64,000 bases of DNA from Persicimonas caeni (GCF_006517175.1 NZ_CP041186.1:3685074-3749073); one strand, 5' to 3'; shown: positions 1-64,000, numbered from the stretch's first letter. A program made the numbers and translations. The notes: generated from the letters alone by a model not told the origin.

Positions 1-1124
1 GGGAGGTTGCGCGACGCGTAGGTGTTGCTGCGCTCGGAGTATTTGAACAGGTACGCGAAGTCGAAGCGCGTCGACTCCATCAGCTCCATCGTCTGCTCGA
101 AGTCCTCTTCGGTTTCCCCCGGAAAGCCGACGATGATGTCGGTCGACAGGGCGATGTCGGGCACCGCCGCGCGAATGTCGTCGACGAGCTGGTCGTACTC
201 TTCGCGCGTGTACTGGCGGCGCATCTCGTCGAGCATCCGGTTCGAGCCCGACTGCGCCGGCAGGTGCAGATAGTTGCAAATCTTGTCGTGCCGCGCAATC
301 GTTTCGATCAATTTCGGAGTGAAATCAGTGGGATACGGCGACGTGAACCGGATGCGCTCGATGCCCTCGATGGGCACGATCTGCTCGAGCAGGTCAGCGA
401 AGTCGACGTCCTCGTAGCGGTACGAGTTGACCGTCTGGCCCAGAAGGGTGACCTCTTTGTAGCCGCGCTCGGCCAAGTTTTCGACCTGGCGCAAGATCTC
501 GTGAGGCGGCACGCCGCGCTCGCGCCCGCGCACGAACGGCACGATGCAGAAGGTGCAGAACTTGTCGCAGCCACGCTGCACGGTGACCCATCCGCCCACG
601 CCCGGCTTTCGCTTGGGCGTCAGTCCCTCGTAGACCTCGGCCTTGTCGAGCTTGACGTCGATGACCGGATCGCGCGCCTCGCCGGTGGCCTTGTCGAGCA
701 GGGCGGGCAGCCGACGGTAGGCGTCGGGGCCGATCACCAGGTCGACGTAAGGGGCCTGATCGGTGATCTTGTCGCGCAGGTGCTCGGCCATGCAGCCGGT
801 CACACCGAGGACGAGCTCGGGCTTGTCGTTCTTGAACCGAAGCAGGTGTGAGAGCCGACCGAACACGCGATCCTCGGCGCGCTCGCGCACCGCGCAGGTG
901 TTGATCAGGATCACGTCCGCCTCTTCGAGCGACTCGGCGGAGGAGTAGCCGGTGTCGGCCAACACGCCACCCATCAGCTCGCTGTCGGCGAGGTTCATCT
1001 GACACCCGTAGGTCTCAATGAAGACCTTCTTGCCCAGCGTGCCGTCGGCCTCGGGCATGGTGTTTTTTTCGCCGTCGTGGGCGTACGGGTTCTTTGTACC
1101 TTGAGTGGTCGGCTCGGAAGTCAT
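1..1124 (-). CDS. miaB: tRNA-2-methylthio-N6-dimethylallyladenosine synthase MiaB (C-terminus cut off)
   Basis: Radical SAM methylthiotransferase that modifies A37 of tRNAs reading UNN codons. The reading frame is open to the window edge, so about 374 N-terminal residues are visible and the C-terminal part, including the TRAM domain, lies outside. The UPF0004 domain carries the three iron-sulfur cysteines in ETYGCQMN (about 41), INTCAVRE (77) and VTGCMAE (111). The radical SAM cluster motif is RGCDKFCTFC, with cysteines at about 186, 190 and 193, followed by VRGRERG as in MiaB proper. I chose the ATG at 1124. An in-frame ATG at 1058 would start just before the conserved domain and is also possible, because the first 30 residues are poorly conserved in style. 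The family call is secure. Confidence 0.95.
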   Translation of the reverse strand, partial: MTSEPTTQGTKNPYAHDGEKNTMPEADGTLGKKVFIETYGCQMNLADSELMGGVLADTGYSSAESLEEADVILINTCAVRERAEDRVFGRLSHLLRFKNDKPELVLGVTGCMAEHLRDKITDQAPYVDLVIGPDAYRRLPALLDKATGEARDPVIDVKLDKAEVYEGLTPKRKPGVGGWVTVQRGCDKFCTFCIVPFVRGRERGVPPHEILRQVENLAERGYKEVTLLGQTVNSYRYEDVDFADLLEQIVPIEGIERIRFTSPYPTDFTPKLIETIARHDKICNYLHLPAQSGSNRMLDEMRRQYTREEYDQLVDDIRAAVPDIALSTDIIVGFPGETEEDFEQTMELMESTRFDFAYLFKYSERSNTYASRNL

Positions 1125-1133
1125 TGTTGCGTC

Positions 1134-1168
1134 GGGGTTTCGGGGTTTAGGGGTCTCGGGGTCTCGGG
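1134..1168 (+). other. Regular G-tract array, candidate G-quadruplex
   Basis: On the plus strand four runs of GGGG and a final GGG occur every 8 bases (1134, 1142, 1150, 1158, 1166), separated by 4-base loops TTTC, TTTA, TCTC and TCTC. This fits the standard four-tract quadruplex pattern. It lies about 10 bases upstream of the miaB start on the template strand, so the mRNA leader would be C-rich. Confidence 0.6.
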
Positions 1169-1296
1169 ACTGCATTACAGCAAAGGCCCTGAGCCCAAAC
1201 GAAACGGGCGGGCGGTTTCTTTCCGCCAGCCCTTTCGAAACGTCGACGTAAGTTAGGTAAGTGCTGCAGTGGTGTCAATCAGACAGGGTCTGAGTG

Positions 1297-1752
1297 TCAA
1301 TCCGTGGCAGCGCCGGCGGGGAAGAGAATGGTCGAATAGAGGGTGTAGAAGTTGCGTTCGGCGTCGCGCTGGCGTCGGAAACAGGCGCAGAATTTTTGAA
1401 AACGCTCGCGGACCTCGTCGAGGGCAGCTTCGTCTCCGGAAATGGTCACCTGATCGAGCGCCTGCTTGAAGCTCTCGAAGCACTCCAAGAGCTCGGCGTT
1501 GTGCTCGTTGATCTCGGCGACCTCCTCGAGGGTCTCGCCGAGTACGCGAGTGGCTTGTTGCAAGAGCACGCGTTGCTCGTCTTCGACGTAACCGTGGAGC
1601 ATCTTGCCCATCTGTTCGGTCCACGGTTTGAGCTGAGCGAATAACTCGTCGTCGGTCTTATCCGTTTGTGCCGATTCGAGACGCCCGCGCATCAGCGAGA
1701 TATTGGCGTCGAGTTTGGCGTGCTGCGACGTAAGATTCGACGGTAGTGCCAT
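1297..1752 (-). CDS. Small helical protein resembling a hemerythrin HHE domain
   Basis: A 151-residue all-helical protein. The spacing of QHAKLD, LHGYVEDEQ and EHNAELLE resembles the H, HxxxE and HxxxE ligand helices of hemerythrin-like HHE domains, which bind a di-iron centre. In the last helix the expected histidine appears to be glutamine (FRRQRDAERN), so metal binding may be incomplete. The start is set at the ATG at 1752 because a strong AAGGAGG ribosome site lies just upstream; a longer in-frame extension to 1884 lacks such a site. It stands alone between miaB and mglA. The hemerythrin relation is a judgement from pattern only; a generic coiled-helix protein is the alternative. Confidence 0.6.
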   Translation of the reverse strand: MALPSNLTSQHAKLDANISLMRGRLESAQTDKTDDELFAQLKPWTEQMGKMLHGYVEDEQRVLLQQATRVLGETLEEVAEINEHNAELLECFESFKQALDQVTISGDEAALDEVRERFQKFCACFRRQRDAERNFYTLYSTILFPAGAATD

Positions 1753-1937
1753 GTCCCACCTCCTTGGTGAATTGGTCCGGCGAAGAGCGCGCTCGTATGG
1801 CGGCGCGTAGATGATTTCTACGCGGTGCCACTTAGAGATCGCACCACTCCAGAACCTCTTGTCTGGTCGATCGCCCCCATACAACGTTACTACGTAGGTG
1901 TGAAAGTCTAGTAAAAACGGAGCGTTTTTTCAACGAC

Positions 1938-1968
1938 AAAAGGCCTGCCGGAGATCGGCAGGCCTTTT
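1938..1968 (-). terminator. Intrinsic terminator after mglA
   Basis: A near-perfect inverted repeat (AAAGGCCTGCCG with CGGCAGGCCTTT, five-base loop) lies 24 bases past the mglA stop. Read on the minus strand it is followed by TTTTGT and then, a little further on, a run of A, as expected for a factor-independent terminator; it could act in both directions. Confidence 0.75.
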
Positions 1969-1991
1969 GAAATGTGTTCGTCGATGGATGC

Positions 1992-2591
1992 TTATTGCTT
2001 CTTCTTTTTGAGCTCCATCAAGATCTGCTTGACCACTGCTTTGAGGGTTTCGAAGACGCCCGGGCCGTCCGGGGCGACCGCGCAGGCCTCGAAGTCGGGG
2101 TACTTGCCCTCGGGGTTGAGATCCTCGCGCAGCTCTTCGAGCGGCATGGCCGTGGGAAGGTCGCGCTTGTTGTACTGGATGACGAACGGGATCTTGTCGA
2201 TGTCGTAGCCGTACTCCTGGAGGTTCTCTTTGAGGTCCTCCATGGAGATGATATTCGCCTCTTTACGGGCGCGCTGGCTGTCGGCGACGAAGATGACGCC
2301 GTCGGCGCCCTTCATGATGAGCTTACGGCTGGCGCTGTAGAAGAGCTGGCCGGGCACCGAGTAAAGGTGCAGGCGAGTCTTGAACCCGCGAATCGCCGGA
2401 AGGCTCAGCGGCAGGAAGTCGAAAAAGAGGGTACGCTCCTGCTTGGTCTCCAGGTTGATCAGCTTGCCACGGGCATCCGGATTGGTTCCCGAATAGATGA
2501 ATTTGATGTTCGTCGTTTTACCGCAGAGACCCGGACCGTAATACACGATCTTGAGGATGATCTCTCGCTGAGCGTAGTTGATGAACGACAT
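1992..2591 (-). CDS. mglA: Polarity GTPase MglA
   Basis: Small Ras-like GTPase of 199 residues that sets the leading cell pole and controls gliding or type IV pilus motility in Myxococcus. The P-loop is YYGPGLCGKTTN (about residues 18-28), with the non-canonical glycine-leucine-cysteine stretch typical of MglA. The switch region and G3 appear in LHLYSVPGQ, and the NKxD-type specificity motif is IQYNKRDL (about 140). Length and sequence style fit the Myxococcus protein closely. It lies about 170 bases downstream of mglB on the same strand, so the two are probably co-transcribed, and the 1938-1968 hairpin ends the unit. Confidence 0.96.
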   Translation of the reverse strand: MSFINYAQREIILKIVYYGPGLCGKTTNIKFIYSGTNPDARGKLINLETKQERTLFFDFLPLSLPAIRGFKTRLHLYSVPGQLFYSASRKLIMKGADGVIFVADSQRARKEANIISMEDLKENLQEYGYDIDKIPFVIQYNKRDLPTAMPLEELREDLNPEGKYPDFEACAVAPDGPGVFETLKAVVKQILMELKKKKQ

Positions 2592-2758
2592 AAGAACCTT
2601 TCTCGTGGCCGAGCTTGGCTGTGGGAGACAGCTCGTCGAATTTCCTCAGGATTTTCCAGCGTTCAGGCGAGTCTGAAGACCCGCTTCGTGTCGGTGACCG
2701 CGACGCTTGCGTTATATCATGCCCGCGCGCCGTGTCACATTCTTTTCTTGATCGCTCG

Positions 2759-3250
2759 CTAGAACGTATCGTTAAACAGGCTGTCGATGTCGTCGTCGGT
2801 GATATCTCCGAAGATATCGACGTCGTCGTTGCCTGCGGCCGCCTTCTTCTCGAGTGAGTCGAGCACGTCTTCCATCTGGGTGTACGCGCGCTTGACGCGC
2901 AGCCGCACCAGGCCCAGGCTCGAGCGCTCATCGAAGATCACCACCAAGATCAGCTGACTGCGAATCAGCGACACATGTAGGTGGTTCCTCGTGCCCTCGT
3001 GGAAGTGGACGGGAAACTCTTCTTCGCCGAGCATGTCGGCCAACCCACCAGTAGCCGCAGTCGCGCCAGCGACCAGCGAGGCCAACCCGGTGGTGTCGAT
3101 GCCGGACGTTTCTCCGGTAGCTGCAATAAGCTGACCGTCGGGGTCGACGATGAAGATGGCTTTCGCGAGGGCGTCACGCACCAGCTGCTCACAAATACCT
3201 TTGAGCTGGTTCGCTTCCTCCTCGTAAATCACCATCTGACCACTGACCAT
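2759..3250 (-). CDS. mglB: MglA GTPase-activating protein MglB (roadblock/LC7)
   Basis: Roadblock/LC7-domain protein of 163 residues that stimulates GTP hydrolysis by MglA and restricts it to one pole. Recognisable blocks are IVDPDGQLIAATG, the GIDTTGLASLVAG stretch, EEEFPVHFHEGTRN and VVIFDERSSLGLVRLRVK. The acidic C-terminal tail ending DDDIDSLFNDTF matches the tail style of Myxococcus MglB. The ATG at 3250 has a GAGGAG ribosome site a few bases upstream; an internal ATG at 3235 (MVIYEEE) is less well placed. Partner of the mglA gene directly downstream. Confidence 0.96.
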   Translation of the reverse strand: MVSGQMVIYEEEANQLKGICEQLVRDALAKAIFIVDPDGQLIAATGETSGIDTTGLASLVAGATAATGGLADMLGEEEFPVHFHEGTRNHLHVSLIRSQLILVVIFDERSSLGLVRLRVKRAYTQMEDVLDSLEKKAAAGNDDVDIFGDITDDDIDSLFNDTF

Positions 3251-3418
3251 AGAGGAACTCCTCAGGGATCTTCAGACTTCAAGTGTCACACAATCGACAG
3301 GCACCGCAGAGCCAGCTTCGCTGCCGCAGAGCCACCTCTTGGCAGCACGTTCATGTTCTGCGAAAACCGATTCTGCAACGACCGTAACACACAATGCAAA
3401 CAGTGCGCAATTCTGGCA

Positions 3419-4033
3419 TTACAGATCGCGACGTTCCATGAGCGCACGCGACAGCGTCGACTTGTCGGTATACTCCAGCTCACTGCCGATGGGCACCCCG
3501 GAGGCGATCCGGCTGACCCGAATCCCCAGGGGTTTGATGAGCTTGGAAAGGTACAAAGAGGTCGCTTCGCCGTCGACGGAGGGGCTAGTGGCGATGATGA
3601 TCTCATCGACCGCCGCGTCACCGTTGGCCGCGGGCGATTCCAACCGCTTCAACAACTCGCGGATATGCACGTCATCGGGGCCGATCCCCTCCAGGGGGCT
3701 GATCAACCCGTGCAGCACGTGGTAGCTGCCGGTAAACTCGCCGGTATTCTCGATCGCGCGCAGATCGGGGGTGTTCTCGACCACGCAGATCACCGAGTGA
3801 TCGCGGCGCTGGGACTGACACACCGAGCAGAGTCGCTCGTCGGTCAGGTTGCAGCAGCGCTCACACAGGCCCACCTTCTCTTTGACCTCGACCAGCGCCT
3901 GAGCCAACTCGTTGGCGATCTCGTCGGGCTGGTTGAGGATGAAGAAGGCGAGCCTGCTGGCGGTGCGCTCACCGACGCCGGGAAGCTTGGTGAACGCGCT
4001 GACGAGTCTCGTAATGGGATCGGTAGACTTCAT
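3419..4033 (-). CDS. recR: Recombination mediator protein RecR
   Basis: 204 residues, the normal length for RecR, which acts with RecO and RecF to load RecA at gapped DNA. The N-terminal helix-hairpin-helix region contains KLPGVGERTASRLAF. A four-cysteine zinc finger follows (CERCCNLTDERLCSVC, about 57-73) and then a Toprim domain beginning VICVVENTPDLRAIE. The gene follows ybaB by 10 bases on the same strand, the usual ybaB-recR pairing; the normally adjacent dnaX is not upstream here. About 170 bases separate its stop from the mglB start, so mglBA probably has its own promoter. Confidence 0.96.
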   Translation of the reverse strand: MKSTDPITRLVSAFTKLPGVGERTASRLAFFILNQPDEIANELAQALVEVKEKVGLCERCCNLTDERLCSVCQSQRRDHSVICVVENTPDLRAIENTGEFTGSYHVLHGLISPLEGIGPDDVHIRELLKRLESPAANGDAAVDEIIIATSPSVDGEATSLYLSKLIKPLGIRVSRIASGVPIGSELEYTDKSTLSRALMERRDL

Positions 4034-4043
4034 CGAGTCCTTC

Positions 4044-4358
4044 TTAGAACAGACCCGGAATGCTCATGCCGCCGGTGATCTTCTCGATCTCCTCGTTCAT
4101 CATGTCGCCGGCGAGCTTCATGGCCTGATTGACCGCGCCCACGACCATTTCCTGGAGCATCTCGACGTCTTCGGGATCGACGACTTCCGGGTCGATTTTG
4201 ACTTCCAAAAGTTCCTGATCGCCAGTGACCACCGCGGTGACCATGCCACCACCGGTGGAGGCCTCGATCTTCTTTTCGGCCATTTCTTCTTGGACTTTGG
4301 CGATCTTGCCCTGCATCTGCTGGGCCTGGCGAACGATGTTGTTGAAGCCGCCTTTCAT
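4044..4358 (-). CDS. ybaB: YbaB/EbfC nucleoid-associated protein
   Basis: 104 residues with the classic start MKGGFNNIVRQAQQMQ, a lysine/glutamate-rich helix, a VTGDQELLEVKIDPEV strand block and a C-terminal helical region ending GGMSIPGLF. Members form tweezers-like dimers that bind DNA and are nearly always encoded beside recR, as here (10-base gap). The upstream side is a 270-base intergenic region filled by a palindromic repeat, so this pair is separated from any dnaX gene. Confidence 0.94.
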   Translation of the reverse strand: MKGGFNNIVRQAQQMQGKIAKVQEEMAEKKIEASTGGGMVTAVVTGDQELLEVKIDPEVVDPEDVEMLQEMVVGAVNQAMKLAGDMMNEEIEKITGGMSIPGLF

Positions 4359-4459
4359 GTCGGTGTTCCTTGTGAAGTTGGTTGAGATTTGTGGGTTCGT
4401 TTGATCGTGGTGGCTTTATAATAGCGCTGTGTCGCGGGTGTAAAGCGTAGCTTTTCGGT

Positions 4460-4612
4460 GCCCCCCATCCGCCCTTCGCTTCGCTCCGGGCACCTTCCCC
4501 CGGGGGAAGGGATGCCCTCGCCAGAAAGCTACCACTGTGGTTCTCGCAACAGCATCCCTTCCCCTCGGGGAAGGTGGCTCGCGCGCGGTTTAGCGCGAGG
4601 CGGATGGGGGGC
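4460..4612. repeat. Palindromic intergenic repeat, family 1 copy A
   Basis: A 153-base imperfect palindrome with 14-base perfect outer arms (GCCCCCCATCCGCC and its complement) and inner arms GGCACCTTCCCC / GGGGAAGGTGGC. It fills the gap between ybaB and the M20 gene. It resembles the other family 1 copies in combining a CCATCCGCC/CCCTCCGCC-type block with a GGCACCTTCCCC-type hairpin. Confidence 0.8.
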
Positions 4613-4628
4613 GTCGCATAGCTGCGGG

Positions 4629-5849
4629 TCACTCTCTTTCCCACCCTTTCGCCACATCCAACAACATCATCGCAAACCGCTCGACCCCAAACCCCAGACA
4701 CCGCTCGTCGACGTCGAAGTTGGGGGTGTGCAGCGCGTTGACGATGCCTTCGCGCTCGTTGCGGATGCCCAAAAAGAAGTAGCAGCCGGGGATGCGCCGC
4801 GAGAAGGCGGCGAAGTCCTCGGCGCCCAGTTGCGGCTCGTGGGGCACGATTTCATCCGTGCCAAAGCGCTCCTCGAGGGCTCGGACCGCGCGCGCCTCCA
4901 GGCGGCTATCGTTGATGACGGGGCGCGCGCCGGCGGTGAATTTCACCTCACAGGAAGCGCCGAAACCCTCGCAAATATTCCGCGCCAGCCGCCCGATTTC
5001 CTCCTTGGCCTGCGCCGACACCTCCGTCGACAGGGAGCGCAAAATCCCAGTCAGCTTGGCGTCCTCGGCCAAGATATTGTACGAGTTTCCGGCTTCGATT
5101 TTGCCGATGGTGACCACACACGCTTGGCGCGCATCGACGCGTCGGCTGACCACCGACTGCAGCGCCGTGACCAGATGGCTGGCTACGAGCACGGCGTCGA
5201 CGCCCTCGTGCGGATAGGCGCCGTGGGCTTTCTTGCCGCGCACCTCGATCTCGACGAGGTCCGAGCCCGCCCACACCCCGCCGCCGGTGTAGCCGATCTT
5301 GCCGACCTCGAGGGTGGGCATGCAGTGGGCGGCGAAGACGGCGTCGACTTTCGGGGCTTCGAGCACGCCGGCCTGGGCCATCTTCTCGGCGCCGACCGGC
5401 TCGTCGACAGGGCTTGCCTCCTCGGCGGGCTGGAAGATGAATTTGACCCGCCCGTGCAGCTCGTCTCGCCGCGCGTGCATCTGCTCGGCCAATCCCAGCG
5501 TCACCGTGGTGTGCACGTCGTGGCCGCAGGCGTGCATCACCCCGTCGTTTTGGCTGCGGTAGGAGACCTCGTTGATCTCCTGGATGGGCAGCGCGTCGAT
5601 GTCGCCACGCCAGCCCAACGTCGGCCCGTCGTGAGCCCCCTCGACGACGGCGACCACTCCCGTGTCGGCGATGCGTTTGACGTCGGTGATGCCAATCTTT
5701 GCGAGCTGCTCCTCGATGTAGCGCGCCGTCTGCTCCTCCTCGTTGGAGAGCTCCGGGTGGGCGTGCAGGTGGCGGCGGCGCTCGATGAGCTGGCCGAGGG
5801 TCTTGTCATCGAGGGTGGTTTCTGGGAATTCTGAAGATATGCCGGTCAT
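4629..5849 (-). CDS. M20-family amidohydrolase / peptidase
   Basis: 406 residues of the M20D aminoacylase/hippurate hydrolase type, a cytoplasmic zinc- or manganese-dependent enzyme that removes N-acyl groups from amino acids or related amides. Visible motifs: RRHLHAHPELSNEE near the N-terminus, GWRGDIDALPI, the metal ligands MHACGHDVHT, the catalytic FQPAEEA, and the C-terminal NALHTPNF histidine. The dimerisation lid lies between about 180 and 300. The start is the ATG at 5849, which has GGAG upstream and begins directly before the family N-terminus; the longer frame to 6056 runs back over the divergent lipoprotein start. The exact substrate cannot be told from sequence. Confidence 0.9.
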   Translation of the reverse strand: MTGISSEFPETTLDDKTLGQLIERRRHLHAHPELSNEEEQTARYIEEQLAKIGITDVKRIADTGVVAVVEGAHDGPTLGWRGDIDALPIQEINEVSYRSQNDGVMHACGHDVHTTVTLGLAEQMHARRDELHGRVKFIFQPAEEASPVDEPVGAEKMAQAGVLEAPKVDAVFAAHCMPTLEVGKIGYTGGGVWAGSDLVEIEVRGKKAHGAYPHEGVDAVLVASHLVTALQSVVSRRVDARQACVVTIGKIEAGNSYNILAEDAKLTGILRSLSTEVSAQAKEEIGRLARNICEGFGASCEVKFTAGARPVINDSRLEARAVRALEERFGTDEIVPHEPQLGAEDFAAFSRRIPGCYFFLGIRNEREGIVNALHTPNFDVDERCLGFGVERFAMMLLDVAKGWERE

Positions 5850-5967
5850 GGTGCGTCTCCGGGGGTGGACAACTCGTGCGCTGCGGGCGACGATAGATGA
5901 GCTACCTGTTATACACAATCCGTACTGTCTGCTCGAAGGCGTTGGGCGTGCGGCTCGAGGCTTGGTG

Positions 5968-6852
5968 ATGAGGTTTGAGATGTTTGGAACGTGGAAAACG
6001 AGTCTTGGTGCGGCAACCGTGCTCGTTGCCTTGTCGCTGCTGGCCGGTTGCACCACCTCGATGACCTACACGACGCACCCGCAGACGCTCGAGCCCGGCG
6101 AATGGCAGGGGTCGGTGGCGATGCAGGGAAGCGCCAACACCAACGTGATCACCGAGTACCAAGAGTCGGTCAACCTGGCCAAAGAGCGCATCAAAAACGC
6201 CAACGAGCAGGGAAGCACCCTGAGCGAACGAGAGTACCGCCAGGCGCTCGACTCGGCGCTCGCCTTCATGCTGTTCAAGCCGGCGTTCGCCACCGAGTTC
6301 GCCGCGCGCGTGGGCGTGGTCGAGGGGATCGACGTAGGCGTTCGCTACAACGGCGCCTCCTTCAAGGGCGACGTCAAAGGCCGGCTGTGGCAGTCGGCCG
6401 ACGAGCGGCGCGTGCTGTCGGTCATGGCCGGCGTGGGTCGCCAGACCATCGATCTGCCCTTCAAGCTCAAGTACCTGACGCTGACTGAGTTCAAGCGCAC
6501 CGACGCCGACCTGGCGCTGATGTTCGGCATGGAGCCGTTTTCGTTTCTTCGGTTCTACGCCGGCCCACGCATGATCGTTTCGTGGGTCAGCGCCGAGCCG
6601 GTCATCGACCCGGAGTTGCTCGATGTGGCCCCTTCGGAGTACGCCGACTACGCGCCGGTCAAGTACTTCCAGGATGAGACGATCGTGTATGGCGGGGCGA
6701 CCACCGGCATCATGCTCGGCTACGAGTGGATCTGGGTGAATTTGGAACTAACGGGCATGTACATGGCGTTCACTCCTACGGTACTCGAGGAGACCCGCAA
6801 CTTGAGCGGGTTTCAGCTCGCGCCGGTGGCGGGGGTGATGCTCGAATTCTAA
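5968..6852 (+). CDS. Outer-membrane-type lipoprotein of unknown function
   Basis: 294 residues with a lipoprotein signal: the hydrophobic stretch ends in LSLLAGC, the cysteine being the lipidation site. The mature part looks beta-rich with alternating aromatic and polar residues (for example RFYAGPRMIVSW, GYEWIWVNLELTGMY) and ends in phenylalanine (GVMLEF), which suggests an outer-membrane-associated beta structure. No family recognised. Start ATG 5968 follows GAGG; ATG 5980 is an equally plausible alternative that also gives a good signal peptide. It is divergent from the M20 gene with only 118 bases between, so both promoters share that gap. recQ begins 16 bases downstream. Confidence 0.75.
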   Translation: MRFEMFGTWKTSLGAATVLVALSLLAGCTTSMTYTTHPQTLEPGEWQGSVAMQGSANTNVITEYQESVNLAKERIKNANEQGSTLSEREYRQALDSALAFMLFKPAFATEFAARVGVVEGIDVGVRYNGASFKGDVKGRLWQSADERRVLSVMAGVGRQTIDLPFKLKYLTLTEFKRTDADLALMFGMEPFSFLRFYAGPRMIVSWVSAEPVIDPELLDVAPSEYADYAPVKYFQDETIVYGGATTGIMLGYEWIWVNLELTGMYMAFTPTVLEETRNLSGFQLAPVAGVMLEF

Positions 6853-6868
6853 CCACGACGAACACCGC

Positions 6869-8752
6869 ATGGACGCACAACCTACCAGCCCAGCACACGA
6901 CGTGCAGGCAGCTCTCAAAGAGCATTTCGGCTTCGACGACTTTCGCCCCGGCCAACGCGACATCGTCGAAGCCGTCTTGGCCGGGCACGACGTGTTGGCC
7001 GTGATGCCCACCGGCTCGGGCAAGAGCCTGTGCTACCAGCTTCCCGCCTGCATGCTCGACGGCACGGCGCTGGTCATCTCCCCGCTGATCGCCTTGATGA
7101 AAGACCAGGTCGACGCGCTCGCCGAATTCGGCGTGGCGGCCACGCTGATCAACTCGTCGATCGCCTACGCCGAGCAGCAAGAACGGCTGCGCAAGATGGC
7201 CCGGGGGGAGTACGACCTCGTCTACGTCGCCCCCGAGCGCTTCCGAAACGACGCCTTTCGACGGGCGCTCTCGGAGGCCAAGATCGGTCTGATCGCCGTC
7301 GACGAGGCCCATTGCATCAGCCAGTGGGGCCACGACTTTCGCCCCGACTATCTCGACATCGGCGACATCCGCGCCGAGGTGGGCCATCCGGTGATGATGG
7401 CCCTCACCGCCACGGCGACCACGCTGGTGCAGCGCGACATCCTCGACCAGCTGGGCATGGACGACGCCGAGGTGATCGTGTCGGGTTTCGAGCGGCCGAA
7501 TCTGTTCTACGAAGTAGTCGAAACGATCGGGCAACAAGAGAAGATCGGGCGCATCGAAAAGCTCTTGAACCATCGGCGAGGCGAGTCGGTGGTCGTCTAC
7601 TGTGCGACGCGTCGGCAGGTCGAAGAGGTCTCGCGCAGCCTGGAGTCGCGCGGCTGGCTCGCCGCGGGCTACCACGCAGGCTTGTCGGACCGGCAGCGCG
7701 CGAGCATCCAGGATGCGTTCATGGCCGGCGACCTGCCCGTGCTGGTCGCCACCAACGCCTTTGGCATGGGCGTCGACAAGTCCGACGTGCGCGCCATCGT
7801 CCACTACAATATCCCCGGCAGCCTCGAGGCATACTACCAGGAGGCCGGCCGCGCAGGGCGCGACGGCGAGCCCGCCGAGTGCGTGGTGCTCTACAACAGC
7901 CGCGATGCGGGCATCCACGAGTTCTTCACGGAGAATTCGTTTCCCCAAAAAGAGATCGTCGAGCGGGTCTGGCTGCTCCTGTTCAAGCGCGGCATGGGCC
8001 GCCACGACCTGGGCGCCGAGCAGATCTGCGACCACCTCAACCGCGCCGGGCACTCCAAGCGCATCCACCCCTGGGCGGTCGAGACCGCGCTCAGGCTGCT
8101 CGACGGGGGCGGTCACCTCCGAACAGGCACTGACGCCGGCTACGACTGGGTCGAGGTGCTCGACCGCGCCCGGCTTCGCGACCTGCGCGTCGACTGGGAC
8201 AAACTCGCCAGCCAACGCAAGCTCGGCAAGCGCCAGCTAGAAGACGTCGAGATGTACGCGACCGGGCGCGGCTGTCGACAGACCTATTTGCTCAACTATT
8301 TTAACAGCCGGCCGAGCTACAAGGGTGGCTGCGGCCACTGTGACAGCTGCTGCGGGCGGCCCGACTACGCCCGCAGCCCCGACGGCATGATCTCTCCCAT
8401 CGACGCCGAGGATTCCGCCGAGACGATCGTGCGTAAGATCTTGAGTGGCGTGGCCCGCGCCCGCCAGCACGCCACGCCGGTTCGGGTGGCGGCGATGCTG
8501 CGCGGCTCGCGGTCCGTCGAACTCAGGCGCCTGGGGCTGTCGAAGATGTCGACCTACGGCATCCTCGAGTACATGAACCAACAAGACCTGGTCGACCTGC
8601 TCGACGATTGCGTCGAAGAGGGCCTCGTCGAGAGCGCGCGCCGAAAGCGCATCGCGCTGACCGACGCCGGCGTCGAGGTCATGAAGGGCGCGGCGAGCGT
8701 GCCGGTAGGAATCGAGAGACACTTGGAGAGAAGGCTTCTGGAGGAAGCGTGA
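6869..8752 (+). CDS. recQ: ATP-dependent DNA helicase RecQ (full length)
   Basis: 627 residues. Superfamily 2 helicase unwinding DNA 3'-5' in recombination and repair. Walker A MPTGSGKS is at about 46-53, the DEAH box IAVDEAHCISQWGHDFRP at about 143, motif III TATAT, and motifs V/VI FGMGVDK and QEAGRAGRDGE. The RecQ zinc domain cysteines lie in GRGCRQTYLL and CGHCDSC. A winged-helix/RQC-like region and a further helical tail follow. This is the longer of two RecQ paralogs in the window (the other is at 31669). Its stop codon overlaps the GTG start of the next gene. Confidence 0.95.
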   Translation: MDAQPTSPAHDVQAALKEHFGFDDFRPGQRDIVEAVLAGHDVLAVMPTGSGKSLCYQLPACMLDGTALVISPLIALMKDQVDALAEFGVAATLINSSIAYAEQQERLRKMARGEYDLVYVAPERFRNDAFRRALSEAKIGLIAVDEAHCISQWGHDFRPDYLDIGDIRAEVGHPVMMALTATATTLVQRDILDQLGMDDAEVIVSGFERPNLFYEVVETIGQQEKIGRIEKLLNHRRGESVVVYCATRRQVEEVSRSLESRGWLAAGYHAGLSDRQRASIQDAFMAGDLPVLVATNAFGMGVDKSDVRAIVHYNIPGSLEAYYQEAGRAGRDGEPAECVVLYNSRDAGIHEFFTENSFPQKEIVERVWLLLFKRGMGRHDLGAEQICDHLNRAGHSKRIHPWAVETALRLLDGGGHLRTGTDAGYDWVEVLDRARLRDLRVDWDKLASQRKLGKRQLEDVEMYATGRGCRQTYLLNYFNSRPSYKGGCGHCDSCCGRPDYARSPDGMISPIDAEDSAETIVRKILSGVARARQHATPVRVAAMLRGSRSVELRRLGLSKMSTYGILEYMNQQDLVDLLDDCVEEGLVESARRKRIALTDAGVEVMKGAASVPVGIERHLERRLLEEA

Positions 8753-9912
8753 CACCGACCAACGATGCGGTCATCGACGCCCTCGCCGCCGGGTTTCAGG
8801 CGGCTTTTTTTCGCGGCAAGAAGGTCACCGTCGCGGTCCCTGATCTGACGCGCCCGCTCGACTACGATGCGGTGCTCTCCCCGTTGCTGGCGTTGTTGGA
8901 CGACGCCGGCGCCCAGGTGACGTTAGTTGTCGCGCTGGGGCTGCATCGCCCGCTATCGCGCACGGAACTCCTTCCGTTGGCCGAAGTTGCCGCGCGTTAC
9001 GACGCGCGCCTGGTCCAACATGACGCCCTTGCCGACGACCTCGTCGAGCTCGAGGCCGACGTCGGCGCCGACCACGACGGCTGGCCGGCCCTTCCGGCAC
9101 GCTACTCCCCTGCGATCACCAACGCCGACCGCATCATCTGTGTGGGCGTGGTCGAGCCGCACCAATACGCCGGGTTCTCCGGCGGAGCGAAGACCGTCTC
9201 CATCGGCTGCGCCTCGCACGCCACGGTGAGCGCGATGCACGGCCTCGAATTCTTGCGCGACGAGCGCACCGCGCTGGGCAACGTCGAAGACAACCCGTTC
9301 CAGCAAGCGTTGTGGGAGCTGTCCCACCCTCTCGGGCCCAAATGGGGCCTGATGATCGTGCCCGACGGCGCCGACGCGTGCCACGCTGCGCAGTTCGGGC
9401 CGCTCTTCGCGGCGTTCCAAAGCTGCGTCGAGGTCGCCCAAGACGTCTTCTTCGAGGACGTCGACGAGCCCTTCGATTGGCTGCACCTACCGGTCGAGGG
9501 CCCCAAGGCGGTCAACTTCTACCAAGCCTCGCGCGCGGTGACCTACGCTGCGCTCGTCGACCGGCCGGCGGTTCGCGAGGGCGGCCTGCTGATCTTGGAG
9601 GCGGCGTGCCCCGAGGGCATCGGCCAGGGCGCCGGCGAGCAGGCATGCGCCGAGGCGATGATGCGCGGCCAAGAGGCGCTCATGGCAGAACTTCGCGGCG
9701 AGCGTGAGGTGCAGACGCGCGGCGGCCAACAGCGAGCGTACGTGCTGGCGCGGGCGCTCGAATGGTGTGACGTGGCTGTGGTCGGCGCGCCCGAGATGCC
9801 GGAGTTAGAGGCGATGGGGATCGCCCAGTACGACTCCGTCGACGACGTGGCGGCGGAAGGGCGTGGGCGTGTCGTAGAAGACGTGTTTCATGCGGTGCCG
9901 CGGTTGAAGTAA
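8749..9912 (+). CDS. LarA-like nickel-pincer racemase family protein
   Basis: 387 residues of the LarA (DUF2088) family, whose founding member is nickel-dependent lactate racemase. Visible matches to LarA: PDLTRPLD (binding region, about 31), ALGLHRP (His66) and VEPHQYAGFSGGAKTVS with His138 and Lys148, ten residues apart like His174 and Lys184 of Lactobacillus LarA, where the lysine tethers the pincer cofactor. The start is GTG 8749, overlapping the recQ TGA and preceded by GGAGG; a longer frame reads back through recQ. No larB, larC or larE genes for cofactor synthesis are visible in the window. The substrate may be another 2-hydroxy acid. Confidence 0.85.
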   Translation: MTPTNDAVIDALAAGFQAAFFRGKKVTVAVPDLTRPLDYDAVLSPLLALLDDAGAQVTLVVALGLHRPLSRTELLPLAEVAARYDARLVQHDALADDLVELEADVGADHDGWPALPARYSPAITNADRIICVGVVEPHQYAGFSGGAKTVSIGCASHATVSAMHGLEFLRDERTALGNVEDNPFQQALWELSHPLGPKWGLMIVPDGADACHAAQFGPLFAAFQSCVEVAQDVFFEDVDEPFDWLHLPVEGPKAVNFYQASRAVTYAALVDRPAVREGGLLILEAACPEGIGQGAGEQACAEAMMRGQEALMAELRGEREVQTRGGQQRAYVLARALEWCDVAVVGAPEMPELEAMGIAQYDSVDDVAAEGRGRVVEDVFHAVPRLK

Positions 9913-9924
9913 GAGGGGTTTTGA

Positions 9925-10023
9925 GGCTCCCTCCCCGCGTGGGGGAGGTGCCGAGCGCAGTCTGCGAGGCGGAGGGGGCGGCAACCACCACAAAACTACA
10001 ACTCCAAATCCTTCCTCACATCC
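9925..10023. repeat. Palindromic intergenic repeat, family 1 copy B, with a copied gene tail
   Basis: Contains CTCCCTCCCCGCGTGGGGGAG and GTGCCGAGCGCAGTCTGCGA as in copy C. Unlike copies D and E, the match to copy C continues about 40 bases further to 10023, into sequence that in copy C encodes the last residues of the DnaJ-like protein (minus strand, DVRKDLEL then stop). It lies between the LarA-like gene and the Asp-box lipoprotein. Confidence 0.75.
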
Positions 10024-10098
10024 TTGAGCCGGCAGAAGCTGCACGTACCTTGTCGCAGCATCCACCAAGACACCTACGCACTTGCCGAGGGGCGAGCA

Positions 10099-12261
10099 AT
10101 GACTCGTGCGACTTCTGTCCTCACCGTGTTCTTGCTGTTTGTGTCCGTGACAGCCTGTAGCGACGACACGACACATTCGCAGTGGGATATCGGCGACCGT
10201 TTTGCGCCGGACGCTTCCGCGCCCGAAGATGCCTCGGAGCCGCACGAAGCACAGTGGCAGTATCTCGGAAGCCCACCAGGAAGTGCAGGTCGCTTCGTTG
10301 GGCGCATCGGTCCTATGGCCTATTTCGAACACGACGATTCGCTCTACCGCTTCTCTTCGGAGACCGAATGGGAAGAGTACGAGACTCCACCCAAAAATTG
10401 GGACGACGGGCATCCGCGGATTCTCGAGGTGGAGCAAGGTCATGTGTTCTTCGTCGCCGGAAAGCCGGTGTACCTGAGCCGCGACGGCGGTGACTCGTGG
10501 CAGCCACGCGGCCCGCACCCTGAACTCGCCGAGTCGATCAGGTTCACGAAGGGTTGGTCCATCAGGAGCGACAGCAAGGCATTGTTTCTGCGCTCCGAGA
10601 CCGAGCTCTGGCGGAGCGCCGATGCCGGGGCCAGCTGGGATGTCATCAGCGAGTCGCCAATCGGATACATCAACCGCTTCGAGTCCGCGCACAGCTACCC
10701 AAGCATGATGGTTCCCGGGCTGATCACATTGTCCGAAGGCGACCACCTTCGCCTCTCGACCGATAGTGGCCAGACCTGGCAAACGGTCGACCTCGACCGG
10801 TGGTGCACCAGCTACACGCGTCACTACTTCATGCCGTCGGACGGTCGATACTTGTTCATCCCGAATGGAGCAGGCGATGTCGGCGAGTTCGACCCGGTGA
10901 TCGGGTGTCGCTCGGTGGGCGAAGCGACCATCGCCGATCGGGCTACCTTTCCCGAAGGTTACCACGGAGAGGTGCGAGGCGCGGTGTCGCTAGACGGTCG
11001 AGTCGTAGCCCGGACAAGAAATCAGGACCTTGTGCGTTTCGACCTCGAGACAATGCGCTGGAACCGCATCGACAGGCCGTTCGATGCCTACCAAGAACTC
11101 CACTACATCGGCGGTGGTTCCGGGGCCCAGATGGATCGGTACCTGTTCGAGCTCGATGGCTCGAGCTTTGCGGTGCGTACCCTGCGAGGCCTGTGGCAGA
11201 CCGATGATTTCGGCGAAACGTGGAGACCCGCGGGGCCGCCGTCGGCGGGTATCTCCCAAATCTTCGAGTACGGCGATCGGCTCGTCGCTCGAAGGGGGGC
11301 ACAGCTGTACGGATACGTCACCAAGCGCATCGAAGATGGCACATGGGCGCCACTTCCGGTCCTCGCGGACGTGTTTCAATATGTAGAGGAGCGTCAAAAG
11401 GGTCTATTCATTCGTAACGGACGTCTCTTTGCGACCAAGGCCGGTTCCGGCTCGCTGTATGAGGTGGGGGGTGAGGGGCGCGAGAGCCGGTTGATCTGGG
11501 GAGAGGAGCCCGCAGATCATCACTCGCTTGGATACTTCGCTCCAAACTCCCCGGCGATAGATCTGCAGTTCCGAGCCGGACAGGTATTCATACGCGCTGC
11601 GGGCGACGTTCGACATGCCGTCTTGCCAGGGAGTGAAGAAGTGGCCGATTTCCAGCAAAGTACGTCCGGTGGCGGCGGCGTCTGGGTTGCACCGTCGACT
11701 GACGACGACTTCGAACGTTTCGGCGAAGGGCTACCGCAGGCGACTGATGAGCAGACCTCGTCCATCTTGTCGATGACGTTTGTCGACAGCGAAATCTGGG
11801 TGGTGACCGCTCTCTTTGGCGTTTGGCGCGCCGACATCGCCGAAGGTCGCTGGACTCGAGCACACGAGGGGCTTCCGACCGCGACAAATGGGTCCGATGC
11901 CGTACCAGTCCACACGTTGCTCGCTACCAACGACGAGCTCTATGCGACTTCGGATGAGGCAATCTACATTCGACGTGACGATGGATGGGAACGGCTCACG
12001 GGGCCGGGGTATGCTGAGGAAGTCCAAGCCGGCGAGGTCGGCGACCGCGAGCCACTCCACGGTTTCATCAAGATCCTGACGTATCGCAGCGAGCTGCTCG
12101 CGGTATCGACGAATGGGATCTATCGAGTCGATCGTGATTCCGGTGCGCATCAGCCGCTATGGCGACCCGACGAGAAGATCCTCACCGCACAGGTACTCTC
12201 ATCGGGCCTTTATGTCGGACTGGAAAATGGGCTGTGGCGAATGGCCGAATCGTCTAGGTAG
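10099..12261 (+). CDS. Asp-box (BNR-like) beta-propeller lipoprotein
   Basis: 720 residues. The N-terminus MTRATSVLTVFLLFVSVTAC is a lipoprotein signal with cysteine at position 20. The mature protein contains repeated Asp-box turns of the form S/T-x-D-x-G-x-S/T-W: SRDGGDSWQ, SADAGASWD, STDSGQTWQ and TDDFGETWR, with weaker ones further on. These mark a multi-bladed beta-propeller as in sialidase-like, sortilin-like and photosynthesis-assembly (YCF48) proteins. No catalytic residues of a sialidase are evident. Start ATG 10099 follows a GAGG/GGCGAG site; the frame extends to 10024 without a signal. Base composition seems slightly lower in GC than neighbours. Probably an envelope-anchored binding protein; the function is unknown. 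Confidence 0.8.
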   Translation: MTRATSVLTVFLLFVSVTACSDDTTHSQWDIGDRFAPDASAPEDASEPHEAQWQYLGSPPGSAGRFVGRIGPMAYFEHDDSLYRFSSETEWEEYETPPKNWDDGHPRILEVEQGHVFFVAGKPVYLSRDGGDSWQPRGPHPELAESIRFTKGWSIRSDSKALFLRSETELWRSADAGASWDVISESPIGYINRFESAHSYPSMMVPGLITLSEGDHLRLSTDSGQTWQTVDLDRWCTSYTRHYFMPSDGRYLFIPNGAGDVGEFDPVIGCRSVGEATIADRATFPEGYHGEVRGAVSLDGRVVARTRNQDLVRFDLETMRWNRIDRPFDAYQELHYIGGGSGAQMDRYLFELDGSSFAVRTLRGLWQTDDFGETWRPAGPPSAGISQIFEYGDRLVARRGAQLYGYVTKRIEDGTWAPLPVLADVFQYVEERQKGLFIRNGRLFATKAGSGSLYEVGGEGRESRLIWGEEPADHHSLGYFAPNSPAIDLQFRAGQVFIRAAGDVRHAVLPGSEEVADFQQSTSGGGGVWVAPSTDDDFERFGEGLPQATDEQTSSILSMTFVDSEIWVVTALFGVWRADIAEGRWTRAHEGLPTATNGSDAVPVHTLLATNDELYATSDEAIYIRRDDGWERLTGPGYAEEVQAGEVGDREPLHGFIKILTYRSELLAVSTNGIYRVDRDSGAHQPLWRPDEKILTAQVLSSGLYVGLENGLWRMAESSR

Positions 12262-12290
12262 TGCGCTCGAAGTCTTCGTTGGAGCGCACT
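12260..12290 (+). terminator. Hairpin after the Asp-box lipoprotein
   Basis: AGTGCGCTC and GAGCGCACT form a 9-base-pair stem at the lipoprotein stop codon, followed by GTTGAATGTT. The T-tract is weak, so this is only a probable terminator. Confidence 0.45.
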
Positions 12291-12334
12291 GTTGAATGTT
12301 GCGACGTGGACCGAAATACCCGTGCTCCTGTCGT

Positions 12335-12835
12335 TTAATAATCCCAATCCGTCGCAATCTCGACGGCCGAAAGATCGAGCGCCTCGGCAATCTTCAGAAG
12401 GGTTGCACGGCGAGGCATCGATGCGTTGTTGAAGAATCTCGACAACGAGGGCAGTGGCATTCCCGTACGCTCCGCAAGCTGCGTGAGCGTCATTCCCTGC
12501 GTATCAACCTCCCGCCGCAGGTTATCCTTAAACTTCATGATGTTGTCCGCAATCCAGTCGAGGTCATCGAAGCGAACGTAGCGCTCTTTGCGCGGTCCCA
12601 CCGGCTCGCTGCATTCGTCGATCATATCTTGGATGTCGGCCACGATCTCGTCGCGCTCGGTCGCGTCCAGCACTTCCGACCACATCATCATCAGGTCGTA
12701 AACGCCTTCGTAGCCGCGCGCTACGGCCACGGCATCGGCGATAAACTCATCGGGTAGCCCTTCGTTGCGCATCTTTGTGGCGACTTCAAAAAGGTCTACC
12801 TGATGCTCACTCGATGTTTGATGTTGAACTGTCAC
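12335..12835 (-). CDS. XRE-type HTH protein, probable antitoxin/autoregulator
   Basis: 166 residues. The C-terminal third is a clear helix-turn-helix of the XRE/Cro type: MTLTQLAERTGMPLPSLSRF followed by MPRRATLLKIAEALDL (about 113-155). The N-terminal part is helical and acidic with no recognised family. Its ATG overlaps the stop of the upstream 132-residue gene by 4 bases (ATGA), typical of translationally coupled toxin-antitoxin pairs in toxin-first order, as in HigBA. A palindrome just upstream of the pair (13251-13278) is a natural binding site for it. The antitoxin role is inferred from architecture. Confidence 0.75.
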   Translation of the reverse strand: MTVQHQTSSEHQVDLFEVATKMRNEGLPDEFIADAVAVARGYEGVYDLMMMWSEVLDATERDEIVADIQDMIDECSEPVGPRKERYVRFDDLDWIADNIMKFKDNLRREVDTQGMTLTQLAERTGMPLPSLSRFFNNASMPRRATLLKIAEALDLSAVEIATDWDY

Positions 12836-13230
12836 GTCAACCTCCCTCGCTCGACATATCTGCCACGGCGGATATTCGTTAGATGCACCGAAAACCGGGC
12901 GATCATTCGTCGGTCAATTTGCGGGCTGTCTTTTACATACGCCTCGCAAAGGTATGCATCGTCCTGCAACAAACCGACTGTCAGCCTTAGCTGCACGTTG
13001 CCGTTGCCGACGTTATGCCACTTCATTTTGAAGCCGTCAGTAACCGGACCTCGCCGTCCACTTGCGATTGACCAGAACTTTCCATTCTGAAATTTCGGGT
13101 CGTTCGGGTAATGCTGTAGCCGCATCACGTCAGGGCGCAACTTGATCCAATATTCGTTTCCGTCAAAGACATTGGTATGCCTGAGGTTCAGATACGAGTC
13201 CAAGGCCCATTGTGTGATGATGATCTCCAT
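12832..13230 (-). CDS. Small basic protein, candidate RelE/HigB-like toxin
   Basis: 132 residues, first gene of a two-gene operon with the HTH protein. I do not recognise the family with certainty. The C-terminal half has the layout of RelE-superfamily toxins: beta strands FKMKWHNVG, VQLRLTVGLLQDD and AYLCEAYVKDSP, then a basic helix DRRMIARFSVHLTNIRRGRY. The AYVKDSP strand-turn sits where RelE/HigB proteins have a lysine-rich strand end. The N-terminal 60 residues (ALDSYLNLRHTNVF, WIKLRPDVMRLQHYPNDPKF) are unlike standard RelE. Start ATG 13230 has a G-rich site upstream. Alternative: an unrelated effector with a partner regulator. Confidence 0.6.
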   Translation of the reverse strand: MEIIITQWALDSYLNLRHTNVFDGNEYWIKLRPDVMRLQHYPNDPKFQNGKFWSIASGRRGPVTDGFKMKWHNVGNGNVQLRLTVGLLQDDAYLCEAYVKDSPQIDRRMIARFSVHLTNIRRGRYVERGRLT

Positions 13231-13250
13231 CGAGTCCCCGCCTGTTCATG

Positions 13251-13278
13251 ATGTTAACAAACTTAACACAGTTAACAT
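13251..13278. promoter_or_regulatory. Palindromic operator of the toxin-antitoxin-like pair
   Basis: ATGTTAAC at 13251-13258 and GTTAACAT at 13271-13278 are perfect 8-base arms, with a third TTAAC in the 12-base centre. The site ends 21 bases upstream of the first gene's ATG. A weak -35/-10 pair (TTGTAA, TAAGTT on the minus strand) overlaps it, so binding would block transcription. It stands out as AT-rich in this GC-rich DNA. Confidence 0.65.
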
Positions 13279-13357
13279 TCTTTACAACGCCTTTTCCCTT
13301 CGACGGCAAGTCGAAGGCGGCAGATGCTCGAACTCAAGGCGGGGAGGGAAAGGGTTT

Positions 13358-13545
13358 TTGAGGCCCCCTCCGGCGGCTTCGCTGTCGCTACGCCGCCACC
13401 TCCCCGACTCGGGGAGGGGTGGCAAACCGGCAGTGAGTTCAGACTCGCCACCCCTCCCCGCGTGGGGGAGGTGCCGAGCGGAGTCTGCGAGGCGGAGGGA
13501 GCCACAACAACCACAAAACTACAGCTTCAAATCCTTCCGGACATC
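13358..13545. repeat. Palindromic intergenic repeat, family 1 copy C (double)
   Basis: Two hairpin units in tandem: a CCACCTCCCC..GGGGAGG unit with CCGGCGGCTTCGCTGTC near 13360-13430, and a second near 13450-13500 carrying the GTGCCGAGCGGAGTCTGCGA core and GGCGGAGGGA. The element runs up to the stop codon of the DnaJ-like gene, and its right edge matches copy B into that coding sequence. It could act as a terminator for that gene. Confidence 0.75.
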
Positions 13546-14469
13546 CTCCGAATACCCCCGCTCCATCTTCTCGGCCGCCTTTTCGATCTCCTCATCCACA
13601 AAATCGGGCGTATAGACCTGCACGACCGCAAAGAAGTCGCCTTCTTTCCCTTGGCGCCGCACGCCCTGCCCCGCCAGGCGAAGCTTAGTGCCGGTGTGCA
13701 CCCCCGAGGGCACGTTCACCTCGTACTCGCCGCGGGGCGTGGGCACGGTGACCGCCGCGCCCTTGACCGCCTCGGCGAACGTGATCGGCAAGTCCATATA
13801 CAGATCGAGGCCGTTTCGGCGGAGCAGCTCGTGGGGGCGAACGTGCAGGTTGATCGTCAGGTCGCCGGGGACGCCGGTCTGCGAGGGGGGCTCGCCGCCC
13901 TGGCCGCGAAGCTCGAGGACGTCACCGTCTTGGGCGCCCTCGGGGATATCGATGTCGAGGGCGTGGTGGGGCAGGCGCACGGTGGCCGGACCGCCTCGGA
14001 CCGCGGTCAGAAAGTCGACGGTCAGGTCGGCCGACAGGTGCTGGCCTTGTTCGGCGCCTTGCGGGTCGACGGAGGCATCGAACCCGCCAAAATCGCGCAT
14101 GTGACTGGTGTCGAAGGGGCTTCGGCCGTTGAAGATGTCGGCGAAGATCTCGTCGGCGGCGGCGCGTTGGCGCGCGTACTGGCGTGAGCGCTCCTCGCGA
14201 GGGCGACGGCCGCGTTGCTCATCGTACTGGGCGGGGTCGAAGTCGCTGCGCAGCCCCTCGAAGCCGTAGCGATCGTACAGCTTGCGGGTCTTCGGGTCGC
14301 TCAGGATGCGGTAGGCGGCGAGGATTTGCTTGAAGCGCTCTTCGGCGCCGTCGTCGCCGGGGTTGACGTCGGGGTGGTGTTCGCGCGCGAGCCGACGGTA
14401 AGCAGACTTGAGCGTCTGCTTGTCGGCGTCGCGCGCGACATCGAGCAGTTCGTAGAGGTCAGTTTGCAG
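13519..14469 (-). CDS. DnaJ-like (CbpA-type) co-chaperone with apparent CTG start
   Basis: 316 residues if started at CTG 14469. The J domain begins immediately (LQTDLYELLDVARDADKQ) with the HPD motif in REHHPDVN at about 32-34 and the helix IV region ILSDPKTRKLYDRYG. There is no zinc-finger domain. Two C-terminal substrate-binding beta domains follow (RLPHHALDIDIPEGAQDGD and related blocks to about 285), as in CbpA/DnaJ class B proteins that deliver clients to DnaK. In this frame a stop lies 15 codons upstream and there is no ATG, GTG or TTG between it and the J domain. CTG with AGAGG about 8-9 bases upstream is the only sensible start; the first internal ATG (14100) would remove the whole J domain. 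It is 46 bases downstream of the preceding minus-strand gene, so probably co-transcribed. Confidence 0.85.
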   Translation of the reverse strand: MQTDLYELLDVARDADKQTLKSAYRRLAREHHPDVNPGDDGAEERFKQILAAYRILSDPKTRKLYDRYGFEGLRSDFDPAQYDEQRGRRPREERSRQYARQRAAADEIFADIFNGRSPFDTSHMRDFGGFDASVDPQGAEQGQHLSADLTVDFLTAVRGGPATVRLPHHALDIDIPEGAQDGDVLELRGQGGEPPSQTGVPGDLTINLHVRPHELLRRNGLDLYMDLPITFAEAVKGAAVTVPTPRGEYEVNVPSGVHTGTKLRLAGQGVRRQGKEGDFFAVVQVYTPDFVDEEIEKAAEKMERGYSEDVRKDLKL

Positions 14470-14515
14470 CGTGGGCCTCTGGCTTGTCGAACGTCTGCGG
14501 TTCGAATGTCAGGAA

Positions 14516-15337
14516 TTAATCGAACGTCGGTTTGACCCAGCCCTTGCCGAGGTTCTCGCGGTTGCGGCCCTGACGGCCGGCCGACCAGCCCGGATCGGGA
14601 CGAAGGTCATCCATGTCAGGAAGGTCATCACGCTGGGCCTTCTGGTGAAGCGGGACGCCGTAGGCCGTGCCGCCGAGCGGCAGCCCCACGCCCTCGGGCA
14701 CGTAGCCCAGCTCGCCCAAAAGCGTCGGCTCTTTGACCTTCTCGGTGGCGCGTCCAAGCTCGTGGATCCACTGCATCATCGCCGTTTCCTGCTTGGCGAT
14801 CTCGTCGAAGATCTTGTGGTCCGGATCGCCGGCAGCGCCGGGAGCCATGAGCACCTGGGTGTTGCGGTAGACCTTGTTCAAAAGGACCCACCCGCGGATG
14901 AGCAGATCTTCGATGCTGCGCTCCGAGCCCAGACTCTCGTGAATCTTCGGGTGGGTGCGGATCATCCCAATGATGCGCAAGGCTTGGGCGATGAGCGTGA
15001 CCGTGTGGTTGTGTGCGTGGATGTCGTCGCCCAGCGTCTTTTTGACCAGGCCGGCGTCGTCGAGCGCCTTGTTGAGGCGGAACGACACGGTCGACTTCCA
15101 CATCTCCACCTCGGCGGTGGCGTTGTGCGTATTATGTTCGTAGATGCGATCTTCGCCGGCCTCTTCGGCCTTGCGGTCGATCAGCTTTTCGCCGGCCGCC
15201 GCCAGCTCCTTACCGCGGCTGAGCTTGTCTTTGCCGAACCCGGCCGACTTGAGCGCGCTGGCGAGGCTGGAGTTGTGCTCACAAGCCTCGACGGCGAGGA
15301 AGATGTGTCCGAGCAGATGAAAGTACGGAGCGGGCAT
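14516..15337 (-). CDS. Conserved-looking helical protein of unknown function
   Basis: 273 residues, not recognised. The first 215 residues are predominantly helical and charged, starting MPAPYFHLLGHIFLAVEAC and including EHNTHNATAEVEMWKSTVSF and DDIHAHNHTVTLIAQALRII, with several histidines. The last 55 residues are rich in glycine, proline and arginine and look disordered (DMDDLRPDPGWSAGRQGRNR). No signal peptide or clear membrane span. It lies directly upstream of the DnaJ-like gene on the same strand, which suggests a shared transcript and possibly a shared folding-related role, but nothing in the protein itself shows this. Confidence 0.7.
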   Translation of the reverse strand: MPAPYFHLLGHIFLAVEACEHNSSLASALKSAGFGKDKLSRGKELAAAGEKLIDRKAEEAGEDRIYEHNTHNATAEVEMWKSTVSFRLNKALDDAGLVKKTLGDDIHAHNHTVTLIAQALRIIGMIRTHPKIHESLGSERSIEDLLIRGWVLLNKVYRNTQVLMAPGAAGDPDHKIFDEIAKQETAMMQWIHELGRATEKVKEPTLLGELGYVPEGVGLPLGGTAYGVPLHQKAQRDDLPDMDDLRPDPGWSAGRQGRNRENLGKGWVKPTFD

Positions 15338-15509
15338 GCTTGACCTCGATGTTGAATTCTACGACTGACCCGGCGCGGGACAATAGCCCAGCGACCGTCT
15401 CTCGGCAAGGCATCGGCGCCGCATCGGCAAGGCATCGAGCTCGGAGGGTTGTCGAACGCCGACTTTCTGCTATTGATTCGTTTGTGAATGCCTCCACTGA
15501 GGACTCGGC

Positions 15510-16277
15510 TTGAAGGACCACGAGATTGAAAATTTTGCCCACGAGCTAGCCAATCAGCTTCCGGCCCAACCTCCGGAGGCCGACCGGGTGCGCCGGCGCT
15601 TTGTCGTCGATCGTATCTGGGCCGAGGGGCAACGCTACCGGGCGCTTCGGGTTCACGTCGACGACGCCGAATTCTTGGCCTCGCACACTCGCCCCGGCCA
15701 ATACCTGACCTTCCAATGTGGGTCGGAAGACCCGCGTTTTCTAGTCATCGCCAATGCGCCAGGGGCCGATGAGGAGCACTGGGAGTTCCTCATCGACCTC
15801 GACAGCGACCTCGGCGAGACGATCGAGCAACTGCGCGAGGGCCACCACGTGTGCCTGAGTCCCGCCGAGGGAGCCGGTTATCCGGCCGACGACCTCGCCG
15901 GCGCCTCGGTGCTGATCTTTACCACGGGCGCCGGCGTCGCCAGTGTGCGTCCCGTATTGCAATATTGGCGGCTCGATCCCGACCGGGCCCCGGCCAACGT
16001 GGCGGTCTACTACGGCGAGAGCGAGCGCGACGACTTCGCCTACGTGCAGGAGTTCGCCGACTGGCGCGCCCACGGCGCCCGCGTCTTCCAGGCGATCGAA
16101 AACCTGCCCGAGCCCGAAGAGGGCTACCGCTACGTCCAGCATGCCTTCGACGCCCACGACCCGGAGCTCGAGGACGCGCTGGTCTTCGTCAGCGGCGCGC
16201 CGGTCATGATGGAGCTGGTCATCGGCAAGCTTTTGCGCCTCGGGGTTGCCCCCGAGCATATCCACCTCAACGTTTAG
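15510..16277 (+). CDS. Ferredoxin-NADP reductase-like flavin oxidoreductase
   Basis: 255 residues with an FNR-type fold. A beta-barrel FAD-binding domain contains RPGQYLTFQ and PRFLVIANAPG, and an NAD(P)-binding domain contains IFTTGAGVASVRPVLQYW, VYYGESERDDFAY and VFVSGAPVMME. The usual RxYS flavin motif and the GGTGIAP motif are altered (RFLVIA, TTGAGVAS), so cofactor handling may differ from standard reductases. There is no iron-sulfur domain. The start is TTG 15510 with GAGG eight bases upstream. It precedes nadC by 15 bases and the two are probably co-transcribed with birA. The electron partner is unknown. Confidence 0.75.
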   Translation: MKDHEIENFAHELANQLPAQPPEADRVRRRFVVDRIWAEGQRYRALRVHVDDAEFLASHTRPGQYLTFQCGSEDPRFLVIANAPGADEEHWEFLIDLDSDLGETIEQLREGHHVCLSPAEGAGYPADDLAGASVLIFTTGAGVASVRPVLQYWRLDPDRAPANVAVYYGESERDDFAYVQEFADWRAHGARVFQAIENLPEPEEGYRYVQHAFDAHDPELEDALVFVSGAPVMMELVIGKLLRLGVAPEHIHLNV

Positions 16278-16292
16278 TAAAGTAGGTAAGCG

Positions 16293-17138
16293 ATGCTCTT
16301 TGTAAGCCCCAGAATTCGCCGGCTGATCGACATGGCGATCGATGAGGACGAGGTCGGCTTCGACGTCGCCTCGGCGGTCTTTTTCGAAGGGGAGTCGGTC
16401 ACCGCCCGGCTCGTGGCCAAAGAGAGGCTTCGGCTCGCCGGCTTGCCCATGGTCACGGCGGTCTTCGAGCGCGTCGACCCGAGCGTGACGTGGTCCTTCG
16501 ACTTCGAAGACGGCCAGGCCGTCGACGTCGGCGGAGTTATCGGTCGCGCCGAGGGCCCGGCGATTTCGATTCTGCGCGCCGAGCGCGTCGCCCTGAACTT
16601 CTTGCAGCGCATGTCGGGCATCGCCACGAAGACCGCGCGCTACGTCGAGGCGCTGGGCGACTCCAAGACGCGCATCCTCGACACGCGCAAGACGCTGCCG
16701 GGGTATCGCGAGCTCGACAAGTACTCGGTGCGCTGCGGCGGCGGGGCGAACCACCGGTTCAACCTGTCGGGCGGGGTCATGATCAAGGACAACCACATCG
16801 CCGCGGCCGGCGGCAGCATCGCCGAGGCGGTGCGCCGGGCACGCGAGCGCGCCCCGCTGACGGTCAAGATCGAGGTCGAGGTGACCAATTTCGACGAACT
16901 CGACCGCGCCCTCGACGCCGGCGCCGATGTGATCATGCTCGACAATATGGCCACCGACGAAATGGTCGAGGCGATCGCGCGGGTGCGCGAGCACTCCGGC
17001 GAGCGCGTGGCCGTCGAGGCCAGCGGCAATATCACGCTCGAGCGCCTGCCCGAGCTGGCCGGCATCGGACTCGACTACATTTCGTCGGGCGCGCTGACGC
17101 ATTCGATCGAGGCGGCCGACATTTCCCTCAAGTTCTGA
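16293..17138 (+). CDS. nadC: Nicotinate-nucleotide pyrophosphorylase (carboxylating) NadC
   Basis: 281 residues. Converts quinolinate and PRPP to nicotinate mononucleotide in de novo NAD synthesis. Diagnostic blocks: RAERVALNFLQRMSGIAT (about 95), ILDTRKTLPGYRELDKYSV and GGGANHRFNLSGGVMIKDNH (about 130-168, substrate-binding Arg, His and Lys), KIEVEVTN, IMLDNM, and the C-terminal EASGNITLERL and DYISSGALTHS. Full length. It sits between the flavoprotein and birA with 12-15 base gaps, and the window also holds nadE at 20944. Confidence 0.97.
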   Translation: MLFVSPRIRRLIDMAIDEDEVGFDVASAVFFEGESVTARLVAKERLRLAGLPMVTAVFERVDPSVTWSFDFEDGQAVDVGGVIGRAEGPAISILRAERVALNFLQRMSGIATKTARYVEALGDSKTRILDTRKTLPGYRELDKYSVRCGGGANHRFNLSGGVMIKDNHIAAAGGSIAEAVRRARERAPLTVKIEVEVTNFDELDRALDAGADVIMLDNMATDEMVEAIARVREHSGERVAVEASGNITLERLPELAGIGLDYISSGALTHSIEAADISLKF

Positions 17139-17150
17139 ACGGAGCGACCC

Positions 17151-17906
17151 ATGGCCGAGCGACCGCCAATCATCTTCCACGACACGGTGGATTCGACCAA
17201 CGACGTGGCGCTACGCGCGGCCGGCGAGGGCGCCGAGCACGGGGCGTGCTGGGCGGCCGACCGGCAGACCGCAGGGCGTGGGCGGCGCGAGGTCGGCGGC
17301 AAGCGTCGCAGCTGGTTTTCGCCCGAAAACGCCAACCTCTACATGACCGTGCTGCTTCGGCCCGACCTGGAGCCGTCGCGCGCCTCGGGGCTGACGCTGG
17401 CGACCGCGGCCGGCGTCTGCTCGCTGTTGCGCGGGCTGACGGGCCTGGACATCTGGGTCAAGTGGCCCAACGACCTGTATATCGGCCCAAAGAAGCTCGC
17501 CGGGATCTTGAGCGAGGCGCTCACCGGCTCGGGGGGCTTCGAGGCGGTTGTCGTTGGCCTGGGGATCAACGTGAACACCACCGCCGAGCAGGTTCCCGAC
17601 GAACTCGCCGACATCATGACGAGCCTTCGCATCGAGGCGGGGCAGGTCTTCGATAGGCTTCGGCTGTTGCAGGGGATTCGCGACGTCGTCGTCAAGTACA
17701 CCGATCAGTACGCCGACGAGGGATGGAGCTCATTTATCGACGAACTCAAGGGCTACGATCGCACCGTGGGGCGTCAGGTGCAGGTGTCGAAGAACGGCGG
17801 CTGGCGAGACGGCGTCTCGCAGGGCATCTCGGACGACGGGGGCTTGCTCGTCGAGATCGACGGTGTTGTGGAGAAGGTGCAAGCGGGTGAGGTGAAGTTT
17901 CGATAG
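17151..17906 (+). CDS. birA: Biotin-[acetyl-CoA-carboxylase] ligase (BirA, catalytic form)
   Basis: 251 residues without an N-terminal DNA-binding domain, so an enzyme-only (group I) biotin protein ligase. It adenylates biotin and transfers it to the carrier domain of acetyl-CoA or other carboxylases. Motifs: DSTNDVALR near the start, the biotinyl-AMP loop TAGRGRREVGGKR (about 42-55), VKWPNDLYIGPKKLAGIL with the catalytic lysine (about 103-121), VVVGLGINVN, and a C-terminal SH3-like domain ending VEKVQAGEVKFR. It ends convergently with the usp gene; its TAG stop is the first three bases of the palindrome at 17904. Confidence 0.95.
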   Translation: MAERPPIIFHDTVDSTNDVALRAAGEGAEHGACWAADRQTAGRGRREVGGKRRSWFSPENANLYMTVLLRPDLEPSRASGLTLATAAGVCSLLRGLTGLDIWVKWPNDLYIGPKKLAGILSEALTGSGGFEAVVVGLGINVNTTAEQVPDELADIMTSLRIEAGQVFDRLRLLQGIRDVVVKYTDQYADEGWSSFIDELKGYDRTVGRQVQVSKNGGWRDGVSQGISDDGGLLVEIDGVVEKVQAGEVKFR

Positions 17907-17954
17907 GAGGCAGACCTTCTAGGTCTGGACCAGCGCTGGAAGCGCTGCCTCCTA
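17904..17954. repeat. Cruciform-type palindrome between convergent genes, family 2 copy 1
   Basis: Outer arms TAGGAGGCAG and CTGCCTCCTA enclose two smaller hairpins (AGACC/GGTCT and CAGCGC/GCGCTG). The outer TAGs are the stop codons of birA (plus) and of the universal stress gene (minus). It may be a bidirectional terminator. A related element lies at 52600-52646. Confidence 0.75.
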
Positions 17955-18926
17955 TGACTCGTCGTTGCCCAACAAGCTCACTTCTTTCTCCGGCGGGACC
18001 ACCATCACATGCGTCGGCGCGGTGCGCGCGATCGTCCAGGCGATGCGGCCCAGCTGGCGGTGCGAGGCGGACTGGGTGTTGTGCCCGCCGACCACCACCA
18101 TGTCGGCGTCGACCTTGTCGGCGTGGTCGACGATGACCCGCGGCGGGTCGCCCACCATCACTTTTCGTTGCTGCAACAACTCGCGCGCCGAGTCCTGCTC
18201 GGGATAGGCGACCTCGACGTGGTCGACCATGCGGTCGAAGAGCGCTTCGATCTTGCTGCGGGAGCGCTCCAAGATCTTGGTGGCGTTGAAGTCGAGGGTG
18301 CGCGCCAAAATCTTGTTGGTATCTTGGGTGAGCGGGTCGGGCAGCACGTAGACGAGTTCGATGGTGGCGCCGACCTGCAGAGCAAACCCGAGCGCTTTGG
18401 CGACCACGTCGGTGCTGCGCGAGGTCAGGTCGACGGCGACCACGATGTGGTCGATGCTCGGTTTGGGGTCGTAGTCGCGCACGAGGACGACCGGGCGGGT
18501 GACCGCGCGCAGGAGCTTCTCGGCGGTCGAGCCCAATACGTTGGGTTGCACGCCGCCTTCGCCAAAGGCGCCCATGACCACCATGTCGGGGCCGACGCTG
18601 CGCACGCGCTCGCTCAGGGTCTCTTTGACCGGGCCGATCTGCATGGTGAGATCGGCGATGCTCTTGTCTTTGTCGGGATTGACCTCGAGGTGGGCGAGCA
18701 TGTGGGCGCGCGCCTCTTCGATGAGCTCGTGCTCGAACTCCACGTCGTCCTCGCCCAGCGCGGCGTACGGGAAGAGCACGCGGCGCACGTACGGGCGCCA
18801 CTCTCCGAGCGCGTGGGCCAGGTGAATGCGCGGTGAGTTCTTGCCGATGGCGCGCGCAAAGGCGAGCGCCGCGCGGCTGGAGGTCGAGAAATCGACCGGA
18901 ACGAGCACTTGCTCAACTTGGTACAT
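17952..18926 (-). CDS. Tandem universal stress protein (two Usp domains)
   Basis: 324 residues with two UspA domains. Domain 1 starts MYQVEQVLVPVDFSTSSRAA and has an intact ATP-binding signature G-2x-G-9x-GS in VVMGAFGEGG..VLGS (about 130-150). Domain 2 starts HIVVAVDLTSRST (about 170), and its equivalent motif VVGGHNTQSASHRQLGR is degenerate, so probably only one domain binds ATP. Ends in an acidic tail. The start is ATG 18926: the frame continues upstream to 19061 but those codons are the palindromic repeat at 18959, so they are not part of the protein. The role in stress survival is inferred from family. Confidence 0.9.
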   Translation of the reverse strand: MYQVEQVLVPVDFSTSSRAALAFARAIGKNSPRIHLAHALGEWRPYVRRVLFPYAALGEDDVEFEHELIEEARAHMLAHLEVNPDKDKSIADLTMQIGPVKETLSERVRSVGPDMVVMGAFGEGGVQPNVLGSTAEKLLRAVTRPVVLVRDYDPKPSIDHIVVAVDLTSRSTDVVAKALGFALQVGATIELVYVLPDPLTQDTNKILARTLDFNATKILERSRSKIEALFDRMVDHVEVAYPEQDSARELLQQRKVMVGDPPRVIVDHADKVDADMVVVGGHNTQSASHRQLGRIAWTIARTAPTHVMVVPPEKEVSLLGNDES

Positions 18927-18958
18927 TGAGAGCTGTCTACAGTGGTTGCTTGTTGCAA

Positions 18959-19009
18959 CCCCCTCCGCCTCGCGCACGACGCTCGGCACCTCCCCGACGT
19001 GGGGAGGGG
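18959..19009. repeat. Palindromic intergenic repeat, family 1 copy D
   Basis: CCCTCCGCCTCGCGCACGAC, then GCTCGGCACC and a CCTCCCCgacgtGGGGAGG hairpin. It abuts the stop codon of the calcium-repeat lipoprotein gene on the minus strand and may terminate it. Confidence 0.8.
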
Positions 19010-19663
19010 TTAGGGGAGTTGGTCGAATTCGTCGGGCGAGCCGTCGCCGTTTTGGTCCCAACCGACGCGTTCGCGTTGGCCTTCCTCGTCGTAATACTCG
19101 AACAGGTCGGGGGTGCCGTCGCCGTCTTGGTCGCGCTCGACACGCAGCAGGCGGCCCTCTTTGTTGTAGAATTTGACGATCGAGAATTCGTCGTCGAAGT
19201 TGACCGACATCGCCTTACGGGTGACCACGCCGTCTTTGTAGTAGGCGACGACGTCGACTTTGCCGTCGAGGTCGAGGTCCATCTCCTCTTCGATGATGTT
19301 GCCCGACCCGTCGAGGTATTGCCACAGGTCGACGCTGCCGTCGAAGTTCATGTCGCGCTCGATGCGCACCACGCCTTCAGAGCTCTTGTAACTCCACTGG
19401 TCGGGCTGATCGTCTTTGTTGAGGTCGATCTTTTCGGCGCTCAATCCCTTCGAAGAGAGGTTGCCGTGGCGCTTGCGCCGGGCGTCAGCCTCTCCGGGCT
19501 GGCCCTTGTTGGCGTCTCGGGCTGCTTGGGCGTCGCGCTCGGCCTCGTCACTCTGATCGCCGCACCCGACGCTGCCGGTGAGCATCAAAAGGGTGGCGCT
19601 CATGGCGACCAGGGTCGCACGTGCAGGCGATCGACTCGCCAAACTCGTCCAGTTCAACTTCAC
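19010..19663 (-). CDS. Lipoprotein with EF-hand-like calcium-binding repeats
   Basis: 217 residues. The signal peptide ends MLTGSVGC, giving a lipidated cysteine. After a charged linker (about 35-75) come five to six repeats of the type D-x-N/D-x-D-G-x-x-D followed by an aromatic strand: DLNKDDQPDQWSY, DMNFDGSVDLWQY, DLDLDGKVDVVAYY, DQDGDGTPDLFEYY and DQNGDGSPDEF. These are short calcium-binding loops as in dockerin/TSP3-like and other extracellular repeat proteins. Likely a cell-surface or periplasmic calcium-dependent scaffold. Divergent from the cation antiporter gene, whose family includes calcium exchangers; a shared calcium theme is possible but unproven. Confidence 0.8.
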   Translation of the reverse strand: MKLNWTSLASRSPARATLVAMSATLLMLTGSVGCGDQSDEAERDAQAARDANKGQPGEADARRKRHGNLSSKGLSAEKIDLNKDDQPDQWSYKSSEGVVRIERDMNFDGSVDLWQYLDGSGNIIEEEMDLDLDGKVDVVAYYKDGVVTRKAMSVNFDDEFSIVKFYNKEGRLLRVERDQDGDGTPDLFEYYDEEGQRERVGWDQNGDGSPDEFDQLP

Positions 19664-19786
19664 AATCTGTCCAGGTGAGCTGTCTAGGTGATTGGGTCCA
19701 GATGATTGTAGGGAAGTGCGTGTGGTCCGGGACGAAAACTACTGTCGAGCCCCGACCGTCCCTATGGTTCGTAATTACCAGAGTTG

Positions 19787-19870
19787 GACTCGTTGGGCAA
19801 CCGAGTCGGGCCCGAGTGATCGGGGCGTAAGCGCCCGTTCGAGTTGACGAACCCCCCGGTGCGCGCTAGC
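19787..19870 (+). promoter_or_regulatory. Run of consecutive short hairpins upstream of the cation antiporter
   Basis: Within the 298-base divergent intergenic gap there are at least four back-to-back stems: GACTCG/CGAGTC (19787-19807), CCCGA/TCGGG (19811-19824), GGGCG/CGCCC (19823-19836) and GTTCG/CGAAC (19837-19852). A weaker GTGC/GCAC stem follows. The layout resembles a structured 5' leader, possibly a cis-regulatory RNA. I do not recognise a named riboswitch class. The rest of the gap shows no gene. Confidence 0.45.
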
Positions 19871-19961
19871 ACTTCGGGCCAGTCTCAGTCGTTGTGGCGC
19901 CCGTGCCGAGTCTGCCCCCGGGGCGCTCGATTGCAGGCCGACCAAGGCATTTGGAACGTAT

Positions 19962-20915
19962 ATGATTATCGAAATTCTCCTCTTTGTGGTGGGACTCGTC
20001 CTGCTGTACTTCGGCGCCGAGTTTCTGGTCGCCGGAGCCAGCGCGGTGGCGCTGCGTTTGGGGATCACCCCGCTTGTGGTCGGCCTGACGGTCGTCGCCT
20101 TCGGCACCAGCGCTCCCGAGTTGCTGGTCTGCTTGATGGCGGCCTTCAAGGGCACCGACGACATCTCCGTGGGCAATATCATCGGCAGCAATATCGCCAA
20201 TATCGCGCTGATCTTGGGGTGTGCGTCACTGGTGCGCCCCCTCGAGGTCCACGTGCAGGCGGTGCGCCGAGAGTTTCCGGTCATGGTCGTCGCCTCGATC
20301 ATGATGGTGCTCGTCGCCTTCGACGGCACGATCACCCGGCTGGAGGGCGGTATTTTGGCGATCAGCATGGTGTTCTACCTGGTCTTCGCCTTCTTCGCGG
20401 CGCAAAAAGGCGGTGACGTCGACGTCGAGGGGCTCGACGAGCTCGAGGAGGCCGACACCGAAGCGCCCGCGCTCGCCGACATGGCCAAGATCGCCGGGGG
20501 CATCCTGGGGCTGGCCGGCGGTGCGTACCTGATGGTCGAGTCGGCGACCGTGATTGCCAAGGCGATCGGCATCCCGGAGCTGGTCATCGGCATCACCGTG
20601 GTCGCCTTCGGCACGAGCCTTCCCGAGCTCGCCACCAGCTTGGTGGCCGCCTACCGCAACGAGTCCGATATCTCGGTCGGAAACGTCATCGGCTCGAATA
20701 TCTTCAATATCTTTTTGGTGCTCGGCCTCTCGTCAATCGTGGTGCCGATCGCCGTCGGCCAGGCCGCCATCGACTTCGACCTGTGGATCATGTTGGGCGT
20801 GGCCCTGGGAATTTGGCCGATCTTGCGCACCGGCCATCGCGTCTCGCGCTTGGAAGGCGCCTTCATGCTGGCGTTTTATGTCGGCTATGTCGTCTACTTG
20901 TTCATGCGCACCTAA
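19962..20915 (+). CDS. Na+/Ca2+-type cation antiporter (CaCA family)
   Basis: 317 residues, about ten membrane segments. The two inverted alpha-repeats that form the ion path are explicit: GTSAPELLVCLMAA with GNIIGSNIANI in the first half, and GTSLPELATSLVAA with GNVIGSNIFNI in the second. An acidic cytoplasmic loop (VEGLDELEEADTEAPAL, about 155-170) separates the halves. This layout matches YrbG-like inner-membrane calcium/sodium or K+-dependent exchangers. ATG 19962 has only a weak upstream site (GGCATTTGGAACG). The leader contains a series of hairpins. nadE follows 28 bases later. Confidence 0.92.
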   Translation: MIIEILLFVVGLVLLYFGAEFLVAGASAVALRLGITPLVVGLTVVAFGTSAPELLVCLMAAFKGTDDISVGNIIGSNIANIALILGCASLVRPLEVHVQAVRREFPVMVVASIMMVLVAFDGTITRLEGGILAISMVFYLVFAFFAAQKGGDVDVEGLDELEEADTEAPALADMAKIAGGILGLAGGAYLMVESATVIAKAIGIPELVIGITVVAFGTSLPELATSLVAAYRNESDISVGNVIGSNIFNIFLVLGLSSIVVPIAVGQAAIDFDLWIMLGVALGIWPILRTGHRVSRLEGAFMLAFYVGYVVYLFMRT

Positions 20916-20943
20916 AGAATTCATGCGCACCTGAGAAGGAATC

Positions 20944-22641
20944 ATGTCGTCACAAAGCCGTACATTGCGAATCGCCCTCGCCCAGCTCAACTACACGGTG
21001 GGAGATTTGGAGGGCAATGTCGCCCTCATCGCCGAGCATATCGAGCGAGCGCGCACCGAAGGGGCCGATCTGGTGGTCTTCTCGGAGTGCGCGTTGCTGG
21101 GGTATCCGCCGCGCGACATGGTCGAGCGCGATGAGCTCATCGCCCGCCAACTCGCCAAGCTCGACGAGGTCGCCGCGTTGAGTGACGACGAGCTGGGCGT
21201 GCTCTTGGGCTTTATCGACAAGAACCCCGGCGAGCAGGGAAAGACGCTTCGCAACGCGGCCGCGCTGTGTCACGGCGGCGAGGTCGTCGGCAAGGTTTTC
21301 AAGCGCCTGCTGCCGACTTACGACGTGTTCGACGAGGACCGCTACTTCGAGCCGGGCGACGATGCGCGCACGTTCGCGTTCAAGGGCGTCGAGTTGGGCA
21401 TCAGCGTGTGCGAAGACGCCTGGAACGAGCGCGATTTCTGGGAGCGCCCGCTCTACTGGGTCGACCCGGTCAAAGAGCTCGCCGAGGCGGGCGCCGAGTT
21501 GCTGATCAACATCGCCGCCAGCCCCTTCCACGTGCACAAGGGCGAGTTTCGCCGTCGGCTGCTGGCGAGCCACGCCAGCTCGCATGGGCGCACGATGGTC
21601 TTCGTCAACCAGATCGGCGGCCACGACGAGCTCATCTTCGACGGCCGCTCCCTGGTCGTCACGCCCGACGGGGAGGTGTCCTGCCGGCTCGCCGAGTTCG
21701 CCGAGGACTTCACCGTCCGCGAGATTCCGGTCGATGCGGCCGACGCCGTCGAGCCGCCGAGCTTGGCCGACATCTCCGAGGATACCGCCACTCAGGCCCG
21801 AAAGGCGGTGGTGATGGGGATTCGCGATTACTTTCACAAGAGCGGCTTCGAGGGCGCGGTCATCGGCGTCTCCGGTGGTATCGACTCGGCGCTGACCGCC
21901 GCGCTGGCTGCCGAGGCGCTGGGGCCCGAAAACGTGCTCGGCGTGGCGATGCCCACGCGCTACACGCGCGACATGAGCAACGAGGACGCCAAGATTTTGG
22001 CCGACAACCTGGGGATCGACTTTCAGACCATCCCCATCGAAGAGACGTTCGGCGCGTTTTTGGCGCAGATGGCCCCCGCCTTCGAAGGCTATGACGAAGG
22101 GATCGCCGAGGAGAATATTCAGGCGCGTATCCGCGGCACGACCTTGATGGCACTGAGCAACAAGTACGGAAAGCTCGTGCTGGTGCCCAGCAACAAGAGC
22201 GAGCTCGCCGTGGGCTACTCGACGCTGTACGGGGACATGGTCGGCGCGCTGAGTCCGCTAGGAGACTGCCTCAAGACGCTGGTCTATGACATGGCTCGGT
22301 CGCTGAACGTGGAGGCGGGCAAAGAGGTCATCCCGGGGCGCACCATCGAGCGCGCTCCGTCGGCGGAGCTTCGCCCCGACCAGACCGACCAGGACGCGCT
22401 GCCGCCCTACGAGGTGCTCGACGCCATCTTGGAGGCTTACATGAACGACGGGTTGTCGGCTGCCGAGATCGTCGAGCGCGGCTTCGACGCCGAGCTCGTC
22501 GACGACACGCTCAAAAAGCTGTTTCGCGCCGAGTACAAGCGCTGGCAGGCCGCGCCGGTGCTCAAGGTGACGTCCAAGGCGTTCGGCGTCGGTTGGCGCT
22601 ACCCGCTGGCGGCGAGCTACGCCGATTTGCGCGAGAAATGA
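20944..22641 (+). CDS. nadE: Glutamine-dependent NAD+ synthetase NadE
   Basis: 565 residues: an N-terminal nitrilase-type glutaminase domain fused to an ammonia-dependent NAD synthetase domain. The glutaminase triad is visible as Glu48 (VVFSECALLGY), Lys120 (GKVFKRLLP) and Cys156 (ISVCEDAW). The synthetase PP-loop is VIGVSGGIDSALTAALAAEA (about 305-324), followed by MPTRYTRDMS, PSNKSELAVGYSTLYGDMVG and PSAELRPDQTDQDALPPYE. It completes NAD from deamido-NAD. Start ATG 20944 follows GAGAAGG. Together with nadC, two steps of the NAD pathway lie within 7 kb but not in one operon. Confidence 0.97.
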   Translation: MSSQSRTLRIALAQLNYTVGDLEGNVALIAEHIERARTEGADLVVFSECALLGYPPRDMVERDELIARQLAKLDEVAALSDDELGVLLGFIDKNPGEQGKTLRNAAALCHGGEVVGKVFKRLLPTYDVFDEDRYFEPGDDARTFAFKGVELGISVCEDAWNERDFWERPLYWVDPVKELAEAGAELLINIAASPFHVHKGEFRRRLLASHASSHGRTMVFVNQIGGHDELIFDGRSLVVTPDGEVSCRLAEFAEDFTVREIPVDAADAVEPPSLADISEDTATQARKAVVMGIRDYFHKSGFEGAVIGVSGGIDSALTAALAAEALGPENVLGVAMPTRYTRDMSNEDAKILADNLGIDFQTIPIEETFGAFLAQMAPAFEGYDEGIAEENIQARIRGTTLMALSNKYGKLVLVPSNKSELAVGYSTLYGDMVGALSPLGDCLKTLVYDMARSLNVEAGKEVIPGRTIERAPSAELRPDQTDQDALPPYEVLDAILEAYMNDGLSAAEIVERGFDAELVDDTLKKLFRAEYKRWQAAPVLKVTSKAFGVGWRYPLAASYADLREK

Positions 22642-22723
22642 GGAAGTTGTTGCCAACTGCCACCGTGTCTCTATCTTGGTGGCGCCAATCATTTTGACGA
22701 TGACGTAACGAGGTAGCCAAACC

Positions 22724-23038
22724 ATGGCCGACGAAAACAACAAGAAGACCTGGGGCAACATCGAGCCCGACGAGATCGCGGACTACGAGCTGGTCGACGT
22801 GTATACCAGCTACAACTTCGCCGAGGCCGAGCTGATCCGCGATATTCTGCTCGACAACCAGATCGACTGCTTTCTGCAAAAGCTGCACCCCTCGCAGTTC
22901 CCCATGGACGTGGGCAAGCACGGCCAGATCCGCGTGACGGTCGACGAGAACAAGGTCGAAGCCGCTCGCAGCCTGCTCCAAGAGGCGATCGACGAAGGGG
23001 CGCTCAGCGGCGAGGGCACCTTCGACGTCGAAGGTTGA
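22724..23038 (+). CDS. DUF2007-like small protein
   Basis: 104 residues. The core LVDVYTSYNFAEAELIRDIL, the variable middle LDNQIDCFLQKLHP and GQIRVTVDENKVEAARSLLQ have the strand-helix-strand layout of the DUF2007 (putative signal-transducing) family: a strand ending in a helix that follows EAEL/I, and a second half ending EAARSLLQEA. Cytoplasmic, acidic C-terminus. Function unknown in the family. It has its own 80-base upstream region after nadE and stands just before the tRNA island. Confidence 0.7.
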   Translation: MADENNKKTWGNIEPDEIADYELVDVYTSYNFAEAELIRDILLDNQIDCFLQKLHPSQFPMDVGKHGQIRVTVDENKVEAARSLLQEAIDEGALSGEGTFDVEG

Positions 23039-23075
23039 TCGCAGGAATGAGAGGAAATTGGTCGCGGTTGCAGTA

Positions 23076-23104
23076 TTGAAAGTGGCCGGCCGATCCTCTA
23101 TAAG
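23076..23104 (+). promoter_or_regulatory. Sigma-70-type promoter for tRNA-Pro
   Basis: TTGAAA at 23076-23081, a 17-base spacer, then TATAAG at 23099-23104. It is placed correctly to start transcription near 23111, at the beginning of the hairpin that precedes tRNA-Pro. Confidence 0.65.
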
Positions 23105-23111
23105 CCACATC

Positions 23112-23139
23112 CTGCAAACGCGAGCCTTCGCGTTTGCAG
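23112..23139 (+). other. Perfect hairpin in the tRNA-Pro leader
   Basis: CTGCAAACGCGA, loop GCCT, TCGCGTTTGCAG: twelve uninterrupted base pairs ending three bases before the tRNA. There is no T-tract, so it is not a terminator for the upstream gene. It may guide 5' processing or stabilise the leader. Confidence 0.6.
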
Positions 23140-23142
23140 TCA

Positions 23143-23216
23143 CGGGGCGTGGCGCAGCCTGGTAGCGCGCCTGCTTTGGGAGCAGGAAGTCCTCAGTTCG
23201 AATCTGGGCGCCCCGA
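23143..23216 (+). tRNA. tRNA-Pro (TGG)
   Basis: 74 bases. Acceptor CGGGGCG pairs with CGCCCCG, anticodon stem CCTGC/GCAGG encloses loop TTTGGGA (anticodon TGG), and the T-arm is TCAGTTCGAATCTGG. CCA is not encoded. Confidence 0.95.
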
Positions 23217-23222
23217 CTTCTT

Positions 23223-23386
23223 GGCGGTGAGATGGGAGAGGCTCCCGTCACCGCGCCGTCCGATTTGCGCATCTTCGGTTTCGAAAAGCCTCGACGATGC
23301 CGCTGGCATCGCCTGCGTTTTTCGATATCCGAATCTGCATCAAATCGTCTCGGCGCGGCTCGGTCCCCCTCTCCCATCTCACCGCC
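23223..23386. repeat. 164-base palindromic element between tRNA-Pro and tRNA-Arg
   Basis: Perfect 19-base terminal arms (GGCGGTGAGATGGGAGAGG at 23223-23241 and its complement at 23368-23386) and a long imperfect inner palindrome (CGATTTG..CAAATCG, centre GATGCCgctGGCATC). No coding capacity. The size and architecture fit a non-autonomous mobile element (MITE-like) or a large structured RNA; GACTT occurs near both ends (23215, 23387), a possible trace of target duplication. Confidence 0.75.
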
Positions 23387-23420
23387 GACTTTGGTTTGGA
23401 AGCTTTCGAGTTTCCCCAGA

Positions 23421-23494
23421 GCGCCCGTAGCTCAGCTGGATAGAGCATCGGCCTTCTAAGCCGACGGTCACAGGTTCGAATCCTGTCGGGCGTG
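23421..23494 (+). tRNA. tRNA-Arg (TCT)
   Basis: 74 bases. Acceptor GCGCCCG pairs with CGGGCGT (G1-U72 wobble, also seen in the other Arg tRNA of this window). Anticodon stem TCGGC/GCCGA with loop CTTCTAA (anticodon TCT). T-arm CACAGGTTCGAATCCTGT. No encoded CCA. Confidence 0.94.
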
Positions 23495-23511
23495 CTTTTC
23501 GATTGTTGAAA

Positions 23512-23747
23512 GCGGAATAGCTCAGCTGGATAGAGCATCGGCCTTTGAGGTTTGGCTGGTGCTTTCCGGGCCGAGCATGACGAAGGCCACATCAGCGATG
23601 GCGAAGCGATGTCGAGGAGGCGATGTTGACGACATCGTCGACGAGGCAGCGCAAAGGCAGCGCTGATGTGGACGAGTCAGGCGAAGGGAGCGGAAGCTCC
23701 AGCCAAACCTGAGCCGACGGTCACAGGTTCGAATCCTGTCGGGCGTG
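23512..23747 (+). pseudogene. Broken tRNA-Arg copy split in the anticodon loop by a palindromic insert
   Basis: The 5' part (ATAGCTCAGCTGGATAGAGC then ATCGGCCTT) and the 3' part (GCCGACGGTCACAGGTTCG to CGGGCGTG) repeat the neighbouring tRNA-Arg almost base for base, including the sequence after its end. Between them, inside the anticodon loop, lie about 160 extra bases. The 5' acceptor strand reads GCGGAAT and no longer pairs with CGGGCGT, so even a spliced product could not form a normal acceptor stem. Best read as a tandem duplicate of the Arg gene that decayed and was interrupted. Confidence 0.8.
23549..23709. mobile_element. 161-base MITE-like palindromic insert in the tRNA-Arg copy
   Basis: Terminal inverted repeats GGTTTGGCTGG (23549) and CCAGCCAAACC (to 23709), which extend imperfectly inward (GCTTTCC/GGAAGC). 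Nested arms CCACATCAGCG/CGCTGATGTGG and a CGATGTCG/CGACATCG centre follow. TGA (or TGAG) flanks both ends, consistent with a short target-site duplication. No open reading frame. Too small and too symmetric for a normal group I intron. Confidence 0.65.
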
Positions 23748-23917
23748 CTTCTTTTTGATTCCTGCATCTGGTTTTCTCCCATCGTCCGAGCCGCGAATTT
23801 GTGTGGTTTCGGCGCCGGGCCTACTCGCTGCTGAGTTCATTGCCAGTCGGCTCGTTCCGCCACGAGTCGGAAGATCAGTTTGGATTTCGCCGAAAATGCA
23901 ATTTGAGGGGACGTGTT

Positions 23918-24583
23918 GTGGATGCAATTGTGCTCGTCGTGGCGCTTGGATTCTCGGTCGTTTGGATTCTTGGTTCCCTGTGGATGCTCAAGAGGAGCAT
24001 GCGTTCGGTTGCGCCACACGAGGCGCTGGTGATCATGAGGTCTGCAGAGCCCCATGTGGCCTTTAGCCGCGCTCTGGTGTTGCCGTACGTTCAAGAGGCG
24101 TACGTCCTCTCGACGAAGACGGTCGAGGTGCCGGTGCAGTGCGTCGGCCAAGAGGCTTGCCGCACGGCCGACAACCTGAAGGCTGATGTGGAGGTGAGTT
24201 TCTGGGTCAAGGTGAATCGCACCAGAGAAGACGTGTTGCGGGTGGTCGAGACGCACGGGTGCGAGAAAGCTTCTGACCCGGAGTTCGTGCGCAGCTTGTT
24301 CAGGCGCAAATTTGTCGAGACCTTGCGTACGGTCGTACGTTCCCTCGACTACGACGCACTGGAGCGCGAATTTCCGAAGATCGGTGAGCAGGTCGTACGC
24401 TTGTTGGGCCCTGACCTGGGCGGGTTCGTCATCGAGGAATTTGTCGTCGAATCGTGCAAGGCGACCGCTCTGGAGCACTACGACGAGCATGACCCGCTCG
24501 ATCGTCAGGGACTGGCGCGGTTAGATGGTTCACATCGCGGCCAGGCGCCTGTCGAACCGGCCGCCGATGCCGCCGACTGGTAG
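23918..24583 (+). CDS. Short SPFH/band-7 (flotillin-like) membrane protein
   Basis: 221 residues. One N-terminal membrane segment (IVLVVALGFSVVWILGSLWM, about 4-24) is followed by a band-7/SPFH-like domain: VAPHEALVIMRSAEPHVAFS, LPYVQEAYVLSTKTVEVPVQ, then NLKADVEVSFWVKVNRTRED and a helical section FVRSLFRRKFVETLRTVVRS. The protein ends shortly after the SPFH domain with a proline/alanine tail, lacking the long coiled coil of true flotillins. Start GTG 23918 is chosen for its GAGGGG site eight bases upstream and because it opens just before the membrane segment; an ATG at 23801 would add 39 residues of repeat-derived-looking sequence. Confidence 0.65.
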   Translation: MDAIVLVVALGFSVVWILGSLWMLKRSMRSVAPHEALVIMRSAEPHVAFSRALVLPYVQEAYVLSTKTVEVPVQCVGQEACRTADNLKADVEVSFWVKVNRTREDVLRVVETHGCEKASDPEFVRSLFRRKFVETLRTVVRSLDYDALEREFPKIGEQVVRLLGPDLGGFVIEEFVVESCKATALEHYDEHDPLDRQGLARLDGSHRGQAPVEPAADAADW

Positions 24584-24630
24584 TCGCTTTTCGCGGCCAA
24601 GGTCATCCGCGGGCCTCGAGATGAAGCGGA

Positions 24631-24649
24631 TAAGCCGTCGGGCGGCTTA
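24631..24649. terminator. Hairpin between convergent genes
   Basis: TAAGCCG, loop TCGGG, CGGCTTA. The right arm contains the stop codon of the minus-strand VOC gene; the SPFH gene ends 48 bases to the left. Probably a shared terminator, without a strong T-tract. Confidence 0.4.
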
Positions 24650-25012
24650 ACGCGACTCGATTGAAAACGCGTTGCCTTCCGGATCGCGAGCGTCGACCAC
24701 GTCGACGCCCGGGGCGGGGCTTCGCACCTCGCCGACGCGGACGCCGTGGTCGAGGAGCTCTTGGCGAGCCTCGGCGATATCGTCGACGTCGAAGACGAAT
24801 TTGGGGGCATCTTTGCCTTGGCTTTGGCTGCCGCCGCCATGCAGCGCGAGGGAGCACGCGCCGGTATCGAAGGTCACCCAGTGCTGGTCGGCATAAGAGT
24901 CGCACTCGGCAGGGTAGGTAACCGCGAGACCGAGGACATCGCGGTAGAACGCGACCTGCGACTCCATGTCTTCGACGTATAAGATAATTTCGCTCAGGGG
25001 TCCCAATTTCAT
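24647..25012 (-). CDS. VOC (glyoxalase/bleomycin-resistance/dioxygenase) family protein
   Basis: 121 residues, a single vicinal-oxygen-chelate unit pair. LSEIILYVEDMESQVAFYRD and VLGLAVTYPAE form the first half; WVTFDTGACSLALHGGG, PKFVFDVDDIAEARQELLDH and DARDPEGNAFSIESR form the second, ending in the usual DPEGN metal-ligand region. Candidate metal ligands are His and Glu in ALHGGG and FSIES. The substrate cannot be told: glyoxalase-, dioxygenase- or resistance-type functions all share this fold. ATG 25012 has only a modest upstream site (GGAGAAAG). Confidence 0.85.
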   Translation of the reverse strand: MKLGPLSEIILYVEDMESQVAFYRDVLGLAVTYPAECDSYADQHWVTFDTGACSLALHGGGSQSQGKDAPKFVFDVDDIAEARQELLDHGVRVGEVRSPAPGVDVVDARDPEGNAFSIESR

Positions 25013-25090
25013 AAGCTTTCTCCCTGGGGATTCCTTGGGCGTTGTCGTGCCCGAACGAGATGGTTACTCGGCGTAGTTGCCATGCAAGCC

Positions 25091-27013
25091 TCACTCTGTC
25101 GCCGAGGACTTCTTACGCGGCGGCGTGTACCAGTCGAGCGGACGCGTGACGGCCCGCTTGAGCAGCGTGCGGACCAAGCTGCGCCACTCTTTGAACGAGA
25201 CGGTGCGCGACTCCAGGGTCATCCACAGGGTCAACCCGAAGCTGACCAAGAAGTTGACGAATCCGATCAGGCACACCCCGACGACGGCGAAGGCGAAGCT
25301 CTCGAGGGTGACCAATTCGGGGGCCGAGACGAGTGCGGTTCCAAGGTGGGCCGACGAAAAGGCGATGTGGCGGATGTCGAAGGGGACCCCGAAGATGACG
25401 CCGATCGTCCCGGCGGTGCCCAAGAACACGCCCAGCACGACGTTTCCGATGAGCATTCCCAGGTGATCGCACACGTAATTAGCCACCCGCGTCGAGAGTG
25501 TGTCGAAGCGGGATAAAAACGGGTGTTTGCGAATCCTGCGGCGCACGTTGGCGTAGACGAGCCGGTTGTTGACTGTCCCCGTGATGACACCGGCGGCGAA
25601 CAGGTAGACACCCGCGATCCCCGCGTAGAGCAGAGCGGGCGTGCGCAGGAAGTCGACGGACTTCAGCAAGTAGGCGGCTTTTTCGGCGTCGGCGACCTGA
25701 ACGCCGAGTGATGCGTCCAGCACCCACGCCAACGCGATGGCGACCGGGAAGGCGCACAGCAGGTTGCCCGCAAAGGAGACGAACTGACTGCGCCAGACCG
25801 CCATGATCACGTCGGCGACTCCCTCGATAGGGGCGTCGTCATCGGCTTTGTCGTCGAGCTCGCGGGCGATCGCCGAGGCGGTCACCGCCGGCTGCTTGGT
25901 CGCCAAGATCGAGCCGGTCAGGTAGATCAACACGAAGCAGGCGGCGTAGTTGAGGCTGTAGACGGCCGCCTCGGCTCCCAGCGACAGGGGCAATTTGCCC
26001 AGCAGGTTCTTGAAGAGCGCGAAGAGGCCGACGATGACGCCGCCGGCCATCGCTTTGCGCAAAAACCGCCAGTACCCGGCGGCGGTCTTCGTGATGTATT
26101 TCTGCCCCTTCTTCGCCGTCTGCTCGGTGACTTGATACAGGACGAGGTCGGCGCTGTGGCGCACGAATTCGCGGATGCTCGTCTGTTTGTGTTGGGCTCG
26201 AACCAATTGCGTGAGCAGACGCGCAAGGTGGCGGCACAGCTCGTCGCGAGAGGTCGGAGAGACGATGCCGATGAGCAGTTCGAGCCGGTCGAGCTGTTGG
26301 AGCAATCGTCGGGAGACGCGCGTCAGATGCAGGCTCGTGCCGTAGCGTCGCTTGTGCTCGCGTAGGTAGACCACCATTTTGCGGCATTCTCGCACCGTGG
26401 CGACCAATGCTTCGCGCAGCTCCGGTTCGTCCTGGCAGTTTTTGCAATCGACAAAATGATGGGCATGAACGCTCAACTCGAGGAACGGCGAGTCGTAGTC
26501 TTCGACTTCGTGGAGCTTGGAGGTGAAATCCTCGTCGATCCCCAGGGCGCCTGCCCGCTGCGCCAGGCCGGTGATCGCCGCGCGAATCTCGCGGCGTGGG
26601 TGGGAGACCACGCCCTCGACGACGAATTGGATGAGCCGCGCCCACAGGTCGACCTCGATGCCGCCCACCCACTTCCAGTCGTCCTTTTGGTCGAAGAGCC
26701 GCGCGAGGATCCAGCGCAGATCGTTGGCGTCCAAATCCGGGGGCAGGATCTTGGCGCTGAAGCGCCGCTCGAACTCCTGTATGAACCCGGCGTCGGCCAA
26801 AATCCCGCTCTCGGCCAGCGCGTGAACAATACGTACCTGCCCCAGGCAGCCACAGACTGCAGCGATGAAGTCGAGTTGGGCTGTGTCGTTCCCCTCGAGT
26901 TCCTCGATGAGCCCGCGCAGGTTGTCGGCGGCCTCGTCGACGTGGTCGGGTGAGCTCGGTCGGACGCGGTCGACATAGAGTCGCAGCGCCTCGAGTTCAG
27001 GTTGTACGTCCAT
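25091..27013 (-). CDS. Gcr-type 'site-specific recombinase' family membrane protein
   Basis: 640 residues. The N-terminal half (1-330) is soluble and helical with a CKNCQDEPELREAL segment. The C-terminal half has about six to eight membrane segments (for example AMAGGVIVGLFALFKNLLG, AAVYSLNYAACFVLIYLTGS, LLYAGIAGVYLFAAGVITG). It includes the motif GTVNNRLVYANVRRRIRKHP and a last pair of segments around FAFAVVGVCLIGFVNFLVSF. This matches the protein family annotated as site-specific recombinase Gcr, a label from a Neisseria gene; the strongly membrane-bound architecture makes that label doubtful. ATG 27013 starts the conserved part; the frame runs on to 27190. Confidence 0.75.
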   Translation of the reverse strand: MDVQPELEALRLYVDRVRPSSPDHVDEAADNLRGLIEELEGNDTAQLDFIAAVCGCLGQVRIVHALAESGILADAGFIQEFERRFSAKILPPDLDANDLRWILARLFDQKDDWKWVGGIEVDLWARLIQFVVEGVVSHPRREIRAAITGLAQRAGALGIDEDFTSKLHEVEDYDSPFLELSVHAHHFVDCKNCQDEPELREALVATVRECRKMVVYLREHKRRYGTSLHLTRVSRRLLQQLDRLELLIGIVSPTSRDELCRHLARLLTQLVRAQHKQTSIREFVRHSADLVLYQVTEQTAKKGQKYITKTAAGYWRFLRKAMAGGVIVGLFALFKNLLGKLPLSLGAEAAVYSLNYAACFVLIYLTGSILATKQPAVTASAIARELDDKADDDAPIEGVADVIMAVWRSQFVSFAGNLLCAFPVAIALAWVLDASLGVQVADAEKAAYLLKSVDFLRTPALLYAGIAGVYLFAAGVITGTVNNRLVYANVRRRIRKHPFLSRFDTLSTRVANYVCDHLGMLIGNVVLGVFLGTAGTIGVIFGVPFDIRHIAFSSAHLGTALVSAPELVTLESFAFAVVGVCLIGFVNFLVSFGLTLWMTLESRTVSFKEWRSLVRTLLKRAVTRPLDWYTPPRKKSSATE

Positions 27014-27371
27014 TACTTCAATCCGGGGGGCTGAGCTGGCAGCGAGGGTCAGGCCTCTGGGCAAGTTGCCTGTGCGCAGCCTACCAAAGCAGTTCGAGTG
27101 GTCAACTGGCAGCCTGTCGAATGCCGAGGTACCGCGCCGACAAGAGTTGAGCGGCCAGATTGGCGACAATTGACAACGCTGAATTGTCACTCATTTTTCG
27201 TTGACGCTGTGGTTGTGTTTCCTTAAGTGTACACTGAATGCGTGGCTGGTGGGGAAACATATCGCGTGCTTTCTCATCAGTTTGCGAAAAATTTGCGTCA
27301 GTTGTTTGCGGAGGGAGTCCGCCGGTCGGCGGGCAGAAGATGCCGCTTTCGCGTAGTGATAGGAAGCACAG
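27014..27371. promoter_or_regulatory. Divergent intergenic region (Gcr-type gene / KamA-like gene)
   Basis: 358 bases with no gene. It holds a small dyad GACAATT (27165-27171) / AATTGTC (27182-27188), and a possible promoter reading right, TTGACG (27201-27206), 17-base spacer, TAAGTG (27224-27229). AT content rises around 27190-27260. Nothing else stands out. Confidence 0.35.
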
Positions 27372-28706
27372 ATGAGTAGTAAGCCGGCCGCAGCCCCAGC
27401 CTACAAGCCGATCACCCGCGCCAACGTGAGCAACACGCCACAGTGGCAGCGGCTCAGCCCCGAGCAGCGCGAGGCGATCGAGGTCGTCTCGGCGGTGCTA
27501 CCGTTTCGCACCAACAACTACGTGATGCAGGAGCTGATCGACTGGGACCGTGTCCCCGACGATCCGATCTTTCGGCTCAACTTCGCTCACCGCGAGCTGC
27601 TCGAGCCGCGGCATTTTGCGCGGGTCGCCGAGTTGCTTCACCGTCAGGCGCCTCGAGCGGAGCGTGACGCGGTGCTCTCCGAGATTCGGCGCCAGCTCAA
27701 TCCCCACCCCGGCGGCCAGCTCACCCACAACGTCCCCCAAATCGACGGGCGCAAACTTCCCGGGCTGCAGCACAAATACCGCGAGACGGTGCTCGTATTT
27801 CCATCGCCCGGCCAAACCTGCCACGCCTACTGCACCTTCTGTTTTCGGTGGGCGCAGTTTGTCGGCGAAGACGAGTACAAATTCGCCACGCGAGAGGCGG
27901 CCGATCTGGTCGCGTATCTGAAACGCCACCCCGAGGTGACCGACGTGCTCATCACCGGCGGCGACCCGATGGTCATGAAGACCAAGGTGCTCGCCCGCTA
28001 CCTCGAGCCGCTGCTCGATGATCCCGAGCTCGACCATGTGCGTCATATTCGCATCGGCACCAAGTCGTTGTCCTATTGGCCGTATCGCTACCTCGACGGG
28101 CCTGACGCCGACGCGGCGCTTCGCCTGTTCGAGCGGGTGGTCGAAAGCGGCAAGCATCTGGCGTTGATGGCCCATTACAACCACCCGGTGGAGTTGTCGA
28201 CCGAACCGGCGCAGCGTGCGCTGGCGCGGGTGCGATCCACCGGCGCGGTCGTGCGGGTGCAATCGCCCATCATGCGCCACATCAACGATTCATCCCAGGC
28301 TTGGGCGGAGCTGTGGCGAGCGTCGGTGCGCCACGGCGCCATCCCCTACTACATGTTCGTGGCCCGAGACACCGGGGCGCAGCGCTACTTCGAGGTTCCG
28401 CTGGTCGAAGCGTGGCGCATCTTTCGCGATGCCTACAGCCAGGTTTCGGGGTTGGCCCGAACCGTGCGCGGGCCGGTGATGTCGAGCTTTCCGGGGAAGG
28501 TGCTGGTCAACGGCGTGACCCGCATCGGTGGGCGCGATCTCTTCGCACTGCAGTTGTTGCAGGGGCGCGATCCCGAATGGGTGGGCCGGCCGTTTTTTGC
28601 CGAGCGCGACGACGAGGCTACCTGGCTCACTGATCTCGTGCCGGCGTCCGGCGTGCATTTTTTCTTCGAGCAGGAGCCGGTCGCGAGCGAGCGGCGCTCG
28701 GCGTGA
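27372..28706 (+). CDS. KamA-family radical SAM enzyme (lysine 2,3-aminomutase-like)
   Basis: 444 residues. The radical SAM cluster motif is CHAYCTFCFRW, cysteines at about 150, 154 and 157, in the position typical of lysine 2,3-aminomutase. The preceding block NPHPGGQLTHNVPQIDGRKL and following DVLITGGDPM, RIGTKSLSYWPYRY, LMAHYNHPVELS and RVQSPIMRHIND are KamA-like. A PLP-lysine candidate lies in SSFPGKVLVNG. Differences from true KamA (CFRW rather than CxRR after the third cysteine, a longer N-terminus) suggest a divergent member acting on another amino acid or derivative. ATG 27372 lies 8 bases after GGAAG. Confidence 0.85.
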   Translation: MSSKPAAAPAYKPITRANVSNTPQWQRLSPEQREAIEVVSAVLPFRTNNYVMQELIDWDRVPDDPIFRLNFAHRELLEPRHFARVAELLHRQAPRAERDAVLSEIRRQLNPHPGGQLTHNVPQIDGRKLPGLQHKYRETVLVFPSPGQTCHAYCTFCFRWAQFVGEDEYKFATREAADLVAYLKRHPEVTDVLITGGDPMVMKTKVLARYLEPLLDDPELDHVRHIRIGTKSLSYWPYRYLDGPDADAALRLFERVVESGKHLALMAHYNHPVELSTEPAQRALARVRSTGAVVRVQSPIMRHINDSSQAWAELWRASVRHGAIPYYMFVARDTGAQRYFEVPLVEAWRIFRDAYSQVSGLARTVRGPVMSSFPGKVLVNGVTRIGGRDLFALQLLQGRDPEWVGRPFFAERDDEATWLTDLVPASGVHFFFEQEPVASERRSA

Positions 28707-28764
28707 GTCGTTGGCTTGTCCTTTATCTGTTTATCAACGTCCCAGGTAGAAGTGAGAGTGGCTG

Positions 28765-29562
28765 ATGGATGTCTCCTCCCGTCTGATCGAGTTGGTCAAC
28801 CGCGTCAAGCCTGTCGAGCACCCGATGCATCTGGAGGGGCCGGCCGATGGTGCAGCCTTGAGCGAGGTCGAGCTCGAGGAGTTGTGGCAGCTGGTCGACC
28901 GACACGTCGACAAAGAGCGCGCCGCAGCGTTGGAGGCAATTCGCCAGTGTGAGTTTGTCTATCGCTATCGCGACGACAAGGGCCGAGTACGGGCGATGAG
29001 TTGCTACTGGCACCTCAACGTCGAGGTTGGCGGGACCGAGTATACGGTGCTGCACGGAAAGTGGGTGATCTACGACAAGATCGCGCGCGGACGGAGCCTG
29101 CCGGAGGTCTGCAGCCTCGATGCCTTTACGCGCTTGCGATTGCGGTATCCGACCAACGAGATCTTTCTGATCAGCCGCATCGCCACCTTCAACTCGTATC
29201 TGTTACTCGCGCGCAACATTCGCGCGACCTACCCCAACCGCCGCTTCGAGACCCCCGCCGAGGTCCGTCAGGTCCAAGACGCGGCCATGCGCGAGCTCTA
29301 CGGGGATGCTTACGATGCCGAACGCGGCATTTTTCGGGGCGACGGCGAGATGAAGTATTGCGAAGGTGCCGCTTGGGAGCCGGAGGTGCTCTCCGACCCG
29401 GACATCGCCGCCTACCTCGACTTCAACCCTGGCCAAGCGCGCGGCGATACGCTGGTGGTCACCTGCCGGTGCGACGCGGCGGCGTTTGCCGAAGTGACCT
29501 GGAAGATGTTGCGTCGCTATGCCCGCAGGCTGCGCAGAAGACGGCGCGTATTGGCGAGTTGA
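28765..29562 (+). CDS. Conserved-looking cytoplasmic protein of unknown function
   Basis: 265 residues, not recognised. No signal peptide or membrane span. Contains ECEF-style beta blocks QCEFVYRYRDDKGRVRAMSC and WHLNVEVGGTEYTVLHGKW, then a helical region with FNSYLLLARNIRATYPNRRF, and ends in a run of arginines (MLRRYARRLRRRRRV), which could bind nucleic acid or acidic membranes. It follows the KamA-like gene by 58 bases and precedes the BtpA-like gene by 62 bases on the same strand, so the three may form one transcript. Confidence 0.65.
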   Translation: MDVSSRLIELVNRVKPVEHPMHLEGPADGAALSEVELEELWQLVDRHVDKERAAALEAIRQCEFVYRYRDDKGRVRAMSCYWHLNVEVGGTEYTVLHGKWVIYDKIARGRSLPEVCSLDAFTRLRLRYPTNEIFLISRIATFNSYLLLARNIRATYPNRRFETPAEVRQVQDAAMRELYGDAYDAERGIFRGDGEMKYCEGAAWEPEVLSDPDIAAYLDFNPGQARGDTLVVTCRCDAAAFAEVTWKMLRRYARRLRRRRRVLAS

Positions 29563-29624
29563 CGAAGTGTGTCATCGAAGGTGAAGATCGGCCACGCTCA
29601 CTGGCCCCTTGCCCCGGAGCCCCT

Positions 29625-30422
29625 ATGACCACACCGCGCGGAATCATTGGCGTCATCCACCTGCCGGCGATGCCGGGCGATCCTCGCCATGACGGCGCCG
29701 GCGGCTTCGACGATGTGCTCGCGTTCGCCCTCCAAGACGCCGAGGCGCTCGTCGAGGGTGGCGTCGACGGACTGATCGTCGAGAATTTCGGCTCGGCGCC
29801 CTTTCCCAAGGGAAGTGAGGGAGACCGCCTTCCGCCGCACCAGGTGGCGTTTTTGACGCGCGTGGTGACGGAGTGCCGCGCGCGCTTCGACGTCGCCGTG
29901 GGCGTGAATTGCCTCCGAAACGACGCGCCCGCGGCCATCGGGGTTGCGGCTGCGTCGGGGGCAGACTTTATCCGCGTCAACGTCCACACCGGCGCGTATG
30001 TGACCGACCAAGGGGTGATCGAGGGCGAAGCGTACCGCACGCTGCGTTACCGCAAGGCGCTGGACGCCGTCGACGTGGCGATTCTGGCCGATGTACTGGT
30101 CAAGCATGCCGCTCCGTTAGCCGACATCGACCCGGAAGATGCCACCAAAGATTGCGTGCAGCGCGGTTTGGCAGACGCCGTCATCGTCACCGGCCAGGCG
30201 ACCGGTGCGCCGGTGACCCCCGAGTTTTTGGAGCGCGTTCGCGACGCCGCCGGCGGCGTGCCGGTCTTGGTCGGTTCGGGGCTGAGTCCCGACAACGCCG
30301 CCGAGCTCATGGCGCTTTGCGACGGCGCCATCGTCGGCACGTACTTCAAGGAAGGCGGTGAGGTGCACAACCCGGTCGACGTCGACCGGGTGCGCAGACT
30401 CGTCGAGCTTGTTCGTCAGTAA
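29625..30422 (+). CDS. BtpA/SgcQ family TIM-barrel protein
   Basis: 265 residues. Begins GIIGVIHLPAMPGDPRH and continues EGGVDGLIVENFGSAPF, VGVNCLRNDAPAAIGVAAAS, FIRVNVHTGAYVTDQGVIEG, DVLVKHAAPL, ADAVIVTGQATGAP, VLVGSGLSPDN and DGAIVGTYFKEGG: the repeating strand ends of a (beta/alpha)8 barrel of the BtpA type. BtpA was named for a role in photosystem I assembly in cyanobacteria; relatives in non-photosynthetic bacteria (SgcQ) are of unknown activity, perhaps nucleoside- or sugar-related. Start ATG 29625 follows GGAG; the longer frame to 29001 runs antisense-style through the neighbour. Its stop is five bases from that of the convergent MBL gene. Confidence 0.85.
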   Translation: MTTPRGIIGVIHLPAMPGDPRHDGAGGFDDVLAFALQDAEALVEGGVDGLIVENFGSAPFPKGSEGDRLPPHQVAFLTRVVTECRARFDVAVGVNCLRNDAPAAIGVAAASGADFIRVNVHTGAYVTDQGVIEGEAYRTLRYRKALDAVDVAILADVLVKHAAPLADIDPEDATKDCVQRGLADAVIVTGQATGAPVTPEFLERVRDAAGGVPVLVGSGLSPDNAAELMALCDGAIVGTYFKEGGEVHNPVDVDRVRRLVELVRQ

Positions 30423-30426
30423 AAAT

Positions 30427-31548
30427 TCACTCCCACCACGGCTCTTTCGGCTCACTCACCCCCGGCTCGATCGCGCCGCCGGGCATGGGCGCAGCCCAGC
30501 GGTGGCCGCGCTCGTCGGCGAGGGTGGCGAAAGTGCGGATGGGGTCCTTCCAGCCGTGCAGGCCCAGGTCGAAGGTGCCCCAGTGGATGGGCACGACGAG
30601 CTTGGCGTCCATCATCTCGAAGGCGTCGAGGGCACCTTCGGGGCCCAGGTGAATCTGGCCCCAGTTGGTGTTGAAGGCGCCGATTTCATACATGGCGATG
30701 TCGAAGGGGCCGTACTTGTCGGCGATGTCGGCGAAGCCGTCGAACAGCCCGGTGTCGCCGCTGAAGAAGACGCGGTGCTCGGGGCCGACGAAGGTCCACG
30801 AGGCCCACAGCGTGCTGAAGCGGTTGAGGAGTCCGCGGCCCGAGAAGTGGCGCGACGGGGTGGCGGCGATCGTGACCGGACCGATCTGGGTCTCGTCCCA
30901 CCAGTCGAACTCGCGGATGCGGTCGGCGGGGATATCCCACACCTCGAGGTGCTCGCCGACGCCCAGCGGTACCAGGAAGGGGGCGTTCGACGAGGCTGCG
31001 AGCTCGCGGGCGGCGCGCATGTCGAGGTGGTCGTAGTGGTCGTGCGAGATGATGATCGCGTCGAGCTCGGGAAGCTCGGAGGGGTCGACCGGCAGCGGGT
31101 GGAAGCGCAGCGGGCCGACGAGCGTCGACGGCGAGGCGCGGTCGGCGAAGACCGAGTCGATGAGGATGCGCGCGCCGTCGATTTCGACCAACGTGGTCGA
31201 GTGGCCCAGCCACGTCACCCGAAGGCCATCGGCCGGCGGCTCGGAGAAGACCGGGCGCACGGTGGACGGCGGAGTGTCGGGCACCGCATCGCCGGGCTTG
31301 TCGAACCAGTCGAGGGTCACCTCCCAGGTCTTGCCGGGCATCATCACGGTCGTGGGCACCGAGTTGACGAAGATTCCGTCCTCATCGCTCCACTGCTTCG
31401 ACTGGCGAATGCGCTCGAGGCGCTCGCCGTCGGGATCGCCGCCCAGCGACGCGCCCCAGCCGGTCGACCAATAAAAGACGGTGGCAGCCGTCGCCGCAAG
31501 CAGTCCCATGGCGCCGAATCCGGCCTTTATCCATTTCTTGTCGATCAC
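30427..31548 (-). CDS. MBL-fold metallohydrolase (NAPE-PLD/UlaG-like) with N-terminal anchor
   Basis: 373 residues. An N-terminal hydrophobic segment (AGFGAMGLLAATAATVFYW, about 9-27) suggests export or a membrane anchor. The metallo-beta-lactamase domain begins about 110 (LRVTWLGHSTTLVEIDGARI) with metal ligands in IIISHDHYDHLD, PSRHFSGRG, VFFSGDTGLF and VVPIHWGTFDLG. This order and the TWLGHST start are typical of the NAPE-hydrolysing phospholipase D-like branch, also annotated as outer membrane lipid-related hydrolases. The substrate may be a phospholipid or phosphodiester. Start ATG 31548 is followed by lysines before the anchor. Confidence 0.88.
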   Translation of the reverse strand: MIDKKWIKAGFGAMGLLAATAATVFYWSTGWGASLGGDPDGERLERIRQSKQWSDEDGIFVNSVPTTVMMPGKTWEVTLDWFDKPGDAVPDTPPSTVRPVFSEPPADGLRVTWLGHSTTLVEIDGARILIDSVFADRASPSTLVGPLRFHPLPVDPSELPELDAIIISHDHYDHLDMRAARELAASSNAPFLVPLGVGEHLEVWDIPADRIREFDWWDETQIGPVTIAATPSRHFSGRGLLNRFSTLWASWTFVGPEHRVFFSGDTGLFDGFADIADKYGPFDIAMYEIGAFNTNWGQIHLGPEGALDAFEMMDAKLVVPIHWGTFDLGLHGWKDPIRTFATLADERGHRWAAPMPGGAIEPGVSEPKEPWWE

Positions 31549-31668
31549 TACATTCCTCGATCCTAGTTACGCCTACCTTAGTCTTAGATGACCCGGCTCA
31601 CAATCAGGAGCAAAAGCAAGCGCGTCTTTCCTTGCGCTGGACGTTCGGCTCACCCATCTTTGGGGCCT

Positions 31669-33183
31669 ATGACGCTCGATGCCACCCAAGAAATATTGCG
31701 CCCGCTCGGTCCCACGGCGCTCGCCCCGTTTGCCGAGACCGCCGACGACGCGCTTCGTCAGATCTTTGGCTACGACGCCTTTCGACCCGGCCAGCGCGAG
31801 GTCGTCGAACACCTGCTCGAGGGGCGCGACGCGCTGGTGGTCATGCCCACCGGCTCGGGCAAGAGCCTGTGCTACCAACTCGCCGGCGCCGTGACTCAGG
31901 GGGTAACACTGGTCGTCTCGCCGCTTATTGCATTGATGAAAGACCAGGTGGATGCGCTCGCGTCGACGGGGCTGCCGGCGTGTGCGATCAACTCGTCGAT
32001 CTCGCGGGCGCAGCAGCAGGAGCGCATCGCCGAGATGTACGCCGGCGACTACAAGCTCGTCTACGTCGCCCCCGAGCGTTTTCGCAGTCCCAGCTTTTGC
32101 GAGGCGCTCGAGGAGATCGAGATCGGGCTCTTGGCGATCGACGAGGCTCATTGCATCAGCCAGTGGGGACACGATTTTCGCCCCGACTACCGGCGTCTGG
32201 CCGAGGTGCGTCGTCGCTTCGGCAGCCCGCAGACGGTGGCGTTGACCGCCACGGCGACCGAGTTCGTCCAGCGCGATATCCTCGAGCAACTCGACATCGA
32301 CGGCGCCGATATGCTCGTGTCGGGCTTCGAGCGGCCCAACCTTCGCTTCGAAGTCTTCAAGGGCAAGAAGAAGCGCGACAAGATGCGCCATTTACGCACG
32401 CTCATCGGCGAGCATACCGGCGAGTCGGTGATCGTGTACGTCGCTTCGCGCAAGCAGGTGAACGCGGTGGGCAAGATGCTCGAGGACGAGGGCGTCTCGG
32501 TGGGTCGCTACCACGGTGGGATGTCGGCCAAAAAGCGCACCGAGGCTCAAGAGCGTTGGATGGACGGCGGGGTCGAAGTCATGGTGGCGACCAACGCTTT
32601 TGGGATGGGGGTCGACAAGCCGGACGTGCGCGCGGTCATCCACTACAACGCCCCGGGGAGCATCGAGGCGTACTACCAAGAGGCCGGCCGCGCCGGGCGT
32701 GACGGAAAGCCTGCGCGCTGCGTGCTGATGTATCGGCGCTCGGACATGCGCATCCACGAGTGGTTTGCCGACAACGCCTATCCGCTGCGCATGCAATTGA
32801 TTCGGGTGTGGCTGCACCTTCGCTCGTTGGGCCCGGGTGAGCACAAGACGACCCCGGCGAAGCTCGCCAAGGGCGCGCGCGGCCGGGGGCAGAAGCTGCC
32901 GCCGATGGTCGTGGGGGCCTGCCTCGACTTGCTGAGCCGCGCCGGGCATATCCGTCGCAAGCGCGGCAGCGTCGAAGTCATCAAAGACGCCGAGCCGCTC
33001 GAGCTCGACGTCGACTTCGACCGCCTCGAAGATCGTCGGCACCTGGCCAAAGAGCAGATTCGCAATGTCAGCGACTACGCCGGAGCGCGCGACTGCTATC
33101 AGGCCTCCCTCCTCGCCCATTTCGGCAGCGCACCGAGCTTCGGCGAGGAGTGCGGTCATTGTGGTCTTTGCGACCCTCGTTGA
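31669..33183 (+). CDS. Second RecQ-type helicase, short form
   Basis: 504 residues. Carries the complete helicase core, very similar in wording to the recQ at 6869: VMPTGSGKSLCYQL, LLAIDEAHCISQWGHDFRP, TATATEFVQRD, FGMGVDKPDVRAVIHYNAPG and QEAGRAGRDGK. It has a zinc region (GARDCYQASLL and CGHCGLCDPR), where the protein ends. The winged-helix and HRDC-type parts present after the zinc region in the other copy are absent. Start ATG 31669 is preceded by GGGG; the frame extends 27 codons upstream to 31588, also possible. Short RecQ proteins of this kind exist; whether it is redundant or specialised is unknown. Confidence 0.88.
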   Translation: MTLDATQEILRPLGPTALAPFAETADDALRQIFGYDAFRPGQREVVEHLLEGRDALVVMPTGSGKSLCYQLAGAVTQGVTLVVSPLIALMKDQVDALASTGLPACAINSSISRAQQQERIAEMYAGDYKLVYVAPERFRSPSFCEALEEIEIGLLAIDEAHCISQWGHDFRPDYRRLAEVRRRFGSPQTVALTATATEFVQRDILEQLDIDGADMLVSGFERPNLRFEVFKGKKKRDKMRHLRTLIGEHTGESVIVYVASRKQVNAVGKMLEDEGVSVGRYHGGMSAKKRTEAQERWMDGGVEVMVATNAFGMGVDKPDVRAVIHYNAPGSIEAYYQEAGRAGRDGKPARCVLMYRRSDMRIHEWFADNAYPLRMQLIRVWLHLRSLGPGEHKTTPAKLAKGARGRGQKLPPMVVGACLDLLSRAGHIRRKRGSVEVIKDAEPLELDVDFDRLEDRRHLAKEQIRNVSDYAGARDCYQASLLAHFGSAPSFGEECGHCGLCDPR

Positions 33184-33276
33184 TGGTGCTTGTTGATGGT
33201 GCTTGAAACCGCTCTCCGCTTGCACAGTTTAGCTGCGACGACCACGGATAGTTGACTTCCGCTGTTGAGGAGAACG

Positions 33277-33813
33277 ATGAACCACCGTATCGCCATTATT
33301 TACGGCACCACCGAAGGCCACACCCGAAAGATCTGCGAGCACATCGCCCAGACGCTTCGTGACCACGATGATCAGGTCGAGATCGTACTCGGCTCCGAGT
33401 TCGACGATGCCTTCGAGCTGAGTGATTTCGACGGCGTCATCGTGGGCGGCTCGCTGCACGCAGGCACCCACCAGCGCTACATCCGCGCCTTTGTCGACGA
33501 GCACCTCGAGGAGTTGCAGTCGATGCCCTCGGCGTTCTTCTCGGTGAGCTTGTCGGCGGCGAGTGAGGACACGCGGGACGACGCCCAGGGCGCGCTCGAC
33601 ACCTTCCTCGAGGAGACCGGCTGGACGCCCGAGCAGGCCGAAATCGTAGCCGGCGCGCTCAAGTACACCGAGTACAATTGGTTCAAGCGGTTTGCGATGA
33701 AGAAGATCAGCGCCAGCTCCGGCGGAGACACTGACACGAGTCAGGACTACGAGTACACCGATTGGGAGCAGCTCAGCCGCTTCGCCGAAGCGTTTCACGA
33801 GCGGTTGGGTTAG
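33277..33813 (+). CDS. hemG: HemG-type flavodoxin-like protoporphyrinogen oxidase
   Basis: 178 residues. Flavodoxin fold with FMN loop IIYGTTEGHTRKICEHIAQT (about 6-25). Blocks GVIVGGSLHAGTHQRYIRAF, SMPSAFFSVSLSAASED, AEIVAGALKYTEYNWFKRF and DYEYTDWEQLSRFAEAF match menaquinone-dependent protoporphyrinogen oxidase of heme synthesis; the order and spacing fit E. coli HemG well, including the extra loop that distinguishes it from plain flavodoxin. Start ATG 33277 follows GAGGAGA; the frame also includes a TTG 12 bases upstream. Monocistronic. Confidence 0.88.
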   Translation: MNHRIAIIYGTTEGHTRKICEHIAQTLRDHDDQVEIVLGSEFDDAFELSDFDGVIVGGSLHAGTHQRYIRAFVDEHLEELQSMPSAFFSVSLSAASEDTRDDAQGALDTFLEETGWTPEQAEIVAGALKYTEYNWFKRFAMKKISASSGGDTDTSQDYEYTDWEQLSRFAEAFHERLG

Positions 33814-34332
33814 AAGCGCGGGCTGACGGGGCGGCGCGAAGTCATCCTATTCGCGCGGGGCGAGAGCAGCGTCAGTTTAGCGCGGGGAAAAAACTTTGGC
33901 GCACGAGTCGGGCGCGGAGAGCCTCGATTGTGTACGCCGTGCCGTATTCTTCCACCTCCGTATCGAGAGTGCGAACCCGACGCGGGCAAGGTTCAATCTG
34001 CACACGCGTCGTGGCCGATGTATTCGGGGGCGCGGCTCAGTGTGTGAGGCTCTTCATCTTGGTGCATTTCCTTACAACATCATCTTCACAATAGGCTTTA
34101 GGTTCTTTTCTTGCCTCGGTCTAGTGAGTGATTTGGTTTGAAATGTATCGCGACATACCTCCACGCCGACAGAGGGCAGTGTGTCGGCTGACGGCAGCTC
34201 TTTCGCCGATGCGTGTTTCGCTCGTTCGAAGGCGCGGCGCCGTTAGTTCGGGGACTCGCTGCGTAAATTCACACAGAGCTTGTTGCCAGCAGTATCGCAG
34301 GTGCGGGGAGCAGACTGCAGTCGGGGCGACTG
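33814..34332. other. 519-base non-coding stretch before the kinase cluster
   Basis: I see no supported gene, tRNA or repeat here. AT content rises around 34060-34150, and the promoter of the kinase cluster probably lies in the right half, but no -35/-10 pair is convincing. Confidence 0.4.
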
Positions 34333-36180
34333 ATGGGGCAGACAGAACAGCACAAGCTGGAACGGCTCCAAGTGCCGGAGATTGGGGAGATTCTCGATGG
34401 CCGCTATCGCGTGCAGGGCGTCATTGCGACCGGCGGGATGGGCGTCATTTTGCGAGCCGAGCAACTGCCGATGGAGCGGTCGGTGGCGCTCAAGTTGCTG
34501 CATCCGCATATCGCCGTGGCCGATCCCAATCTGGTGGAGCGTTTTGCGCGCGAGGTGCGATTGGCCAAGCAGCTCAACCATCCCAACACGATTCGCCTGT
34601 ACGATTTCGGCAAATCCGAGCAGGGCCTGGTGTATGTGGCCATGGAGATGCTCGACGGGATGGACCTCAAGCGGCGCATCGCCCGCGAAGGGGTCATGAG
34701 TGTGGGCGCTGCTCTCGAGATCACGCGCCAGATGCTCGACGGGCTGGCCGAGGCCCACGCGCGAGGGTTCATCCACCGAGATCTCAAGCCGAGCAACGTC
34801 TTTATCGTCAAGAACCGACGCGGCGAAGACCTGGTGAAGCTGCTCGACTTCGGCATCGCCAAGTCGTTGTCGGACTCGGCGGATCTGACCGGTTCGGGCT
34901 CGATCTGCGGCACGCCTTCGTATGTGGCGCCCGAGTACCTGATGCAAGAGCGGCCAGGCAAGCCGGCCGACATCTACGCAGTCGGGTTGATCTTGCTCGA
35001 GATGCTCACAGGCCGACAGGTCTTCAAGGGCGAGGCGCCGGTGCAGACGATGATGATGCACCTCAAGCTCGATCCGGACATCCCGGACGAGATCGCCCAG
35101 ACGCCACTCGCCGAGGTGATCGAGCGGGCGACCGCCAAAGATCCGAACGCGCGTTATCAAGACGCCGAGGAGATGTACGCCGCCGTTTGTGCGGTGATGC
35201 GACAGGTCCCGGCAGATCTGAAGGTGCATCGGCCCTCGCTCGCAGCGCTGCCGGATGCAACCGAGGCGGTCGACGAGGAGCTCGACTCGGCCGAGCGAGA
35301 GCGGGCGTCGGTCGATACGATCGTGCCCGAGATACCGTCGGGGCTCGACTCGAGCGACGAGCTTCCACAGGCGCAGAGCACACCGTCGTGGGTCGAGCGG
35401 GCCGTCTCCTCCGACATCTTTCGACGTGAGCTCGAGCGCCAGCGCTTCGAAGAAGCCCGTCGGGCAGAGGCGTCGAGCCAACGAGCGTCGGCTGATTCCA
35501 GCGCCGGCCCTCGGGCGATGGCGCATGGTGGCGGGACGCCCGTGGCCGGCAAGATTGTGGCCGGCAAGATAGGCTCCTACGTGCGTTGGGCGGCGGCCAC
35601 GATCGCGCTGGCGGCGCTTGTGGGAGTCGGCGTCTTTTGGGCACTCGATCCGGGCGATGCGCCCGAGTTTGTCACGCCGGTGAGTTCGCCATCTGCTGAC
35701 GACCCGGGCGCCCGTGCATCGACGTCGAGCGAAGCACCTCTCGAGGACGTGGCCGGCAGCGTTTCGGACGAAAAGGAGCAGGCCGAGGCGCGCGGGATTA
35801 GCTTCGATTTGGATACCGATCCTGTGGGCGCGACGGTCTACGTAGGGGAACGTGAGGTGGGCCACACACCCACGACCCACAAGGTCATCGAGGAGAAACT
35901 GCCCCAGACGGTGCGCTTCGAACTCGAAGGATACGCGCCGAAGCAGGTCGAGTTGACCCGGACTTCGTCGCCGATCGTGGTCGAGATTCTGGAGGAGCAA
36001 GAGAGCCAGGCGGTCGAGCCGGCGCGTCGTGCGAGTGCAGAACCTCCCGAGACGTCGCCGACAAAGGCTGAAGGTCAGACCGACACCGCACCAGATTCGC
36101 CTGAAGGCAAGGAGGCCACTGCGGAGCGGCTGTCCGACGAGCGCATCGAGCAGGTGATGGATCAGTACCTGCGCGATTGA
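34333..36180 (+). CDS. Transmembrane Ser/Thr kinase with PEGA domain (kinase A)
   Basis: 615 residues. An N-terminal Hanks-type kinase domain (about 20-275) is complete: glycine loop VIATGGMGVILRAEQ, catalytic lysine in VALKLL, HRDLKPSNVF, DFGIAKSL, and GTPSYVAPEYL. A charged linker leads to a single membrane segment (AAATIALAALVGVGVFWAL, about 418-437). The periplasmic part contains a PEGA domain (FDLDTDPVGATVYVGEREVG to FELEGYAPKQVEL, about 495-545) and a low-complexity Glu/Ala/Pro stretch. It ends in the tail LSDERIEQVMDQYLRD, shared with the other two kinases. First gene of the cluster; the next gene starts 31 bases downstream. The substrates are unknown. Confidence 0.93.
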   Translation: MGQTEQHKLERLQVPEIGEILDGRYRVQGVIATGGMGVILRAEQLPMERSVALKLLHPHIAVADPNLVERFAREVRLAKQLNHPNTIRLYDFGKSEQGLVYVAMEMLDGMDLKRRIAREGVMSVGAALEITRQMLDGLAEAHARGFIHRDLKPSNVFIVKNRRGEDLVKLLDFGIAKSLSDSADLTGSGSICGTPSYVAPEYLMQERPGKPADIYAVGLILLEMLTGRQVFKGEAPVQTMMMHLKLDPDIPDEIAQTPLAEVIERATAKDPNARYQDAEEMYAAVCAVMRQVPADLKVHRPSLAALPDATEAVDEELDSAERERASVDTIVPEIPSGLDSSDELPQAQSTPSWVERAVSSDIFRRELERQRFEEARRAEASSQRASADSSAGPRAMAHGGGTPVAGKIVAGKIGSYVRWAAATIALAALVGVGVFWALDPGDAPEFVTPVSSPSADDPGARASTSSEAPLEDVAGSVSDEKEQAEARGISFDLDTDPVGATVYVGEREVGHTPTTHKVIEEKLPQTVRFELEGYAPKQVELTRTSSPIVVEILEEQESQAVEPARRASAEPPETSPTKAEGQTDTAPDSPEGKEATAERLSDERIEQVMDQYLRD

Positions 36181-36211
36181 GTAGAGGCGCCAAGATGACC
36201 CATCACGACCC

Positions 36212-37231
36212 ATGGATTGGATGATGGATACTGTAAGTCAAAATGAGCGTATCGGCGCCAGGCGCACACGTATGCGGCGCGTCTGTCCCGTCGTGTGCGC
36301 GCTGTTCGTGTTGTGGGGCAGCTTGTCGTGGGCGACGCCGGCCAGTGCCGCTGGAGGAGACGAAGCCGACAAAGTCGAGACGTTTCGCCAGCACGTCGCC
36401 CGAGGCGCCAAGCTTCGCAAGCAGCAACAGCACCGTCAGGCGCTCGATCACTTCGAGAAGGCGCGCGCCATCGCCGATCACCCCAAGTTGATGTTCGTCA
36501 CCGGTGAACTCCACGAGGCGATCGGCGACTGCGCGGCGGCGCGCGCCGACTACGAGAAGGCGCGCTCTGACAAGCGCGCGTCCGAAGCGCTGCGGGCCAA
36601 GCTCGAGGAGGCGTTGGCCAATAACAAAGAGTGCGAGAGCCGCGGCCAGCTCGCCCTCGACTGCTCTCCGGCAGACGCCCAGGTGCGCCTCGGGGAGCGC
36701 GAGTTGCTCTGCGGGGATCTCGTCGAGTTGGAGGCGGGCTCGCACATGCTGATCGCCTCGGCGCCGGGGCATCGAGAGTTGCAGGTGGAGGTGCAGGTCG
36801 AACCCGGCAGCCAAGAGCGCCACGAGGTGCACCTGACCGAGATCCCGCCCCGAGAGGTGAAGCCTGTGGCCGCGGTGCCCGATTGGCTGACCTACAGCGC
36901 ATACGGCGGGATGGGGCTCGGCGCCACGCTCCTCGTCGCCGGGCTTGCATCGGATGCCTCGGCGGCTAGCCGTCAGGAAGAGCTGCACCAGGCACACTCC
37001 CGTGGCGAGTTCGAGCGCACTAATCAATTGGTCTCAGAGGCCGAGTCGGCCCGCACGCGCACCGCACTGCTCTACACGAGTGGAGCGATCGTGGCTGCCG
37101 CAGGTGGATTGCTCTGGGTCTACGACGAAGAGGTGGCTGGATGGGTCGCCGGAGACGGTGAGGCGGCTGTGCAGCCGCAGGTATCGGTGGGCAGCGACGG
37201 AGCGTCGGTGGGGGCGACGATTCGGTGGTAG
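36212..37231 (+). CDS. Exported TPR/PEGA protein with two C-terminal membrane segments (copy 1)
   Basis: 339 residues. A signal-like segment (VVCALFVLWGSLSWATPASAA) is followed by a TPR-like helical region: ALDHFEKARAIADHPKLMFV and AIGDCAAARADYEKARSD (about 60-135). Next is a PEGA-like beta domain with LALDCSPADAQVRLGERELL and MLIASAPGHRELQVEVQVEP. Two hydrophobic segments near the end (AYGGMGLGATLLVAGLASDA and LLYTSGAIVAAAGGLLWVY) enclose a charged loop. A close relative lies at 42200, with the same order and many identical blocks (EKARAIADHPK, DASAxSRQxEL). Likely a periplasmic/inner-membrane partner of the adjacent kinase. Start ATG 36212; ATG 36221 and 36224 are alternatives. Confidence 0.8.
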   Translation: MDWMMDTVSQNERIGARRTRMRRVCPVVCALFVLWGSLSWATPASAAGGDEADKVETFRQHVARGAKLRKQQQHRQALDHFEKARAIADHPKLMFVTGELHEAIGDCAAARADYEKARSDKRASEALRAKLEEALANNKECESRGQLALDCSPADAQVRLGERELLCGDLVELEAGSHMLIASAPGHRELQVEVQVEPGSQERHEVHLTEIPPREVKPVAAVPDWLTYSAYGGMGLGATLLVAGLASDASAASRQEELHQAHSRGEFERTNQLVSEAESARTRTALLYTSGAIVAAAGGLLWVYDEEVAGWVAGDGEAAVQPQVSVGSDGASVGATIRW

Positions 37232-37262
37232 AGGCATCAATGGCCAAAATACGACACGAATC

Positions 37263-38348
37263 ATGACGATAGTGATGGATACAATGGTGACGACATGGAG
37301 GTCTGGGTGGGGCCGCGCGTTGGCGCTGGCTGCGTGTTGGGCTCTCGTGGGGGCGATGCTCGGCGGGTGCGGAGGCTCGGAGGGACGGGTCTGCGAGACC
37401 GACTCGGACTGTGCTTCGGGGGAGCGGTGTGCGACGAGCGGCGGCGTCCTCTTCGGCGAGCGTATCTGTGTCATCGCCGGGCCGATGGAGCCCGCCGACG
37501 CCACTTCCGACACGACCGCTGACGCCGACACCGGTGAGGATGGAGATGCCGACGCGGCGCCAGACACCACTGAGCCAGACACCACTGAGCCAGATACCAC
37601 CGAGCCGGACGCTGCTTTGCCAGACGGAGACGGCGATGGAGTGGCTGATGCAGACGACAACTGCCCGAACGATGCCAACACCACCCAGGCCGACCTCGAC
37701 GGTGACGACCTCGGCGACGCTTGCGACGACGATATCGACGGCGACGGCGTCGCCAACGGCGGCGACAACTGCCCACAAGCCGCCAACTCGGATCAGGCTG
37801 ATGCCGACGGCGACGGTCAAGGTGACGCGTGTGACAGCTTCACCGATAGTGATGCCGATGGGATTCGTGACAGCGCCGACAACTGCCCCGATCGGTCGAA
37901 CCCCGATCAGTCGGACCTCGACAGCGACGGGATTGGCGACACGTGTGACGACGACGCCGACGGCGACGGGATCGACGACGCGACCGACAACTGCCCGCGG
38001 GATGCCAACGCGAGCCAAGTCGATTCCGACGGTGACGGCCAGGGCGACGCGTGTGACGGCGATCTCGACGGAGACGGTGTCGCCAACGCACAGGACAATT
38101 GTGCGAGCCAGAGCAATCCCGATCAGGCCGACCTCGACAACGACGGGGTGGGAGATGTGTGCGACGCGAACCGCGATGGCGACAACAAGAATAACAACCA
38201 GGACAACTGTCCCGACGTCTTCAATCCACCGCAGCGCGATGCCGACAACGACGGTGTGGGCGACGAGTGCGACAACTGCCCAAATACCGCCAATCCGGGT
38301 CAAGAGGATTCTGATGCCAACGGGGTAGGTGACGCGTGCCAGAACTGA
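37263..38348 (+). CDS. Thrombospondin type 3 repeat lipoprotein (copy 1)
   Basis: 361 residues. The signal peptide ends MLGGC, so a lipoprotein. A short cysteine block follows (CETDSDCASGERCATSGGVL), then an acidic DTTEPDTTEPDTTEPD spacer. Seven or so TSP3 calcium-binding repeats of the type DGDGVADADDNCPNDANTTQ continue to the end, each with the DxDxDG loop and DNCP motif. Such repeats fold around many calcium ions and form stiff rods on the cell surface. Start ATG 37263 is the first in frame with the signal; ATG 37275 and 37284 also work. Its last codons overlap the GTG start of kinase B. Paralog at 43123. Confidence 0.87.
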   Translation: MTIVMDTMVTTWRSGWGRALALAACWALVGAMLGGCGGSEGRVCETDSDCASGERCATSGGVLFGERICVIAGPMEPADATSDTTADADTGEDGDADAAPDTTEPDTTEPDTTEPDAALPDGDGDGVADADDNCPNDANTTQADLDGDDLGDACDDDIDGDGVANGGDNCPQAANSDQADADGDGQGDACDSFTDSDADGIRDSADNCPDRSNPDQSDLDSDGIGDTCDDDADGDGIDDATDNCPRDANASQVDSDGDGQGDACDGDLDGDGVANAQDNCASQSNPDQADLDNDGVGDVCDANRDGDNKNNNQDNCPDVFNPPQRDADNDGVGDECDNCPNTANPGQEDSDANGVGDACQN

Positions 38349-39997
38349 CGCAGGAAAATTCGACGCCCCAGGTTCCCCCGAAGCTGCCGCATATCGGGCA
38401 GGTGATCGACGGGCGCTATCGAGTCGAGTCGGTGATCGCGACCGGGGGCATGGGAGTGGTGTTGCGCGCCGAGCACGTGGCGATGGAGCGGGAGGTGGCG
38501 CTCAAGCTTCTGCACCCGCATATCGCTGCTACCGACGCGACGATCGTCGAGCGTTTCCATCGTGAAGTACAACTGGCCAAGACCCTCGACCACCGCAACA
38601 CCATCCGGTTGTATGATTCGGGAAAGACCGAAGAAGGCCTGCTCTTTGTCGCCATGGAGTATCTCGATGGTGAGACGCTCGACGAGCTGCTCGCTCGGCG
38701 GGGGGCGTTGCGAGTGTGGCGCGCCGTCGATCTCACCCTGCAGATGCTCGACGGGCTGGCCGAAGCCCACGCGCGAGACTTCGTCCATCGAGACATCAAG
38801 CCGAGCAATGTGTTCGTCGCCCGAAACCGCCGCGGCGAAGACGTCGTCAAGCTGCTCGATTTTGGCATTGCCAAGCCGCTGGTCGACGCAGGCGCCGACT
38901 TGACCGGCACCGGCACGATCTGCGGCACGCCTAACTACGTGGCGCCCGAGTACTTGCGCTCCGAGCCGATCGGCAAAGCTTGTGACGTATATGCGGTGGG
39001 GCTGATCTTGTTGGAGATGCTGTGCGGCCAACGTGTCTTCGAGGGCGATTCGCCCATGGAGACGATGACGATGCGTCTGCAAACGCGCCCCCAGATCCCG
39101 TTTCTGATCGAGGAGAGTCCGCTCGCCGGGGTGATTCGAAAGGCCGTGGCCATCCAACCCGAGGATCGCTACGCCGACGCCGACGAGATGTACCGAGCGC
39201 TGCGACCCGTCGCCGAACGTCTGCCTGCCGAGTTGCTGGCGCGCCGCGTGGACCGTCCCGAGCCAGTGGGAGCGCCCAGGCCTGCGCCTCAACGCACCGA
39301 GGGGTCGTCGCGATCCGCCACGCGTGTGTCGCTGTACCGAGAAGAGCCTTTCGAGCCGGTCGTGTCGCCGCGAGTGGCCGCGGGCGCCGCTGCCGCGCTC
39401 GCCGTCCTCGCCGGAGTCGGCGTGGCGCTGCTGCTGAGCGACGACGGTGCGTCGTCGTCGGCTGCGCCCGCGACATCTGCACCCGCCGTACAAATCGCCC
39501 CTGTGCATCCCGAGGAGTCCGGCTCCTCCTCGGTCTCATCAACGGAGGTCCCATCAGCGGCAGACTCATCGACCTCGGACTCACCTCCCGTGTCCCTCGA
39601 ATTCGTCGTCGACAGCGAACCGGCCGGCGCGCGTGTCGAGCGTGGCAATGAGTTTTTGGGTTCGACGCCGCTGAGTGTCGAGGTGCCCCGCGACGAGCTG
39701 CCTGCCACGTTGAACCTCGCCAAAGATGGCTTCACGACGGCGTCCGTCGAATTGAGCGCAGACGCATCTGAACTCGTATTCGAGCGTTTGAATCCGCAGT
39801 CCCCTCCCGAAGTGGCGCAACCAACGATGGAAGCGACCGAGTCGGTCGAAGCGCCCAAACAACGTCAGAGCAAGCGCTCCGCGCCTCGCTCCCGCAGACC
39901 TGCCCCCAAGCCTGTCACAGAGCCCAAGCCTGCAGAAACGAGAGACATTTCAGAGCAGAAAGTCGAGAAGGTCCTCGACGAACTCTTGGTCGAGTAA
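38336..39997 (+). CDS. Transmembrane Ser/Thr kinase with PEGA domain (kinase B)
   Basis: 553 residues, GTG start at 38336 overlapping the upstream stop by 13 bases, with AGGTGA just before it, so translation is coupled. The kinase domain is complete: VIATGGMGVVLRAEH, VALKLLHPHIA, FVHRDIKPSNVF, LLDFGIAKPL and GTPNYVAPEYL. The membrane segment is VAAGAAAALAVLAGVGVALLL (about 346-366). It is followed by a Ser/Pro-rich stretch, a PEGA domain (FVVDSEPAGARVERGNEFLG to LAKDGFTTASVEL) and a basic Pro/Arg spacer. The C-terminal tail is EQKVEKVLDELLVE. It sits between the two halves of the duplicated cassette. The basic spacer distinguishes it from the acidic linkers of kinases A and C. Confidence 0.93.
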   Translation: MPELTQENSTPQVPPKLPHIGQVIDGRYRVESVIATGGMGVVLRAEHVAMEREVALKLLHPHIAATDATIVERFHREVQLAKTLDHRNTIRLYDSGKTEEGLLFVAMEYLDGETLDELLARRGALRVWRAVDLTLQMLDGLAEAHARDFVHRDIKPSNVFVARNRRGEDVVKLLDFGIAKPLVDAGADLTGTGTICGTPNYVAPEYLRSEPIGKACDVYAVGLILLEMLCGQRVFEGDSPMETMTMRLQTRPQIPFLIEESPLAGVIRKAVAIQPEDRYADADEMYRALRPVAERLPAELLARRVDRPEPVGAPRPAPQRTEGSSRSATRVSLYREEPFEPVVSPRVAAGAAAALAVLAGVGVALLLSDDGASSSAAPATSAPAVQIAPVHPEESGSSSVSSTEVPSAADSSTSDSPPVSLEFVVDSEPAGARVERGNEFLGSTPLSVEVPRDELPATLNLAKDGFTTASVELSADASELVFERLNPQSPPEVAQPTMEATESVEAPKQRQSKRSAPRSRRPAPKPVTEPKPAETRDISEQKVEKVLDELLVE

Positions 39998-40014
39998 CAC
40001 CGTCTTCCCAAACT

Positions 40015-40044
40015 TTGACACTGTTTCGCCGCCCGTGGTACCGT
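40015..40044 (+). promoter_or_regulatory. Candidate internal promoter before kinase C
   Basis: TTGACA at 40015-40020, an 18-base spacer, then TACCGT at 40039-40044, in the 190-base gap after kinase B. The consensus -35 is good, the -10 moderate. If real, it divides the cluster into two transcripts. Confidence 0.45.
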
Positions 40045-40189
40045 GTCCATAACCGGATCCAAACATTGATTGGACGATTCCCCTCACTTGGCAGTAGCAT
40101 TAGGGGTGGTTTAGAACAGACCTCTCGGAATTGAGGTGGCAGCCGTGTCTGGGCTCGATAGCCCGGCGCGGAACATGTCAGGGTGGCGG

Positions 40190-42169
40190 ATGGCGACGAG
40201 CGAACAGGCAAAACTCGACCGGCTCAAGATGCCGGATATCGGGGACCTGCTCGATGGGCGGTACCGTATTCAAGCGGTACTGGCCACTGGGGGCATGGGG
40301 GTGGTGTTGCGCGCCGAGCAGCTCCCGATGGAGCGGCCGGTGGCGATCAAACTGCTGCATCCACATATCGCCGCGGGGAACGAGAAGCTCTTGGGCCGCT
40401 TCGAGCAAGAGGTGCGCCTGGCCAAGCTCCTCAACCACCCCAACACCATTCGCCTGTACGACTTCGGCGAGTCGAGCGAAGGCCTGGTGTATGTGGCCAT
40501 GGAGTTCCTCGACGGGCGGGACCTGAAGCGATTGATCGCTGAAGAAGGCTGTCTGCCCGTGGGACGAGCCGTCGAAATCACACGACAGATGCTCGACGGG
40601 CTGGCCGAAGCTCACGCTCACGACTTCATCCACCGCGACCTCAAGCCGAGCAACGTCTTCGTCACCGAGAACCGCCGCGGTGAAGACGTCGTCAAGCTGC
40701 TCGATTTCGGCATCGCCAAGAGTCTCGATGGAAGCGACGTCGACCTGACCGGGTCGGGGTCGATCTGCGGCACGCCTGGCTATGTCGCCCCGGAATACCT
40801 GCAAAGTGAGTCGCTCGAGAAGGCGTCGGACATCTATGCGGTCGGGTTGATTTTGCTCGAGATGCTCATCGGCCAACGCGTCTTCAAAGGAGACGGGGCG
40901 GTGCAGACGATGATGATGCACCTGCAGATCGACCCCGACATTCCGCCCGAGATCGAGCGCACCCCGTTGGCGCCGATCATTCGCAAAGCGACGTGCAAGC
41001 GACCCGAGGAACGCTACGCCGACGCCGATCAGATGTTGCAGGCGCTCGAAGCAATCATCGAGGAGCTACCCCAGGACCTGCGCGTCGATGGCTACGAGTC
41101 CCCGCAGTCGCAAGGCGTCTCCGAGAAGGCGGTCACGCCGCCACCCAAGGTCGAGAAAAAGTTGGCAGGGGGGTCCGAGTCCACCTCGCTCGAAGAAGAC
41201 TCGAGTGCATCCATCCCCGAGCCCGAGCCCACGCCGATCTCGGTGGCCAATCATCAATCGGGGCCGCATTCGCTCGAGCCGCCGCAGCCGAAAGCCGATT
41301 CGTCAGCTCTGTCACCACCACCTCTCAAGTTGCCCAAGCCGTCGGTGTCGAAGCGGCCGGCGCCCAAGCCGCCGGTGTCGAAGCCGCCAGTGCCCAAGCC
41401 AGCCCAGTCTGAGCCGAGCCAGTCTGAGCCGAGCCAGTCCGAGCCGAGCCAGTCTGAGCCTGCGAAGCAAGGCGAGCCGGTGCGCGCTGCTGTCCCCGAG
41501 GGCGAGACGGGAGAGTTGGGCGTCGATGACGCCGATTTCTTCGCGGCCGATTCCAACAAGAAGGTCTGGATGATAGGCGGCGGCGCCAGCGCGTGTCTTG
41601 TGATCGCGCTGTTTGGGTTTTTGATGACGGATCCGGGCGAGGCGCCCGAGATCGACGCTGGGGACGACGAGGCGGCTGCTGCCGAGCGTAGCGGCGAGCC
41701 CGAATCGGCAGCCGACGGGGCCGAAGCCGGGGCAACGAGAGCCTTGGCGGCCACAGAAGATGCAGGCGGCGACGCGGCTGGGGCCGACGAGGTCAAAAAG
41801 CTTCGCTTCGATCTCGACACAGATCCGAGCGGAGCGACGGCGCGAGTCGGGGAGCAGGTCCTTGGAACGACGCCGCTGGTCTATCAGGTCGCGGTCGAGG
41901 AGCTTCCACAGACGGTGCATTTCGAGCAAGAGGGGTATGCCGTCAAGACGACCGAGCTGACCGAGGAGAGTTCGCCGATCGTGGTGGAGGTGCTCGACAA
42001 GCTCGACAAGAAGGTCGAGCGCGATGACGGGGCGCGAGGGTCCGAGCGTGCAGGCAGCCGGCGCGGAGGGGCGCGAAATGGCAAGGGCCGCAAGGCCGGC
42101 GGGGAGAGAAAGGAGAAGCTCTCCGATGATAAAGTCGAGAAGGTGCTCGACGAATTTTTGGTGGAGTGA
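40190..42169 (+). CDS. Transmembrane Ser/Thr kinase with PEGA domain (kinase C)
   Basis: 659 residues from ATG 40190, preferred because AGGGTGG lies just upstream and because MATSEQAKLDRLKMPDIG mirrors the start of kinase A; GTG 40136 and ATG 40175 are upstream alternatives. Complete kinase core: VLATGGMGVVLRAEQ, VAIKLL, FIHRDLKPSNVF, DFGIAKSL, GTPGYVAPEYL. The cytoplasmic linker is long and proline-rich, with a tandem SQSEP run encoded by 15-base DNA repeats (41400-41460). Then come the membrane segment GGGASACLVIALFGFLM, an acidic stretch, a PEGA domain (FDLDTDPSGATARVGEQVLG), and the tail LSDDKVEKVLDEFLVE. It opens the second cassette copy. Confidence 0.93.
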   Translation: MATSEQAKLDRLKMPDIGDLLDGRYRIQAVLATGGMGVVLRAEQLPMERPVAIKLLHPHIAAGNEKLLGRFEQEVRLAKLLNHPNTIRLYDFGESSEGLVYVAMEFLDGRDLKRLIAEEGCLPVGRAVEITRQMLDGLAEAHAHDFIHRDLKPSNVFVTENRRGEDVVKLLDFGIAKSLDGSDVDLTGSGSICGTPGYVAPEYLQSESLEKASDIYAVGLILLEMLIGQRVFKGDGAVQTMMMHLQIDPDIPPEIERTPLAPIIRKATCKRPEERYADADQMLQALEAIIEELPQDLRVDGYESPQSQGVSEKAVTPPPKVEKKLAGGSESTSLEEDSSASIPEPEPTPISVANHQSGPHSLEPPQPKADSSALSPPPLKLPKPSVSKRPAPKPPVSKPPVPKPAQSEPSQSEPSQSEPSQSEPAKQGEPVRAAVPEGETGELGVDDADFFAADSNKKVWMIGGGASACLVIALFGFLMTDPGEAPEIDAGDDEAAAAERSGEPESAADGAEAGATRALAATEDAGGDAAGADEVKKLRFDLDTDPSGATARVGEQVLGTTPLVYQVAVEELPQTVHFEQEGYAVKTTELTEESSPIVVEVLDKLDKKVERDDGARGSERAGSRRGGARNGKGRKAGGERKEKLSDDKVEKVLDEFLVE

Positions 42170-42199
42170 GATTTGGTCGCAACATTGCGCACAGAGAGA

Positions 42200-43129
42200 A
42201 TGAATCGGGGGAGTGTAGCGTGCGCGGTCGCTCTGTTGATCGCGCTCGGCCCATTGGGAGCCGGTGCCGAGGAGTCGGCCTCGCTCGAGCAGTTTCGGGC
42301 TCACGTCAAGCAGGCCGTCGAGCATCGAAAGGCGGGTGATTTACGCCAGGCCATCGCCGAGTTCGAGAAGGCGCGTGCCATCGCCGATCACCCCAAATTT
42401 GCGCTGGCCGTCGGCCGCATCTACGAGCAAATCGGCGATTGTGGGGCTGCAAAGGCGGAGTTCGAGCGCGGCCGTGACGATGGGCGAGCCAGTGGAAAGC
42501 TGCGCAAGAAGTTCGACGAGGCGTTGGGCGCCAACGCCGCCTGCGTCGACCGCGGCGAATTGGCCGTCGAGTGCGCCCCCGAAGAGGCCGAGGTGGCGGT
42601 CGGAGAGCAGAGCGAGACGTGCCCAGCCACGTTTACGCTGCCCGCCGGCGAGCACCAGGTGCGTGTGTCGGCGCCTGGGCGAGTGGCCCAGACCGTGACG
42701 GTGAGCGTGGAGCCGGCCGGCCAGCATCGCCGAAAGGTCGAACTCGGCACTCCCTGGCAAAAACCTGCAGTGACTTATACCAAATACGGCGCGATTGGGC
42801 TTGGCGGCGCGCTCATCCTCGGCGGCATCATCTCGGATGCCTCGGCCAGCTCACGCCAAGACGAACTCGCCGCGGCGTCGGCCGACGGCGATGTCCGCCG
42901 CGCCGAGGCACTGGCCGCCGAAGCTGATTCGGCGCAGGGGCGCACGGTCGCGCTGTACACGGTGGGCGCCCTGTTCGCCGCCGGAGGTGCTGCGTTGTGG
43001 GTCTACGACGCCGAGGTCGAGGCGTGGCTCGGCGGCGGTGACGCCGTCGGCGCGAAGGGCGACTCTCAGGGCGCTCAGGTGGGCGTTTCGACCAATGGTA
43101 CGGGCGTTTGGGGGACGGTGCGATGGTAG
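42200..43129 (+). CDS. Exported TPR/PEGA protein with two C-terminal membrane segments (copy 2)
   Basis: 309 residues. Signal peptide MNRGSVACAVALLIALGPLG with cleavage near AGAEE. TPR-like helices (AIAEFEKARAIADHPKFALA, DCGAAKAEFERGRDDGR), then a PEGA-like domain (LAVECAPEEAEVAVGEQSET, VRVSAPGRVAQTVTVSVEPA). Two hydrophobic segments (YGAIGLGGALILGGIISDAS, ALYTVGALFAAGGAALWVYD) close the protein. Its domain order equals that of the protein at 36212, and the gap to the preceding kinase is nearly the same (30 versus 31 bases). Start ATG 42200 follows AGAGAG; TTG 42173 is an alternative. The next gene's ATG overlaps its stop. Confidence 0.8.
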   Translation: MNRGSVACAVALLIALGPLGAGAEESASLEQFRAHVKQAVEHRKAGDLRQAIAEFEKARAIADHPKFALAVGRIYEQIGDCGAAKAEFERGRDDGRASGKLRKKFDEALGANAACVDRGELAVECAPEEAEVAVGEQSETCPATFTLPAGEHQVRVSAPGRVAQTVTVSVEPAGQHRRKVELGTPWQKPAVTYTKYGAIGLGGALILGGIISDASASSRQDELAAASADGDVRRAEALAAEADSAQGRTVALYTVGALFAAGGAALWVYDAEVEAWLGGGDAVGAKGDSQGAQVGVSTNGTGVWGTVRW

Positions 43130-43890
43130 ACAATCCCATGAAACGAATGCGACGTGCGTGTGTGCTGGTGGTGCTGGCGGTGGGCCTGCTCGGCTCGACG
43201 GGCTGCGGCGGAGAGGGGCAGACGTGCTCGTCGGACGCCGACTGCGCCCAGGGCTACAGTTGTGTGTCGAGCGGCGGCGTCTTCTTCGGAGACAGCGTGT
43301 GTGTCGTCACCGACGAGGCGGCGCTCACAGACGCCGGCAGTGGCGGCGATACCTCGAGCGCGGACGTCGGCGGCGACACCGCTGCGGTCGACTCGGACGA
43401 CGATGGCGTGGGTGACGCGCAGGACAATTGCCCCCAAGTGGCCAATACCGATCAGGCCGATCTCGACAGCGACGGTGTGGGCGACGCGTGTGACGACGAC
43501 CGCGACGGGGACACCATCCCCGACAGCTCGGACAACTGCGCGGAGGCTGCCAACGCCGATCAGGCCGACACCAATGGCGACGGCATCGGCGACGCCTGCG
43601 ATCCCGACATCGACGGCGATGGGGTGGCCAACGGCAGCGACAACTGCGAGACGGTCGAGAATATCGACCAGCGCGACGTCGATCGCGACGGCATCGGTGA
43701 TGCCTGCGATGACAACAGCGACGGCGACAACCATCCCGACGCGACCGACAACTGCCCCTACGACTTCAACCAGCCCCAGAAGGACTTCGACGGCGACGGG
43801 GTGGGCGATGTGTGCGACAACTGCCCCGCCACGGCCAACGCCGATCAGGCCGACGCCGATGGCGACGGGGTGGGCGACGTCTGCGAGTAA
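43123..43890 (+). CDS. Thrombospondin type 3 repeat lipoprotein (copy 2)
   Basis: 255 residues. The signal ends LLGSTGC (lipidation cysteine). As in copy 1, it is followed by a cysteine block (CSSDADCAQGYSCVSSGGVF), a short acidic spacer and about five TSP3 repeats (DSDDDGVGDAQDNCPQVANT and similar), ending DADGDGVGDVCE. It is shorter than the copy at 37263 by roughly two repeats and lacks the DTTEP spacer. Start ATG 43123 overlaps the TAG of the TPR/PEGA gene (ATGGTAG) and has GGGGA upstream, so it is translationally coupled. Last gene of the cluster. Confidence 0.87.
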   Translation: MVDNPMKRMRRACVLVVLAVGLLGSTGCGGEGQTCSSDADCAQGYSCVSSGGVFFGDSVCVVTDEAALTDAGSGGDTSSADVGGDTAAVDSDDDGVGDAQDNCPQVANTDQADLDSDGVGDACDDDRDGDTIPDSSDNCAEAANADQADTNGDGIGDACDPDIDGDGVANGSDNCETVENIDQRDVDRDGIGDACDDNSDGDNHPDATDNCPYDFNQPQKDFDGDGVGDVCDNCPATANADQADADGDGVGDVCE

Positions 43891-44052
43891 GGCGGGTGAC
43901 AAACCAAGCGGGCGCCGAAAAAGCGGGCGCAGAGTGTCGGGAATGCGCCTGGCGCCCGGTTCGTTGACTGGACATGGCGAGGAGGGAACTCCCGGGCGAT
44001 GATTCGTTCGAGAGTTGGTTTCGAGCACATCAATTTTGTCGTTTTAAAAGCC

Positions 44053-44081
44053 TTGACACTGCCGGGGACCCCGAGTATGTT
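44053..44081 (+). promoter_or_regulatory. Sigma-70-type promoter for the His-Arg-Leu tRNA run
   Basis: TTGACA at 44053-44058, 17-base spacer, TATGTT at 44076-44081, about 70 bases upstream of tRNA-His. The preceding 43891-44050 stretch holds no gene that I can see. Confidence 0.7.
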
Positions 44082-44149
44082 CCCCGCCCTGCCGCGATCG
44101 TCCGGTGGGCGTTTCTTCGGAAGCGCTGGGACACACGGCATGGGTTTAT

Positions 44150-44224
44150 GGTGGATGTAGCTCAGTTGGTTAGAGCGCAGGTTTGTGGTACCTGAGGTCG
44201 CGGGTTCAATTCCCGTCATCCACC
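44150..44224 (+). tRNA. tRNA-His (GTG)
   Basis: Acceptor GTGGATG/CATCCAC, anticodon stem CAGGT/ACCTG with loop TTGTGGT (anticodon GTG). The extra G at 44150 opposite C73 (44224) is the hallmark of tRNA-His. Confidence 0.95.
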
Positions 44225-44289
44225 CTGTTTGACCACGAGTGTGAGTTTCGAAGCGCACCCGTGAGGATTGGCGGTCAACAACGCCATTT

Positions 44290-44363
<74 letters not shown>

Positions 44364-44487
44364 CTGTTTTGCAACGCGACGCCTGAGGCGATCGCCCACA
44401 ACTGCAAGATGTATGTGCCGAGTTGATAGCTATCGACTCGGCTTTCTTTTAGCTATCGACTCGACTTTTTTCTTTAGAGTCGCGTCT

Positions 44488-44571
<84 letters not shown>

Positions 44572-44627
44572 TCCCCACATCGAATCCGACAAGTCACACG
44601 TCAAGCAAGAACAAAAGAGGAGATTCC

Positions 44628-46145
44628 ATGCCTTACGAGGTGGAAGAAACCGGAGATCTGACGCGCACCGCTCAGGTCACCGTGCCGGTCGAAGAGTATA
44701 ATAATCGGGTCAACAAAGCCCTCAAAGAGTTGTCCAAAGACGTCAAGATCCGTGGCTTCCGCAAGGGCAAGGTGCCCCTGTCGGTCATGAAGAAGCGCTA
44801 CGGCGCCAGCGTCCAGCAGGACGTCATCGAGAACCTGGTCAACGACAAGCTCAACCTGATCATCTCCGAGAGCGAGCAACCGGTCATCCACGTCGGCCAG
44901 CCCAGCGTGGAGTCGGGCCCCGAAGAGGAAGGCGGACTGCAGTTCAAGGTCGACCTCGAGCTTCGCCCCGAGATCGATCCCATCGGCTACCTGGGCCTGC
45001 AGCTCACCCGTGAGAAGGCCGAGGTGTCCTCCGAGGATATCGACCAGCGCCTCGAGGCGATGCGTCACCAGTACGCCACCCTCGAGCCCATCGAGTTCCG
45101 CGACAAGATCGAAGAAGGCGACGTGGTCACCTTCGATTACCACGCGCTCGGCGCCGACGAGAACGAGGCGCTCGCCGAGATCAAAGGCGAAGGCGCTCAG
45201 CTCGAAATCGGCCAGGGCCAGTCGATCCCGGGCCTCGAAGAGGGTCTGATCGGCGCCGGCTTCGACGAGACCGTCGTCGTCGACGTCACCCCGGACGAAG
45301 GCTTCCCGGTCGAAGAGCTGCAGAACGAGACCATCCAACTGCAGATCGACATCAAGTCGGTCAAAAAGGAGGTCCTCCCCGAGCTCGACGACGACTTCGC
45401 CAAGGATACCGGCCAGGCCGAGACCCTGCTCGAGCTTCGCGGCCAGATTCGCGAAGAGCTCGAAGAGGAACTCGAGCACCAGGCGATGCACGCCGCCGAA
45501 GATCAGCTCGTCGACAAGCTTCTCGAGCAAAACGAGTTCGATCTGCCGCCGCAATTCGTCGAGGCTCAGGTCGACCGCGAGCGTCGCCAGCGCATGCAGA
45601 TGCTCCAGCAGTTCATGCAGCAGGGCATGGATCCGGCCGAGCTTGGCATCGACATCGAGGAGTTCACCGGCGGTGAAGAGCTCGAAAGCGACGTCAAAGA
45701 CCGCATCCGCACCGACTTCTTGCTGCTTGCGATCGCCGAGAAAGAAGATCTCGAGCTCGAGCAGGAAGACCTGATGAACTACATCCAGCACCAGGCTCGC
45801 CACAGCCGCATGTCGCCGCAGCAGTTCATGCAGCAACTCATGCAGAGCCAAGAGCAGCTTCGCCAGGCCAACATGATGGCGCTGCTCGAAAAGACCAAGC
45901 ACTTCTTGCTCGAAAAGGCCGATTTCGAAGAAGTCGAGCCGTCCGAGGAAGAAGAGGTCGAGGAAGCCGAAGAAGCCGAAGAAGCCGAAGAAGCCGAGGA
46001 GGCTGTCGAGGCTGCTGAAGCTGAAGAGACCGAAGAGGCTGCCGAGGAAGAAGCCGAAGAGGCCGACGAAGAAGAGGCCGACGAGGACGAAGAAGAAGCC
46101 GAAGAGGCCGCTGAAGAAGAGGCCGACGAGGACGAAGAAGAGTAA
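44628..46145 (+). CDS. tig: Trigger factor with long acidic C-terminal tail
   Basis: 505 residues; usual trigger factors are about 430-450. The ribosome-binding domain has the signature GFRKGKVPLSV (about 43). The FKBP-type prolyl isomerase domain spans about 160-240 (EGDVVTFDYHALG, QSIPGLEEGLIGAGFDE), and the helical chaperone domain continues to about 437. The last 65-70 residues are almost only Glu, Ala, Asp and a few Val/Thr, encoded by GAAGAAGCC-like repeats. Low-complexity acidic tails can affect ribosome or client binding. ATG 44628 follows GAGGAG. It leads the tig-clpP-clpX-lon group, here interrupted by the next five genes. Confidence 0.95.
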   Translation: MPYEVEETGDLTRTAQVTVPVEEYNNRVNKALKELSKDVKIRGFRKGKVPLSVMKKRYGASVQQDVIENLVNDKLNLIISESEQPVIHVGQPSVESGPEEEGGLQFKVDLELRPEIDPIGYLGLQLTREKAEVSSEDIDQRLEAMRHQYATLEPIEFRDKIEEGDVVTFDYHALGADENEALAEIKGEGAQLEIGQGQSIPGLEEGLIGAGFDETVVVDVTPDEGFPVEELQNETIQLQIDIKSVKKEVLPELDDDFAKDTGQAETLLELRGQIREELEEELEHQAMHAAEDQLVDKLLEQNEFDLPPQFVEAQVDRERRQRMQMLQQFMQQGMDPAELGIDIEEFTGGEELESDVKDRIRTDFLLLAIAEKEDLELEQEDLMNYIQHQARHSRMSPQQFMQQLMQSQEQLRQANMMALLEKTKHFLLEKADFEEVEPSEEEEVEEAEEAEEAEEAEEAVEAAEAEETEEAAEEEAEEADEEEADEDEEEAEEAAEEEADEDEEE

Positions 46146-46250
46146 GTTTCGCTCCTGTTCGGATTGCTTTGAAGGCAGTCCTCCGTTAGGCTGGGAGTGT
46201 ATGCGATAGGGAACAGAGTTCCCGCAGTAGACACTTTTCTAGCGGACGCG

Positions 46251-47786
46251 ATGGCTGCCAACTTCAAGCCATATCTATCTTCAGGAACGATTGCTGCCGG
46301 CGCGGTCGGCGTACTTGCGCTGTATGGCAGTGATCAATGGCTCGAGCCGATGATGCCCCTCATGTTGGGGGCCGCCGCCGCTCTGCCGATCAGTATCGTG
46401 GGCGCGTTGCTCCTCCATCCGGAGGCTCGCAACGCGCCTTCGCGTTTCTTGGTGATCGGGCTGACCGCGCTGGTCGGCGCCCTCGTGGGCGTCGGCGTGC
46501 CTGCGCTGTGGCTCGCCCCCCAGGTGCGCGCGGGCGTCGCCAAAGCCGCGCCGTCGGCCGTCGATCTGTACGGCGCGCTCGAAGATCCCGACCAAAATGT
46601 GCAGCTCGAAGCGTGCCGCCAACTCTTCGCCGGCCACGGCGAGCTCGACGGTATCTCGGACGCCCTGACCGGGCGGCCGCGCCTGGCGACGCGCTGCCTG
46701 ACCGACGTCGGCGAGGCCAACCGCGCTGCTATCGTCGCCGCCAACCTCGAAAGCGACTGGTACAAGCGCCTGATGACCCAGGCGCCGGTCGATGACGAAA
46801 ACCAGTGCCTGCATGCCCAGGCGCTGGTTTCGCTTCCGGTCGACGCCGGGGCCAAGCAAACCGACCTGCTCAACTGCGCGTTTCGCTCCCCTTCCAAAGC
46901 CAAGCGGACTTGCTGTGCCGACAGCCTCACCCAGATGAACGCCTCGTGTGAATCGCTGGCCGGGTCGATCGACGCCGGCAAGCTGGTGCGCTCGGGCGCG
47001 GCTGCCGACTTGATGGCGCTGAGCTTCGGTGAAGCGACCGCCAAACGCGAGTTCTCCGAGATCGCGAGCAAGGTCGACCTGACGTGCGAGAAGATGCAGA
47101 TGGTCGGCGTGCAACTCGCCTGCGTGGCGCTGGGCGGCGAATCGAACCGCACTCGCGCCCGCGAGGTGCTCGACTGGTTGGTCGACGAGAACGACCGCTG
47201 CCTCGACGGGCAGCGCGGAGAGTCGTCGGTCACCCCCAGCCAAGTGTGCGACGCGCTCATCGAGCGTATCCAACGCCAGGGAAAGGTCGACGGCGACATG
47301 GTCTGCAAGAGCCACCAAAAGGTGCTCCAAGAGCAGGCCGCGCTCATGGAGGAGATCAAAGGGCTGAGCGCCGAGGAGAGCGCCGCGCTCGCCGGACAGA
47401 TCTCGGCGGGCAACTCTCAGGCCTCCGACCAGATGCTCTCCCTCGATCAGTTCGCCGCCGCCGCCCAGAGCAACCGCGGCGAGGCGCTCAAATCGTACAA
47501 CAAGGAGCAGGTGCGCCAGATGATGGAGCGTGCTCGCCAGCAGGCACCGTCGCCCGAAGAGCTCGGCACCAAGCCGTTCCAGAACCTGCAAGCCATTCAA
47601 GACACCGCCAACAAGATGATGGGTGAGGACAAGGCGCAGGCGCAGTTCATAGAGAGCCGAATCACGCCCAACACCGAGGTACTCGGCGAGAAGACCAAGA
47701 AGGGCATGGAGCAGATTCAAGGCGCACAAAAGCTTCTAAAAGGCGAGCAGGCGAAGGCCAAGCACGAGCACAAGCGCGATAAATAG
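46251..47786 (+). CDS. Membrane-anchored helical protein of unknown function (tad-like block, gene 1)
   Basis: 511 residues from ATG 46251; the frame opens at 46197. Two or three N-terminal membrane segments (TIAAGAVGVLALYGSD, PLMLGAAAALPISIVGALLL, FLVIGLTALVGALVGVGVPA) are followed by a soluble part with a HEAT-like opening (ALEDPDQNVQLEACRQLFAG), many cysteines in pairs (for example KRTCCADS), and a charged coiled-coil C-terminus ending in lysine/histidine (KAKHEHKRDK). No family recognised. It directly follows tig and precedes three pilin-like genes, so a role in assembling or anchoring that envelope structure is a reasonable guess only. Confidence 0.65.
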   Translation: MAANFKPYLSSGTIAAGAVGVLALYGSDQWLEPMMPLMLGAAAALPISIVGALLLHPEARNAPSRFLVIGLTALVGALVGVGVPALWLAPQVRAGVAKAAPSAVDLYGALEDPDQNVQLEACRQLFAGHGELDGISDALTGRPRLATRCLTDVGEANRAAIVAANLESDWYKRLMTQAPVDDENQCLHAQALVSLPVDAGAKQTDLLNCAFRSPSKAKRTCCADSLTQMNASCESLAGSIDAGKLVRSGAAADLMALSFGEATAKREFSEIASKVDLTCEKMQMVGVQLACVALGGESNRTRAREVLDWLVDENDRCLDGQRGESSVTPSQVCDALIERIQRQGKVDGDMVCKSHQKVLQEQAALMEEIKGLSAEESAALAGQISAGNSQASDQMLSLDQFAAAAQSNRGEALKSYNKEQVRQMMERARQQAPSPEELGTKPFQNLQAIQDTANKMMGEDKAQAQFIESRITPNTEVLGEKTKKGMEQIQGAQKLLKGEQAKAKHEHKRDK

Positions 47787-47948
47787 GCCGGTGATGAGGA
47801 CAGTTGCCCCCACCGATGTGACAACTTGTCGCACCCCGATCGCCTCAGAAGGCCTTCAGTGGCACGCAAGACCGCTTGGCGCGGCTTATGCTTTAAGTAA
47901 ACGATGGACAGTTGACTTCTCTAGAATGAAACCGAGGAAAGTGGCCCG

Positions 47949-48911
47949 ATGAAAGAGGCGCACAACAATCTAGTGGTCCTCGCCGCCAAGGCAGGGGGGC
48001 ACGTGACCGCGACGCTGGTGATTGCAGCGCTGCTGGGCGTTGTGGCTGCCGATCTGAGCGCGCTCGAGCTTCTGTTCCAGGCTACCTGGGCCGGCGGCTA
48101 CGATCCGAATTGGGGCGCGCTGGCGCTGCACCTGGGCCTGTCGGCCGCGGTGTGGGGCTCGGGCGTCGTCCTGTGGCGCGTGTTGCAAAAGCGCGGCAAA
48201 AAGGCGGTCAAGGTCTACAAGGCGCGCGGAGCGGTGATGCTCGAGACGCTCGTGGCGCTGGTTCCCTTTTTGCTGCTCACCAGCGGCATCGCTCAGTACG
48301 CCATGATCAACGTGGCCGGCATTATCAGCGATCTGGCGGTCTATCAGGCCGCGCGCACGGCGTGGCTGTGGCAGCCGGAGGCCGAGATCGGCCGCAACGG
48401 CGTCAACATGGACGATGTGGAGTTCCGAGCGCGCACAGCCGCGGCGCTGACCTTGGCGCCGACGGCGGCGTCGAACTTCACGGTCGGTCGCAACAACCCG
48501 GGCGGCAGTGGGCCTCCCTTTCGGCGCATCCGCACGGCGGTGGCCGCCAGCTTCAACCAGTTTCCGGTCTCCGGCGAAAACTTCTGGATCCAGACCAACT
48601 ACAACTGGGCGTTCTTCGGCAACCAGAACATGAACGCCAGCGCCGAAAACCTGACGTTTACGCGGGCCCTGGACTCGGATTCATTTTACCTGCGCGCCGG
48701 TCGCAAGGTGACCTCGGCGTGGATGTGCCTCGAAGACTTCGAAATTATCGACGAGAACGACGAGGTGGGCGCGCGCTTCACCTACCAGTACGCGCTGCTG
48801 TTCCCGTGGTTCGCCTACATCTTTGGCGACACGGCGACCATCGCGACCCGTTTTGCGCACCACATGCCCATTCGGCGTGAGATGACGTTCCCCGAGCAGC
48901 CGGATATGTAA
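47949..48911 (+). CDS. TadE-like membrane protein (tad-like block, gene 2)
   Basis: 320 residues. Two N-terminal membrane segments (VTATLVIAALLGVVAADLSA, ALHLGLSAAVWGSGVVLWRV) are followed by a pseudopilin-type segment: KARGAVMLETLVALVPFLLL, with the charged RGAxxxE entry and a hydrophobic stretch (about 93-115) as in TadE/TadG minor pilins. The extracytoplasmic domain is rich in Asn, Phe and Trp. Start ATG 47949 follows GAGGAAAG. The 162 bases before it contain no gene. Probably co-transcribed with the next three genes (1-, -17- and 12-base spacings). Confidence 0.7.
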   Translation: MKEAHNNLVVLAAKAGGHVTATLVIAALLGVVAADLSALELLFQATWAGGYDPNWGALALHLGLSAAVWGSGVVLWRVLQKRGKKAVKVYKARGAVMLETLVALVPFLLLTSGIAQYAMINVAGIISDLAVYQAARTAWLWQPEAEIGRNGVNMDDVEFRARTAAALTLAPTAASNFTVGRNNPGGSGPPFRRIRTAVAASFNQFPVSGENFWIQTNYNWAFFGNQNMNASAENLTFTRALDSDSFYLRAGRKVTSAWMCLEDFEIIDENDEVGARFTYQYALLFPWFAYIFGDTATIATRFAHHMPIRREMTFPEQPDM

Positions 48912-48912
48912 G

Positions 48913-50319
48913 ATGACGACCGACTCGTACGGCGAGCCCGGTCAACGAGAGAGAGCCATGAGACGAGAGACACTCCTGCAAAAAATGCGCGACTTGATGA
49001 TGCGTACGCACCGCGACGAGAGCGGTGCGATCCTCATGTTGTGCTTTGCGGCGTGTCTGTTCTTGTTCATGGTTAGCTTGATCATCTTCGACGCCGGCGC
49101 GCTGTCGCGCGACAAGGTCGACGTGCAGATGGCCGCCGACACCGCCGGCTACAGCCAGGCGGCCGTCAAAGCGCGGGCCATGAACATGGTCGCGTTTGCC
49201 AACGTGGGCAAGCGCACCATCAGCGGCATCCGCAACATGTACTACACCCAGTACCCGAGCTACATGAGCTGGCTCGACGGCCAGTGCAGTCGGTGCTGCT
49301 GTGGGTGGTTCTGTGGCTGTTGGAATGCGTGCTTCAACTGTATCGGCAACTGGATCTCACTGGTGCCCATCTTCGAGGGTATCGACTACATCTTCTTTAT
49401 CATCGGGCGTATCGCCGGGGATACGTTGACCGATCATCTGGAGGCGCTCGACACCTACCAAAAAGAGATGGTCGAGTATGCGCCGTACTGGGCGTTGGGC
49501 GAGGCGGTCATCCGCGGGGTGCGAAACGGCGCCAACGTGGTCACCACCTTCCCGATGCCGGATAACACCACCTACGGCAAATTACCGCTCAAAAAGGACA
49601 CCGGTTTCCCGGCGGCCGTCGAGACGTGCCTGGCGCCGACCTACGTGTGGAACCCGTCGAGCCCGGGCAGCCTTTTGGAGTGGCAGCGCAACTTCCAGGA
49701 ACTCAAGAACAATAGCGTCAGCTCGCCGAATATCGCCTCGAAGGGGCCGCGAGAAGTGGTCAGTATTGCCAACTCGTGGACGGGCTGCTTTTTGGGAGCG
49801 CTCCTGCCCAAAGAGGCCGAACTGTCACCGCCGTACTACCTGACGGCGACGGGCGACTCGGGTGAGGCGTACATGAAGAAGTCCAACATCATCTGGAGCT
49901 ATCGCTTCAACGAGGACTATGCCGGCCAGCTTCGCGACAACTACGACGCCGTGATCGACAAGGACTACTCGACCAACATTATCGGCCTGCCCGAAGGCGG
50001 CGTGTGGAGCATGGCGCGCAGCGAGATCTACTACAAGCCGGACAACGACCCGAACCTGTTCGAGGGCCCCCACGCCATGTGGATGTTCCACCCGAGTTGG
50101 ATCGGCAAGCTGCGCCCGGTAACGCTCAAAAATGAGGACATGCCCGTCGACCCGAGCGACATGTGGTCGGAGGCGCGTGGGCTGGCGATGAAGCAGGCGC
50201 CGCTATTCGGCGTGGACATGGGCACCATGTTCAACGACCTGCTCTACATGGAGAAGGTCAGCCGGGGCATGGACGGCAAAATTGACGGCAAGGAGGTGCT
50301 CGATGGCATCGCCAAATGA
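48913..50319 (+). CDS. TadG/Tad-domain-like protein with a cysteine cluster (tad-like block, gene 3)
   Basis: 468 residues. After a basic N-terminus comes DESGAILMLCFAACLFLFMV (about 35-55), the Tad/TadG N-terminal pattern in which an exported protein keeps one hydrophobic helix, followed by DKVDVQMAADTAGYSQAAVK, a typical TadG motif. At residues 125-143 eight cysteines occur within 19 positions (CSRCCCGWFCGCWNACFNC), then two more hydrophobic stretches and a large soluble domain. Start ATG 48913 lies two bases after the upstream stop; ATG 48958 has a better ribosome site (GAGAGAG). The cysteine knot could bind a metal or form disulfides outside the cell. Confidence 0.7.
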   Translation: MTTDSYGEPGQRERAMRRETLLQKMRDLMMRTHRDESGAILMLCFAACLFLFMVSLIIFDAGALSRDKVDVQMAADTAGYSQAAVKARAMNMVAFANVGKRTISGIRNMYYTQYPSYMSWLDGQCSRCCCGWFCGCWNACFNCIGNWISLVPIFEGIDYIFFIIGRIAGDTLTDHLEALDTYQKEMVEYAPYWALGEAVIRGVRNGANVVTTFPMPDNTTYGKLPLKKDTGFPAAVETCLAPTYVWNPSSPGSLLEWQRNFQELKNNSVSSPNIASKGPREVVSIANSWTGCFLGALLPKEAELSPPYYLTATGDSGEAYMKKSNIIWSYRFNEDYAGQLRDNYDAVIDKDYSTNIIGLPEGGVWSMARSEIYYKPDNDPNLFEGPHAMWMFHPSWIGKLRPVTLKNEDMPVDPSDMWSEARGLAMKQAPLFGVDMGTMFNDLLYMEKVSRGMDGKIDGKEVLDGIAK

Positions 50320-51148
50320 GCACGAGCACAACCAGGCGGAGCTTGAGCGCGAGCGATGGAGCTGGTTTGGCCTGCGGGCGCTGTCGGCGTTCGACCGCGA
50401 CGAGCGCGGCACGGCCATGACCGAGTTCATCATCACCTTGCCGGTATTCATCATCATCTGGGTGGGCATGCTCAACCTGTATCAGGTCGAGCGCCAGAGC
50501 GTGCGCGTCAAAATCGAGGCGGGCAAGCAGATGTGGGTGAACGCCATGGATGTCGCCGACGGCGGTCTGATGGCTCCGTTCGACTCGGGCGTGCCCCTGA
50601 TGGCCGCCGCCAATGCCATGGGCGACATCAACTCGTATCCCAGTGAAAACGGCGACTGGATGGCCCAGATCAAAAACCTGCGCATGATGGGCGACGGCAG
50701 CGTCGGCGAGAGCAAAGGCGCAATGCTGCCGCTCGACCTGACCGGCGAGGACCCCTCGGGCAACGTGCCCGGCGAGAACCTGAGCGCCTACCCGCAGGAC
50801 ATGCTCGACGATTCGCGCTGGAATATGCTGACCTCGGCCTCCGGGGCGCTGTCGGTGTACGCGCTCGACATCCCGCTGTCGTTCATCGGGCCGAACCAGA
50901 CGCCCGCCGCCGGCATGCGCTACGGCATGTCGGTGGGCTACCAAGAGAACACCTTCGAGGTCGCCGGTCGAAGCCGCACCTACAAGGCAGCCTACGACGT
51001 GCTCAACACCCCGGTCGACAAGCCCGGCTTCATCGAAGACTTGATCGTCGTGCCGGGCTTCTCGCGCCTGATGGCCGAAGACGATCCGTGCTTGAGCAAC
51101 GTGTTGTCGCTCAACACCGACATGGGCTACATGAGCAACTGCCGCTGA
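50303..51148 (+). CDS. TadE-like pseudopilin protein (tad-like block, gene 4)
   Basis: 281 residues. DERGTAMTEFIITLPVFIII is a clear TadE-type motif: charged residues, the conserved glutamate in xTEF, and a hydrophobic helix (about 33-55). The remainder is extracytoplasmic, with VERQSVRVKIEAGKQMWVNA after the helix. ATG 50303 has a perfect AAGGAGGTG site and overlaps the end of the preceding gene by 17 bases, showing translational coupling. Such minor pilins help assemble Flp-type fibres; the major pilin and ATPase genes of a tad locus are not in this window. Confidence 0.75.
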   Translation: MASPNEHEHNQAELERERWSWFGLRALSAFDRDERGTAMTEFIITLPVFIIIWVGMLNLYQVERQSVRVKIEAGKQMWVNAMDVADGGLMAPFDSGVPLMAAANAMGDINSYPSENGDWMAQIKNLRMMGDGSVGESKGAMLPLDLTGEDPSGNVPGENLSAYPQDMLDDSRWNMLTSASGALSVYALDIPLSFIGPNQTPAAGMRYGMSVGYQENTFEVAGRSRTYKAAYDVLNTPVDKPGFIEDLIVVPGFSRLMAEDDPCLSNVLSLNTDMGYMSNCR

Positions 51149-51160
51149 TTGGAGAAGAGC

Positions 51161-52495
51161 ATGCACTGGCCGACGCTTGGCAAAAACTTGCTGCGAATCC
51201 TGCTCACCGTGGGGCTGGTCTGCGGAATCGCCGCGGCGTTTCTGGTGCTCAACCCCTCGTCGCAAGACGGCGGGGTCGGGGTCGAGTCCTCGCAGGCCGA
51301 CGTGCTGTGGATGACCCCCTTCGAGCGCACCAACACTCAGAAATTCGCCGGCGCGCTCCAAGATCTGGGCCACGAGCCGCCCCGGGCGTATAACCTGAAC
51401 GGCAACGACGTCTACTTCTCGACGCGCACCTCGCACAAAAGCCCCGAGCTTTTGCTCGAAGAGTACCAGCGCGCCTTTGTCGAGCACGGGCTCAACAGCC
51501 GCATGTGGATGCAGAGCACCGACCAGTTCAGCCGGCTGCGAGGCTCCGAGGCGCACAAAAAGCGCTACGCCGAGCGCTCTGAGGCGGCGATCAACGGCGA
51601 AATTCTGCCCGCGGTGGTCAACAACGACTACATGTCGATGACGGGCATGGTCTTCGACAAAGGCGACGCCGAGGGCGAGACCTCCGAGCGCGCCATCGAG
51701 ATGATCGATCAGATCGAGCAGACCACCGAGAAGCTGTCGAAGCTGTACGCTCAGTGCGGCGGCGACCCCGAGTTGGTCGACAAGGCGGCCGCCTCGCTCC
51801 AGCAGCCGCCCACCGGCAAGAAGCTGGGCAAGGCGATGAGCAAGCGCTCCTCGTGCGACGGCGGCGGCCCGAAGGTCTGCTCCGAGTGGCGCGTCCGGCT
51901 CAAGGCTGCGCAGACCGAGCTCAAGGCCTACACCGTCGCCATCAGCGAGCAGCCCGAGCTGCGCACCTGCGCCGCGCTGCGCAGCATGGACAAGGACACC
52001 GCCGAGAAGATCGCCACCGATTTCATCGAGCGGGTCGAGGGTTATCGCTCCATCGAGGCCTTCCGCGACCGCCAAAGCGGCCAGACCGTGGTCACCGCCA
52101 GCTGGAGCGACGAGGAGTTCGACATGAAGGCGGTGCTGCCCGATCGTTACGAGCACGAAGGTCAGACCGACGGTCCGGTGCCCGCGTGCGAGAGTTGCCG
52201 CCAGGCGTTCAACTTCGCCGGCAGCGGCGGCGAGTCGCCCTACTCGAGCAACGAGTTCTGGTCGCAAGAGTCGGTCGATCGCGTCGCGGTCGACTATATC
52301 CAGACCTTGGCCGCCGAGGGCTGGGAGCTTCGCGACGGCGAGCCGATCATGCAGCAACTCTATGGCCGCATGGACGCGCCGGCCGGCGTGGGCAAGTACC
52401 TGCGCTTTGCACGCGGCAACAAGCACATCACGCTGCACGTTCGCCCCGATCGTGAGCACGGCCGCACCGCGGTGACCGCCTTTACCTCGAACTGA
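51161..52495 (+). CDS. Exported/anchored protein of unknown function (tad-like block, gene 5)
   Basis: 444 residues from ATG 51161 (GGAGAAG upstream). An N-terminal hydrophobic segment (LLRILLTVGLVCGIAAAFLV, about 10-29) acts as signal or anchor. The soluble part has several cysteines (SKRSSCDGGGPKVCSEWR, ACESCRQAF) and mixed alpha/beta character; repeated blocks such as VDYIQTLAAEGWELRDGEPI and YFSTRTSHKSPELLLEEYQR recall a duplicated fold, but no family is recognised. It follows the TadE-like gene by 12 bases and ends the block before the clpP promoter region. Confidence 0.65.
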   Translation: MHWPTLGKNLLRILLTVGLVCGIAAAFLVLNPSSQDGGVGVESSQADVLWMTPFERTNTQKFAGALQDLGHEPPRAYNLNGNDVYFSTRTSHKSPELLLEEYQRAFVEHGLNSRMWMQSTDQFSRLRGSEAHKKRYAERSEAAINGEILPAVVNNDYMSMTGMVFDKGDAEGETSERAIEMIDQIEQTTEKLSKLYAQCGGDPELVDKAAASLQQPPTGKKLGKAMSKRSSCDGGGPKVCSEWRVRLKAAQTELKAYTVAISEQPELRTCAALRSMDKDTAEKIATDFIERVEGYRSIEAFRDRQSGQTVVTASWSDEEFDMKAVLPDRYEHEGQTDGPVPACESCRQAFNFAGSGGESPYSSNEFWSQESVDRVAVDYIQTLAAEGWELRDGEPIMQQLYGRMDAPAGVGKYLRFARGNKHITLHVRPDREHGRTAVTAFTSN

Positions 52496-52599
52496 CCCCC
52501 ACGCGGGTGGCTTTCGACCACTCGCGCGTTCCCTCCCCTTGTCAAAACCGATCGCGTTGGCTAGCACTGCACTGGTAGCGCTGCAACAGACGCCACCGT

Positions 52600-52646
52600 G
52601 GAGGCAGCGCTTCCAGCGCCCTTTTGGACCTGGAAGGCCGGCCTCC
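52600..52646. repeat. Cruciform-type palindrome, family 2 copy 2
   Basis: GGAGGCAGCGCTTCCAGCGC followed by GGACCTGGAAGGCC and GCCTCC. It shares the outer GGAGGC/GCCTCC arms and both inner stems with the element at 17904-17954. It lies in the 252-base gap upstream of clpP. Confidence 0.7.
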
Positions 52647-52747
52647 GATGGAAGAGCGCGACCCGCCCGGTTGTTGTTCCCGTGAAAGTCGCGATTAATT
52701 TCCGGGGCACATTAATCATTTATCTTATACACGGCGACGAATTAGGT

Positions 52748-53350
52748 ATGGCATTCATTCCACGCGTTATTGAACAGACTCATCGTGGCGAGCGCGGCTG
52801 GGACATCTTTAGCCGATTGCTCAAAGACCGAATCATCTTTTTGGGGACGCCGGTCAACGATCACGTGGCCAACACGATCATCGCGCAGTTGCTGTATCTG
52901 GAGAGCGAGGACCCCGACAAAGAGATCTCGCTGTATATCAACTCGCCGGGCGGAAGCGTGACCGCCGGGCTGGCGATCTATGACACCATCCAGTACGTCC
53001 AGCCCGAGGTGGCCACGATCTGCTTGGGTCAAGCCGCCTCGATGGGCGCGGTGCTTCTGGCCGCCGGCGCCGAGGGCAAGCGCATGGCGCTTCCCAACGC
53101 GCGGGTGCTCATCCACCAGCCTTTGATGGGCGGGTTGAGCGGGCAGGCCACCGACATCGACATTCAGGCGCAAGAAATTATGAAGCTGCGCGAGACGTTG
53201 TCCGATGTGCTAGTGCGCCACACTGGTCAAACCAAAGAACGCATCGAAGAAGACACTGAGCGTGACTACTACATGAGTGCAATCGAGGCGAAAGAATATG
53301 GCCTGGTCGACCAGGTCATCGAAGGCCGCCCGGCCGCGCTCCAGCAGTGA
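52748..53350 (+). CDS. clpP: ATP-dependent Clp protease proteolytic subunit
   Basis: 200 residues from ATG 52748, normal ClpP length with a short propeptide-like start ([20 protein letters not shown]). Catalytic triad: Ser98 ([12 protein letters not shown]), His123 (LIHQPLMGG) and Asp173 (EDTERDYYM). Forms the tetradecameric protease chamber used by ClpX. The frame is open another 50 codons upstream but that sequence covers the palindromic repeat. clpX follows after a 210-base gap. The order tig..clpP-clpX-lon is kept. Confidence 0.97.
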
Positions 53351-53499
53351 TCGAAGATCGGTAAACTGGCGAGCGCCCGGGGAGATTTTTGCCGAATCTC
53401 CAGATATGCTATTTTTGAGATCAGGTGGGCCGCCCGACGAGGCGCGCACCGATGATCGTGATTCGGGCATCGAATATACGCTCGCAAGCCCAGGATACA

Positions 53500-53524
53500 G
53501 CCGCGCGAGGACCACTCGCGCGGC
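53500..53524 (+). other. Perfect hairpin in the clpX leader
   Basis: GCCGCGCGAG, loop GACCA, CTCGCGCGGC: ten GC-rich base pairs, 36 bases before the clpX start, with no T-tract. It may protect or attenuate the clpX message in the otherwise featureless clpP-clpX gap. Confidence 0.5.
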
Positions 53525-53560
53525 TCCGGGCATTGAGATACGTCGCGAAGGACACACGAG

Positions 53561-54823
53561 ATGACGAAGAAGGGAAACGACGGCGGCCACTCCAACCTGT
53601 GCTGCTCGTTCTGTGGCAAGAGCCAGCGCGAGGTCCAAAAGCTTATCGCGGGGCCGACTGTCTACATCTGCGATGAGTGCATCGGCCTTTGCGGTCACAT
53701 CATCGACGAAGAGATGGACCGCGAAGATCGCGCCACGGGCCTGGCCAACGTGCCCAAGCCCATGGAGATCAAGGCCACGCTCGACGATTACGTGATCGGC
53801 CAGGAGCGCGCCAAAAAGATCTTGTCGGTGGCCGTGCACAACCACTACAAGCGCATCGAGAGCCACGTCGACGCCGACGAGGTCGAGCTGCAGAAGTCCA
53901 ATATCCTGCTGATCGGCCCGACCGGCTGCGGCAAGACGCTTTTGGCGCAGACTCTGGCGCGCATCCTCGATGTGCCGTTCACGATCGCCGATGCGACCAG
54001 CCTGACCGAGGCGGGTTATGTGGGCGAGGACGTCGAGAATATCATCGTCAACCTGCTCCAAGCAGCTGACAACGACGTCGAGCGGGCCAGCCGCGGCATC
54101 ATCTACATCGACGAGATCGATAAGATCGCGCGCAAAGGCGAGAACCCCTCGATCACCAAGGATGTCTCCGGTGAGGGCGTCCAACAGGCGTTGCTCAAGA
54201 TCATCGAGGGCACCGTCGCCTCCATTCCTCCCAAAGGGGGGCGAAAGCACCCGCAGCAGGATTTCCTGCAGATCGACACCACCAATATCCTGTTCATCTG
54301 CGGCGGCGCGTTCAGCGGCCTCGAAGAGGTGATCACCCAGCGCGTCGGCCAGCGCAAGATGGGCTTTGGCTCGGACGTGCGCGACAACAACAAAGAGATG
54401 AGCGCCACCGAGTTGCTCGCTCAGTTGCAGCCTGAAGATCTGATGAAGTTCGGGCTGATCCCCGAATTCGTCGGCCGCCTGCCGGTGATCGCCACCCTCG
54501 ACGAGCTCGATGAAGACGCGCTCGTCCAGATTCTGACCGAGCCGAAAAACGCGCTGGTCAAACAATACCGCAAGCTGTTTCGCATCGACGGGGTCGAGCT
54601 CGACTTCGACGAGGCCGCCCTCCGCGCGGTGTCGCGCAAGGCGCTGGGTCACAAGACCGGTGCCCGTGGACTGCGCACCATCCTCGAGCGCGTCATGCTC
54701 GAGTTGATGTACGAGGTGCCCGGCCGCAATGACCTCAAGAATGTGACCATCACCGAAGAGATGGTCGAAGAGGCCGACGACGCGGCCATCCAGTTCGAGG
54801 AGACGAAGGCCGAGAGCGCGTGA
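53561..54823 (+). CDS. clpX: ATP-dependent Clp protease ATPase subunit ClpX
   Basis: 420 residues. N-terminal zinc domain with cysteines 15, 18, 37 and 40 ([21 protein letters not shown]). AAA+ unfoldase: Walker [14 protein letters not shown], Walker [15 protein letters not shown], the pore-loop region and the sensor and RKH-like loop [14 protein letters not shown]. Feeds substrates to ClpP. Start ATG 53561 with AAGGA at the right distance (GAAGGACACACGAG). The 173 bases to lon show nothing beyond an ordinary spacer. Confidence 0.98.
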
Positions 54824-54995
54824 ATAGCGAGAAGCAAACGAGCAAAAACAGCTAAATAGCGAAAATTTTTGCGAGTTTGCTGCGCGCAGGCTAAAACAGT
54901 GTCCTCATTGGGACGTCTCCCAATCTACGTAGTCATCAATCACTTACGCACGGGTGTGCCCACCGAGCTACTCGTGTCGACGGATCGAGGAAAGA

Positions 54996-57500
54996 ATGCC
55001 GTTTTCCCATGATTCGGAGGGTGCGGGCGACCGCCCCACCCGGCGCCTGCCTCTTCTTCCCCTTCGCGACATCATCGTCTTTCCGAGCATGGTCGTTCCC
55101 CTGTTTGTGGGGCGCGAGAAGAGCATCAATGCGCTCGAAGAGGCGATGAACGCCAACAAAGAGATCGCGCTCGCCGCCCAGATCAAGTCGAAGACCAACA
55201 ATCCCACCCAGGACGACATCTATCAGGTCGGCACCTTGGGTCGGATTGTGCAGCTGTTGCGGCTGCCCGACGGTACCGTGAAGGTGCTCGTGGAGGGCAA
55301 GCAGCGCCTGCGTATCGACCAATACGCCAAAAACGACAAGTACTTCGAGGTCGAAGTCGAGCTTGTCGAGCCGGGCGCCGAGAGCGACAAGGATATCGAC
55401 GCGCTCGTCGAGATGGTGCGCTCGACCTTCGAGAAGTACGTCAAGCTGAACAAGCGCGTGCCCCCGGAGATGCTCAGCCAGGTGGCCAAGATCACCGATC
55501 CGGCCAAACTCGCCGACACGATCGTGGCGCAGTTGTCGCTCAAGCTCGCCGACAAGCAGCAGATTTTGGAGGCTTTCGACCCGGGTGATCGTCTCGAGAA
55601 GCTCTACGAGCTGATGCAGTCCGAGATCGAGATCCAGCAGGTCGAGCGCGACATTCGCTCGCGCGTCAAAAAGCAGATGGAGCGCACCCAGCGCGAGTTC
55701 TACGGCAAGAAGGACAACGACTCGAAGAAGTCGGGCAACAAGAAAAACCAGTTCAAGAACGACATCGACGAGCTCGAGGCGCGCATCGCCGAAAAGAAGC
55801 TTCCCGAAGACGCGCGCGAGCGTCTCGAGCAGGAGCTTCGCAAGCTCAAGATGATGAGCCCGATGAGCGCCGAGGCGACCGTCGCCCGCAACTATATCGA
55901 CTGGGTGTTGTCGCTGCCCTGGTTCGAGATGACCGAGGATCGTCTCGACGTGGCCGAGGCCGAAAAGACCCTCGACGCCGACCACTTCGGTCTGGAGAAG
56001 CCCAAAGAGCGGATTCTCGAGCACTTGGCGGTGCAGTCGCTCGTCGAAGAGCCCCGCGGCCCGATCTTGTGCTTCGTGGGCCCTCCCGGCGTCGGTAAGA
56101 CGTCGTTGGGCCGCTCGATTGCGCGGGCGACCAACCGCAATTTCGTGCGCTTGAGCCTGGGCGGCGTGCGCGACGAGGCCGAGATTCGCGGCCACCGACG
56201 CACCTACATCGGCTCGATGCCGGGCAAGCTCATCCAGTCGCTCAAGAAGGCCGAGAGCTCCAATCCGGTCTTCCTGCTCGACGAGATCGACAAGATGTCG
56301 ACCGATTTCCGTGGCGACCCCAGCGCGGCCATGCTCGAGGTGCTCGACCCCGAGCAAAACGGCACGTTCAACGACCACTACCTCGACCTCGATTACGACC
56401 TGTCGAAGGTGATGTTCATCTGCACGGCCAACGATCTGCACAAGATCCCGGCGCCGCTGCGCGATCGCATGGAGATCATCCAGATTCCGGGCTACACCGA
56501 TCGCGAGAAGCTCAAGATCGCGCGGCGCTACCTGATCCCGAAGCAACTCGAGAACAACGGCATCGCCGACATCGACGTGACGATCACCGATGATGCGATC
56601 GATCGCGTCATCCACCACTACACGCGTGAGGCCGGCGTGCGAAACCTCGAGCGCGAGCTCGGCTCGGTGTGTCGAAAGATCGCTCGGCGGGTGGTCGACG
56701 GTGAAGCCGACACGAGCTTTGTGGTCGAGGCCGACGACGTCAGCGAATTTCTGGGGCCGAGGCGCCACCAGAACCAGCGCTTGGAGCGCGAAGATCACGT
56801 CGGGCTGACCAACGGCATGGCGTGGACGCAATTTGGCGGAGTGATGCTGCACGCCGAGGTCACGATGATGGCCGGCACCGGAAAGATCGAGATCACCGGT
56901 AAGCTGGGCGACGTGATGCAAGAGTCGGCCAAGGCGGCGATCAGCTACGTGCGTACCCGGGCGGCGAACTTGGGACTGAGCCCCGACTTCCACAAGAAGG
57001 TCGACCTGCACGTGCACTTCCCTGAAGGCGCGCTTCCCAAAGACGGGCCGTCGGCCGGGATCACCATGGCCACCAGCCTGGTGAGCGCGCTCACCCAGAT
57101 CCCGGTGCGCCACGACGTGGCGATGACCGGCGAGATCACCCTGCGTGGACGAGTCTTGCCCATCGGCGGCCTCAAAGAAAAGCTCTTGGCCGCGCATCGC
57201 ACCGGTATTCGCACCGTGCTGATCCCGAAGCAGAACACCAAGGATCTCGAAGAGGTGCCCGAAGTCGTGCGCGACGCGCTCGAGATCGTGCCGGTCAAGC
57301 ATTTTGACGAGGTGTTGCGCTACGCGCTGAGCCTGGAGCAGCCCGAGGCATTCTTGCGCCAGCTCCGACAGCCGATCCTGCCGCCCAATATCCTTTTGGA
57401 TGACAGCGACAGGCGCATGTCAGTGGGCCGATCGGACGAGGAGATGGAGCCCGCTACGGCTGCGTCGGCGGTCCAAATGGACGACCCGCCCATCCACTAG
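54996..57500 (+). CDS. lon: ATP-dependent protease Lon
   Basis: 834 residues from ATG 54996 (GAGGAAAG upstream). N-terminal LON domain ([20 protein letters not shown], about 18-205), AAA+ domain with Walker A GPPGVGKT at 362-369 and [10 protein letters not shown], and C-terminal serine protease domain with Ser686 in KDGPSAGIT and the partner lysine in [10 protein letters not shown] (Lys729 by spacing). In the linker the family's usual LREQLKAIQ-type stretch is replaced by a lysine/asparagine-rich insert (about 238-255, [17 protein letters not shown]), an oddity of this copy. Degrades misfolded and regulatory proteins; ends the tig-clp-lon group. Confidence 0.97.
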
Positions 57501-57543
57501 AAGGGCGTTGAAAAAAAGTCGCGGGCAAAAGTGAAAAAAAGGC

Positions 57544-57572
57544 TTGACGAAGGAATGAGCCTCCCTTATTTT
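57544..57572 (+). promoter_or_regulatory. Sigma-70-type promoter for tRNA Val-Asp-Asp
   Basis: TTGACG at 57544-57549, 17-base spacer, TATTTT at 57567-57572, about 40 bases before tRNA-Val. Confidence 0.65.
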
Positions 57573-57610
57573 CCGTTTCCGCTTTGAACGGGAGTCACAC
57601 GATTCCCATC

Positions 57611-57682
57611 GGGCGCATAGCTCAGCGGGAGAGCGGCTGCCTTACAAGCAGTAGGTCCCTGGTTCAATCCCAGGTGCGCCCA
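57611..57682 (+). tRNA. tRNA-Val (TAC)
   Basis: 72 bases. Acceptor GGGCGCA/TGCGCCC, anticodon stem GCTGC/GCAGT with loop CTTACAA (anticodon TAC), T-arm CCTGGTTCAATCCCAGG. Confidence 0.95.
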
Positions 57683-57719
57683 TGCCGCAACTCTCGAGGA
57701 GCGGCGAAGAGGTTGAAAA

Positions 57720-57793
57720 GGGGTGGTAGTTCAGCTGGTTAGAATGCTGGCCTGTCACGCCAGAGGTCGCGGGTTCGAGTCCCGTCCACCCCG
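57720..57793 (+). tRNA. tRNA-Asp (GTC), copy 1
   Basis: 74 bases. Acceptor GGGGTGG/CCACCCC, anticodon stem CTGGC/GCCAG with loop CTGTCAC (anticodon GTC). Confidence 0.95.
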
Positions 57794-57837
57794 CTTTTTC
57801 ACCTCCACAAATCGTACCCTCACGGGTATGCAAAGCC

Positions 57838-57911
57838 GGGGTGGTAGTTCAGCTGGTTAGAATGCTGGCCTGTCACGCCAGAGGTCGCGGGTTCGAGTCC
57901 CGTCCACCCCG
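57838..57911 (+). tRNA. tRNA-Asp (GTC), copy 2
   Basis: Identical to the copy at 57720, 44 bases downstream: a tandem gene duplication with different spacer sequence. Confidence 0.95.
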
Positions 57912-57916
57912 CTCAT

Positions 57917-57946
57917 CGACCCGAAGTCGCCCGCGACTTCGGGTCG
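57917..57946 (+). terminator. Hairpin after the tRNA run
   Basis: CGACCCGAAGTCG, loop CCCG, CGACTTCGGGTCG: thirteen perfect base pairs six bases after the second tRNA-Asp, followed by AATCGTTTCTT. Probable terminator with a modest T-tract. Confidence 0.6.
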
Positions 57947-58069
57947 AATCGTTTCTTGGTCCCACCGGCGCGCAACCCCCGCTCAAGTTTGACACTTTAC
58001 TAGCGTATCGAGTACCTTCGAGCCTGTTGATTTGACTTGTCGAACGTAAGTTGTGTCCAAGGGTTTGGG

Positions 58070-59392
58070 ATGCTCGGAGTAAAACGGAGCGGCGTCTGCC
58101 TTGCTTTCTTCCTGGTTTGTCTGGGGCTGATCTCTGCAGGTTGCGGTGACAACGGCAACGGAGATGGCGGCGAGACGGTATTTTTGTACGTCACTAACGG
58201 TTATCCCGGGGCGAGCAGCCTGACTCTGTACGGGCCGACCGGAAAGCTGGTGTCCGGCCTTCCCTTCGGTAAGCGCACCGAGGAGCCCATCGAGGTGGAC
58301 CGCAACGTCAACTCGACGGCGTTCACGCTCGTGCTCGACGGCGCGCCCACCGAGATGCTTCTGAGCAAGCCGCTCTTCTCGATGTATCCCCAGGAGACCG
58401 GCACGCTGATCGTGAGCCGTCGCTCCAACGAAGCGGCCGCCGACGCCACGCTGTACCGGCACATCCGCACCCCGGATCCCGACTGCGTGACCATCTTCGG
58501 CAACTCGCTGTCGTTGAATAACTCGCTGATGCCCGACCAGTTGCTGTCGTACTCGTATCAGACCGAGTGGAACGTCAGCCCGCAGCCCATGTACGACGAG
58601 TCGCTCGAGCAGTACGCGACCACCCGCTGCGGCTTCACGCCCGTGCCCGACAACTACAAGCGTCCCCAGGTGCACACGCAGATCGCCAACGATCCGTGGT
58701 TCTTCCCGGTGACCGGCCAGAACAACACCTACACGCTGGTGTGGGGCGTGCGCAGAACAGACCCGCGCACCGGCGAGCAGCGCTCCGAAGGCTTGAGCGT
58801 CAGCGGCCAGATCTACGCCGAGCCGACCACTGAAGATTTCATGGAGTGTCTGTCGAGCGCGGTGACCATCGAGCAGGAAGACACCGGTGGCGGTGGCGGC
58901 GGCGGTGGACAAACGGCCGAGCAAGAGTGCCCCACGCCGACTGGCCCGGCCGGTCCTGACGGCAACCCCACCTACGCCGAGAGCCAGGTGGTGTGGAACG
59001 TCGAGACCCTCCAGACCTGCTTCGAGCCGTTCACCTACTCGGGCTACCCCGTCGAGCCGGGCCAGCCGGACACCTTCCAGGCCTTCTCGATGAGCCCGGT
59101 GCAAAACGGCCAAGATCTGACTTGTGGCTCGAAGGTGCGCGTGCGCACCCCGGTCCAAGATCTGATCTTCCAGAACGTCGACGACAGCATCCCCGGCTAC
59201 ATCGAAGGCGAGGGTGGCTTCATCGAGATCGACGCGACTTACCCGGCCAGTGAGCAGCACTTCTTCGTGGTGTTCGGCCGACCGGTCAACGCTTTCGTCC
59301 AACAGTGGAACGGTGAGGAGACCTCGGTCGACCTGGGCGAATACCCCTATCCGGGCGACCTCGTGCCGGATTACGCTGCCTCATCCAACTAA
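58070..59392 (+). CDS. Lipoprotein of unknown function
   Basis: 440 residues from ATG 58070 (AAGGG upstream; a TTG at 58037 is in frame). The signal MLGVKRSGVCLAFFLVCLGL ends in SAGC. The mature part starts with a beta domain (TVFLYVTNGYPGASSLTLYG, FTLVLDGAPTEMLLSKPLFS) of the kind found in DUF4397-like surface proteins. A glycine-rich linker (TGGGGGGGGQ, about 280) separates it from a second beta domain with paired cysteines (TCFEPF, LTCGSK). Not recognised beyond this. Likely cell-surface. The next gene also encodes a lipoprotein. Confidence 0.75.
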   Translation: MLGVKRSGVCLAFFLVCLGLISAGCGDNGNGDGGETVFLYVTNGYPGASSLTLYGPTGKLVSGLPFGKRTEEPIEVDRNVNSTAFTLVLDGAPTEMLLSKPLFSMYPQETGTLIVSRRSNEAAADATLYRHIRTPDPDCVTIFGNSLSLNNSLMPDQLLSYSYQTEWNVSPQPMYDESLEQYATTRCGFTPVPDNYKRPQVHTQIANDPWFFPVTGQNNTYTLVWGVRRTDPRTGEQRSEGLSVSGQIYAEPTTEDFMECLSSAVTIEQEDTGGGGGGGGQTAEQECPTPTGPAGPDGNPTYAESQVVWNVETLQTCFEPFTYSGYPVEPGQPDTFQAFSMSPVQNGQDLTCGSKVRVRTPVQDLIFQNVDDSIPGYIEGEGGFIEIDATYPASEQHFFVVFGRPVNAFVQQWNGEETSVDLGEYPYPGDLVPDYAASSN

Positions 59393-59402
59393 AGAACCGA
59401 CG

Positions 59403-59430
59403 GCGCGCAGGCCGTCGTCGGCCTGCGCGC
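59403..59430 (+). terminator. GC-rich hairpin between two lipoprotein genes
   Basis: GCGCGCAGGCC, loop GTCGTC, GGCCTGCGCGC, then TTGCTTCTGCTTC. It lies 13 bases before the next ATG, so it either terminates the first gene or limits initiation of the second. Confidence 0.5.
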
Positions 59431-59443
59431 TTGCTTCTGCTTC

Positions 59444-60970
59444 ATGACCCACAAACGCTGTCGCAGCACCCTCCTCCTGATTCTCTTGTTGGCCCTTCCG
59501 GCCTGCAGCGACGCTCAAGATCCGTCGCCGTCGAACGCCTCTCCGCTCCAACCCCTCATCTACACCGAGCGCCCGGACCTGTCGCCGGAGGCCGCCGCTG
59601 TGCGCGAGCGCCGACTGATGCGTCATCTTCTCGATGGCTCGAACGCTTCGGGCAACTGGGGAAGCCTCGAGAAGCGAAGCCAGACGCGCCGCCAGCCGAT
59701 GTCGACCGCCGAGGCGCTAGGTCAGGCGATGTTCACCGCGCTCGTCGAACGCGACGAGGACCTGTGGGACTCGGTCTTTGTCGCCCCTGCCGATTACGCC
59801 GGCATGGTCCACCTCGAACTCGACCGCTCGCGCAAGTTCGTCGACGACATTCAGGGCAAGAGCGGGGAGGTGTGGCGAAGCTTCGAGGTCGGTCGTGCAT
59901 CCGAGGCCCCCGAAGGCGGCTTCGCCGGCCTGCTCGAGTTCCATAGTCTCGAACTCGGCGAGGGGCGCACCCTCGACGGACCCATCGCCGAGGAGGGCGA
60001 GCCGATCGCCCAGCATTGGGGCAACGTGCTGCGTCTTCGCCTCAAGGGCTCCGACGTGATCTTCGAGCTGCGCGTCCCCAAGATTTTGCGCATCGCTCAC
60101 CCTCGCCACCACCCCAACCAGCCCGGACTCGGCGTCGCCTCGGCGGTTCAGATGAGCTCGCAGCTCGAGGTCTATTTGCGCGCCGGCCTGCACTTGAAGC
60201 CGCAGTTGCTCGAGACGCGCGAATATCCCTACCCGCTGGCGGTGGGGAACTTCTGGCGCTACCGACGAAGCCTGCAGGATGCGGCCAAGGCCGCCGAGGC
60301 GGGCCCCGATTCGATTAAACAAGCTCCGACCCAACAAGATCCCACCAAACAAGCTCCGAGCGAACAAGCTCCGAGTGAACAAGCTCCGAGTGAACAAGCT
60401 TCGCCCGAAGACGCCAACCCGGCGCTGTCGGCGAGCGGGCTTCGCGCCACCGAGACGCTGCTCGAGGTCACCTCGGTCGACCGCTACGGAAGCTGGCGGT
60501 TGGTCACGCTTCGTCGCTCGTACAACGACGAGAAGCTGACCACCATCGACCAGCACTGGCTGGTGCTCCCGCGGCGCATCTACCGGTGTTCGTCGGTCTG
60601 CCGGGTGCACGCCGATGATCTCGGCTGGCTGCTGTCTTACCTCGACCGACAAACCCCGCTCTTTCGCTTCCCCATGCGCCTCGACGAGGGCTGGGGCGAA
60701 GGCGGCCAAAGCGGCGAGGACGACGAGGTGTTCCAGGTCGCCGGCGACTGGCACGACATCCTGGTGCCGGCAGGAAGCTACGCCAACACGGTCGCCATCG
60801 AGGGCACTGGCCCGCTCGAGGCCATCGACCGCTACTACCGCGGCCGCGGCCAGACCCGCTACTTCTCCCACGGCCGTGGCGTCGTCCAGCGTGTGATCCA
60901 CGCCAGCACCGACGGCGACCAACCCGCGGTCGTCGAAAAGCTCATCGAGTCGCGCATCATGCCCCGCTAG
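59444..60970 (+). CDS. Lipoprotein with APSEQ tandem repeats
   Basis: 508 residues. Signal MTHKRCRSTLLLILLLALPAC gives lipidated Cys21. The N-terminal 290 residues are mixed alpha/beta with no known family (AMFTALVERDEDLWDSVFVA). A low-complexity linker of KQAPxQQ/APSEQ units (about 285-325) is encoded by 15-base repeats. A C-terminal beta-rich domain follows, with GNFWRYRRSL before the linker and HWLVLPRRIYRCSSVCR, AGDWHDILVPAGSYANTVAI and YYRGRGQTRYFSHGRGVVQR after it; the latter resembles domains that read as 'fully assembled envelope lipoprotein' in related genomes, but I assign no function. Confidence 0.75.
   Translation: MTHKRCRSTLLLILLLALPACSDAQDPSPSNASPLQPLIYTERPDLSPEAAAVRERRLMRHLLDGSNASGNWGSLEKRSQTRRQPMSTAEALGQAMFTALVERDEDLWDSVFVAPADYAGMVHLELDRSRKFVDDIQGKSGEVWRSFEVGRASEAPEGGFAGLLEFHSLELGEGRTLDGPIAEEGEPIAQHWGNVLRLRLKGSDVIFELRVPKILRIAHPRHHPNQPGLGVASAVQMSSQLEVYLRAGLHLKPQLLETREYPYPLAVGNFWRYRRSLQDAAKAAEAGPDSIKQAPTQQDPTKQAPSEQAPSEQAPSEQASPEDANPALSASGLRATETLLEVTSVDRYGSWRLVTLRRSYNDEKLTTIDQHWLVLPRRIYRCSSVCRVHADDLGWLLSYLDRQTPLFRFPMRLDEGWGEGGQSGEDDEVFQVAGDWHDILVPAGSYANTVAIEGTGPLEAIDRYYRGRGQTRYFSHGRGVVQRVIHASTDGDQPAVVEKLIESRIMPR
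60315..60405 (+). repeat. 15-base tandem repeat inside the lipoprotein gene
   Basis: About six units of the type CAAGCTCCGAGYGAA (some diverged to CAAGCTCCGACCCAA, CAAGATCCCACCAAA) encode the QAPSE linker. Copies in the middle are identical, which suggests recent slippage and possible length variation. Confidence 0.75.
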
Positions 60971-61097
60971 CCACAAGTGAAAAATTGAACAATTGACACT
61001 TGAGAGGGGGCTTGGGTAACCTTTTGCTAACGACTTACTCACACACATCCGGTGCACCGCAAGTCCGAGCTTGGCGGGAGCTAGGAAGGGTTCTGGG

Positions 61098-62435
61098 ATG
61101 TTCGACGATGACCCATTCGAGTCAGTGGATCAGCAAGAGTTAGAGGAATTGTCGGAGGCGGTGCGCGACGAGGAGGCTGAGGGCCTTCAGGCGTCCATGC
61201 TCCCGACGTTGAGCTCTGTTATTGACGCGCTGGCCCAGAAGGTCGAAGAGCGCGCGCTGGTCGGCCTGGTGATGTTCGACGCGAGCAACTTGGGGGCCTG
61301 GGAGCGCCAGCACGGAGCGTCGGCCTACGACGCCGTGTTGGGGCGGTTGGCCCACAACGTCGAGCGTCTGCGCGGCCAGTCGGTGCGCGCCGAAGACGTC
61401 GTCTGCCTCGACGCGGTCGGCGGCGAGGCGGTGCTCGTCTTTTTGACGCGCCCGCGCGACGAGGACACCCCGGGCGCGGTCGACTTCGAGGAAATCGTCG
61501 GCCAGATCACCCGCGATGTCTTCGAGCCGAGCCACGACGCGCAACTGGTCGTCCACCAGGCGTTCGAAAAGATCGCCTCGGGCAGCGCGCTGATCATTCG
61601 CAACAGCTCGGTCGACCCGCGCCGCGAGATCTACCGGTCGATTCGGCGGGCACGCTCGGACGCTCAGGCGAACTACCTGGAGATGCAGCGCCGCCGTCAC
61701 CGCGTGGTCGGCCAGATGATCGCGCACCGCAAGATCCACACGCTCTACCAGCCGATCGTGCGGCTCGATTCCAACGACATCATGGGCTTCGAGGCGCTCA
61801 GCCGCGCGGCCGAGGCGGACTCCGAGCAGCTCGGCGTGCACCTGTTCGTGGCCGCGGCGCGCGCCGACCTCGAAGGCGAGCTCGACCAGACCTGCCGCGC
61901 CCTTTCGGTGCGGCGTCGGCCGGGCCTGAAGACCACCCGCAAGCTGTTCATCAACTGCCTGCCGCCGACCTTCTACCACCCGATGGAAGATCTCGAGTTG
62001 CTCATCGACGCGTGGCTCGACGACGGCCTGAGCCCCGAGCAACTCGTCTTCGAGATCACCGAGAATATCACCCACGACCAGGCCCAGCGTATCCTTCCGA
62101 GCGTGCGTCGGCTGCGCGCGCGCGGCTTCAAGTTCGCGCTCGACGACATGGGCACCGGCACCACCAACCTTCGGCTTCTGACCGACCTGGAGCCGGACTA
62201 CATCAAGATGGATATCACGCTGACGCGCGGCATCGCCCACAGCGCCCAAAAGCAGGCGCTGGCTCGGTACCTGCTCGAACTTGGCGAACGCTGCGGCGCC
62301 GAACTCATCGCCGAGGGCATCGAGGGGCCCGACGACTGCGACACCTTGCGCTCGCTGGGCTTTATGCTCGGCCAGGGCTTTTATCTTGGGCGCCCGCAGC
62401 CCCGCGAGAGCTACGCCGAGGCGATGGCGGAGTAG
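61098..62435 (+). CDS. EAL-domain protein with a degenerate GGDEF-like N-terminal domain
   Basis: 445 residues from ATG 61098 (AGGAAGG upstream; the frame opens at 61071). The N-terminal 60-200 region looks like a diverged GGDEF/cyclase fold (VGLVMFDASNLGAWERQHGA, AEDVVCLDAVGGEAVLVFLT) with no GGDEF motif. The EAL domain (about 215-440) keeps the catalytic set: FEALSRA, FINCLPP, VFEITENI, ALDDMGTG, IKMDITL, AEGIEGP and GQGFYLGRP. It is therefore a probable c-di-GMP phosphodiesterase, cytoplasmic, without membrane or sensor domains. The DDMGTG in place of the usual DDFGTG is conservative. Repeat copy E begins right after the stop. Confidence 0.85.
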   Translation: MFDDDPFESVDQQELEELSEAVRDEEAEGLQASMLPTLSSVIDALAQKVEERALVGLVMFDASNLGAWERQHGASAYDAVLGRLAHNVERLRGQSVRAEDVVCLDAVGGEAVLVFLTRPRDEDTPGAVDFEEIVGQITRDVFEPSHDAQLVVHQAFEKIASGSALIIRNSSVDPRREIYRSIRRARSDAQANYLEMQRRRHRVVGQMIAHRKIHTLYQPIVRLDSNDIMGFEALSRAAEADSEQLGVHLFVAAARADLEGELDQTCRALSVRRRPGLKTTRKLFINCLPPTFYHPMEDLELLIDAWLDDGLSPEQLVFEITENITHDQAQRILPSVRRLRARGFKFALDDMGTGTTNLRLLTDLEPDYIKMDITLTRGIAHSAQKQALARYLLELGERCGAELIAEGIEGPDDCDTLRSLGFMLGQGFYLGRPQPRESYAEAMAE

Positions 62436-62436
62436 T

Positions 62437-62487
62437 CCCCTCCGCCTTGCTCACAGCGGCTTCGGCACCTACCCGCCCGGGCAGGGG
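62437..62487. repeat. Palindromic intergenic repeat, family 1 copy E
   Basis: CCCCTCCGCCTTGCTCACAG, then CGGCTTCGGCACC and a CCTACCCGcccgggCAGGGG hairpin, abutting the stop of the EAL gene. A more diverged member of the family. Confidence 0.7.
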
Positions 62488-62492
62488 TTTCA

Positions 62493-62520
62493 TTTGCAGA
62501 TCTGCGCACGTTCGTATAAT
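62493..62520 (+). promoter_or_regulatory. Candidate pyrC promoter
   Basis: A perfect TATAAT at 62515-62520 with TTTGCA at 62493-62498 and a 16-base spacer, 46 bases before the pyrC start. The -10 is striking in GC-rich DNA; the -35 is weak. Confidence 0.55.
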
Positions 62521-62565
62521 TCCACAACGTACGTGCACCCAACTCTTTACAATTCGAGGATGACG

Positions 62566-63915
62566 ATGGCCGATCGCAGCAAAGTCATACGTGATGTCAC
62601 GATCTTTACGCCCGACGGGCGCGTCGAGGGCGACTGCCTCATCGAGAATGGCCGGATCGCCGAGATTGGCGAGGTGACCGGCACCGCCGACACCGAGATC
62701 GACGGCAAGGGCCGCTGGTTGTGGCCGGGGGCGATCGACGGCCACGTGCATTTTCGCGAGCCGGGCCCGACCTACAAAGAAGACTGGCACACCGGCTCGT
62801 CGGCGGCGGTGGCCGGCGGGGTGACCACCGTCTTCGAGATGCCCAACACCAAGCCCACCACTACCACCGTCGAGCGGCTGCGTGAGAAGCGCGCGCTCGC
62901 CTCGGAGAAGACGCTGTGCAACTTCGGGCTCTTCTTCGGCGCCGGTCCCAACAACCACGACGAGATTCGCAAAGCCCAGGGCGTGCCCGGCCTCAAGATC
63001 TTTATGGGCTGCTCGACCGGTGACCTGCTCGTCTACCGTGAAGAGGACCTCGACGAGGTCTTCGCCGCCTGGCTCGGCAAGGTGTGCGTGCACGCCGAGA
63101 GCGAGCTTCGGTTGCGCGAGCGCGCCGAGAAGTTCGAGGGCCGCGATGATCCCAAGGTCCACTCCGAGATCCGCGACCCCCGCGCCGCCGCCGAGGCGGT
63201 CGAGTTGGCCACGAAGCTCGCCCTCGACCACGGCCGAGACCTACACGTGCTGCACCTGTCGACCCTCGACGAGCTCGAGGTGCTCGACGCGGCGCGCGAG
63301 AAGGCCCAGGAGCACGGCCTGAACACCCGCATCACCTGCGAGGTGTGCCCGCACCACCTGTTCATGAACACCGACGCCTACGACGAATGGGGCACCCGCG
63401 TGCGCATGAACCCGCCGCTTCGCAGCGAGGAGCACCGCAAGGCGATGTGGGAGGGGCTCGACGAGGGCGCCATCCAGATGATCGCCACCGACCACGCCCC
63501 CCACACCATCGAAGAGAAGGATCGCCCCTACCGCGAAGCCCCCAGCGGGGTGCCGGGCGTCGAGACGATGCTCCCGCTGATGCTCGACGCCGCCCACCGC
63601 GGCGAGTGCTCCTACGAGGACGTGCTCGAATGGGTATGCCACGCGCCCGCCGAGATCTACGGCGTCGTCGGCCGCAGCAAAATCGAGCAGGGCAATCACG
63701 CCGACCTGGTGCTCATCGACCCGAAGATGACGCGCGAGGTGCGCGACGAAGACCAGTTCACCAAGTGCCAGTGGACGCCATGGGCGGGCCGCGAGCTCAC
63801 CGGCTGGCCGGTGCTCACGCTGGTCAACGGCGAAGTGGCGTATCGGCGCGACGACGACGGGCGGGGTGAGGTCGTCGGTCGGGTGGGAATGGGTGTGGAA
63901 GTGGAGTTCGAGTAA
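62566..63915 (+). CDS. pyrC: Dihydroorotase (allantoinase/DHOase type)
   Basis: 449 residues from ATG 62566, six bases after GAGG (ATG 62560 is too close to that site). Third step of pyrimidine synthesis: cyclisation of carbamoyl aspartate. Metal ligands and motifs in order: DGHVHFREPG (HxH), the lysine of PGLKIFMGCST (carboxylated in class I enzymes), VCVHAES, LHVLHLSTLDE, and MIATDHAPHTIEEK with the catalytic Asp. The N- and C-terminal strands form the small composite domain (VIRDVTIFTPDG, ADLVLIDPKM). Closely related allantoinases or hydantoinases cannot be fully excluded, but the FREPGPTYKED stretch favours dihydroorotase. Confidence 0.9.
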   Translation: MADRSKVIRDVTIFTPDGRVEGDCLIENGRIAEIGEVTGTADTEIDGKGRWLWPGAIDGHVHFREPGPTYKEDWHTGSSAAVAGGVTTVFEMPNTKPTTTTVERLREKRALASEKTLCNFGLFFGAGPNNHDEIRKAQGVPGLKIFMGCSTGDLLVYREEDLDEVFAAWLGKVCVHAESELRLRERAEKFEGRDDPKVHSEIRDPRAAAEAVELATKLALDHGRDLHVLHLSTLDELEVLDAAREKAQEHGLNTRITCEVCPHHLFMNTDAYDEWGTRVRMNPPLRSEEHRKAMWEGLDEGAIQMIATDHAPHTIEEKDRPYREAPSGVPGVETMLPLMLDAAHRGECSYEDVLEWVCHAPAEIYGVVGRSKIEQGNHADLVLIDPKMTREVRDEDQFTKCQWTPWAGRELTGWPVLTLVNGEVAYRRDDDGRGEVVGRVGMGVEVEFE

Positions 63916-63922
63916 GAGAGAC

Positions 63923-63957
63923 GAACCGCGAAGGGCGCCAAGCGCCCTTCGCGGTTC
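63923..63957. terminator. Bidirectional terminator hairpin after pyrC
   Basis: GAACCGCGAAGGGCG, loop CCAAG, CGCCCTTCGCGGTTC: fifteen perfect base pairs, seven bases after the pyrC stop and 12 bases before a minus-strand stop codon, so it may serve both genes. Confidence 0.7.
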
Positions 63958-63968
63958 ATTCCCCGGTT

Positions 63969-64000
63969 TTATTCGAAGTAGAACACCCCGCGCAAATCCT
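63969..64000 (-). CDS. Possible C-terminal tail of a minus-strand gene (partial)
   Basis: Only the last nine codons would be visible: DLRGVFYFE followed by TAA. Alternating aromatic residues ending in glutamate fit the end of an exported beta protein. Too short to identify. Confidence 0.3.
   Translation of the reverse strand, partial: DLRGVFYFE

Follow-up and report, generated by a model that had tools for sequence, protein, structure and literature searches.

A duplicated cassette of PEGA kinase, TPR/PEGA protein and four-cysteine lipoprotein in Persicimonas caeni, a candidate envelope sensor

The window, a stretch of 64,000 nucleotides of the Persicimonas caeni genome, harbours seven co-oriented genes at positions 34333-43890: kinA, tpr1, tsp1, kinB, kinC, tpr2 and tsp2. 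All are present in the order given by the initial annotation of this DNA, which described them as a duplicated set of PEGA kinase, TPR/PEGA envelope protein and lipoprotein with TSP3 calcium repeats. The features of the locus are as follows.

34333..36180, + strand: kinA, Hanks-type Ser/Thr kinase (25-276), predicted TM helix (~414-437), predicted periplasmic PEGA domain (494-542), disordered tether and C-terminal helix
36145..36177, + strand: C-terminal tail of kinA, IEQVMDQYLRD, predicted as an isolated helix (602-613)
36212..37231, + strand: tpr1, predicted signal peptide, TPR (49-138) and PEGA-like beta domain (144-207)
within 36212..37231, + strand: C-terminal part of tpr1, predicted long helical hairpin through the membrane (224-312), then strands ending in Trp
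37263..38348, + strand: tsp1, lipoprotein with four-cysteine base, acidic linker and ~7 TSP3 repeats
37365..37478, + strand: four-cysteine base module of tsp1, a profile match that includes the lipobox Cys; the first module Cys lies 8 residues after the lipobox Cys
38336..39997, + strand: kinB, the third kinase with PEGA; shares the C-terminal tail (39962-39994) and lacks a TPR partner of its own
40190..42169, + strand: kinC, paralogue of kinA, with kinase domain, TM, PEGA-like domain and tail VEKVLDEFLVE (42134-42166)
42200..43129, + strand: tpr2, paralogue of tpr1 (43% identity)
43123 or 43138..43890, + strand: tsp2, lipoprotein with four-cysteine base and 5 TSP3 repeats
43201..43311, + strand: four-cysteine base module of tsp2

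From kinA to tsp2, the intergenic gaps are 31, 31, -13, 192, 30 and -7 or +8 bases. The annotated kinase-to-TPR gaps of 31 and 30 bases are found; at the lipoprotein junctions, tsp1 and kinB overlap by 13 bases, the tpr2/tsp2 spacing is -7 or +8 (by start), and tpr1 and tsp1 are 31 bases apart. In relatives too, a lipoprotein gene commonly lies directly 5' of a kinase gene, as tsp1 does of kinB. Homology places the start of kinC at the ATG at 40190 and not at 40136. The 192 bases between kinB and kinC suggest two transcription units, with a promoter and terminator scan being compatible with either option. The 7-base overlap between TPR and lipoprotein genes, which in the window holds only for the start at 43123 and is also seen at L125, L127, L128 and L144, was discarded as evidence of translational coupling because the terminal Trp codon (TGG) of the TPR proteins always makes an NTG in the other frame. 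Elsewhere in the window (47949-50319), two genes lie 3' of a trigger-factor-like gene, the second of which (48913-50319) gives a weak match to Tad pilus assembly, slightly under the cut-off.

Pfam detects the Pkinase domain in kinA, kinB and kinC (E about 1e-46), and the catalytic residues K54, H148-R149-D150, N155 and D172-F173-G174 are conserved across 23 cassette kinases. Hydropathy peaks and the predicted structure place a single TM helix (414-437 in kinA) ahead of the PEGA domain. By fold and by their catalytic Lys, HRD and DFG, these proteins are Hanks-type kinases, with a TM helix and an extracytoplasmic sensor domain by prediction. They are a small subset of about 105 Hanks kinase matches in the P. 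caeni genome. The annotated presence of PEGA in both kinases and TPR proteins is confirmed above the Pfam cut-off for kinA, kinB and tpr2, while kinC remains below it (19.1 vs 20.8 bits) and tpr1 escapes Pfam; for the latter, alignment and an AlphaFold model reveal a beta domain in the corresponding position.

With regard to the TPR proteins, their repeats fall below Pfam cut-offs by sequence and are clear in the model (pLDDT 93-98). In the tpr1 model (mean pLDDT 83.5), the TPR is followed by a transthyretin-like beta domain and then by two helices of 40-46 residues, which form a hairpin and hold the membrane segments; the two C-terminal strands have low confidence. The TPR part of the model matches peptide-binding TPRs, namely PcrH-PopD, Tah1-Hsp90 and CHIP, so that the predicted fold is of the peptide-binding type, with binding of a partner peptide being putative. 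Given a signal peptide, the tip of the hairpin would point into the cytoplasm and could touch the kinase domain there. Most C-termini of these TPR proteins are strand-like, with a terminal Trp (SPTGIS..LRW-like).

The paired copies are homologous: kinA and kinC share 70% over the kinase domain, the PEGA part being alignable too, tpr1 and tpr2 share 43% over nearly their full length (9e-64), and tsp1 and tsp2 share 51%, non-repeat N-terminus included (all BLASTP), values at which chance similarity is ruled out. In trees, which cover kinases and TPR proteins only since the lipoprotein module common to all has just 39 residues, the two window copies are nearest neighbours for both proteins, with the P. 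caeni locus L088 outside. Kinase and TPR trees are correlated (Mantel r 0.68, p 1e-4) and share 7 of 19 splits, where 0.26 are expected by chance and the maximum in 2000 permutations was 3. The pairs being co-linear and homologous and the two trees agreeing, kinA–tpr1–tsp1 and kinC–tpr2–tsp2 arose by block duplication, as initially proposed; the unrelated histories that would have spoken against it are not seen for the kinase and TPR copies. kinB groups with kinA and kinC, the branching order among the three being weakly supported (78/32).

The arrangement recurs beyond the window. Strong TPR matches beside kinases identified two further kinase–TPR/PEGA loci in the P. caeni genome; L088 has two lipoproteins, with TSP3 and FG-GAP propellers, next to its kinase and TPR protein, and in L089 the kinase and TPR protein are accompanied by one lipoprotein that shows further repeats besides a weak VWA match. 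A search with a two-sequence TPR alignment retrieved no relatives. At E below 1e-15, TPR matches are present in 18 of the 96 related genomes searched (11 of 21 within the organism's own family), and 10 further genomes of that family have related loci. Within the family, there are 23 pairs of adjoining kinase and TPR genes, spread over 11 genomes. A four-cysteine lipoprotein lies beside 17 of these, upstream or downstream, and two of the six pairs without one are at contig ends. Class-level matches such as L145-L147, where a related TPR protein has no kinase beside it, were left out. Outside the family, kinase–TPR pairs exist without module or tail (L138-L143). A more distant pair in P. caeni, L245 (G000:C1:7064000-7070500), also lacks the module, suggesting that the kinase–TPR pairing is older than the lipoprotein link.

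In the lipoproteins, Pfam finds 7 TSP3 stretches in tsp1 and 5 in tsp2. Homologues instead conserve a module of 39 residues with four cysteines, which follows the lipid anchor directly and has the pattern GC.....C..D.DC.....C...GG.....(V/I)C; the four cysteines are probably disulfide-bonded. The P. caeni genome (8.05 Mb) holds six full-length copies (E below 4e-14; next match 8e-4), five of them in kinase–TPR loci. The sixth (L244:6922-8079, G000:C1:4010053) is an orphan lipoprotein with MopE metal-binding repeats and no kinase or TPR gene of the cassette type within the surrounding 15 kb. Among 50 module lipoproteins, the lipobox precedes the module by 5-9 residues (11 in a single case) and Asp is absent from +2 throughout, so that by this rule, derived from E. 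coli, they are probably placed in the outer membrane. The module is not explained by any Pfam or PDB family. Membership in WAP, Squash and Dickkopf_N was rejected, the matches being weak and partial (best Pfam E 6.9e-5, for Squash; best PDB 0.005), and for a module member shown in full all Pfam matches are below cut-off. Likewise, tsp1 and tsp2 do not qualify as MtsC, the TSP3 MYXO-CTERM cohesion protein (NCBIfam 207 and 187 bits vs a cut-off of 350). At one locus each in G005 (L277) and G017 (L282), two four-cysteine lipoproteins lie close together.

Behind this base, the heads are exchangeable. Relatives carry RCC1 propellers (L121, L125, L127, L128, L132), GLUG and STIG1 repeats (L123, L124) or Kelch (L280), and orphan lipoproteins carry WD40/PQQ propellers (L249, L251) or a LamG-like domain (L253). 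Overall, heads in homologous cassettes are usually of the RCC1, FG-GAP, Kelch, VWA and GLUG types, and strong TSP3 is found in P. caeni only. The idea, built on the initial annotation, of a sensor defined by calcium-loaded TSP3 rods, with calcium as its signal, draws on the TSP3 repeats behind the base of both window lipoproteins and on two more P. caeni lipoproteins with some TSP3. However, in the majority of homologous cassettes the head is a different one and TSP3 is not significant, and the repeats occur in many other P. caeni genes (150 matches in the genome) and may be just a stalk. Comparison of homologous lipoproteins thus led TSP3 to be dropped as the conserved part in favour of the four-cysteine base, and calcium sensing appears improbable as the general function. 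The annotated adjacency of the three families extends beyond P. caeni in its general form, a kinase–TPR/PEGA–lipoprotein cassette in 11 genomes, whereas cassettes in the strict sense, with strong TSP3, are almost confined to this organism.

Within the family, the 11 of 21 genomes that contain the module are precisely those with the TPR partner, and the other 10 have neither. Among 143 genomes it is found in exactly those 11, and among 379 across the phylum in the 11 plus one marginal partial match. Circular training of the module model is not a concern, since a model built from the P. caeni genome alone returns the same 11 genomes. At the genus level, 7 of 13 genera have both module and TPR protein and 6 have neither (Fisher 2.8e-6 by genome, about 6e-4 by genus). 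It could be argued that these genes do not form a functional unit and are neighbours kept adjacent by common descent and by local duplication within a single lineage; the confinement of the cassette to one family and the part of the similarity that is paralogy within the P. caeni genome would fit. Nevertheless, the exact co-occurrence spans 13 genera, and the association has survived changes in gene order, as some genera have the lipoprotein gene upstream of the kinase and others have it downstream of the TPR gene. This explanation, already disfavoured, seems very unlikely.

The kinases share a C-terminal tail, a VDxLLDxxL-like motif in the last 9-13 residues, found in 22 of 23 cassette kinases and in 0 of 66 other kinases of the P. 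caeni genome. Its expectation of 0.0015 per shuffled tail is descriptive, as the motif was written after seeing the sequences. A better control is the negative set from the whole genome, although common ancestry among the positives weakens it: the five P. caeni kinases with the tail are each other's closest relatives, and part of the contrast of 5/5 vs 0/66 is therefore ancestry. In the prediction, a disordered tether leads into the tail, which forms a helix (pLDDT about 80), and the tail's conservation behind tethers that are otherwise poorly alignable is a further point against mere neighbourhood. A role as docking peptide for the TPR domain of the adaptor is plausible. At L280 the TPR protein has no PEGA domain and its kinase still has the tail, pointing to the TPR or the hairpin as the tail's partner. 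At L135, TPR partner and lipoprotein are present and the tail is absent.

We give a probability of roughly 0.55 to the reading that each cassette is a three-protein envelope sensor, with signals passing from lipoprotein to TPR/PEGA membrane adaptor to Ser/Thr kinase. The lipoprotein, probably in the outer membrane, would combine the four-cysteine base at the lipid anchor with an acidic linker and an exchangeable head (a TSP3 rod here, elsewhere often a beta-propeller) that may meet a ligand, a surface or mechanical stress. The adaptor would be periplasmic save for its helical hairpin through the inner membrane. In the kinase, the catalytic domain would be cytoplasmic, and the PEGA domain, the disordered tether and the short conserved helix periplasmic. 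The tail helix most likely docks on the TPR groove of the adaptor and the lipoprotein base on the TPR/PEGA protein, such that a change at the head would alter kinase association and activity. Of the single envelope signalling system of the initial annotation, the conserved set of three proteins is borne out in 11 genomes, whereas interaction and signalling between them are putative.

The flow could also run from inside to outside, with the base as a sorting or anchoring tag, the TPR/PEGA protein as an assembly factor or escort for lipoproteins, and adhesin display being timed by the kinase. TPR proteins are common assembly factors, the tpr1 model also matches LpoP and chaperone TPRs, and many orphan lipoproteins carry the base with unrelated heads, as a sorting tag would. 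On the other hand, the kinase owns a conserved periplasmic tail, tether and PEGA domain, which suggests that it is itself part of an envelope complex, and it shares its history with the TPR protein. Display is thus a less likely account, though one to be kept in view.

Under the sensor reading, several lipoproteins, some encoded elsewhere, may share one kinase–adaptor hub. Orphan lipoproteins exceed hubs in some genomes (for example, 16 modules vs 6 TPR matches in G020), many of those assemblies being fragmented, and this excess fits hub sharing and a general sorting tag equally. P. caeni is a facultative predator. A tentative extension is a modular receptor repertoire, in which cassette and orphan lipoproteins with the same four-cysteine plug and propeller, lectin-like or rod heads would share or compete for a few TPR/PEGA–kinase hubs, and the predator would sense several surfaces or prey via the same kinases.

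In the Rcs relay (RcsF lipoprotein–IgaA–RcsD/C), a lipoprotein reports the envelope state to an inner-membrane protein controlling a kinase; this is a phosphorelay of histidine kinases whose proteins are unrelated to the cassette, and the likeness serves as a lead. Another parallel is PknG–GlnX–GlnH of Actinobacteria, likewise a three-gene operon of Ser/Thr kinase, membrane adaptor and sensor lipoprotein, where the lipoprotein senses amino acids, the membrane protein links it to the kinase and a TPR–peptide contact between kinase and adaptor has also been proposed (PMC6069109). The cassette shares the conserved cluster of kinase, membrane protein and lipoprotein. Nonetheless, it falls outside that system because its kinase has a TM helix whereas PknG is soluble, its TPR is on the partner and not on the kinase itself, and its lipoprotein heads (TSP3, RCC1, FG-GAP, Kelch, VWA and others) are not solute-binding as GlnH is; PEGA, four-cysteine base and kinase tail are all absent from PknG–GlnX–GlnH. 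The best reading is that the cassette works like PknG–GlnX–GlnH, built from different parts. M. tuberculosis PknD (e.g. PMC3322341) is likewise a transmembrane Hanks kinase tied to an extracytoplasmic beta-propeller, which there is within the kinase, whereas cassette propellers and rods are exchangeable and sit on a separate lipoprotein. Same-class pairs (L138, L139, L140, L142, L143) place a Hanks kinase beside a TPR protein of the same broad family, with no tail motif or four-cysteine lipoprotein found at these loci. The open-access literature searched, to which most subscription papers do not belong, holds no description of this composition (PEGA with kinase, TPR, lipoprotein, Bradymonadales).

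The activation of most bacterial Hanks kinases is an outstanding question (PMC6069109). For such kinases, the co-occurrence, the docking-like tail and the constant base of the lipoproteins point to specific partners and to sites for testing; a single minimal copy of the cassette is available in a cultured predator, Bradymonas sediminis FA350 (G008, L125). Furthermore, the exchangeable heads suggest that a wider sensing range could arise without new kinases.
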